Notes under the pieces: model-generated | What the model was told of the DNA's origin: nothing | Seen by the model: the letters and a program-made list of their open reading frames with translations, nothing else | Database searches by the model: none | Source: an uncultured Alphaproteobacteria bacterium | GTDB taxonomy: Bacteria; Pseudomonadota; Alphaproteobacteria; Rs-D84 | Assembly: GCA_944390835.1 (NCBI GenBank) | Contig: CALXQT010000023.1 | Span: 1-34,190, forward strand | Length of the DNA: 34,190 nt | Reading direction: 5' to 3' | In this document: positions 1-34,190 of the stretch, piece by piece | How positions within the stretch are numbered: the first letter of the stretch is position 1 | Layout: each line of letters opens with the position of its first letter | Translations under genes and position numbers: made by a program

Positions 1-2156
1 CCGGCACCACCATTTTCTGCAATTTTCTGACACATATATTGCGCTAAGTCGGTAGATGCATTCTTTGTAGCTTCCGCAATTTCGGTATTCAACTTATTGT
101 TATAATTATCTTGGGCTTGACGCAATGCGGCAACTGCTATTTGCATCTTTACTTGATTCAACAAATTTGGGAATCTTCCTGTTGTTACCGCACCCTTTTC
201 ACCAGTAATCTGCGATAAATCACGTCCACTTACGCAATATTGTATTTCAGGATCACTTTCTATCATCTCGATTGTACGATTTATCGTTCCGGCAATATTA
301 TTCAATTCTTCTTCAATTGAAGAAATTATACCATCAGCATTTGCAACCCCAGCATTGTTTGCTTTAACCTTTGCTAGATATTCAGAAATACCAATTTCAC
401 CGGGTTCAAGTGTTATAGTACCACCATTGCCATCATCTATCTTTGTACTTCCACTTGAATCACCCATTTTTATACTACCAAAAGAAATCATACCTGTTAC
501 ACGATATGTTGTACCATCTTTTTGGGAACGTAGAGAACCTGTACCAATCGTATCATCGGCTGCAAATCTGTTGCAATCAGACGTACTTCCGCATATTTCA
601 GCCATTTTATTATCAACAATATTTTGGCACTGCTCCATCATTGCATTATCAATATTTAAATATAACCCCATTAACATACTATCCAAATCGTCCATAGAGA
701 ACGCAGGATTATTTGCTTTACAAACCACCAAACTATCAATTGGGCAGAGATCATGGATATAGTCATAATCCATACCTATACAGTTTTCAAAGTTAGGACC
801 ACAGCGAGTATCTGCAGTAAAGCAATCTTTTACTTCTTGTGTGCAAGCGTCGACACGCATTGCAGCCAACTTATCTTCAACATATCCCCAAATCAAAGGC
901 TCCATACGTTCGCATGGATCAATTTCTACTTTACAGAAACTGCGCGCCATTTCCGGTCTAGACAAACAAGCATCCATTGTCGCAATACCTTTGCCCGCAA
1001 TATCATCACGACATGCGGTCTGAATACATTCAGAAATGTTAGTTAAACATGACTGACGGAATTTTGACTCGGCTTGACTTTCTGCAACTTTAATAGTTGG
1101 TGCGGCCTCTCGCAAGAAATTTGGCCAAACCAGATCACGTACGGCCACGCATTGATTTAAAACATTTTCACAAATAGGCCGCTTAGTATTTAATATATTC
1201 ATTGTTGAAGTCGTTATATCATATGTATCAATTGTCTCAACCGTTGTTCCAGCAGTACTTGTAGCAGCGTTATTCTGCATATTTTCCATAGCAATTGTTG
1301 CAACGCAATTTTCCCAATTTTCGCCGCACGCATCTTCTGTCTGCATACACTTTTTAAATTCAACCATACACTGACCTAAATCATATTTATTCGCGCTTTC
1401 AAAGCTTTCTTGTAAAGCGGCACGAACCTCTGATTCAGCTGACGCCAATTCATTTTCAGCATTATCACGCTGTTGTGCCAAAGAATTTTTATACCCCAAA
1501 CAGTCAGAAGTTATCTGACGTGAGTATAATTGTTGTAAAAATACGATATCACCCGAACAAGAATCAGGTATCTGACTTAAACATAAATCATTAGCAGCGT
1601 TATACAGTTCACTCCCCAGCATATCTGCCATATTCACCAACGAATTTTGTTCTTCAAATATATCTTCTTCATATAAATTATTATTAAATAGGGCTAATAA
1701 ATCTGCACGTTTTTGGGCTTTTTGCTCTTCTTCTGTCAATTCTCCTTCTGCCAAAATATTTCCTTCACTATCATAACGACGTTCACCTGTAAAAACAATA
1801 TCTGCATTTCCCCCTGCCTTAACCCACTCTACTTCCTCTGTACGCAACCGATTTGCTTCATCCAATATTTCCTGGATAGAGCTCAGTTCTTTATTATATT
1901 CAATTATATTATCACTGCAGTTACATGCACCACCATTAGAATTATCTGTTATACAAAACTGATCCATACATCCAAAATATGCATCATAACAAGCCTGATC
2001 ATATAAACCAGTAGCCTCAACTTTCGTTCTTACTGTTGTTCCTTGCTGAATTGCAGATTGACGACTGGTTTTGCTAGTCGTTAAAGACCAGGCATCCATA
2101 CATACTCCAAAAACAGCCAAACAAAAGATTGAACTAAGTATTGACCTTACTTTCAT
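1..2156 (-). CDS. Cysteine-rich secreted repeat protein, 3' end cut by window edge
   Basis: I do not recognise a named family. The frame is open from ATG at 2156 to the left edge (718 codons, no stop), so the C-terminus is missing. Residues 1-24 form a signal peptide; a Ser/Thr-rich linker follows. An N-terminal signature C56-x6-C63-MDQF-C68-x9-C78-x-C80 has the same spacing as in the genes at 2207-4363 and 4869-7352. Blocks of C-x6-C-x6-CG-x2-aromatic-x2-C lie near residues 263-284 and 438-459. Further C-x6-C pairs occur between, with helical, Glu/Ala-rich spacers. The second half closely matches the right-edge gene (32663-34190), for example IESDP-x3-Q-aromatic-C and RFP segments. The start is supported by an AGAGAGAGG ribosome site. 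The gene lies 50 bp downstream of its paralog at 2207-4363, so they are probably one operon. Export to periplasm or surface is inferred. Confidence 0.85.
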   Translation of the reverse strand, partial: MKVRSILSSIFCLAVFGVCMDAWSLTTSKTSRQSAIQQGTTVRTKVEATGLYDQACYDAYFGCMDQFCITDNSNGGACNCSDNIIEYNKELSSIQEILDEANRLRTEEVEWVKAGGNADIVFTGERRYDSEGNILAEGELTEEEQKAQKRADLLALFNNNLYEEDIFEEQNSLVNMADMLGSELYNAANDLCLSQIPDSCSGDIVFLQQLYSRQITSDCLGYKNSLAQQRDNAENELASAESEVRAALQESFESANKYDLGQCMVEFKKCMQTEDACGENWENCVATIAMENMQNNAATSTAGTTVETIDTYDITTSTMNILNTKRPICENVLNQCVAVRDLVWPNFLREAAPTIKVAESQAESKFRQSCLTNISECIQTACRDDIAGKGIATMDACLSRPEMARSFCKVEIDPCERMEPLIWGYVEDKLAAMRVDACTQEVKDCFTADTRCGPNFENCIGMDYDYIHDLCPIDSLVVCKANNPAFSMDDLDSMLMGLYLNIDNAMMEQCQNIVDNKMAEICGSTSDCNRFAADDTIGTGSLRSQKDGTTYRVTGMISFGSIKMGDSSGSTKIDDGNGGTITLEPGEIGISEYLAKVKANNAGVANADGIISSIEEELNNIAGTINRTIEMIESDPEIQYCVSGRDLSQITGEKGAVTTGRFPNLLNQVKMQIAVAALRQAQDNYNNKLNTEIAEATKNASTDLAQYMCQKIAENGGA

Positions 2157-2164
2157 TATAGCCT

Positions 2165-2212
2165 CTCTCTATACCGTACAAACGGTAATGTAACCCGAAA
2201 AACAGGTTACAT
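2165..2212 (-). promoter_or_regulatory. Tandem hairpins and ribosome site between two paralogs
   Basis: Two perfect inverted repeats fill the gap between the upstream cysteine-rich gene and its downstream paralog. The first has an 8-bp stem (2188-2195 with 2205-2212) and overlaps the upstream stop codon. The second has a 6-bp stem (2172-2177 with 2182-2187). The AGAGAGAGG ribosome site follows. No T-run is present, so an RNA processing, stability or coupling role is more likely than termination. Confidence 0.45.
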
Positions 2213-4363
2213 ATTTATATCCTCGCAACTTTCGATTTCTTGGCAGAATTCTTGTTCACCACCCGCACTACGTCCTGCAAAAAAGCCCCCAACAGCGCCG
2301 ACGACTGCACCTATCGCAGTCCCCCAACCTGGTGATACCATTGTACCAGCAGAGGCACCCGCTGCCAAACCACCTGCAGCACCTTGTACCCCGGCCGTAC
2401 CCTTTGATTGCCCCCCTGTCTCACAAACCTGTTGCATACGACACACGTGGCAGTTACGTAACGCTGGTTCAAATGAAACACTACGTATATAACTATAATT
2501 CTTACTTGACTTATCTGGTGTTTCTACCTGATATGTATTATAGCAATTCTCTTCTGCTTGTTCTAAATCTTGTTGACGAGACAACTCTGCAATTTTTGAT
2601 TCTAACTCACGCATAGCGCGGTTTTCAGCACTAATCTGTGCAATCATTTTAGCACTATTAAATACACTGTCCCCAAGACTATCTCTATCTGCAGGCTTTT
2701 GACTATCTTGACATGCAGCAACAGTCTTGTCTTGTTCAAACTGCTTAAAGAATTCGTCAACCGCCAGTTCCGTATTAGCCCGAACAGATTCACGCAAAGC
2801 CGCTAATTCTTCTTGAGTATCAGGAACGGAAACTAATGAAGTAATCTGCGTATCTGTTGTCAAACAAGACATGTCTGTTCCGCAAACATTCCCCAATTGT
2901 TCGCTGAAATAATTCAAGCACCCCTGCAACATCTGGTAATCCATCTGTAACATTGCAGCCTGTACAATTATATCAAACTGCGTTTCATTTTTACATGATG
3001 GAAACATACTCTGCGGACATAGTGCTGCTATTTCTTGAGCGCTTTTCCCGACACATTCTGGCGCTGTAAAGTTTGCACCACATTTATCTTGTAAACATTG
3101 ATCTACATCGTTCTGGCAAAATTGCGTACGAAGATAACCTAATTTATCATTAACAACAGACTTAATACCCGGGATCATTGCTTCACAATCATCAATGACA
3201 GGGCAAATACCAGCTGCAATTTTTATATCAGTTAAACACGCAGAATTTGTTTCTGTAGAACAACTATCTTCTAAACATAATTGAATTCGCGCCAAACATG
3301 TAGCACGTGAATTTCTATCGGCGTATTTTTCTGCCTCAGCTAAAATACTTACAGATTCCTCTTCCCAATCTTGTAATACATAATCTCTAACGGCCATACA
3401 TTGATCTAGAACATTTTCGCAAGCGTTTGCACGACGGGATAACAAATCTGCATCTAAACAATTTTCGAAGTTTACACCACAACCACCTTTATCCGCAATA
3501 CAAGAGCGATATGCCAACAAACATTCCCCTCGATTATATTTATTTGTCGTATCCAGCATTTCTAAACGAGCCTGACGAACTGCCGCTTCTGCTGTACGCT
3601 TATTAGATTCTGCAATAGACTTTTGATCTTTTAAATAAGATTCAAAGTTTTTACAATCTTGAACTATTTGTCGTGCATATAAGACCTCTTCCATTTCAGC
3701 ACTATTACCACAAGCAGCCAATTTATCTGCGCAATACTCAGCCGCCATAGCATACAAAGGGTCACCAATATCACTATCCATACCTAAACTTGCATTTGCA
3801 TCTGAATCGCTGTTTATCCAATCAGCAAAACTAATTCCGGATATTCGAGAACTTTTTTGTGCGGCCTCACTTTCACCAAACACCAGTTTAGCCTGCGCCC
3901 CCAATTGCTCTCTTTCTACCCCCTCTGTATAAAGCAAATCCGCTTCTTCTTGAATAGATTGAATTTCTTGTATCAAAGATTTTGATTGATTAATATTAGA
4001 AGAACATGCGCAACGACTGCCTTCTGATTCATCTAACAAACAAAATTCATCCATACAAGCACGATAAGCATCACGACAAGACGCACTTGTTGTGCTTCCG
4101 TTATTATTCTGCATATCATCTGGAACAGTATTTGTTCCACCATCATTATTATTAGAACCAGAACCGCCACCTGGGTTTATATTCAATGTGGGCATTGAAT
4201 TAGTCGCCCCAGAAGAACCCAAGTTCGCAGACATATTTACTGCTCGACTCCCTGCCTGCGACATACGATTAACACCAACACGTACAGTAGCATCATCGCG
4301 AGACGCCGCCATAGCAAAACTTGGTAAAAAACACAACAAACCTAAAAAGATTCTTAGTTTCAT
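2207..4363 (-). CDS. Cysteine-rich secreted repeat protein with C-terminal glycine zipper
   Basis: 718 aa, family not recognised. Signal peptide 1-20 (cleavage after AMA), then an Asn/Gly/Ser-rich linker to about residue 92. The N-terminal signature is C96-x6-C103-MDEF-C108-x9-C118-x-C120. C-x6-C units recur at residues 211-218, 281-288, 315-322, 356-363 and 416-423; the third extends to C281-x6-C288-x6-C295-G-x2-F-x2-C302. Spacers are predicted helical. Near the C-terminus is a CHVC-x4-QVC-like cluster (638-647), then a glycine-zipper hydrophobic segment (about 661-700) and a last Cys pair. The right-edge gene carries a matching CHKC-x4-QIC-like cluster. Start chosen at 4363 because AGGAAGGG precedes it. 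The gene is divergent from infA and is followed by its paralog at 1-2156. A disulfide-stabilised envelope protein is inferred. Confidence 0.88.
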   Translation of the reverse strand: MKLRIFLGLLCFLPSFAMAASRDDATVRVGVNRMSQAGSRAVNMSANLGSSGATNSMPTLNINPGGGSGSNNNDGGTNTVPDDMQNNNGSTTSASCRDAYRACMDEFCLLDESEGSRCACSSNINQSKSLIQEIQSIQEEADLLYTEGVEREQLGAQAKLVFGESEAAQKSSRISGISFADWINSDSDANASLGMDSDIGDPLYAMAAEYCADKLAACGNSAEMEEVLYARQIVQDCKNFESYLKDQKSIAESNKRTAEAAVRQARLEMLDTTNKYNRGECLLAYRSCIADKGGCGVNFENCLDADLLSRRANACENVLDQCMAVRDYVLQDWEEESVSILAEAEKYADRNSRATCLARIQLCLEDSCSTETNSACLTDIKIAAGICPVIDDCEAMIPGIKSVVNDKLGYLRTQFCQNDVDQCLQDKCGANFTAPECVGKSAQEIAALCPQSMFPSCKNETQFDIIVQAAMLQMDYQMLQGCLNYFSEQLGNVCGTDMSCLTTDTQITSLVSVPDTQEELAALRESVRANTELAVDEFFKQFEQDKTVAACQDSQKPADRDSLGDSVFNSAKMIAQISAENRAMRELESKIAELSRQQDLEQAEENCYNTYQVETPDKSSKNYSYIRSVSFEPALRNCHVCRMQQVCETGGQSKGTAGVQGAAGGLAAGASAGTMVSPGWGTAIGAVVGAVGGFFAGRSAGGEQEFCQEIESCEDINM

Positions 4364-4378
4364 ACGACCCTTCCTACT

Positions 4379-4406
4379 ATAATATATTTATGTATAATTT
4401 TATCAA
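4379..4406 (-). promoter_or_regulatory. Promoter for the 2207-4363 gene
   Basis: On the minus strand, TTGATA (4401-4406) and TATTAT (4379-4384) are separated by 16 bp. They lie just upstream of the ribosome site and ATG at 4363. Good sigma70-like match; no other evidence. Confidence 0.5.
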
Positions 4407-4418
4407 ATGCGCCCCCCG

Positions 4419-4430
4419 TGTGCAAGCACA
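4419..4430. promoter_or_regulatory. Short inverted repeat in divergent promoter region
   Basis: TGTGC-AA-GCACA, a perfect 5-bp inverted repeat, sits between the -35 boxes of the divergent cysteine-rich gene and infA. It could be an operator, but a 10-base palindrome can occur by chance. Confidence 0.2.
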
Positions 4431-4440
4431 TAAAAACAAC

Positions 4441-4468
4441 TTGCATTTTTTTTGTAAAAGAATATCAT
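4441..4468 (+). promoter_or_regulatory. Putative infA promoter
   Basis: TTGCAT (4441-4446) and TATCAT (4463-4468) with 16-bp spacing, about 40 bp upstream of the infA start. The surrounding T-rich sequence makes the call moderate. Confidence 0.4.
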
Positions 4469-4509
4469 ATTTTTTGAATTTTTTTTCAGTAAAAACATAG
4501 GATAAATAT

Positions 4510-4764
4510 ATGGCAAAAGATGATGTAATCGTTTTCAGTGGCGTCGTAGAAGACAAGTTACCGAACACAATGTTTCGCGTTAAACTAGAAAACGGACACG
4601 AAATTCTGGCGACTGTATGCGGAAAAATGCGCAAAGCTCGCATATGGGTTAACGTGGGTGAACACGTTCGTGTTGAAATGACCCCTTATGATCTAGACAA
4701 GGGGCGCATCACTTTTGTTGAACGCAGTCGTTCTGCTGGGGATTCATACCCAGAAGATAATTAA
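4510..4764 (+). CDS. infA: Translation initiation factor IF-1
   Basis: 84 aa. IF-1 binds the ribosomal A site during initiation and helps IF-2 and IF-3. The whole OB fold is recognisable: MAKDDVI start, [19 protein letters not shown] and the SPYDL-GRIT-type ending ([12 protein letters not shown]). The usual length is about 72 aa; here an extra acidic tail (about residues 74-84, ending SYPEDN) follows. The ribosome site is AGGA seven bases before ATG. The gene stands alone, divergent from the cysteine-rich gene at 2207-4363, and is followed at once by a strong terminator, so it is probably monocistronic. Confidence 0.97.
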
Positions 4765-4793
4765 CCCCCCCGCCATAGCGGGGTTTAATTTTT
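4763..4793 (+). terminator. Rho-independent terminator of infA
   Basis: CCCCGC (4768-4773) pairs with GCGGGG (4778-4783) around a CATA loop. A T-rich tail follows. It begins at the infA stop codon. Confidence 0.85.
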
Positions 4794-4868
4794 GACAAAA
4801 ATCCGTTCTGATTTATTAAATATCACTTTTCATAAAAATATATTTTTGTTATTATTTATATATTAAGT

Positions 4869-7352
4869 ATGAGGAATATTCTATTCTTTATTATTGCGTG
4901 TTTTATCGGCATCGCAGATGCTGGTGCTGCCGTTCGTGGTACAGATACGATAAATCGTGAACAATCTAATACAAAAGAATCAACAACAATTATTGCAAGA
5001 ACGACCCGCTCTCCTTCTACAAGTCAGACATCGCAACAAACTGTAAGTCGTCAAGCAACAACAACTACCAGAAACACAGCGAATAATACAGTAACAAGAA
5101 CTAATACAACAACAGCAAGAAACGCAAGTAATCAAAATACAATTGCAAGATCGGGTTCAATAACAAGAACATCTTCATCCAGCAGCACACAGGCATCTTC
5201 GGCCCGCAATGCAACTACTAACAACAGTATAGTGCGTAGTTCCGCCACATCGGCACGTAGCGGTTCATTACCTGCAAGCGCCAGAACGGCACGAGCAACA
5301 ACATTAGTCTCTTCTACTGCGACAAATACATTCGGCACAGGTTATAACACATGCAGAAACGCTTACTTTACATGCATGGATCAATTTTGCGCTACGGCTA
5401 ACGATACCTATAGACGTTGTATATGTTCTTCCCGACTTACTGATGTACAAGAACGAGAAAGAGCTTTATCTCAAACATCCGGTCAACTACAAGATTTTAA
5501 AAATCTTAATATAGAAGTGATTCCAAAAACTGCCGAAGAAGTAAACGCAATGCTAAGCGCCAGCGAAGGCGAATTGGCCATCAAAGAAGATACCTCTGCT
5601 TCATCGCAACAACTTGCGGGTATAAAAGATGTACTATCTTCTTCTAAACACCAGGCACTTTCAACATTGGGGACATTGGATATAGCCGGTGACATAAACC
5701 AAATTTGGGCAACAACAGATTTAGCCTCGGGTCAAAACATTGCTAACCTTACAGGAGAAGCATTATATAACGCCGTACATGCGCAATGCGTAAATTTGAT
5801 TTCTGAACAGTGTTCTTCTACAAGCACTTTAAATATGGTTGTATCTGCCTATGGTATGTATATTGAAAATGATTGTTCTGCGTTACTTAACTCACTGGAT
5901 GGTAAATTAGTTCAAGCGAACAGCACAATTAGAGAAACTGAAAGAGAAATGAATTTAGCGCGTCTTGAAAATTACAATGCCCACAATTCATCATCTATAA
6001 ACGATTGTATTGCTCAGGTTCGTAAAGACATTACTGCAGAAACTGCATGCGGTGAAGATTATGTTCATTGTTTGGATATAACAGGCTTATACTTAAATCG
6101 TGACACAGGTGAACCAATTTATTCTCAAAACTTTTACCAACTGGGTAATCAAATATCATTAGACGGCAACGTTTTAACAAATGCGACGAATCGCTTAATC
6201 GTTGCAGAATTAAATAATAAAAAAATTTATGCGGAACGCGGATTAGAAACCTGTCGCGATATCGCAGATGAGGTATGGGACGAATTTATGCGCCAAGCAA
6301 TCGTAGAAATATACCAAGGACAACAATCAAAAATACGTGACGTAAAGAATGAATGTCTGGACGTTGTTAATGCTTGCTATGATGAACAAAGCGAATCGTT
6401 AAAAGACTTTAGTAACGTCAAAGAAGAATTATTACTTGGATCCCGTTTAGAATTATCTGAAGAATTATGCAAAGAAAAATTATATGCATGTAGTAACCTA
6501 TATGGCGATCCTAACACCGATGGATTAGAATTATTACTTACAGCTATGCACGATATCACAGATCAAAAAATTGCGGCAGAATGTAAATCATTGCTTGAAG
6601 CTTTTGCAGCAGATATGTGTATGGTTCCAAGTAACGACAGCTTACATTCCTATCCGTACGGATGTCGCGTTTATGCACCAGGAGATGCTATATATGCATC
6701 AAAGACCTATTGTAATCAGTTACAATGGAATAACCCAACTGCAACCCCACCATCATCAGGGGGAGATACAACACAAGAAGAAGGATATATTTGTCCGGCA
6801 GAAAAACAATTTACTAGCTGTAATCCTGGATATTATATGGCCGTTCAAATTTCTACTAACACATGGGAATATAATGGAACACCTGTTGCCGGCAATAAAT
6901 GTTTGCCATGTCCCGACAACGCTATATGTGTTGGTGGAACCGCTAAACCAGAAACAAATGAAGAAGAACCAACATACAATGAAGAACTAGATTGTGGTAC
7001 TGATTATGCGGGAAGTTTATACCAAAAGATAGTCAAATACGCAACGCAAGTATGTGTACGCCCTTCGGACTATGATGCTATTATGGAAGGTGAAAAAGAA
7101 ATACCTGCAACTGTGTTACAAGATGTAAATGTTGTCATGGATTCTATAAGAGTAGAAATGGCAGAGGCTTTATCTGCGGAGTGTGAGCGTCTTGGTGGAA
7201 CATGGATAGATTCACAATGGCCAGAAAGTGAATCAACTAAAAAAACGGAGCATGAATTATTTAAGTATTTCTACGATGAAACAGGATCTAACACAAAATG
7301 GGGGTATTGCGCAGATCCAACCAGTGTAACGTCCGCAATAGTAGAACCATAA
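4869..7352 (+). CDS. Large cysteine-rich secreted repeat protein
   Basis: 827 aa, family not recognised. Signal peptide about 1-21, then a long low-complexity Ser/Thr/Asn/Ala/Arg stretch to about residue 155. The N-terminal signature is C162-x6-C169-MDQF-C174-x9-C184-x-C186, spaced exactly as in the genes at 1-2156 and 2207-4363. The middle is helical with C-x6-C units (CLDVVNAC, CKEKLYAC) and a degenerate C-x6-D-x6-CG-x2-Y-x2-C block where Asp replaces the second Cys. The C-terminal third has a CNPGYY ... CLPCP-x4-C motif resembling small EGF- or TNFR-like cysteine modules. No glycine zipper is obvious. No clear Shine-Dalgarno precedes ATG 4869; a TATATA box at 4857-4862 would allow a leaderless message, but weakly. 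A perfect TTGACA (4792-4797) lies further upstream. Likely surface or periplasmic. Confidence 0.87.
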   Translation: MRNILFFIIACFIGIADAGAAVRGTDTINREQSNTKESTTIIARTTRSPSTSQTSQQTVSRQATTTTRNTANNTVTRTNTTTARNASNQNTIARSGSITRTSSSSSTQASSARNATTNNSIVRSSATSARSGSLPASARTARATTLVSSTATNTFGTGYNTCRNAYFTCMDQFCATANDTYRRCICSSRLTDVQERERALSQTSGQLQDFKNLNIEVIPKTAEEVNAMLSASEGELAIKEDTSASSQQLAGIKDVLSSSKHQALSTLGTLDIAGDINQIWATTDLASGQNIANLTGEALYNAVHAQCVNLISEQCSSTSTLNMVVSAYGMYIENDCSALLNSLDGKLVQANSTIRETEREMNLARLENYNAHNSSSINDCIAQVRKDITAETACGEDYVHCLDITGLYLNRDTGEPIYSQNFYQLGNQISLDGNVLTNATNRLIVAELNNKKIYAERGLETCRDIADEVWDEFMRQAIVEIYQGQQSKIRDVKNECLDVVNACYDEQSESLKDFSNVKEELLLGSRLELSEELCKEKLYACSNLYGDPNTDGLELLLTAMHDITDQKIAAECKSLLEAFAADMCMVPSNDSLHSYPYGCRVYAPGDAIYASKTYCNQLQWNNPTATPPSSGGDTTQEEGYICPAEKQFTSCNPGYYMAVQISTNTWEYNGTPVAGNKCLPCPDNAICVGGTAKPETNEEEPTYNEELDCGTDYAGSLYQKIVKYATQVCVRPSDYDAIMEGEKEIPATVLQDVNVVMDSIRVEMAEALSAECERLGGTWIDSQWPESESTKKTEHELFKYFYDETGSNTKWGYCADPTSVTSAIVEP

Positions 7353-7412
7353 TAATATGCATCTTGCCTTAAAAAAATTTTTTTGTTAAAATTAAATCAA
7401 TAAGAGAAAAAG

Positions 7413-8120
7413 ATGAAAAATACATTAGCATTTTCAATATTTTGTATAACATTTATGTCAGGTGCATTTGCAGCACCCCTTGAATGGTGGCAACAAGAAA
7501 CAGTCTGCAAATTGGATCCCACAGAATGTTATTCAACAATGGGTGTTGGTTATGATCGGGAATTGTGGGACAGTTCAACGGGATGCTGGGGTATGAAAAT
7601 GATTTGCCCAGAAGCTTTAACAACAGGCGATTATATTCCAGTTCCGGTCGGACGAGAAGACATATCAAAAGGGACAAATATAAACAAAGACTTTGATACA
7701 AATGTATTAAATGGTGATTGTTTTGGCGTAAGAAAAACTACCGACAATGGTACTATGGCATCTGTAGACGGAAAATATGTAAGAATTTGGTGCAACGGTA
7801 TTTTAGATAACGTTGACGAATATTTAGAAAACGGTGAAATTACTTACGGTGCGCAACCGACTTGTACAGAGTTGGCAGAATACGGTTATGTTGCCACAGC
7901 AAACGGAAAATGTTACGGAAAATATTACGATCAATCTCAATATTACATAGAATGCAATGGTAATGATACGGTTCCAAGTCGTATAATCGTATTAAATGGT
8001 GCAGATTATACAGCATCATCTAGTAACGCACCAACAGACAGTTCTGCTGCTTCCAAAATATTTGACTCTATGCAATCCATATCTGAATCACAAAGGAAGA
8101 TATACTTTAAAAATAATTAA
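7413..8120 (+). CDS. Small secreted cysteine-containing protein of unknown function
   Basis: 235 aa, not recognised. Signal peptide 1-20 ending GAFA, mature N-terminus APLEWW. Ten or so Cys are spread over the mature part, including CKLDPTEC and CWGMKMIC, both with C-x6-C spacing, though the surrounding sequence is not clearly helical as in its large neighbours. A GK(C)YGKYY-type segment follows about residue 165. The tail (about 196-235) is Ser/Ala-rich then charged. The ribosome site AAGAGAAA lies just before ATG. The gene is 60 bp downstream of the large cysteine-rich gene and is followed by a terminator, so it may be co-transcribed with it. Exported location is inferred from the signal peptide only. 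Confidence 0.82.
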   Translation: MKNTLAFSIFCITFMSGAFAAPLEWWQQETVCKLDPTECYSTMGVGYDRELWDSSTGCWGMKMICPEALTTGDYIPVPVGREDISKGTNINKDFDTNVLNGDCFGVRKTTDNGTMASVDGKYVRIWCNGILDNVDEYLENGEITYGAQPTCTELAEYGYVATANGKCYGKYYDQSQYYIECNGNDTVPSRIIVLNGADYTASSSNAPTDSSAASKIFDSMQSISESQRKIYFKNN

Positions 8121-8122
8121 AA

Positions 8123-8150
8123 ACACCCCTATAAAAAAGGGGTATTTTTT
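8123..8150. terminator. Terminator between convergent genes
   Basis: ACCCCT (8125-8130) pairs with AGGGGT (8138-8143), then a run of T on the plus strand. A-rich sequence on the other side may let it serve the convergent autotransporter as well. Confidence 0.75.
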
Positions 8151-8152
8151 TA

Positions 8153-10423
8153 CTAAAAATTATATTTAAATTTTATCGTGCCAGTTTGAGAAGTATAATC
8201 TGACCGCAGGTCTAAACCATAATTTACAGAGAACTCCCATTCATTATAAACTGCGGATAAACCTATACCAAACTCTCCCCCGAACAAAGAAAGTTTATCG
8301 CCAGAAATAACATATGGACTGCCACCAGGAATAGTAACTGTAGCAATCGCGTCATCAGAAATGAAATCATACGTTGCAGCTGCATAAATTTCTGGTTTTA
8401 TGTATAGCCGCCCTTCCGTTTCAATTGAAAAAGCATACCGCATTCCAACAACCCCCGTCATATAATTTGTATCTAAACCCTCAACATCTGCGAAACCGTT
8501 TTTATATTCATCTTGAGAAATATGTAAATATCGAACTCCTAACTCAGGTGTTAATCCATTAATAATATTATAACCGGTAATAATCTGCCCACCAAAAGTA
8601 TCTACATCATATTGTGGGTTAAAAATCATTCCAAAAGCTGTCATATTTTCTTCATAATTAGACATCGTATAATCTAACGTTGCCGCCACATACCATTTTG
8701 ATGGTTTATACTGAGCATACAGGAACATAGTATTACTATTAATATCTATTGCACGCGTGTCAGAATCTATATTCGCCTCATTTTTCATATACCCAATACC
8801 AAACGTATATTTTTTAGCGATCAGTGTATCCAAACCAACAGCAACTCCATTTATATCACCTGAAAAAATATCAGAATATTTTGTTCTATTCATCAAACCT
8901 TGTGCCCAAAAACCATATCCAATATTAATATCCCCCCCATTACGTCCAATGCTTCCGCCATTCATTCTGGAAGACGCCAAAGCAAATATCTGATTTTGAA
9001 TTGATACAGCCATAGATTGAGTGACAGGCGCTTCTTCATTTACAAGCTTTGACGATTCGTTTTCAAGATATTCTGTATTACCAGCTAATAATTCGGATTG
9101 TGCTGTTAAAGAAGCGATATTCATCGAATAATCAGAACTATTTGCTAAACCAACCATTACTAATGCGACCTCATATGACACACCTGCATCAGCAACAATT
9201 TCATCTACTGATTTTGTTTTAACAATTATATTCGTCCCTTCTATAGAAAGATTATATATCGATTCGTTATAATCAATATTATTAAGACTTAACGTCGTTC
9301 CAAAATCATATGTTCCAGTTGCACCCAGTGTTAAATCAAATTTTCCATTTTCCCCAACATTGATTGTACCTACATCAATTTTACCGAATGATTCCTCATT
9401 AACGATAGAGGCAGACAATGTTCCATCTAAATTTAATATTCCTTGCTGTAGTGTTGTTGCCCCGATACTTAATGTTGCCCCGTTATCAACATCTAATGTG
9501 CCTGTTCCTGATATTCCCCCACTAATCGTTGTTGTTCCATCTGCTATTATTATTGTTCCATCGTTATAAATATCGTTTGCACTTCCATCCGCAAAGTTAC
9601 TAGAAAAAGAATTTTTACCGTTAAAAGTAATTCTTGCAGTTTTATCATTAAAAATTGCCCCCCCTAAACTTCCGGCACGATTTCCAACAAAAGACGAATC
9701 GGAAATCGATTCGATTATACCAGCATTAGAAATTGCCCCGCCATTTTTTACGTCACCAGTCAAAGCATAATTACTATTAAAAGAAGAAGAACTAATTGTA
9801 CCTATACGACCAAATGTATCATTAAAAACTGCTCCACCATCACTTGCAGTATTACTTATAAAGGCTATAGTTCCAATATTATTTATCATCCCTTGATTAT
9901 TAATTGCCCCACCTTGACCTGTTCCCGCAGAATTTTCAATGAAAGAGGCCTTTGTTATGGTATTAATTACGCCGCCGCCCACACTATCAGTCGAATTAGA
10001 ATTAAAAATTACACCGCCAGAATTACTATGATTACGTTGAAATAACGCAAGAGAAATTTCATTAATGCGTCCTGTATCTGAGTTATAAATTGCACCGCCA
10101 TAACCAGCCGAATTTGCACCAAATACAGAATTCACTTTTGAGCTGACTACTGAAGTAATCCCTTCATTATAAATCACGCCCCCCATGTTTCCGATATTAT
10201 TTTTAAAGGCCGCCGGCCCCGTAACATTAAGAGTACCACTGACAGATACAACTGCGCCATTTAAGGACTCATCTTGATATTCCGTATAATCACCATCTGT
10301 TATATTATAGTTTTCCCCCGCTTTGACAATAATCTGCTCAGAGGCAAACGTAGAAAAAGGAAGAAATAACAAACAAAAAACAACATTTTTTAATAAATTA
10401 TCAGCCATACTATATAGGGACAT
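8153..10423 (-). CDS. Pmp-like autotransporter, beta-helix passenger and beta-barrel
   Basis: 756 aa, type V secretion protein. Signal peptide ends near FASTFA/S-type site at about residue 27. The passenger (about 60-290) repeats GGAI(Y/F)N or GGVI(Y/F)N alternating with F-x2-N motifs, the pattern of right-handed beta-helix proteins such as chlamydial polymorphic membrane proteins. A Thr/Gly-rich region follows (about 290-400), then a helical linker. The C-terminal barrel (about 490-756) has alternating aromatic strands and ends KFKYNF with the terminal Phe typical of outer-membrane barrels. Start 10423 is favoured by AAAAGGAGAAGG six bases upstream, over the internal ATG at 10408. A TATGAT box on the minus strand (10464-10469) may be its -10. 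Role as adhesin or surface antigen is inferred. Confidence 0.9.
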   Translation of the reverse strand: MSLYSMADNLLKNVVFCLLFLPFSTFASEQIIVKAGENYNITDGDYTEYQDESLNGAVVSVSGTLNVTGPAAFKNNIGNMGGVIYNEGITSVVSSKVNSVFGANSAGYGGAIYNSDTGRINEISLALFQRNHSNSGGVIFNSNSTDSVGGGVINTITKASFIENSAGTGQGGAINNQGMINNIGTIAFISNTASDGGAVFNDTFGRIGTISSSSFNSNYALTGDVKNGGAISNAGIIESISDSSFVGNRAGSLGGAIFNDKTARITFNGKNSFSSNFADGSANDIYNDGTIIIADGTTTISGGISGTGTLDVDNGATLSIGATTLQQGILNLDGTLSASIVNEESFGKIDVGTINVGENGKFDLTLGATGTYDFGTTLSLNNIDYNESIYNLSIEGTNIIVKTKSVDEIVADAGVSYEVALVMVGLANSSDYSMNIASLTAQSELLAGNTEYLENESSKLVNEEAPVTQSMAVSIQNQIFALASSRMNGGSIGRNGGDINIGYGFWAQGLMNRTKYSDIFSGDINGVAVGLDTLIAKKYTFGIGYMKNEANIDSDTRAIDINSNTMFLYAQYKPSKWYVAATLDYTMSNYEENMTAFGMIFNPQYDVDTFGGQIITGYNIINGLTPELGVRYLHISQDEYKNGFADVEGLDTNYMTGVVGMRYAFSIETEGRLYIKPEIYAAATYDFISDDAIATVTIPGGSPYVISGDKLSLFGGEFGIGLSAVYNEWEFSVNYGLDLRSDYTSQTGTIKFKYNF

Positions 10424-10521
10424 ACCTTCTCCTTTTTATAATAACTCCTGTTAATGAAGCGTATCATAGCAAGAAGAATATTCAATAAAAATAGTTGTTT
10501 TTTCTTAAGTATTAAAATGCT

Positions 10522-10565
10522 TATCGTATAAAAAATAATTGCAAAAGCGCAAATCGCAATATATA
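10522..10565 (+). repeat. 44-bp direct repeat, left copy
   Basis: Identical over all 44 bases to 11893-11936. It lies 99 bp upstream of the divergent autotransporter start. It keeps the TTGCAA box, but its -10 is TATATA where the right copy reads TATAAT. The repeats bracket a two-gene cassette. Confidence 0.9.
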
Positions 10566-10656
10566 TACCCTTTTAATATAAATTTAGTTTACATAACCAA
10601 ATTATTTTAATTTATAAAAACTTCATTTTGATTATTATATTGAAATGCGTTTTTTT

Positions 10657-10815
10657 TATGATAGCATGGTTCCTTGTCTAATCGTTCAGTGTTTCTGTAG
10701 CAAAACATCAAGCTTGTTTATGGGCTGATTAAGGTTACTTTCTTGGTTCTGAACAAAGATTAAAAATATAGTTGAATATAAATAAAACTTTATTTTATAT
10801 CGCCAGTTCTGCGAT
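10657..10815 (+). ncRNA. Candidate structured leader or small RNA upstream of the cassette
   Basis: A TATGAT box at 10657-10662 would start transcription near 10669. TAATC-GTTCAG (10679-10689) pairs with CTGAAC-AAA-GATTA (10749-10762), an 11-bp stem with one 3-base bulge. It closes over a small TGTTT/AAACA hairpin (10690-10707) and a further paired region. An AT-rich imperfect hairpin (about 10773-10798) and a 5-bp ATCGC/GCGAT hairpin (10799-10815) follow before the ribosome site of the 178-aa gene. No known RNA family is recognised. It could be a regulatory leader or an independent RNA. No -35 box is convincing. The rest of the 415-bp gap (10424-10838) holds the left repeat and nothing else I can name. 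Confidence 0.35.
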
Positions 10816-10838
10816 TAATTTACAAAAAGGTAAAACAA

Positions 10839-11375
10839 ATGAATGATTCAACAAATAGTTTCTCGTTCTCATCAGATTTTAGAATAGATATATTATGTGT
10901 TGACGATAAAGATTGCATAGATATAGAATATCCTGCGTGTGATATATCAAAACCTGATTGGTTTCAAAATAACGGAGAAGGGTTTATTCTTGTCGGGAAA
11001 AAAGAAGAAGAAACATTTACAATCAAAGTCCATAAAAAATGTAAGCTACGTATAAGTTTTAGAAGTCCTGATGTCAGAATACAGAAAACACGAGTACCTT
11101 TACAAGTTGTTTATAAATCTATCACTGTTGACGGTAAAAAATTAAATACCACCCCTATCATTTGTTGGCACGATGTACCATATATCTACAATTTAGATTG
11201 TGACAAACCTGGTAATATTGTTATAGAAATTGTACAAGAGCCATATACTTATACAAAACAAGAATTTATAAATGCATTATTATCTGTTAATTCTAAATAT
11301 ATAGAAGACAGAGTAGATGAGTTTTTCTCTGATTTAAAATTCCAACTCCAAATGAATAAGATAGAAAATTTCTGA
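10839..11375 (+). CDS. Putative surface-polysaccharide accessory protein
   Basis: 178 aa, no signal peptide. I recognise only a resemblance, from memory, to a beta-sandwich-like region that accompanies some capsule or LPS glycosyltransferases of gut bacteria. The pattern is K-L-x-I-x-F-R-x2-D-V-R ... R-V-P ... V-Y-K-S-I-T-V-D-G-K ... CWHD-x-PY (about residues 65-120). The last 40 residues are helical and charged. The ribosome site AAAAAGG lies eight bases before ATG. It is one of few genes here ending in TGA. It is followed after 15 bp by the acetyltransferase gene. Both sit between perfect 44-bp direct repeats, and base composition is very AT-rich, suggesting acquisition. Function as a glycan-modification partner is inferred from the neighbour. 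Confidence 0.75.
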   Translation: MNDSTNSFSFSSDFRIDILCVDDKDCIDIEYPACDISKPDWFQNNGEGFILVGKKEEETFTIKVHKKCKLRISFRSPDVRIQKTRVPLQVVYKSITVDGKKLNTTPIICWHDVPYIYNLDCDKPGNIVIEIVQEPYTYTKQEFINALLSVNSKYIEDRVDEFFSDLKFQLQMNKIENF

Positions 11376-11390
11376 AGATTTCGCACAGAA

Positions 11391-11873
11391 ATGCTAAAAC
11401 TAGATCCAACTAGAAAACAAGAAGCAATAAATAAATATTATGACTTCTTAAATAAGAAAGGCTCTTGGATTTCTCATGGTGCAAAAATTCTTTCAGAACC
11501 AATTTTTCCACATGGACTATCTGGAATATTCATTTCTGGGGGTGCTACAATAGGAAGAAATTGCGTTATATTTCAACAGGTTACTATTGGCTCTAATACT
11601 CTATCCGACTCATCATCTCAAGGTGCTCCAACAATAGGAGATAATGTCTATATTGGTGCTGGTGCAAAAATTATAGGAAAAGTTACTGTTGGTAATAATG
11701 TTAGAATTGGTGCAAATGCAGTGGTTGTAACGGATGTTCCCGATAATTCTGTTGTTGTAATGAATAAGCCGCGTATAATACGAAAGGAAAATATGGATAA
11801 TAAGTTTTACAATATTGTTAATGGTGTCTACGGTTATCATATTGACGGGAAGTTTTTTCCTGTAGATAAATAA
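11391..11873 (+). CDS. Hexapeptide-repeat O-acetyltransferase, serine acetyltransferase-like
   Basis: 160 aa. A left-handed beta-helix acetyltransferase expected to use acetyl-CoA. Hexapeptide repeats run from about residue 46 to 125: ISGGATIGRN, VIFQQVTIG, GAPTIGDNVYIGAGAKI, VTVGNNVRIGANAVV. They are followed by the closing loop DVPDNSVVVMNKPRII. This is the arrangement of CysE-like enzymes, but at 160 aa it lacks the N-terminal helical domain of true CysE (about 260 aa). A sugar O-acetyltransferase of polysaccharide biosynthesis is therefore more likely than a cysteine-pathway enzyme. Candidate catalytic His are H29 and H41 (FPHGLSG). It is in an operon with the upstream 178-aa gene. No clear ribosome site is seen (CACAGAA before ATG), suggesting translational coupling. 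Confidence 0.88.
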   Translation: MLKLDPTRKQEAINKYYDFLNKKGSWISHGAKILSEPIFPHGLSGIFISGGATIGRNCVIFQQVTIGSNTLSDSSSQGAPTIGDNVYIGAGAKIIGKVTVGNNVRIGANAVVVTDVPDNSVVVMNKPRIIRKENMDNKFYNIVNGVYGYHIDGKFFPVDK

Positions 11874-11892
11874 CTTATATAAAAGCCTCTTA

Positions 11893-11936
11893 TATCGTAT
11901 AAAAAATAATTGCAAAAGCGCAAATCGCAATATATA
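11893..11936 (+). repeat. 44-bp direct repeat, right copy, containing the tRNA-Gln promoter
   Basis: Perfect copy of 10522-10565, displaced by 1371 bp. It carries the -35 box and most of the -10 box of the tRNA-Gln promoter. That suggests the original locus was this promoter and the left copy is a duplication linked to arrival of the cassette. Confidence 0.9.
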
Positions 11937-11938
11937 AT
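11910..11938 (+). promoter_or_regulatory. Promoter of tRNA-Gln
   Basis: TTGCAA (11910-11915), 17-bp spacer, TATAAT (11933-11938). The predicted start near 11945 is five bases before the mature tRNA. Confidence 0.75.
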
Positions 11939-11949
11939 GGGGCGCACAT

Positions 11950-12023
11950 TGGGGCATAGTTTAATGGTAGAACTCCGGACTCTGACTCCGTCAGTGTTGG
12001 TTCGAATCCAGCTGCCCCAACCA
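11950..12023 (+). tRNA. tRNA-Gln (anticodon CTG), CCA encoded
   Basis: Acceptor TGGGGCA (11950-11956) pairs with TGCCCCA (12013-12019). The D loop carries GG, the anticodon loop reads CTCTGAC (anticodon CTG), and the T loop is TTCGAAT with a GTTGG/CCAGC stem. CCA is encoded at 12021-12023. The outermost anticodon-stem pair looks mismatched (C with T), the only oddity. It is directly preceded by a sigma70-type promoter and followed by a terminator. Confidence 0.93.
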
Positions 12024-12030
12024 AAAATTT

Positions 12031-12060
12031 AATCGCCATTATGGCGATTTTAATTTTTTT
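12031..12060 (+). terminator. Terminator of tRNA-Gln
   Basis: AATCGCCA (12031-12038) pairs with TGGCGATT (12042-12049) around TTA, followed by TTAATTTTTTT. Confidence 0.85.
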
Positions 12061-12130
12061 ATATCATTCAAGCACAAGCAAATGTAAAGCGTCACAAATG
12101 TCCCATATAATAAATTATGAATTAATAAAC

Positions 12131-12159
12131 TTGCACTAAATATTGTACCATAGTATAAT
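12131..12159 (+). promoter_or_regulatory. Promoter of the lipoprotein-SIMPL operon
   Basis: TTGCAC (12131-12136), 17-bp spacer, TATAAT (12154-12159). The predicted leader to the ATG at 12208 is about 42 nt and holds no clear Shine-Dalgarno. Confidence 0.7.
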
Positions 12160-12207
12160 GAATATGATAAACACTTATCTATCAATTTCTATCATTAGAT
12201 TTTAATT

Positions 12208-13287
12208 ATGAAAAAACGTTTTTTAATATTATCACTTTCATTCCTAACTGCATGTGGTGGCGGTTCTGGTGGTGGCGATTACACTAAACCAGGGGAAATA
12301 CTTACACCGGAACAACGCTTAGCTGCAGAAAGTAACGCTTATATAACTGGTATGAAATCACATATCATTGTGGGGGGAGATGACGAAACAGTTAACCCGA
12401 ACATACGTGCCACAACCTCTGGTGGTCACGGTAACGGAAAATTGTATGATCTGGAAAATGTTATATTTCAATCCGCAGATAAAGAGTTCAGTACCCCAGA
12501 CGAAGATTTTACAATGACATTTATCACAGATGAAAATGGCAAGATCATCGCTGTCAAATCTATGGATGATGGAAGCGTTGATGTTTTTGAGCGTCATGAT
12601 GACAAAAGCAACCGTTTTGACAGTCCAACAGAAGAAATTCATGCACGTGTAAACCTGATTGGCAAACAATTAGGGCTTTCATATTCTGATTTTGGTTTTG
12701 TACAAGTATACGAAGACTCAGCCCCTGATAACCATATGTTCATAATGCCGATTGCTGGTGGTTATCAAGAGAAGTTGGTTAAAGCCGAGGAATTAACACA
12801 AGATGCAACATTTCATGGCATTGCAGTCGGATCCGTTGGCGAAGCCAACTCTACCATAGAAGGCGAACGTCTTGATCTGTATGACAGCAATGCGGAATTA
12901 GTGTTTAACAAAGATACAGGAACAGAAACACTGACTGCTGATTTTACAGGTAAAAGCCATCAAAATGACCCTTGGTATAAGATTGTTGCAACGCGCTATG
13001 ATGATGGAAATGCACAAATTGTATTTACAGACGGAACAAACATTGAAAACGAACGTTTTATGTTACGTAAAGATGGTCAAACAGTTGAAAATTTTGATTC
13101 TGGGAAAGTTATAAATGACAGCTCTGAACATAGGCTAAGCGTCAATTTTGAATATTTTGGAGATAACAAAACAGCCCAGGAATCAACCGGAATTATCTAT
13201 TTTCAACAGTCCGAAACACAAGATCCATCACAAGACCCTAATAGGGTTGAATTTTACATGGGCTTTGGAGGAGTAGTAAAGAAATAA
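12208..13287 (+). CDS. Outer-membrane lipoprotein of unknown function
   Basis: 359 aa. Signal peptide with lipobox LTAC, lipidated Cys at residue 16, then a Gly/Ser-rich tether (GGGSGGG). With Gly after the Cys, outer-membrane sorting is likely. The body is rich in short beta-strands and acidic loops. LTADFTGKS near residue 250 and a Gly-rich FYMGFGG ending recall the beta-barrel domains of TbpB or Slam-dependent surface lipoproteins. That resemblance is weak, and no partner receptor gene is nearby. Fifteen bases downstream is the SIMPL-domain gene, probably the same operon. Promoter at 12131-12159. Confidence 0.88.
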   Translation: MKKRFLILSLSFLTACGGGSGGGDYTKPGEILTPEQRLAAESNAYITGMKSHIIVGGDDETVNPNIRATTSGGHGNGKLYDLENVIFQSADKEFSTPDEDFTMTFITDENGKIIAVKSMDDGSVDVFERHDDKSNRFDSPTEEIHARVNLIGKQLGLSYSDFGFVQVYEDSAPDNHMFIMPIAGGYQEKLVKAEELTQDATFHGIAVGSVGEANSTIEGERLDLYDSNAELVFNKDTGTETLTADFTGKSHQNDPWYKIVATRYDDGNAQIVFTDGTNIENERFMLRKDGQTVENFDSGKVINDSSEHRLSVNFEYFGDNKTAQESTGIIYFQQSETQDPSQDPNRVEFYMGFGGVVKK

Positions 13288-13302
13288 AAAAGAGAATTAA
13301 AT

Positions 13303-14025
13303 ATGATTGATAAAAAACTAAAAAGCATAATTATAATTGCATTAGCATTTATATTGGCTGGTTTTTTCCCAGGATATTTTTATTACACTTCACATATTAA
13401 TAACAGAACTGTTACGGTAAAAGGCTTAGCGGAAATGGATGTAAAAGCCGACCTAGCCTTTTGGAAAATAAAATTCAAAACAACAGGCAGTGACCTTTTT
13501 GCGGCCCAACAAAAGCTGAATACTGATTTGAACCTGATTACTAATTTTCTTAAAGAACAAGGTTTTACCGACGCAGAATTTTCAGTTGATCGAATCAATA
13601 CAAATGATTTAATGACGGATCCATATCGTTCTTCTCAACCAATTGATTCTAGATATATATTAGATCAAACAATTACTGTGCGTACGCAAAATGTAGACTT
13701 GGTAGAATCCACTTTAAGTAAAATTGGTTCACTGGTTGCACAGGGGGTAATTTTTGATAATCAAAGTTATATGTCACCTGTTTCTTATTTATTTACAGGC
13801 TTAAATGAAATAAAACCGGCAATGCTAGAAGAGGCAACGAAAAACGCAAGATTAGCAGCAGAACAATTTGCAGAAAGTTCTGACAGTAAAGTTGGAAACA
13901 TAAAAACAGCGAATCAAGGTGTCTTTTCTGTGTTACCTCGCGAACAACTTCCTGGTACAAATGAAAGTGAACAAATAAATAAAACAGTCCGAGTTGTTTC
14001 AACTATTGTTTATTATCTAAATTAA
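13303..14025 (+). CDS. SIMPL-domain (DUF541) periplasmic protein
   Basis: 240 aa. One N-terminal membrane anchor (about residues 8-28), then a SIMPL/DUF541 domain. The domain starts with RTVTVKGLAEMDVKADLAFW, passes LN-x2-L-x2-I-x-NFLK-x-QGF and the ILDQTITVRTQNVDLV strand, and ends with EEATKNARLAAEQFA. Family members are periplasmic or envelope proteins linked to stress in some bacteria; no catalytic role is established. The ribosome site AAGAGAA precedes ATG. It is co-transcribed with the upstream lipoprotein and ends at a strong terminator. Confidence 0.93.
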   Translation: MIDKKLKSIIIIALAFILAGFFPGYFYYTSHINNRTVTVKGLAEMDVKADLAFWKIKFKTTGSDLFAAQQKLNTDLNLITNFLKEQGFTDAEFSVDRINTNDLMTDPYRSSQPIDSRYILDQTITVRTQNVDLVESTLSKIGSLVAQGVIFDNQSYMSPVSYLFTGLNEIKPAMLEEATKNARLAAEQFAESSDSKVGNIKTANQGVFSVLPREQLPGTNESEQINKTVRVVSTIVYYLN

Positions 14026-14028
14026 AAG

Positions 14029-14052
14029 ACCGCCAAAGGCGGTTTTTTATTT
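14029..14052 (+). terminator. Terminator of the lipoprotein-SIMPL operon
   Basis: ACCGCC (14029-14034) and GGCGGT (14038-14043) around AAA, then TTTTTATTT. Confidence 0.88.
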
Positions 14053-14116
14053 ACATCATTTTTGACAGACATCTTTCCTGTAGAATTATTTTTACGGTTT
14101 TATAATAATAACATAC

Positions 14117-15205
14117 ATGGAAGGGAGAAAATTATTTTCTGCGCTGGCTATAATACTTAGCACACTTTGCGCAAACGGGGCTAATGCCTGTACAGGTATT
14201 ACCCTGAAATCTAAAGATAACGGTGTCGTTACAGCTCGCACAATTGAATGGGGCGAATCGGCGATGGAAAATTTGTACACAATTGTTCCACGCGGATACA
14301 TCCAGCAATCTATGTTACCAAACGGTGAAACTGGTGGTATGACGTTTTCAAGTATGTACGGATATGTTGGCCTAGCAGTTGTAGAACCTGGCTGGGTAGT
14401 TGACGGCATGAACGAGGCTGGATTATCTGCGGGATTATTTTATTTTCCAGGATACGGTCAATACCCGGAATATAATCCAGAATATAAATCAAATACAATA
14501 TCCGACTTCCAATTAGTATCTTGGATTTTATCTAGATTTTCAACTGTCGATCAGGTTAAAGCAGCAATAAAAAACATACGTGTAACCAGCATAGACCCGC
14601 GTGCCTCTACTGCCCATTGGCGAGTAACTGAACCATCTGGGAAACAAATAATAATTGAATTCGTTAACGGTAAAGCCAATGTATATGATAGTGAACTGGG
14701 GGTATTAACCAATTCCCCAGAATACCCATGGCAATTAAAAAATCTTAATAATTATGTAAACCTTGCTCCGGGTACCGCAGGCCCAATAACATTTGGCAAT
14801 ATAAAACTAGCCGCTTTTGGTGCCGGTTCTGGGTTACTTGGTCTGCCTGGGGACTTTACCCCACCGTCACGCTTTGTACGTGCATCTTTCTTGCAAACAT
14901 ATTCCATTGAACAAGAAACTTCTTACGATTCGGTTTTACAAGCTTTTCATATTCTAAATAATTTTGACGTGCCTTTGGGAACAGAATTTCCTGTTGGTAA
15001 AGCACCTGTTAATATGCCTTCTGCTACACAGTGGACAATCGCGACGGACACACATGACAGAATTGTATATTACCACACAATGTATAACCGTACATTACGT
15101 TCAATAGATTTGAATAAAATAGATTTTTCAACTATCTCATTTCAATCTTATCCTCTGGACGAAACAAAAACAGAAACGATTATTCCGGCACGAATAACCA
15201 TGTAA
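14117..15205 (+). CDS. Choloylglycine hydrolase / penicillin V acylase-type amidase (exported)
   Basis: 362 aa Ntn-hydrolase that cleaves linear amides: conjugated bile salts, penicillin V or N-acyl homoserine lactones, depending on the member. Signal peptide 1-24 ends GANA, and the next residue is Cys25, so removal by signal peptidase would itself expose the N-terminal nucleophile. Other active-site positions are visible: R41 in ARTIEWG, E44 where bile salt hydrolases have Asp, N199 in VLTNSPEYPW, and the SRFVR motif (252-255). The ARTxEWG form is typical, from memory, of Gram-negative penicillin V acylase-like members, most of them periplasmic. A perfect TTGACA (14062-14067) lies upstream, without a clean -10. 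No Shine-Dalgarno precedes ATG 14117. It stands alone after a terminator. Substrate cannot be told from sequence. Confidence 0.93.
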   Translation: MEGRKLFSALAIILSTLCANGANACTGITLKSKDNGVVTARTIEWGESAMENLYTIVPRGYIQQSMLPNGETGGMTFSSMYGYVGLAVVEPGWVVDGMNEAGLSAGLFYFPGYGQYPEYNPEYKSNTISDFQLVSWILSRFSTVDQVKAAIKNIRVTSIDPRASTAHWRVTEPSGKQIIIEFVNGKANVYDSELGVLTNSPEYPWQLKNLNNYVNLAPGTAGPITFGNIKLAAFGAGSGLLGLPGDFTPPSRFVRASFLQTYSIEQETSYDSVLQAFHILNNFDVPLGTEFPVGKAPVNMPSATQWTIATDTHDRIVYYHTMYNRTLRSIDLNKIDFSTISFQSYPLDETKTETIIPARITM

Positions 15206-15283
15206 TAAAAAATATTACGGGCTTTTAAAAATAAAGGTGTATAATACTCTTTGAATTTATATAAATTTAAAGGAGTAATTGTC

Positions 15284-16522
15284 ATGAAAATAAAACCGTT
15301 TGCTGGTGTTCGTCCACCAAAAGAACTTGCTGCAGAAGTTGCATCACGCCCATATGATGTTTTAAATTCTGTAGAAGCAAAAGCTGAAGCCGGTGAAAAA
15401 TCTTTATTGCACATAATTAAACCAGAAATAGACTTTGACCCGATTGCCGATGAACACAGTCAACCGGTTTATGATAAAGCTGTCGAAAATTTTAAATTAT
15501 GGCAAAAACGTGGTTGGTTGATTCAAGACGACAAAGAAATGTATTATATTTACGCCCAAACAATGGACGGGCGCACACAATATGGTCTGGTCGCTGCTGC
15601 TAATGTTGATGATTATATGACAGGGAAAATAAAAAAGCATGAACTTACCCGTAAAGATAAAGAAGAAGACCGTATGATTCATGTTCGTATTCAAGACGCA
15701 AATATTGAACCTGTTTTCTTCGCTTACCCGGACGTTGATGAAATGAACGAAATCGTTTCTGATTACGTAAAAAATCACAAACCAGAATACGATTTTGTTG
15801 CACCAGATGGTTTTGGTCACACTTTCTGGAAAATAGAAGACGACAAAATCAACGCTCGCATAACAGAAATCTTTAAAGATATTCCTGCCATGTACGTTGC
15901 GGACGGGCATCACAGAACTGCAGCGGCAGCATTAGTCGGCGCAGAAAAACGTAATGCTAATCCTAATCATACAGGAAACGAAGAATATAATTATTTCCTT
16001 GCTGTAATATTCCCAGAAAGCCAACTAAAAGTTATCGACTATAACCGCGTTGTGAAAGATTTAAATGGATTAACACCAGAAGAATTTTTAAATAAATTAC
16101 GCGAATCATTCGACGTTGTTGAAATGGGTACAGAAATATATAAACCAAATAAATTACATAATTTCGGAATGTATTTAGATGGTAAATGGTATTCATTAAC
16201 CGCAAAATCCGGTACATACAATGATAGTGATCCGATTGGCGTACTGGATGTAACAGTATTATCCAACCTAGTATTTGATAAAATATTAAACTTGGGTGAT
16301 TTACGTACCAGCAAACGTATAGACTTTGTTGGTGGAATTCGCGGACTTGGTGAATTACAGAAACGCGTAGATTCTGGTGAAATGGCGGTTGCATTTGCGC
16401 TATACCCAGTTACCATGCGACAAATAATTGATATCGCAGATACAGGAAATATCATGCCACCAAAAACAACTTGGTTTGAACCTAAATTACGTAGTGGTTT
16501 GGTAATTCATAAACTTTCATAA
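15284..16522 (+). CDS. DUF1015 family protein
   Basis: 412 aa from ATG 15284, chosen because AAAGGAG lies eight bases before it. An upstream in-frame TTG at 15251 has no such site. Signature segments of DUF1015 are clear: IKPFAGVRPP and RPYDV at the N-terminus, KKHELTRKDKEEDR at about residues 117-130, and ADGHHRTAAA at 206-215. No signal peptide or membrane segment, so cytoplasmic. The family has no firmly established reaction. The DGHHR motif recalls the GxHR-type motif of the ParB/sulfiredoxin fold, to which free-serine kinases belong; this is only inference. A TATAAT box at 15240-15245 may be the promoter. It ends at a bidirectional terminator shared with the convergent PpiD-like gene. 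Confidence 0.93.
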   Translation: MKIKPFAGVRPPKELAAEVASRPYDVLNSVEAKAEAGEKSLLHIIKPEIDFDPIADEHSQPVYDKAVENFKLWQKRGWLIQDDKEMYYIYAQTMDGRTQYGLVAAANVDDYMTGKIKKHELTRKDKEEDRMIHVRIQDANIEPVFFAYPDVDEMNEIVSDYVKNHKPEYDFVAPDGFGHTFWKIEDDKINARITEIFKDIPAMYVADGHHRTAAAALVGAEKRNANPNHTGNEEYNYFLAVIFPESQLKVIDYNRVVKDLNGLTPEEFLNKLRESFDVVEMGTEIYKPNKLHNFGMYLDGKWYSLTAKSGTYNDSDPIGVLDVTVLSNLVFDKILNLGDLRTSKRIDFVGGIRGLGELQKRVDSGEMAVAFALYPVTMRQIIDIADTGNIMPPKTTWFEPKLRSGLVIHKLS

Positions 16523-16550
16523 AAAACGCCCATTTGGGCGTTTTTTTATT
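16521..16550. terminator. Bidirectional terminator between DUF1015 and PpiD-like genes
   Basis: AAAACGCCCA (16523-16532) and TGGGCGTTTT (16535-16544) form a long stem with A-run and T-run on opposite flanks, so it works in both directions. Confidence 0.88.
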
Positions 16551-17958
16551 TTGCAAAGAATCTATTAAATACTTTTTCGTTTACTTTTATCGGATACTCA
16601 CGAATCAGAAAAGCGTTATAATCATCAACGATTGTTTTATTTATAGACTTTTCCATTTCTTTACGTATATCCGACATTTTTTTCTCGTCTGCTTTCGGTA
16701 GAATTTCTTTTTCTATATGCAAAACGTAAAAAGAATTCTGACCATTAACAATAGAGTTATTCCCAATTTCAGAATTAAAAGTCGCACTTAACACATCTAA
16801 TGGCGCACCAGAAGCGCGCGTTACAGTTGCAGATTTTTTACCAACTAACTTACCATCTTTATTCAAATCAACCAACAACTCATTCGCACGAACATAAGCT
16901 TGCTTACGCTGTTCAGAACGTTTCCAATCGTTTACTAGATTTTTCTTTACAGCATCAAACTCTGCATTATGAGAAGGAATAACCTTATCAACGCGAACTA
17001 TGACGAAACCCTTTTTAGTTTCTATCAATTCACTTTCTAAGCCCTCTTCCATATCGAAGATACGTTTCATCATGTTATCAGTTAAAATCTCATCAACGGG
17101 ACGATTTGCTGTTCCGAAAGTTCCCAAAGAAACATACTTTGCTTTATGTCGAGATGCCGCGTCTGACATAGATTCACCAGCAATTATATCATCTTCAACT
17201 AAAATAGCCTGATCATACGCTTCATCATAACTATCTGGTTTATCCATATCTGCCGGTATCAAAACGTAAGACACTGTACGCTGTTCCGGTATAACATGAG
17301 GGTTCTGCGCATAAAAGGTACGCAACTGTTCATCCGTTGGATCAGAAACTTTAAAATCAGAAAAATCAACTGTTACATAATCTATCTGACGCTGACTATA
17401 ACGTGCATCATAGGCCGCCTCGACAGCAAAGTCTGGAACAGTTACTGGAATTGACATTGCCCCCAAAACATAACCGCGTAAAACCTGACGGCGTAAAACA
17501 TCTGCAAAAGAAGCCTCGCTATAACCACTATTGGCTAAAACATTATCAAACATATATGTAGAAAATTGACCGTCTATTTGAAATTCTGGGAAATCACGAA
17601 TTTCACGTGCTATCTGGGCATCAGAAACAACAAAACCTAAATCAGCAGCCCTATTATCTGCCATAGCCTGCGTAGTTAACGTAGACATAACTTTGTCATT
17701 TAATGCCTGGGTCAAAGCGGGATCCGCATAAGTAGCCCTTTGTTGTTCACGCGACATTGAAGCCAATTGACGATTTTTTTCCAAACTGAATTGTTGCATT
17801 GTAACTTCAGATTTACCGACACGAACCAATGTTGTATCACCTGCCACGTTACTAAAGATCCACTCAGCAACACCCCAACCAACGAAAGAAAAAGCCAATA
17901 TACCAATTAAAATCTTTGCAACTGGTTTATCCGCTGCATTACGTAAATATTCTAGCAT
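16546..17958 (-). CDS. PpiD-like membrane-anchored periplasmic folding factor
   Basis: 470 aa. A short cytoplasmic start, one membrane anchor (about residues 13-35), then a SurA/PpiD N-terminal chaperone domain (VRVGKSEVTMQQF, about 45-175). A parvulin-like region follows (about 215-330, with ISYVLIP-type strand RTVSYVLIP, ASRH and KKGFVIVRVDKV). The C-terminal part has a second, more degenerate folding domain. PpiD helps newly exported outer-membrane and periplasmic proteins fold at the Sec exit. E. coli PpiD is longer (623 aa). Start at 17958 is supported by AAAAGGGG. It is divergent from tpiA across 69 bp. A need for such a factor fits the many exported proteins in this window. Isomerase activity is not certain. 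Confidence 0.9.
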   Translation of the reverse strand: MLEYLRNAADKPVAKILIGILAFSFVGWGVAEWIFSNVAGDTTLVRVGKSEVTMQQFSLEKNRQLASMSREQQRATYADPALTQALNDKVMSTLTTQAMADNRAADLGFVVSDAQIAREIRDFPEFQIDGQFSTYMFDNVLANSGYSEASFADVLRRQVLRGYVLGAMSIPVTVPDFAVEAAYDARYSQRQIDYVTVDFSDFKVSDPTDEQLRTFYAQNPHVIPEQRTVSYVLIPADMDKPDSYDEAYDQAILVEDDIIAGESMSDAASRHKAKYVSLGTFGTANRPVDEILTDNMMKRIFDMEEGLESELIETKKGFVIVRVDKVIPSHNAEFDAVKKNLVNDWKRSEQRKQAYVRANELLVDLNKDGKLVGKKSATVTRASGAPLDVLSATFNSEIGNNSIVNGQNSFYVLHIEKEILPKADEKKMSDIRKEMEKSINKTIVDDYNAFLIREYPIKVNEKVFNRFFAK

Positions 17959-17967
17959 TTAATCCCC

Positions 17968-17988
17968 TTTTGCGATACCATAGCAAAA
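17968..17988. promoter_or_regulatory. Inverted repeat in the ppiD-tpiA divergent region
   Basis: TTTTGC (17968-17973) and GCAAAA (17983-17988) are inverted around a 9-bp spacer, in the only intergenic space between two divergent genes. Possible operator; may be chance. Confidence 0.25.
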
Positions 17989-18027
17989 CGATAGCGAAAA
18001 AATCAATCAAAATAAAGGGGAAAAACA

Positions 18028-18735
18028 ATGAAAATTATTGCAGGTAACTGGAAAATGAACGGCACACGAGCGAACTTGATTGATATGGTTACTGCCTTAC
18101 AAAAAGTGGATACAGAAAATAACGTTATTTTATGCGTACCTTATACTATGTTGGGGGTCAAAAGTGACCGTAATATATCACTGGGGGCACAAGATGTAAG
18201 TGCGCACGATCATGGAGCATATACCGGCGAAGTATCCGCTTCAATGATTGCCGACAGCGGTGCGAAATATGTAATTGTCGGTCACAGCGAGCGCCGACAA
18301 TATCATAACGAAACAAATGACACGGTACGTCAAAAAGCGGCTGCCGCACTATCTGCCGGTTTAACACCGATTATATGTGTTGGTGAAACTATGGAAGAAA
18401 AACAAGCCGGAAAAACAATGGAAATAATAGAATCTGGTGTTCGGGAATCAATCCCAAATGATATAGATAAAAACATAATAGTTGCATATGAACCTCGCTG
18501 GGCCATTGGTGCCGGGTTAACGCCAACATCAGAAGAAATCGCCGAAGCACATAAATTAATTGCAGATACATTAACTGCCATGGGGTTATCTGGAACCCCT
18601 GTCCTATACGGTGCCAGCGTAAAAGGGTCAAACGCAGCAGAAATAATGTCTATTGAAAATGTTGACGGTGTATTGGTTGGTGGCGCCTCCTTGAAACCTG
18701 ACGATTTTATACCTATAATAACCAGCGTAAAATAA
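18028..18735 (+). CDS. tpiA: Triosephosphate isomerase
   Basis: 235 aa cytoplasmic TIM barrel that interconverts dihydroxyacetone phosphate and glyceraldehyde 3-phosphate in glycolysis. Catalytic residues are present: K9 in GNWKMNG, H86 in VGHSERR and E155 in AYEPRWAIG. Loop 6 reads AIGAGLTPT and the phosphate-binding YGASVKGSNA and VGGASL segments follow. The length is slightly below the usual 250 aa, with shortened loops near residues 20-50. The ribosome site AAGGGGA is well placed. It is followed, after 58 bp holding a GC-rich hairpin, by grpE, possibly co-transcribed. Confidence 0.98.
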   Translation: MKIIAGNWKMNGTRANLIDMVTALQKVDTENNVILCVPYTMLGVKSDRNISLGAQDVSAHDHGAYTGEVSASMIADSGAKYVIVGHSERRQYHNETNDTVRQKAAAALSAGLTPIICVGETMEEKQAGKTMEIIESGVRESIPNDIDKNIIVAYEPRWAIGAGLTPTSEEIAEAHKLIADTLTAMGLSGTPVLYGASVKGSNAAEIMSIENVDGVLVGGASLKPDDFIPIITSVK

Positions 18736-18751
18736 GGATATAGTAACACAC

Positions 18752-18773
18752 GGGGGTGTCATCCGCCACCCCC
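18752..18773 (+). promoter_or_regulatory. GC-rich hairpin between tpiA and grpE
   Basis: GGGGGTG (18752-18758) pairs with CACCCCC (18767-18773), the most GC-rich stretch locally. There is no T-run, and the grpE ribosome site follows within about 12 bases. An RNA processing, partial-attenuation or translation-control role is possible. Confidence 0.45.
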
Positions 18774-18793
18774 ACGGTAAGATAGGTGTAAAT

Positions 18794-19342
18794 ATGGACG
18801 AAAAAAAAGAAGTAAAAATAGACGAAGTTTCTGTTTCTGATGTTAACGAAACAGATGTGCTAACTGATATAAATAATACAGAAGCGACACCAGAAACAGA
18901 CACAGAAGTAGAGAAACTTAATAAACAACTTACAGATTTAACTGATAAATATTTACGCACAGCCGCAGAATTGGAAAACACACGCCGTCGTGCAGCATTA
19001 GATGTTGAATCCAGCGCACGCAACCGAGCAATGTCTGTCGCTAAAAAATTTTTACCAGTTATGGACGCAATAGAAGCAGCATTAAAACATTCACCAAAAG
19101 ATGAAGGCATAAAATCTATGGCTTTGGCAATGAATGATGCTTTTGCTCAAATTGGCATAACAAAAATCGAATCGGTCGGGCAAATTTTAAATCCGATGTT
19201 TCATAATGCAATACAGGCAATAGATGCACCAGCAGACGCAAAAAATAAAACTGCGCCAAACACAATAATCGAAGAATTACAACCTGGATATATGTTTGGA
19301 GACACAGTAATGCGAACAGCTATGGTTGTTGTAAGCAAATAA
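18794..19342 (+). CDS. grpE: Nucleotide exchange factor GrpE
   Basis: 182 aa. GrpE releases ADP from DnaK in the Hsp70 cycle. An acidic, disordered N-terminus (1-40) is followed by the long dimer helix (EVEKLNKQLTDLTDKYLRT, AAELENTRRR). The beta-domain ends it: ILNPMFHNAIQA (for the usual FDPNLHQAV), PNTIIEELQPGY and MRTAMVVVSK. The ribosome site is a weak GATAGGTG. dnaK, dnaJ and hrcA, often adjacent, are not in this window. A terminator follows directly. A GC-rich hairpin upstream separates it from tpiA. Confidence 0.97.
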   Translation: MDEKKEVKIDEVSVSDVNETDVLTDINNTEATPETDTEVEKLNKQLTDLTDKYLRTAAELENTRRRAALDVESSARNRAMSVAKKFLPVMDAIEAALKHSPKDEGIKSMALAMNDAFAQIGITKIESVGQILNPMFHNAIQAIDAPADAKNKTAPNTIIEELQPGYMFGDTVMRTAMVVVSK

Positions 19343-19343
19343 G

Positions 19344-19370
19344 AAACGCCCCAAAAGGGCGTTTTCATTT
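19344..19370 (+). terminator. Terminator of grpE
   Basis: AAACGCCC (19344-19351) pairs with GGGCGTTT (19357-19364), then TTTTCATTT. Confidence 0.85.
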
Positions 19371-19387
19371 AATACGAAAGTATATCC

Positions 19388-19795
19388 TTATTTTACTCGC
19401 CCCCCCTTCATCTGTACATAAATGGTTTTAATACGAGATTGTAATTCTTCTGGCTTCATTACGATTGAACTGTTTATAGCCCCTATGAAAGCCATATTCT
19501 GTGAATTTTTCTTCAATTTGCTGTCCAGTATACGCAAAGACTCATAAGGTTCGCAATAATACCTACTTTCGTGGTTGTTAATATTTACCCCATTTCGCAA
19601 GAATAAATGCTTTGCAATATCTATGTGTCCCTCATCATGAGGAAAATAATAATAATAACTCTTTCCATTACGAGCCCGAAGATACAAAGAATCTCTACAT
19701 AATGCAGATAATAATTTTGCATCCTCAACAGGATTGGCAAATTTTGAACTATATGCTGGCGCAAAATAATCTTTTATTGTTTCAAAAAACTTCAT
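19388..19795 (-). CDS. Small hypothetical cytoplasmic protein
   Basis: 135 aa, not recognised. No signal peptide or membrane segment. Tyr-rich (YYYYFPHDEGH at about residues 47-57, YYCEPYESLRIL near 84-95), with a Lys/Arg-rich C-terminus (YVQMKGGRVK). AAAAAAGGTT precedes ATG 19795. It lies between the grpE terminator and the terminator of the large autotransporter, so it is probably transcribed alone, with no obvious own terminator. The 126-bp gap after it holds only the autotransporter terminator. Confidence 0.7.
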   Translation of the reverse strand: MKFFETIKDYFAPAYSSKFANPVEDAKLLSALCRDSLYLRARNGKSYYYYFPHDEGHIDIAKHLFLRNGVNINNHESRYYCEPYESLRILDSKLKKNSQNMAFIGAINSSIVMKPEELQSRIKTIYVQMKGGRVK

Positions 19796-19861
19796 ATCTT
19801 AACCTTTTTTGTTTTTGTCAACTTATATTATACCATAAAAAAATTTATCAAGTGCATTAAG

Positions 19862-19897
19862 ATAAAAAAAACACCCTGCAGGTTTAACTACAGGGTG
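19862..19897 (-). terminator. Terminator of the large autotransporter
   Basis: On the minus strand CACCCTGTAG pairs with CTGCAGGGTG (plus-strand stem arms about 19872-19881 and 19888-19897, one mismatch), followed by eight T. Confidence 0.85.
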
Positions 19898-19921
19898 ACG
19901 CCGGACGAATTTCTTTTTTTA

Positions 19922-22900
19922 TTAAATACCTAAACGATGGCTTAATTTCATCATAAATATAGATTCATTACCAAACTCATCTGTATTATTTGGGTTTACG
20001 CGATATATAAATCCAATTGCACCATCTGTAAACTCACCAAAATTATGACGATAAGAACCAGTAAAACGTACTTCTCTATTTTCAGGACGTAAGCTTACGC
20101 TTTCTATATGCATATTTGTAATGGCCAAATCATATTTACCGTCGCCAAGATCTACGATTTCATAGTCTGCATACGGATATTGTAATACTCCGCCGCTGAC
20201 AGTCAAAGGTTGTGCAACACTGAAACTGAAATTACCAGCATCAAGACCAAGTGCAAAAGCGTTTGAATCAATATCAGAAATACCAAGTATAAACTGCCCT
20301 TCTGCCTCTGTTGTTGTACGTGCAAAAGTAGAACGTAATTTCATTGTAAGTTTTTCTATAGGACTATAGCGGAATTCTGTATCAACATACATAGTTTTCC
20401 CGTTCCCCATATCTAACAAACCACCAGTTTGCGCCCCCAATAAAGTATTTGTCTCATAGGCCGCACCAACAGATGCAGAGAAACCAAATTTATCACCCTG
20501 CCAATTAACATCAGATTGTGCTCCCTGCATCATGCCTAAACGTGCCGGCAGATATTGCGAAGATACAGTCGGATCATTATCCAGCATGGTTTCATCTGTT
20601 ATAGCACCAGAATAAGCCCGTCCACCAAAAGACCAACGCCCCATATTATAAACTATATCCGATGTAATCGCATTTGAAGTTAACCCCAAGATCGGGTTAG
20701 ACATACCGTCAAATCTGGATGCACCGTCTGTAAAATGCCGTTGATAACCAGCCGCAAAATTCCAGTTACCTGAAGTATAATCTAATTTCATAGTATCTAA
20801 ACCATTTAAATTATCAACATATGGTTTTTCAGACAACGACATTGAGAAACCAAAATTTCCGAATTGTACACGATCTGGCGCATCGTTACGGGTTTTAAAC
20901 TCACCCAAAACATCACCCATATATAAGCCACGTTTACTTGACGCACCCAACGCAAATTCGTTTTTCCACACACGAGGCATAGACATTTCACCGTCTATAC
21001 TTTCCAATATATCATAAAACGGTGCACTGATAGTGGCTGTTGATGGACTAAATACAGAAGAAGCCCTGAACATTGTATTTGTTGCAGCCCGCCAATAAGC
21101 ATCACCATTGGAAGAAACAATATTATTGCCGTCATAAAAATAAATACTTTTTCCAGGAGTCATCGCACGTTCAAGATTTATCATGCCATAACCATAGACT
21201 TCTGCAAAAGCATCTAAATACGCCTGCCCTGTTAGTTGATCTGCATTATAGTCCAACGGCAAAGAATACATAGCTTTCAGATATGTAACTAGTGTATCTA
21301 CTGTAAATGCGGTACCAGAATCATTAGTTCCCAAGAACGGACCATCCGCAGTCAAAGCCATCAATGTAAAGATGTTATTGCTATTCATGTAAGGGAAAGC
21401 CCCTTTTAAAGAAGCAACCGCACCTGCAGCAGACGCCGTAGCCATTTCAGCCGTCGGACCAGCAGCCGAGAAACACCATGGATCAACACCATTTATACCA
21501 AGTCCAGCAATACCACACTTACGTGACATATACTGATTACCCTCGCTATCTTGCCACATAGATAAAAACAATGGTCCGTATGACGTTCCTGTACCATTAC
21601 CATAATCTTCAATACTATCTGCAGCACTGGTTCCTTTAGAATTCTGGACCGCTACTACTGTCATAAACATATGTTCTAGATTATTATCATATATAGCAGG
21701 TGCATAGTTCTCAAACGTTGCGCTTAAAACCTCTGTTGTTTTATTTTCACCAACACCATAAGCAAATTCCCCCGCAGGATTTACAATTATTGGTAATACC
21801 GACCCATTACTGTAACTGCCAAAAAGTTGATTTGCTAAAATTCCCTGGTCGTTATCACTATCGTTATCATAATAATGATTTATTACGCTTTGAAAACCTA
21901 AAGCCTCGTCATCAAAAGAAGATATAGCATTTTTTATTCCTTGTACATTTATATAAGATATATTTCTTGAATCTGGATTTAATGATGCGTTTGCTATAAC
22001 CGCCGACCCATTGGTTCGTGCTGTATATAACGCCTCATAATTTTTAACATCAGCTTCTTCCCATGTTTTTTGTGTATATATATTATTATCATTTATAACA
22101 TACACAGCATCAGGTTTATTACCACCAGTAGTATTAACATAATAATAACCATCTGTTCCCTGATAAATTGCTATATCAGAAACGTCATCGCAACTTTCCC
22201 CGGAACAAGTTCCTTTTAACAAATTACTTCCCGCTGCAATTTTAAACGTTGTATCACCGATTGTAATAGTTGGGTTTGTAACGCCAGCATCATCCAATGC
22301 AGAAGATATAGTATATGTTACACCGTTTAAGGTTATAGTATCCCCTGTATCGATAGCACCAGCAGTTCCCGCGACACCAGAATCTGTTAAAGTTCCAACG
22401 GAAGCACCATCTGTTGGATTTGTAACATCAACCCACTCACCGCCACCGCCTGTTCTATATATAGCAAGTTGACCGTTTGGCGCGAAACCATACATATCAC
22501 CTGTTGCACGTCCTCCGGCTTCCCAGCCACCGATAATTTTTGCTGGCGCAGTTTCCATTACTGTTGCAAAAGGGTTCATTGCTGTACCGCTACCCGAGAA
22601 GTCAAAACCAGCAATTTCTGTTCCAAAATTATTGCCCGAAGGACTATTAAAATTCGCATATTTATCCGAAGCATATGTATTAGATGTAGCAGAAGCAGAA
22701 TCAGACCACGTAATCCCTGTAGAAGTACGCGCTGCGGACCCTGTAGGGTTAATACCATTTGCAGTGATAATAGAAGTTAAAATTGGTTTTCCGCCACCTG
22801 TTGAATTTAAGACTTTGATCGGTGCATACGCATTATCTGCGTTACGAAAAGTAGTCTGCCCCATATACCCATTTGCGAAAGCGGAATACCCATGCATTAT

Positions 22901-23653
22901 CAATAAATAATTCTGCAATGGAACGCTTATCCCATCTACCGCATAATTATTCGTAGGTTGTTCCGTTGGTCGGAAATAATTAAAGTCCAAGGTACGTATA
23001 CTTGCAGTACCAGCATCACTAGTACTTGGATTCCACTGAGCTAAATTAGATTGATATAAACTTTGATATTCTGATGAGCTAGGATCTAAAACCCCATTAG
23101 AAGTTATATAAGCAGGTCCCACAGGTATTGTTAATTTTGCAGTAGCTGTACCATCACCAGAACCGCTTCCACCAGGATTTGTTGGTCTATCGCCACTGGA
23201 CGAACCACCGTTTTCATTTCCTGGATCTAACCAATCAGTCAATAAAAAAAGTCCACCTACAACAACGGCGGCACCCGCCGCCGCCAAAGAAATCGTATGG
23301 GCGGAGGATAATCCGCTGAACAGCCCCCCACTGCTCTGTGGCGTAGTTCGAGACTCATACTGCTTTATCTGTCTATCGCACTGAGATGCATCTGCACCAT
23401 ACATCTGCAAAATTTGTGCTGCACGAATATCATTATTCATCAGTGCAGTACATACCAAAGATAACCCTGTGCTATCGACATAATTTACATTTGCACCATT
23501 ATTTATCAAAGCTTGAACCTGTTGAATGTCAGCGTTTTTCGCCGCAGATAATAATTGCGCAGCAATCATAAATTCGCTATTTGTTGCCGTTGCCGCAAAC
23601 GAGCCAGCAGGAACTAAAAATAGTGCTAATAGTAATAATCTGATATATTTCAT
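19922..23653 (-). CDS. Autotransporter with ankyrin-like N-terminus and degenerate subtilase (S8) domain
   Basis: 1243 aa from ATG 23653, preferred because AGAGAGAA precedes it; an in-frame TTG two codons earlier lacks support. Signal peptide about 1-21. Ankyrin-like repeats at about 30-90 (VQALINNGANVNYVD, AAQILQMYGADAS). A strongly hydrophobic segment at 118-138, then a Gly/Ser linker. From about 170 to 830 it resembles autotransporter subtilases: GFAPNGQLAIYRT (for GVAPNAxL), WCFSAAGP and AAGAVASLKGAFP. The three catalytic sites look substituted: LLIMHGYS (H254 for Asp), NNFGTEIAG (F343 for His) and TAEMATASAAG (E736 for Ser). The C-terminal beta-barrel covers about 985-1243. A surface-exposed, probably non-proteolytic scaffold or adhesin is inferred. 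It is flanked by terminators and transcribed alone. Confidence 0.9.
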   Translation of the reverse strand: MKYIRLLLLALFLVPAGSFAATATNSEFMIAAQLLSAAKNADIQQVQALINNGANVNYVDSTGLSLVCTALMNNDIRAAQILQMYGADASQCDRQIKQYESRTTPQSSGGLFSGLSSAHTISLAAAGAAVVVGGLFLLTDWLDPGNENGGSSSGDRPTNPGGSGSGDGTATAKLTIPVGPAYITSNGVLDPSSSEYQSLYQSNLAQWNPSTSDAGTASIRTLDFNYFRPTEQPTNNYAVDGISVPLQNYLLIMHGYSAFANGYMGQTTFRNADNAYAPIKVLNSTGGGKPILTSIITANGINPTGSAARTSTGITWSDSASATSNTYASDKYANFNSPSGNNFGTEIAGFDFSGSGTAMNPFATVMETAPAKIIGGWEAGGRATGDMYGFAPNGQLAIYRTGGGGEWVDVTNPTDGASVGTLTDSGVAGTAGAIDTGDTITLNGVTYTISSALDDAGVTNPTITIGDTTFKIAAGSNLLKGTCSGESCDDVSDIAIYQGTDGYYYVNTTGGNKPDAVYVINDNNIYTQKTWEEADVKNYEALYTARTNGSAVIANASLNPDSRNISYINVQGIKNAISSFDDEALGFQSVINHYYDNDSDNDQGILANQLFGSYSNGSVLPIIVNPAGEFAYGVGENKTTEVLSATFENYAPAIYDNNLEHMFMTVVAVQNSKGTSAADSIEDYGNGTGTSYGPLFLSMWQDSEGNQYMSRKCGIAGLGINGVDPWCFSAAGPTAEMATASAAGAVASLKGAFPYMNSNNIFTLMALTADGPFLGTNDSGTAFTVDTLVTYLKAMYSLPLDYNADQLTGQAYLDAFAEVYGYGMINLERAMTPGKSIYFYDGNNIVSSNGDAYWRAATNTMFRASSVFSPSTATISAPFYDILESIDGEMSMPRVWKNEFALGASSKRGLYMGDVLGEFKTRNDAPDRVQFGNFGFSMSLSEKPYVDNLNGLDTMKLDYTSGNWNFAAGYQRHFTDGASRFDGMSNPILGLTSNAITSDIVYNMGRWSFGGRAYSGAITDETMLDNDPTVSSQYLPARLGMMQGAQSDVNWQGDKFGFSASVGAAYETNTLLGAQTGGLLDMGNGKTMYVDTEFRYSPIEKLTMKLRSTFARTTTEAEGQFILGISDIDSNAFALGLDAGNFSFSVAQPLTVSGGVLQYPYADYEIVDLGDGKYDLAITNMHIESVSLRPENREVRFTGSYRHNFGEFTDGAIGFIYRVNPNNTDEFGNESIFMMKLSHRLGI

Positions 23654-23722
23654 AAACAATTCTCTCTATGCAGAATATTTTAACATACTTCCAAATTATA
23701 TGTCTAGAAAAAACTTTCCATA

Positions 23723-23758
23723 AAAAATACCTCGCCTAAATAAGTACGAGGTATTTTT
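23723..23758. terminator. Terminator of the heptad-repeat gene
   Basis: A perfect 12-bp inverted repeat (AAAAATACCTCG and its complement at 23747-23758), loop 12 bases, with A-run and T-run flanks. It lies just past the stop of the minus-strand gene at 23779. Confidence 0.88.
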
Positions 23759-23778
23759 TAACTTTTAAGATATTCTTA

Positions 23779-24420
23779 TTAATAAGTACGCGTTGTCACA
23801 CGTCTTATAATGATAATGCGCTTATTTTGCAATTGCTTCAAAGAATCAATTGTGCGGCTATTATCATTAATCGTAACTGTACCGCCATTATTTACAACGA
23901 TATTTCCATCGTTAACAGCCCCATTGCCCAACGTGATGTTCGTATCATTGCCATTAGAACCCTCGTTCTGAACAATTATATTTTTGTTATTTCTGGAAGC
24001 ATCTTCCATATTTATCTTTGTCACGTTGCCATCAGAAGGTCTCTGAACAGGTTTCGGGCTAACCGGTTTTGGAGATACGGGTACAGGTCTTACTGTGACC
24101 GGTTTTGTCGGATTAGGTTTCTTTTTAGATTTTTGACAATCACTTAATCCTTTTTTATAAAAATCTGTTGAATCGCGCCACATATCAACGGAATCCTGCA
24201 ACATGCTGACTGAATCACGATACATGTCAATCGTATCGCGCAATTCACGATTTTTACCATCAAGAACCTTTATTACAGTTCTTGCATTTACAATTTCTTT
24301 ACGAGCGTTTTCTATTTCCTTACCAACTTTGTTATCTGAACAACTTTTGGTACCCAAAACAGAAATTGCTACTATTAAAATAACTGGCACTCCAAAATAA
24401 ACAGCCCTTTTCCAATTCAT
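23779..24420 (-). CDS. Membrane-anchored heptad-repeat and Pro/Asn-rich protein
   Basis: 213 aa, not recognised. One membrane segment at about residues 7-23, then C27. A coiled-coil (31-60) runs into four tandem heptads at 61-88 of the form (R/Q)-D-(S/T)-x2-(M/F)-x. Next is a Lys/Pro linker (100-127, PVSPKPVSPKPV), then an Asn/Gly-rich beta-repeat stretch (146-187, NIIVQN, NITLGN, NIVVNN, TVTIND). A basic tail ends RRVTTRTY. This order suggests an inner-membrane anchored stalk with a periplasmic beta-structured head. The DSV-DSV-DST coiled-coil style recalls Bacteroidetes proteins; origin by transfer is only a guess. It has its own terminator; its upstream gap is shared with the divergent operon at 24574. 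Confidence 0.8.
   Translation of the reverse strand: MNWKRAVYFGVPVILIVAISVLGTKSCSDNKVGKEIENARKEIVNARTVIKVLDGKNRELRDTIDMYRDSVSMLQDSVDMWRDSTDFYKKGLSDCQKSKKKPNPTKPVTVRPVPVSPKPVSPKPVQRPSDGNVTKINMEDASRNNKNIIVQNEGSNGNDTNITLGNGAVNDGNIVVNNGGTVTINDNSRTIDSLKQLQNKRIIIIRRVTTRTY
24157..24240 (-). repeat. Four 21-bp tandem repeats coding heptads
   Basis: Each unit codes a heptad of the form (R/Q)-D-(S/T)-x-x-(M/F)-x. The DNA copies have diverged, so the repeat is old at nucleotide level but kept in the protein. Confidence 0.75.
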
Positions 24421-24530
24421 TTTAAATCCCTTTACTTGGTTTTACACGTTTTAATGTAGGACAAAAACGCACTTTTGTCAAGTAGAAAGCGCAAAAAATC
24501 TTTTTTAAACGCTTGCGTGTATTTTCTCTT

Positions 24531-24558
24531 TGCAGACAAATTGTTTTTTGATATACTT
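24531..24558 (+). promoter_or_regulatory. Promoter of the three-gene cysteine-rich operon
   Basis: TTGCAG (24531-24536), 16-bp spacer, TATACT (24553-24558), just before GAAAGAGAGAA and the ATG at 24574. The leader would be only about 9 nt. Confidence 0.55.
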
Positions 24559-24573
24559 TTATGAAAGAGAGAA

Positions 24574-25446
24574 ATGAAAAAAAGTATCCTATTTTTTATA
24601 TGTGGCTTTATTGCCAGCCCTGGGATTTCTGCGGCTGCGACTTGTTCACAAATGAACTTAACGCGTTGCTTAGATTCTGTGTGTGCAATAAATATATCCT
24701 CTAACCCTGCGGCTCGTTGTCAATATTGCGGCACTGCCAGTGCGGGAACTCCAAAAACAAGTTCGGGTGGCATGCGCAGCTTATCACTTGGTCAGTCTAC
24801 AAAATATACTTTAACCGAAGACGAATTAGAAGACGCCCCAACCGATCCTGGGCAGCGATATATTTGGGCAACAGAGCAATGTATTGAAAAGGTTTCTGGT
24901 TGTACAGCAGATGATGTATCTGATGTTTACGATGAATTAATTGAACAATCTTGTCGTGCAGCCGGCATAACAGCACAAATGTCTGCAACGATTGCGAATG
25001 CGAACAAACAAACGGCAAGTGAGTCTGGATGCTTATCAACGATTCGTGCATGTATGGTTGAGGAAAAGCGTTGCGGTCCAGATTATAGCGCATGCGAGGA
25101 CGATACAAGTTTTAATAACTTTTTCTCATCCTGCAGTGTTGAAGCCACAGGTTGTGGTGATTATATTGCAAACATTCGTAGCAATTTAATTGCGTCACGT
25201 GATACGGCCATTAAAAATGCGGATATTTTGATTACCAGCATTGTAAGTGCTTATCAAAGTGCACGCGAGCAGAAATTATTATCTGCGCAAGAATCATGTA
25301 AAAATAATTCTGCCCGTGAAACATGTATAGAAACAATATGCCAAAGAAGCATGCCAAACAAATGTGCGGCGGGTTATGAATCAGAGCGTGCAACCGCGAC
25401 ACTATTCTGCAAGTTTTATGACACAGCCTGTGAGGTACTGGACTAA
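24574..25446 (+). CDS. Cysteine-rich secreted protein, first gene of operon
   Basis: 290 aa, the smallest complete member of the cysteine-repeat family. Signal peptide 1-22. An N-terminal cluster C24, C32, C37, C49, C52 looks like a loosened version of the signature in the larger paralogs. A C-x6-C pair lies at 103-110. The full block C153-x6-C160-x6-C167-G-x2-Y-x2-C174 matches those of the edge genes. A long helix (about 195-230) and a second Cys cluster follow to the end. There is no glycine zipper. The ribosome site is AGAGAGAA. The next gene begins 10 bp after the stop. A role in the same envelope assembly as its operon partners is inferred. Confidence 0.87.
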   Translation: MKKSILFFICGFIASPGISAAATCSQMNLTRCLDSVCAINISSNPAARCQYCGTASAGTPKTSSGGMRSLSLGQSTKYTLTEDELEDAPTDPGQRYIWATEQCIEKVSGCTADDVSDVYDELIEQSCRAAGITAQMSATIANANKQTASESGCLSTIRACMVEEKRCGPDYSACEDDTSFNNFFSSCSVEATGCGDYIANIRSNLIASRDTAIKNADILITSIVSAYQSAREQKLLSAQESCKNNSARETCIETICQRSMPNKCAAGYESERATATLFCKFYDTACEVLD

Positions 25447-25455
25447 GCGAATAAA

Positions 25456-26970
25456 ATGATAACGAAGCAAAATAATTTTTATGAATCTCGTAAACCTAAA
25501 ATAGCGTTATGCGCTATGCTGGTTGCTTTATTTGCTTTAGATGCAGGTGCGGCATCAGTTGTTTCTCGTGGGGGCACAACGTCTCGCCCGACTGTATCTT
25601 CTTCTACCCGTAGTACTGCTGCACGCATGCCAACGGCAACGACGAATATTTCTGCATTGGAAGAATCTTTATCCACGACAGAAGCGGAAGAGGAAACATC
25701 AGAACCAATCATTACAGAACCTGTTGCAGAAGATAAATCTTCTCAATTTGATGGGATATTATCGTCATCTGGTACATCTACTACGGACACATCTGCAGAT
25801 AATTTAGCCGAAATGATACGTCAGCAGCGAGCACAACTGGACGCACAAGATGCAATAGATACAGCCAACAAGGCCGTCCAATCTGGCAATAGTAATTCAT
25901 GCGATACGGGGCTGCGTAAATGTATGCAAGAGAAATGCGGTAATGACTTTACGAACTGCAGTGGGGATACGGATACTGCATGGGGTAACAAAATGGACTC
26001 ATGCCGCCGCGATTTAGATTGTACAGGTGAAGAATACAGGTTATTTGCATCTGAAATAAAATCAGATAGGGATATGAATGCTAGACTGGCGTCTTATAAC
26101 GCAGTAATAAATTGTGGAAATCAATATAATAATTGCATTATGACAGAATGCGGCGAAACATTCAGTAAATGTTTGGGAAAGACTGCTGGAGACGCAGCAA
26201 TTGCAAAATGTAAAACGATTGCGGATAACTGTAAAGAACAAGATAGCGGTCTTGCCAGTCGTGCAATGCAGGTATTCGCCAATTTACGTCAAGATGCTGA
26301 AGTACAAATTCAAAAAGACGAAGAGCGCTTATATGCCTTGCGCGATCAAATGTCGCAGCAATGCACGACATTGGGTGCGATGTTTGATGAACGTACATTC
26401 AGCTGTGTATTTACTGTAAATTTCTACGCCGGGGAAGATTCTACTTTATATGCGTCTAAGAAATTATATGCGGGTGACGTATTTGACTGTACGCCGAATT
26501 GGTTTGGTATAGACGTAACCACATTTATGGAAAATGCATATCGTTTGACACGGGAACAAACATCTGCATCATCTGCATTATTGGGTTCTGGTTTAGGTGT
26601 TGCAGCGGGTGCGATAACGTCTGGTGCCATAGATCGTGCCATAGATCGTCAAAAAGCCGAGAATGCGTTAAAAGACGCAAAAGACGAACACGAATCAACA
26701 TATTCGTCATCTAACACAGAGGAAAAATCAAAAGATAACGCTAAAGACACACAAAAAGACACAGAGGAAACAGCGACAACGGGTAAAGACCAAACAAATA
26801 ATAATAACCAAACAGAATCTACAAACGGAACGCAACAAGCAACAACAAAAGACTCAACAAAATCCGACTCAGAGCAAAAAGTTACAACACGCGTAGCAAA
26901 GGGTAGAACTCTTGAGGACGAAGCCAAGAAACAAAAACAACAAGAGAAAGAACAAGAGACCAAAGAATAG
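25456..26970 (+). CDS. Cysteine-rich secreted protein with glycine zipper and charged tail
   Basis: 504 aa, not a named family. Signal peptide about 1-32, then a Ser/Thr/Glu linker. Two near-identical Cys blocks: C149-x6-C156-x4-CG-x2-F-x2-x-C168 and C220-x6-C227-x4-CG-x2-F-x2-x-C239 (same spacing in both). A third pair is CKTIADNC (251-258). A helical stretch (265-300) leads to KLYAGDVFDCTPNWFGID (336-353), closely like KLAGDTFTCNRDLFGFS in the protein at 29612-31522. A glycine zipper (about 374-392) and a low-complexity Asp/Lys/Thr/Gln tail (400-504) end it. It is second in the operon, 10 bp after the previous stop and 15 bp before the OmpA gene, with no clear ribosome site, so coupling is likely. 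Confidence 0.87.
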   Translation: MITKQNNFYESRKPKIALCAMLVALFALDAGAASVVSRGGTTSRPTVSSSTRSTAARMPTATTNISALEESLSTTEAEEETSEPIITEPVAEDKSSQFDGILSSSGTSTTDTSADNLAEMIRQQRAQLDAQDAIDTANKAVQSGNSNSCDTGLRKCMQEKCGNDFTNCSGDTDTAWGNKMDSCRRDLDCTGEEYRLFASEIKSDRDMNARLASYNAVINCGNQYNNCIMTECGETFSKCLGKTAGDAAIAKCKTIADNCKEQDSGLASRAMQVFANLRQDAEVQIQKDEERLYALRDQMSQQCTTLGAMFDERTFSCVFTVNFYAGEDSTLYASKKLYAGDVFDCTPNWFGIDVTTFMENAYRLTREQTSASSALLGSGLGVAAGAITSGAIDRAIDRQKAENALKDAKDEHESTYSSSNTEEKSKDNAKDTQKDTEETATTGKDQTNNNNQTESTNGTQQATTKDSTKSDSEQKVTTRVAKGRTLEDEAKKQKQQEKEQETKE

Positions 26971-26985
26971 TCAAATAGTTTAAAC

Positions 26986-29361
26986 ATGAAAAAATATTTA
27001 ATAAGTATCTTCATAATACTTATTTTACCTACAATGGCAATGTCTGACACGCCAGGTGGATATGGTGGCGGTTCTTCTGGTGGCGGTGGCGCAGGAAGCA
27101 CTTTTGAAGTAGCACCACAAACAAAAGAAGATCAATCATCAACCATTACTGTTTCTGGAACTGTTAAAACTAATAAGTCAGAACCATTGGTTGGCGCAAA
27201 TGTTTATCCCAAAAGTAACCCAGCAAACGGGACCGCGAGTAACAAAGATGGAACATTCACAATAAAAAACGTTTCTACAGATGATAAAATTGTTGTATCT
27301 TTTACTGGGTACAAAGAACAAACATTATCCCCTTCTGAAAACATGACTATATCTTTAGAAGAGGATCCACAATTAATTGGAGAAGCCATTGTAGTAGCCT
27401 GTATTCCTGTCAGTCCCGCAAAATCTTCAGTATATGATATGGGGACACAAAAATGTTATCCAACTGCCTGTGAATCTAGCAGATATATTTTAACAAACAA
27501 ACGTCAAGTTAAAGTAACCACCTTAGGAACCCCTCATATTTGTACAAATGAAGAAAAATGTCAAAATTTCTGCAAAGAAAAAGATACGTGTAACACGATT
27601 GAAATAGGTGACTCATGCGAAGATCAGGTTAATAAAGAATGTAAACCTGAAGATGATCCCAACGCTAAAACAGCAGTGTATACATGGGAAAGTAGCCAAC
27701 TTATTTGTAAAACACAAGATTGTGTTGATGGATATGAACCAAAAGATGGCAAATGCACCGCAATTTCTGGTAATTGCGACTCTATGCCGCCAAAGGCAGT
27801 GTCTGCGCACCGATCTTGGGACTCAGAGGCTGGTAAAGAAGTATGTATTGTTGATAGTTGTGCAGACAAATATCGTCCAAATGACGATAAACAATCTTGC
27901 GTTTCAACATTATCAGAAGAAGACTCTGAAGCAAAAATAGCCGAGCTGCAAGAAAATGCCGATGCAATGAAAGAAAAAGAACAATCTACTGCAAATAAAC
28001 TGCTTGGTGCTGCAAGTATGGGATCTATGGGGATCGGAGGAATGCAGGTTGCTTCTGCTTTGGCAGAACAAAAAGCAGATAACGCAGCCGAACAAGATAT
28101 GACTGCATATCTAGCAACGTTTAAATGCGATTACGGTCAAGGCATGAATATTCAAGGTGGTGAATCTAATGTCGCACTGCCCGGTGCAAATGTGTTATTA
28201 CCCTTATATAACGAATATACAACATTGGCGGCGGATTTAAAAACACGTAAAGAAGCCTTGGGGATGACCCCTGGAATTGAATCAGAAGTAATATTAGATG
28301 CTGCGACATCTGGTTTATATGACAATGCAGCAACTGGAATAACAGATAGCGCATTTACATCACTATCTCGCGCACTAACAGATGAAAACAGTGACGACGC
28401 TGCAGAATGGGCAACACAAAGATCTGACACTGCCTCACAACTTAAAACTGGCGCAATTGTCGCTGGGGCTGGTGCGCTTGTTGGTATAGCTGGGAATCTT
28501 TTAATAAACGAAACAGGAAAAGATAAAGTAACAGAACGATCCGATGAAATCATTGCGAAATACGAACCTCTAAGAAACCTGAAAAGTAATGTGGACAAAC
28601 TACCTAACAATGACTCAAATGCAAAATGTCCTTCAGGTACCACTGGCACATATCCAGAATGTAAATGCAATGACAATAAATATGTTTATACCCTAGAAAA
28701 TAACTCTTGCACCATCTGCCCAGGGGATAAAGTCTCTATAAATAATATATGTGGTTGTGATAATGGAACATCACCAGGTCCTAATGATAGTTGTTCAATA
28801 TCAGTTGCACCTAAATGTAACACAAATTCAGAGCACGTAGAAGTTGATCCTGACACCGGAAATTGTTCATGTACAGATGGTTACCAACTGAATGATGACG
28901 AATTACCAACCTGTGAATGCCCCACAAACACCCATACATTAAATGAAAATGGTGACTGCGTAATAAAAAATACACAAACGCTTATAGAACAAGCAACAGA
29001 TCAAATAACACCTGCAATAGAATTACCAACAAATAAGCTTTTTAAATTAAACTCATTTAATTTAACTTCTGACGCAACTACAGCTCTGCAAAGTTTCGCA
29101 GCAGAGGTAAAAAGGGTTATGACAGACAATAATTATTGTATTTCTGTTACTGGCTATACAGATAAAAGTGGTACTGATACTACAAATATTACACTATCTA
29201 AGAACCGAGCGGATGCAGTAAAACAAGTTTTAGTATCCAATGGAGGAATAAATAGTAATAATATTAAGACACAAGGACTTGGTTCTCAGGGCTGCTCTAA
29301 AAAATATGATCCCAATTGTCGTAAAGTCGAAGTAAAAATGTCTTATACAGCCTGCCAATAA
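26986..29361 (+). CDS. OmpA-domain protein with SusC-like regulatory domain and glycine zippers
   Basis: 791 aa. Signal peptide 1-20 and a Gly-rich linker. Residues 52-137 form a carboxypeptidase-regulatory-like beta-sandwich (SGTV-x6-EPLVGANV, KDGTFTIKN, VVSFTGYKEQT, ending GEAIVVA), the type heading Bacteroidetes TonB-dependent SusC proteins. Then come Cys-rich modules (138-305), a charged coiled helix, a first glycine zipper (338-360), LYNEYTTLAADL (407-418), a second zipper (488-508) and more EGF-like Cys modules (548-660). The C-terminal OmpA domain (about 685-790) has D726 in GYTDKSG and R741 in N-x2-LSKNRA, the positions that bind peptidoglycan diaminopimelate. It is last in the operon, and the OmpA domain should tether it to the cell wall. 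The zipper-aromatic-zipper layout is shared with the gene at 29612. Confidence 0.92.
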   Translation: MKKYLISIFIILILPTMAMSDTPGGYGGGSSGGGGAGSTFEVAPQTKEDQSSTITVSGTVKTNKSEPLVGANVYPKSNPANGTASNKDGTFTIKNVSTDDKIVVSFTGYKEQTLSPSENMTISLEEDPQLIGEAIVVACIPVSPAKSSVYDMGTQKCYPTACESSRYILTNKRQVKVTTLGTPHICTNEEKCQNFCKEKDTCNTIEIGDSCEDQVNKECKPEDDPNAKTAVYTWESSQLICKTQDCVDGYEPKDGKCTAISGNCDSMPPKAVSAHRSWDSEAGKEVCIVDSCADKYRPNDDKQSCVSTLSEEDSEAKIAELQENADAMKEKEQSTANKLLGAASMGSMGIGGMQVASALAEQKADNAAEQDMTAYLATFKCDYGQGMNIQGGESNVALPGANVLLPLYNEYTTLAADLKTRKEALGMTPGIESEVILDAATSGLYDNAATGITDSAFTSLSRALTDENSDDAAEWATQRSDTASQLKTGAIVAGAGALVGIAGNLLINETGKDKVTERSDEIIAKYEPLRNLKSNVDKLPNNDSNAKCPSGTTGTYPECKCNDNKYVYTLENNSCTICPGDKVSINNICGCDNGTSPGPNDSCSISVAPKCNTNSEHVEVDPDTGNCSCTDGYQLNDDELPTCECPTNTHTLNENGDCVIKNTQTLIEQATDQITPAIELPTNKLFKLNSFNLTSDATTALQSFAAEVKRVMTDNNYCISVTGYTDKSGTDTTNITLSKNRADAVKQVLVSNGGINSNNIKTQGLGSQGCSKKYDPNCRKVEVKMSYTACQ

Positions 29362-29368
29362 ATTATAT

Positions 29369-29410
29369 TAACTTTTCCCTTTTTTAAAGTTAGGGGGATT
29401 TTTATAACAA
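29369..29410 (+). terminator. Weak terminator-like hairpin after the OmpA gene
   Basis: TAACTTT (29369-29375) pairs with AAAGTTA (29386-29392). The T-run comes only after GGGGGA, so this is not classical. The remaining gap to 29611 is AT-rich and shows nothing else except the terminator at 29562. Confidence 0.3.
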
Positions 29411-29561
29411 TTAAATTATAATCATATTAGAAATACAATTTTTACATAACCGTCTATACGATGATAATTCTAAAATATTATTGTACAAAGATATGAATAC
29501 ACAATGCACATAAATATAAACAGAATCATAAGTCTATTTAACAATATTTAAAATAATCCCA

Positions 29562-29592
29562 ACAATAAAAATCCCGCATATATTGCGGGATT
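29562..29592 (-). terminator. Terminator of the 29612-31522 gene
   Basis: ATCCCGCA (29571-29578) and TGCGGGAT (29584-29591), loop TATAT. On the minus strand TTTTTATTG follows. Confidence 0.87.
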
Positions 29593-29611
29593 GAACACCT
29601 TTTTAAAATAT

Positions 29612-31522
29612 TTATTCACATGCACCGTATGACTTTGCAACTGGATAGTTTTCTATACAAATACTACCCGATACAGTACATGCCGTCGGCACTAAAGTAG
29701 TTGTTGCCGCACCATCTGGTTTATAATTTATCTGTGCTGTATTACATTGATTTAAATCGATAATTTTTGCACATGTACTGCGCCAAGATGCACAGTCTAC
29801 TGCTGTACCAGTCGGTGTAATTGTATCTGGCAAATTCAAATTCCACTTAACATAAAAATCTTTCAAAGATTCTATAGAATATGACTTACCATACCCCACT
29901 TGTGCCAAACTATCCCCGACATGACAGCTAATATTACTACGTTCTACAAAAGCTGTAATAGCGGTTGCCAAACCACCGGCACCGGCACCAACACCGACAC
30001 CAATAGCGATACTTTTGCCGATATTTGAATCTTCACCGTTTCTTAACAAGTCCACTATGTCACTAGTAAAGACTTTCTTAAGATCGCTTGTATCAATAGA
30101 GCAAGATTTACTACTTGTATCACAGTTATAGGACAACCCATTTAAGTCATATTGATTTAGCAAGGCCGTCAACTCTTCTTGAGTATAGCCTTCACTTATT
30201 ATAATCAGATCCTCTGTTGTTTCTGTTACTTTCCCTGAAGTTTTTTCCAAACTACTTTCTAACTGCACATAATTATCGTACAATTCAACTATTGCCTCGC
30301 ATTGATTTTGCGTAATTATATCAGTTGTTGCAGATATGCTTTCAGACAGATATTTACTTATACGCCCAAAACTTGCATCTGTGCGTAATTCTTCGGTTAG
30401 CAGCTCACGATGTTTATCGCGGGAACAATCAAATGCACGAGCACCATGACCCGCAATTGCACCAACACCGGCACCAACAACAGCACCACCACCAATGCCA
30501 ACAACCGCCGCAGTATTCGTTTGATTCATTAATGAAAAACCAAACAAGTCACGGTTACAAGTGAAAGTATCACCTGCTAACTTCCATACCTCTGCTGGTT
30601 GATCGTTACCGGCCGCACCGAACAACCAACTATTTTTTATTTGCTTGTCTTTATTATATGCAGCAACACGAATCCAACACTCTGCCGTAGTCGGATCCCA
30701 ACGAGCATAATGCCCACGCTGACCGTCAACACCATCATTACCATAATTTAAATCGGCACCTTGCGGATTATTTTTTATCAAGATGTTTCCATTTTGACCG
30801 TTATAAGCCCCGACACCAATATTATATTCTGCTGTGACGCTGCCAGCATTAGAAACCGCATTAAATGCAGAACCATATGTATTTACGTCTAACAATAAAC
30901 AAGTATTTTCCGCTTGATTAGGCGTTAAACCTGTTTTACGCAAAACGAGATTATAATAAGCCGGCTGAATTTTACGTGAATTGAAATCAATCCATACATC
31001 CGCTGCTGTGCGATAAACATTTGAGCAATTCTTACGAACTTCAACAATACACTTTTCAACCTGAACCGTACATAGGTTCATGCCGTTAATAATAGAGTTA
31101 CGTAAATCCTCGTTAAACAAATCATTTATGCCATTAGGCAGCGCACCTGTATTTACACAATTTAATACATCATTCATGCAATCATTTACAGTGTACTCAG
31201 AATCTTTAACGCCACCGTCTGGACATTCTGATACAGGATTATCAGGCTCATCGGGGTCATCTGGATTGTCAGGATCATCAGGATTATTTGGTGAAACAGA
31301 TGGTAATGTCGGTGACACATTCCCAACAGTAAAGTTAGGTAATGTCGGCATAGTCGGCATACGCTGAGAAGACGTTGATGTTGTAACACCAGCACGATTT
31401 AGTTGTGCAACATTGTTGTAATCTGCACGCCCAGATGGTGTTGCAGCATAAACATTCCCAACAAATGCACATATAACCGCGCCAAATAATGATACACCAA
31501 ATAAATTACGCCAAGAATGCAT
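29612..31522 (-). CDS. Cysteine-rich secreted protein with two glycine zippers
   Basis: 636 aa from ATG 31522, chosen because AGGGGGAG precedes it; an upstream in-frame ATG at 31585 has no site and would spoil the signal peptide. Signal peptide 1-27, then a Pro/Thr linker and an Asp-Pro repeat (79-96). Cys pairs with C-x6-C spacing are CMNDVLNC (115-122) and CTVQVEKC (151-158). Residues 314-330 (KLAGDTFTCNRDLFGFS) match the operon protein at 25456. Zipper 1 (338-360), LYDNYVQLESSL (414-425) and zipper 2 (501-525) follow the plan of the OmpA-domain protein at 26986. The C-terminus holds a further Cys cluster with no OmpA domain. It converges on that operon. A partner in one envelope structure is plausible but inferred. 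Confidence 0.88.
   Translation of the reverse strand: MHSWRNLFGVSLFGAVICAFVGNVYAATPSGRADYNNVAQLNRAGVTTSTSSQRMPTMPTLPNFTVGNVSPTLPSVSPNNPDDPDNPDDPDEPDNPVSECPDGGVKDSEYTVNDCMNDVLNCVNTGALPNGINDLFNEDLRNSIINGMNLCTVQVEKCIVEVRKNCSNVYRTAADVWIDFNSRKIQPAYYNLVLRKTGLTPNQAENTCLLLDVNTYGSAFNAVSNAGSVTAEYNIGVGAYNGQNGNILIKNNPQGADLNYGNDGVDGQRGHYARWDPTTAECWIRVAAYNKDKQIKNSWLFGAAGNDQPAEVWKLAGDTFTCNRDLFGFSLMNQTNTAAVVGIGGGAVVGAGVGAIAGHGARAFDCSRDKHRELLTEELRTDASFGRISKYLSESISATTDIITQNQCEAIVELYDNYVQLESSLEKTSGKVTETTEDLIIISEGYTQEELTALLNQYDLNGLSYNCDTSSKSCSIDTSDLKKVFTSDIVDLLRNGEDSNIGKSIAIGVGVGAGAGGLATAITAFVERSNISCHVGDSLAQVGYGKSYSIESLKDFYVKWNLNLPDTITPTGTAVDCASWRSTCAKIIDLNQCNTAQINYKPDGAATTTLVPTACTVSGSICIENYPVAKSYGACE
31235..31288 (-). 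repeat. Asp-Pro low-complexity repeat
   Basis: Codes NPDDPDNPDD-type repeats (residues 79-96 of the secreted protein at 29612-31522). A rigid acidic spacer, typical of cell-surface linkers; short repeats of this type can change in length by slippage. Confidence 0.7.
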
Positions 31523-31552
31523 AAAAACTCCCCCTTGAATTCTATCTTTAAA

Positions 31553-31558
31553 ATTATA
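31553..31558 (-). promoter_or_regulatory. -10 box for the 29612-31522 gene
   Basis: TATAAT on the minus strand, about 30 bp upstream of the ATG at 31522. The -35 region is only T-rich. Confidence 0.45.
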
Positions 31559-31623
31559 CCCTAAAAAGCACATAAAAAAAAGCACTTTTTAGACAACACC
31601 TCAATAAAATTTCAAGAAAAATA

Positions 31624-31651
31624 TTGACAAATATTACTAATTGTCTATAAT
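31624..31651 (+). promoter_or_regulatory. Consensus promoter implying a leaderless message
   Basis: Perfect TTGACA (31624-31629), 16-bp spacer, perfect TATAAT (31646-31651). The predicted start of transcription, 7-8 bp past the -10, coincides with the ATG at 31659. Confidence 0.75.
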
Positions 31652-31658
31652 TGTACTA

Positions 31659-32666
31659 ATGATAAACAAAATATTCGATTTTTTTAAAAAGTATAAATAT
31701 CCTATTATATGGACGGTCTGTTATGCTTTTATAGTTTGGGCGATATTATTTTTTCTATTTAAATTTGATATATTTGTACGACAAAATTGGATAATTCTTT
31801 CACATGCTCATTTACGCGGCTTCCCAGGTTTTGTTTTTGGAATATTAATTTTATCTGCGATACCAATATACATTGCAACAACGGCAGTAATAGTTCGTAC
31901 GAAACAGCCATTATTTACAATAAAATTACCAAAATTTTTGACACCTATCCCTGATGATACGCAATCCTTAGAAGAAACAAATGAAAAATCAGAAAAAGAG
32001 ATCACAGAGGATAAACCACAGGAACCACAACAACAACCAGAAAAAATAATTCCGACAGAATTACAGTTTGCATTTGCACGAGCACGCACACATATAGGCC
32101 CTGCTCCCAAAACAAATTTTGATATCAGCAACATTACATCCTCGCAATTTTCTGCTTCAAAAGAAACTACACCAGAATTGCAATCAGAAACCAGTTTCCC
32201 TTTACCTAATGATTTTGACATCGAAAAAGAAGAGATTCAAGCACCTTCTTTTTCACCGGTTTTCTCGGACATAAATTTTGATGAAGCTTCAGAAGCAGAT
32301 ACGCCCTCCCTAATAACAAACGAGGTAGAAACCGAGGTCACAGAAAATCAAGTCGTTACTGAATACCTTATAAAAAAAGCGATAAAATTTACGGTAGAAA
32401 AAGATCTAATATTCACAGAACATGATGTAATTGCTTCGCACACAGACCCAGATTTTTGGATAGCGGATAACGAGACATGGTTTGCAGCAGGCAGACATAA
32501 AGCCTCACCAATAGACGAACTTTTAGTTGAAAGCAAAAAACGTGGGTTACGTCCAGTATTATATTTAGGTTCAACTAACATTTTAGATATAGAAAGTCGT
32601 TGCAACCAATGGTCAGAGTCAGGAATTACAGTAATAAAAGATTTAGAAATTTTAAATATAAATTAA
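31659..32666 (+). CDS. Inner-membrane protein with unknown C-terminal cytoplasmic domain
   Basis: 335 aa from ATG 31659; an upstream in-frame TTG at 31641 lies inside the -10 region and is rejected. Two membrane segments (about residues 14-34 and 53-79) with a short loop, then a long acidic, Pro/Gln/Glu-rich linker (about 95-225). The C-terminal domain (about 235-335) is compact: DPDFWIADNETWFAAGRHKAS, VESKKRGLRPVLYLGSTNI, GITVIKDLEI. The alternating strands and helices hint at a Rossmann- or nuclease-like fold, but I cannot name it. The promoter leaves no room for a ribosome site. The stop codon overlaps that of the convergent cysteine-rich gene by two bases, with no terminator between. Confidence 0.82.
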   Translation: MINKIFDFFKKYKYPIIWTVCYAFIVWAILFFLFKFDIFVRQNWIILSHAHLRGFPGFVFGILILSAIPIYIATTAVIVRTKQPLFTIKLPKFLTPIPDDTQSLEETNEKSEKEITEDKPQEPQQQPEKIIPTELQFAFARARTHIGPAPKTNFDISNITSSQFSASKETTPELQSETSFPLPNDFDIEKEEIQAPSFSPVFSDINFDEASEADTPSLITNEVETEVTENQVVTEYLIKKAIKFTVEKDLIFTEHDVIASHTDPDFWIADNETWFAAGRHKASPIDELLVESKKRGLRPVLYLGSTNILDIESRCNQWSESGITVIKDLEILNIN

Positions 32667-34190
32667 AACTGAATATCTACACACTCTGGCTGACTGGGGC
32701 TCGCCCACGATTTACAAGACTTGCTCCCAAAAAAAGGCGTTTTTATAGAATCACAAATTTGTGTAGTAGTACATTTATGGCACACTAATGTGTCCATATT
32801 AAAATCTGTTGTTATAGTCTCTCTATAGTTCCATTGCTCATTTTCGAAACGCCCTGATAAGTCAACAGAAGCCTTTATAGACTGAGCTCCTTTATAATCT
32901 GCCGTTAACGCACCAACCGTACCGCCAACCAAGGCTGCAGACCCAACTGTTCCAGCAGTTGCCAACGCAGCCGTAACAGCCGTTCCTGTAATAGTTGGGG
33001 CCATAACAGTTGTTGTTATACTAACTCCTCCCACAACAACCGTTTTAGCAACAGGAACCAAAGATGCCGAAATTACGGTCCCGATGCCAGCAGTAAAAAT
33101 GGTTACAACTACTGCCGCCGCGACAATAAGAACAGCTGCAGTAATAATTCCTATAAGGGATTTTGGGGCTTCAGATTTAGCTAGGCCGGACATTTCTGGA
33201 ATATTTACACATGCTTGGCGAGCCATCTCACGACGAGCATCTTTACCATTTTCGTTTTTAGCCTCCGACATACGCTCCATAATTGTAACATAGTCTTGAG
33301 ATTGTTGTGTTAAAAGTTCGTCATATTTTTTATAATAATTTTGACGAGCTTTATTTACCGCTAACATAGATATTTTTTTTCTAATCTGTTTTGTTAACTC
33401 TGGAAAACGGGGTTCAGCCTGGCCTGAATAAGGCTTTATTCCATCTACTTTTCGTCCGGTCATACAAAATTGAACAGTAGGATCAGATTCAATCATATTA
33501 AATATATTTTTTATATTTGATTGTAAAACAGATAATTCAGACGAAACAAACTTTTTCGATGCTTCTGCTTCTTCAATAGAATCTATATTCTTAAAATATT
33601 CGTCAACTCCACAAATATTACCATCATCATCAATTGTTACGCCATCCCACCATATTGTTCCTTCTATAACACCAGTTAACGGAGAAACAATACCCAAAGA
33701 ATTAGAAGTCGCCCCAATTACTCTACCTAATTCCTCATCGGTAACTTGCGAAACATTACTCCTACAATTAGCATATCCAACCTGTTCTCCGTTTTCAAAA
33801 GAAATATAATCACAAATTTTATAATCCAAAGAACGCGTTCCTATTTCTTCATCATAAACAAATTTATTACATGTTTCCGTATCACCACATACTTTTATAA
33901 CTGCTTCATCCAATGCTGTTTGACAATAATCCAACATTTCATTATCTATACTTAAGAATATACCCTGTGCGATATTATAAATTTCATCATAAACTGCCTC
34001 ACTACGAATATCTGTTTCACCATATACTTGTTGACAACCAACTAAAGTATCATACGGACATAAACGTATAATCGTATCTGTGTCTAAACCAACACATTGG
34101 GTATAATCAGAGCCGCATCGGTCTTCTGACTGCAAACATTCTTTTATTTGCGTCGTACACGAATTTACTCTCATTGAAGCCAATCTTGCT
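32663..34190 (-). CDS. Cysteine-rich secreted repeat protein, 5' end cut by window edge
   Basis: About 509 codons visible and open through the right edge, so the true start lies outside; the in-frame TTG at 34183 is internal. The visible part begins ARLASMRVNSC, matching AAMRVDAC in the left-edge gene. It continues with C-x6-C-x6-CG-x2-Y-x2-C, LCPYDTLVGC (LCPIDSLVVC there), IESDP-x3-QFC and RFPEL. These are clear paralogs. After a helical stretch come hydrophobic Gly/Ala/Val-rich segments (about residues 342-435 of the visible part). A CHKC-x4-QIC-like cluster, matching CHVC-x4-QVC in the protein at 2207-4363, precedes the end. The left-edge protein is cut before this region, so the full architecture may be the same. 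An envelope location is inferred. Confidence 0.86.
   Translation of the reverse strand, partial: ARLASMRVNSCTTQIKECLQSEDRCGSDYTQCVGLDTDTIIRLCPYDTLVGCQQVYGETDIRSEAVYDEIYNIAQGIFLSIDNEMLDYCQTALDEAVIKVCGDTETCNKFVYDEEIGTRSLDYKICDYISFENGEQVGYANCRSNVSQVTDEELGRVIGATSNSLGIVSPLTGVIEGTIWWDGVTIDDDGNICGVDEYFKNIDSIEEAEASKKFVSSELSVLQSNIKNIFNMIESDPTVQFCMTGRKVDGIKPYSGQAEPRFPELTKQIRKKISMLAVNKARQNYYKKYDELLTQQSQDYVTIMERMSEAKNENGKDARREMARQACVNIPEMSGLAKSEAPKSLIGIITAAVLIVAAAVVVTIFTAGIGTVISASLVPVAKTVVVGGVSITTTVMAPTITGTAVTAALATAGTVGSAALVGGTVGALTADYKGAQSIKASVDLSGRFENEQWNYRETITTDFNMDTLVCHKCTTTQICDSIKTPFFGSKSCKSWASPSQPECVDIQF

Follow-up and report, generated by a model that had tools for sequence, protein, structure and literature searches.

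A conserved operon encoding cysteine-repeat proteins and an OmpA-domain protein in Candidatus Enterousia and its relatives of the order Rs-D84

Members of the order Rs-D84 are uncultured and have genomes near 0.9 Mb, yet they keep a Cys-rich family of predicted secreted proteins for which we found no description. What might this family do in a lineage, including Enterousia, that has reduced genomes and no standard uptake systems and may rely on partner cells (PMC12306168)? We analyzed a 34,190-nucleotide stretch of DNA (hereafter, the window) from the 816 kb assembly of a Candidatus Enterousia genome, in which two such proteins are encoded directly ahead of a protein with an OmpA domain. Related contigs belong to uncultured Alphaproteobacteria of the gut, among them Candidatus Enterousia excrementavium.

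Operon layout, upstream region and conservation of the gene pair

The three ORFs (G1, G2 and G3) are arranged head to tail and preceded by two candidate regulatory elements.

24460–24479, no strand assigned: perfect inverted repeat GACAAAA-N6-TTTTGTC in the divergent intergenic region, candidate operator
24529–24557, + strand: promoter-like TTTGCA-17-TATACT, from a consensus scan and conservation in seven species
24574–25446, + strand: G1, predicted secreted Cys-rich protein of 290 aa with 20 mature Cys
25456–26970, + strand: G2, predicted secreted protein of 504 aa with 15 mature Cys (an odd number), comprising a helical Cys core, a Gly-zipper and a variable charged tail
26986–29361, + strand: G3, predicted secreted OmpA-domain protein of 791 aa, from the ORF and a domain match

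By inspection, all three proteins start with a Sec-type signal peptide, and no lipobox was seen in any of them. An earlier note on this DNA had described a three-gene operon under a single promoter, with gaps of 10 and 15 bp, encoding a small Cys-repeat protein, a zipper protein and an OmpA protein of increasing size. The operon, the three protein types and their size order were borne out, with Pfam family PF00691 found on G3, and so was the gap of 15 bp between G2 and G3, whereas the gap between G1 and G2 proved to be 9 bp. The promoter also gained support: although the scan by itself was not significant (18 sites vs 17.1 expected), the TTTGCA-17-TATACT sequence and a GAGAG ribosome site before the ATG are kept in seven species in which the surrounding sequence has diverged. 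The inverted repeat has no second copy in the 816 kb genome (0 were expected in the window), and many relatives carry it ahead of G1 as well, making it a candidate for a dedicated operator of the operon. A -35-like TTGACA that belongs to the opposite-strand gene overlaps the right arm of the repeat.

Comparison of close relatives gave pS values of 0.61–0.76, near saturation, against pN values of 0.11–0.32, which places all three genes under purifying selection, with G3 the least constrained. An initial search of the genus found G1 and G2 adjacent in 35/35 genomes, and the same held for each of the 81 operons assembled later in which both genes were readable, a set spanning several genera, sister genera included, and a second family. 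Together with the contrast between pS and pN, this adjacency shows that the operon is more than a chance arrangement. The G2 profile matched 131 of the 142 Rs-D84 genomes, several other families of the order being matched weakly. No G1 was detected outside the genus among 398 genomes of the phylum (two positive, both of the same genus). A 24199-aa open frame beside G2 in genome G107 was rejected as an artefact: five of the six frames there are open at the same time, a pattern expected from masked bases.

Other genes in the window encode a choloylglycine hydrolase family protein (14117–15205; PF02275, E 2.2e-65), which in a gut symbiont may be a bile-salt hydrolase or an amidase of the penicillin-V type, and an autotransporter with the chlamydial Pmp-type repeat (8153–10423; PF02415). 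Conserved beside the operon is a gene (19922–23659) for a secreted protein of 1245 aa that has weakly matching ankyrin repeats and on reading alone looks like a subtilase-like autotransporter lacking the usual catalytic Ser.

Cysteine-repeat cores of G1 and G2

G1 contains one unit of six Cys and G2 two, the latter followed by a glycine zipper.

25030–25155, + strand: G1 six-Cys unit, aa 153–194; C2 and C5 lost together in one lineage
25900–26022, + strand: G2 six-Cys unit 1, aa 149–189
26113–26232, + strand: G2 six-Cys unit 2, aa 220–259; C1 and C6 lost together in two lineages
26575–26631, + strand: G2 glycine-zipper segment, aa 374–392, mean hydropathy 1.54

The Cys of G1 are invariant in 64 orthologues (two of the 20 in 63), and all 15 of G2 in 63 orthologues with identities down to 19%. 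In a wider set, Cys losses in both proteins come solely in pairs: 160 + 187 in L155, 242 + 251 in L138 and 256 + 264 in L134 for G1, and 220 + 259 in L165 and L166 for G2. An apparent further pair in L167 was a misalignment. All six Cys are present in 253 of 256 full-length units; C1 and C6 are missing from two units, and C2 and C5 from one. AlphaFold modelled the G2 Cys core as confident helices (pLDDT >90). The paired losses and the predicted helices together suggest that the cores of G1 and G2 are antiparallel helical hairpins with putative nested disulfides, C1–C6 and C2–C5. The bonds predicted on this basis are C160–C187, C242–C251 and C256–C264 in G1 and C220–C259 in G2, to which analogy adds C149–C189, C156–C183 and C227–C252 in G2.

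Such a hairpin would resemble the twin CX9C (CHCH) proteins, which reside in the mitochondrial intermembrane space, in its antiparallel helix-loop-helix, its two predicted nested disulfides and its oxidising compartment; in TRIAP1, the inner bond is Cys18–Cys37 and the outer Cys8–Cys47 (PMC12114033). G1 and G2 differ in their CX6C spacing, in a third Cys pair in the turn, and in being bacterial and apparently Sec-exported. Secreted bacterial alpha-hairpins with disulfides also occur as the cysteine-rich (Sel1-like repeat) proteins of Helicobacter, which G1 and G2 would resemble in these respects while having a different Cys spacing and a predicted nested topology. Searches of G1 and G2 against Pfam returned no CHCH, Sel1 or chlamydial OmcA/OmcB family at E<=1, and G1 had no match at all in Pfam or NCBIfam. 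Profiles of both proteins against the PDB gave a single match, huntingtin, on the variable tail of G2, which was taken as low complexity. Foldseek and VIA-align searches with the G2 model returned nothing above the helical-bundle background, a weak or absent match being no proof of a new fold. No six-Cys unit was found outside Rs-D84 among 289 alphaproteobacterial genomes (four positive, all Rs-D84). The six-Cys repeat was found in Rs-D84 alone and has neither a sequence match nor a convincing match by fold. Further proteins with the unit lie at 1–2156, 2207–4363 and 32663–34189 of the window and on contigs C14, C21 and C50 of G000; the genome holds 13 matches, nine of them within the window.

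The odd Cys count of the conserved G2 core means that one Cys is either free or bonded to another chain. A specific bond between it and the lone Cys in the G3 central module was not supported, since lineages that have no G3 keep the odd Cys too. The same persistence speaks against a Chlamydia-like outer envelope, in which the Cys would form a covalent network between chains more than fold single ones. In its favor, the invariant odd count in G2 and the one Cys in the G3 module lead one to expect at least one intermolecular bond or free thiol, and small and large Cys-rich envelope proteins are likewise encoded by adjacent genes in omcA-omcB (PMC6812762), again in a reduced-genome bacterium. We nevertheless regard it as very unlikely, because the Cys losses are paired within a single chain, as expected for intrachain bonds, because no chlamydial family was matched in Pfam, and because wall synthesis genes are kept in Rs-D84 (PMC12306168). 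The operon also departs from OmcA-OmcB in its OmpA anchor and in the lack of detected homology. Folding of single G1 and G2 chains, the reading that we prefer, would take place in the periplasm through the cell's own DsbA-like enzyme; a DsbA-fold protein was found in 54/59 genomes.

In the GxxxGxxxG zipper segment of G2, G377 and G381 are invariant and G379 and G385 nearly so. Through this helix, G2 probably contacts a membrane.

G3 architecture and the wall anchor across relatives

G3 comprises, in order, a SusC-type N-terminal domain, a Gly-rich module, a Cys-rich linker and the OmpA domain.

27151–27384, + strand: SusC/RagA-type N-terminal extension (CarbopepD_reg_2), followed by a TonB-box-like stretch (PF13715, TIGR04056, Foldseek 9hfj)
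27898–28545, + strand: central module, aa 305–520, containing a pair of hydrophobic, Gly-rich segments and a single invariant Cys (C381)
29038–29307, + strand: OmpA domain that keeps both DAP-pocket residues, Asp and Arg, from profile and fold matches and residue spacing

The N-terminus matched PF13715 (E 3.6e-13), TIGR04056 (2.6e-19) and the fold of 9hfj. G3 is not recognizable as a SusC/RagA transporter, as the barrel was without a match and TIGR04056 was covered at the first 86 of its 981 positions alone. No TonB_C was found in the genus or the order sample, so the domain probably serves another purpose; its Bacteroidota type, together with the lack of detectable TonB in the order, suggests a domain acquired by gene transfer and then reused. 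Among 289 alphaproteobacterial genomes, the central module was found in three, all of the same genus. It recurs without G1–G2 in other ORFs of about 1300–2400 aa (L139–L142) and is thus not dedicated to G1–G2. Some matches to the module break off exactly where a contig ends, which is what repeats would produce.

The OmpA domain scored 57.9 bits with PF00691 (E 1.3e-15; cut-off 27.2) and matched peptidoglycan-binding domains by fold. Its GYTD...LSKNR sequence places Asp and Arg at the same 15-residue spacing as in the DAP pocket, whose residues we take to be D271 and R286 of A. baumannii OmpA, and both are kept in 36/41 operon OmpA domains. Since Rs-D84 encode RodA, MreB and MrdA (PMC12306168), a cell wall exists, which G3, judged from these residues, should grip via its OmpA domain. 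DAP-binding residues are shared with OmpA, Pal and YiaD, and a glycine zipper in the same protein with YiaD. The operon proteins differ from these in lacking a lipobox and in joining OmpA to Cys-hairpin or Cys-rich modules and a SusC-type N-terminal domain; G3 reached 66.1 bits against a cut-off of 175 with the YiaD-type lipoprotein model NF053611.

The earlier note had suggested that the Cys proteins assemble on a wall-anchored partner and that co-occurrence of the genes in relatives would bear on this. G1 and G2 were never found apart; G3 follows them in most operons but not in all. An OmpA domain was present in 40 of 64 informative operons, on G3 in 37 and fused to G2 in three. It was absent from the other 24, of which 15 have no G3 within 2.2 kb and eight have a G3 without OmpA; the last, L099, had been among 38 automatic G3 calls, and its OmpA match proved spurious on reading. 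The anchor is therefore usual, not obligatory, and the suggestion is supported in part. In its favor, L155, L156 and L157, from sister genera without G3, carry an OmpA domain, above the Pfam cut-off, at the C-terminus of G2, tying Cys-repeat protein and wall anchor into one polypeptide. These fusions are the best support for Cys proteins sitting on a wall anchor. A C-xn-CR signature occurs in 34/41 operon OmpA domains, including the fused ones of L155 and L156, and in 0/9 other OmpA domains of these bacteria; a tree of OmpA domains neither supported nor refuted a single clade of fused and G3 domains (p-AU 0.174).

On the G1–G2 tree, anchor state changes at least 15 times among four states, indicating a labile anchor. 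This turnover of G3 and OmpA while G1–G2 stay, and the module in unrelated large ORFs, would suit an arrangement in which G1–G2 form their own envelope structure, G3 is a separate wall-anchored protein merely co-transcribed, and the fusions are independent anchor gains. We consider this unlikely, as G3 lies directly behind G2 in most lineages despite near-saturating synonymous divergence, and OmpA is fused to G2 exactly where G3 is missing.

A proposed envelope scaffold

We propose that G1 and G2, with their disulfide-stapled hairpin cores, form a secreted pair that would usually be tethered to peptidoglycan by an OmpA domain, located on co-transcribed G3 or on the end of G2 in sister genera. 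This would give the lineage, with its reduced genomes, an envelope scaffold of its own that is anchored to the wall, a reading that we hold to be somewhat probable. The more specific version, in which nested CX6C hairpins represent a new fold family that reached a CHCH-like topology independently and form a partly covalently cross-linked, wall-anchored Rs-D84 scaffold whose anchor alternates between a separate gene and a fused domain, is tentative and on present evidence rather doubtful.

The operon could instead encode a surface adhesin or partner-contact structure with which this presumed symbiont draws nutrients from other cells, with the Cys-rich stalk and SusC-type domain of G3 facing outward. 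The tails of G2 and G3 are variable, Cys-rich and lineage-specific, with EGF- or TNFR-like matches in some genomes, as such a role might entail, and a lineage without standard uptake systems may depend on partner cells (PMC12306168). A variable adhesin, however, would not show the strong constraint seen on the G1–G2 core; the presence of an OmpA domain implies that some portion, at least, stays in the periplasm; and nothing in the operon was recognized as a known adhesin or secretion component. An adhesin is thus quite unlikely in our estimation.

For the wall-tethered scaffold that we favor, the paired Cys losses supply a specific disulfide map for testing, and the link to a peptidoglycan anchor offers a testable handle on the function of a Cys-rich family that Rs-D84 keep in their small genomes.
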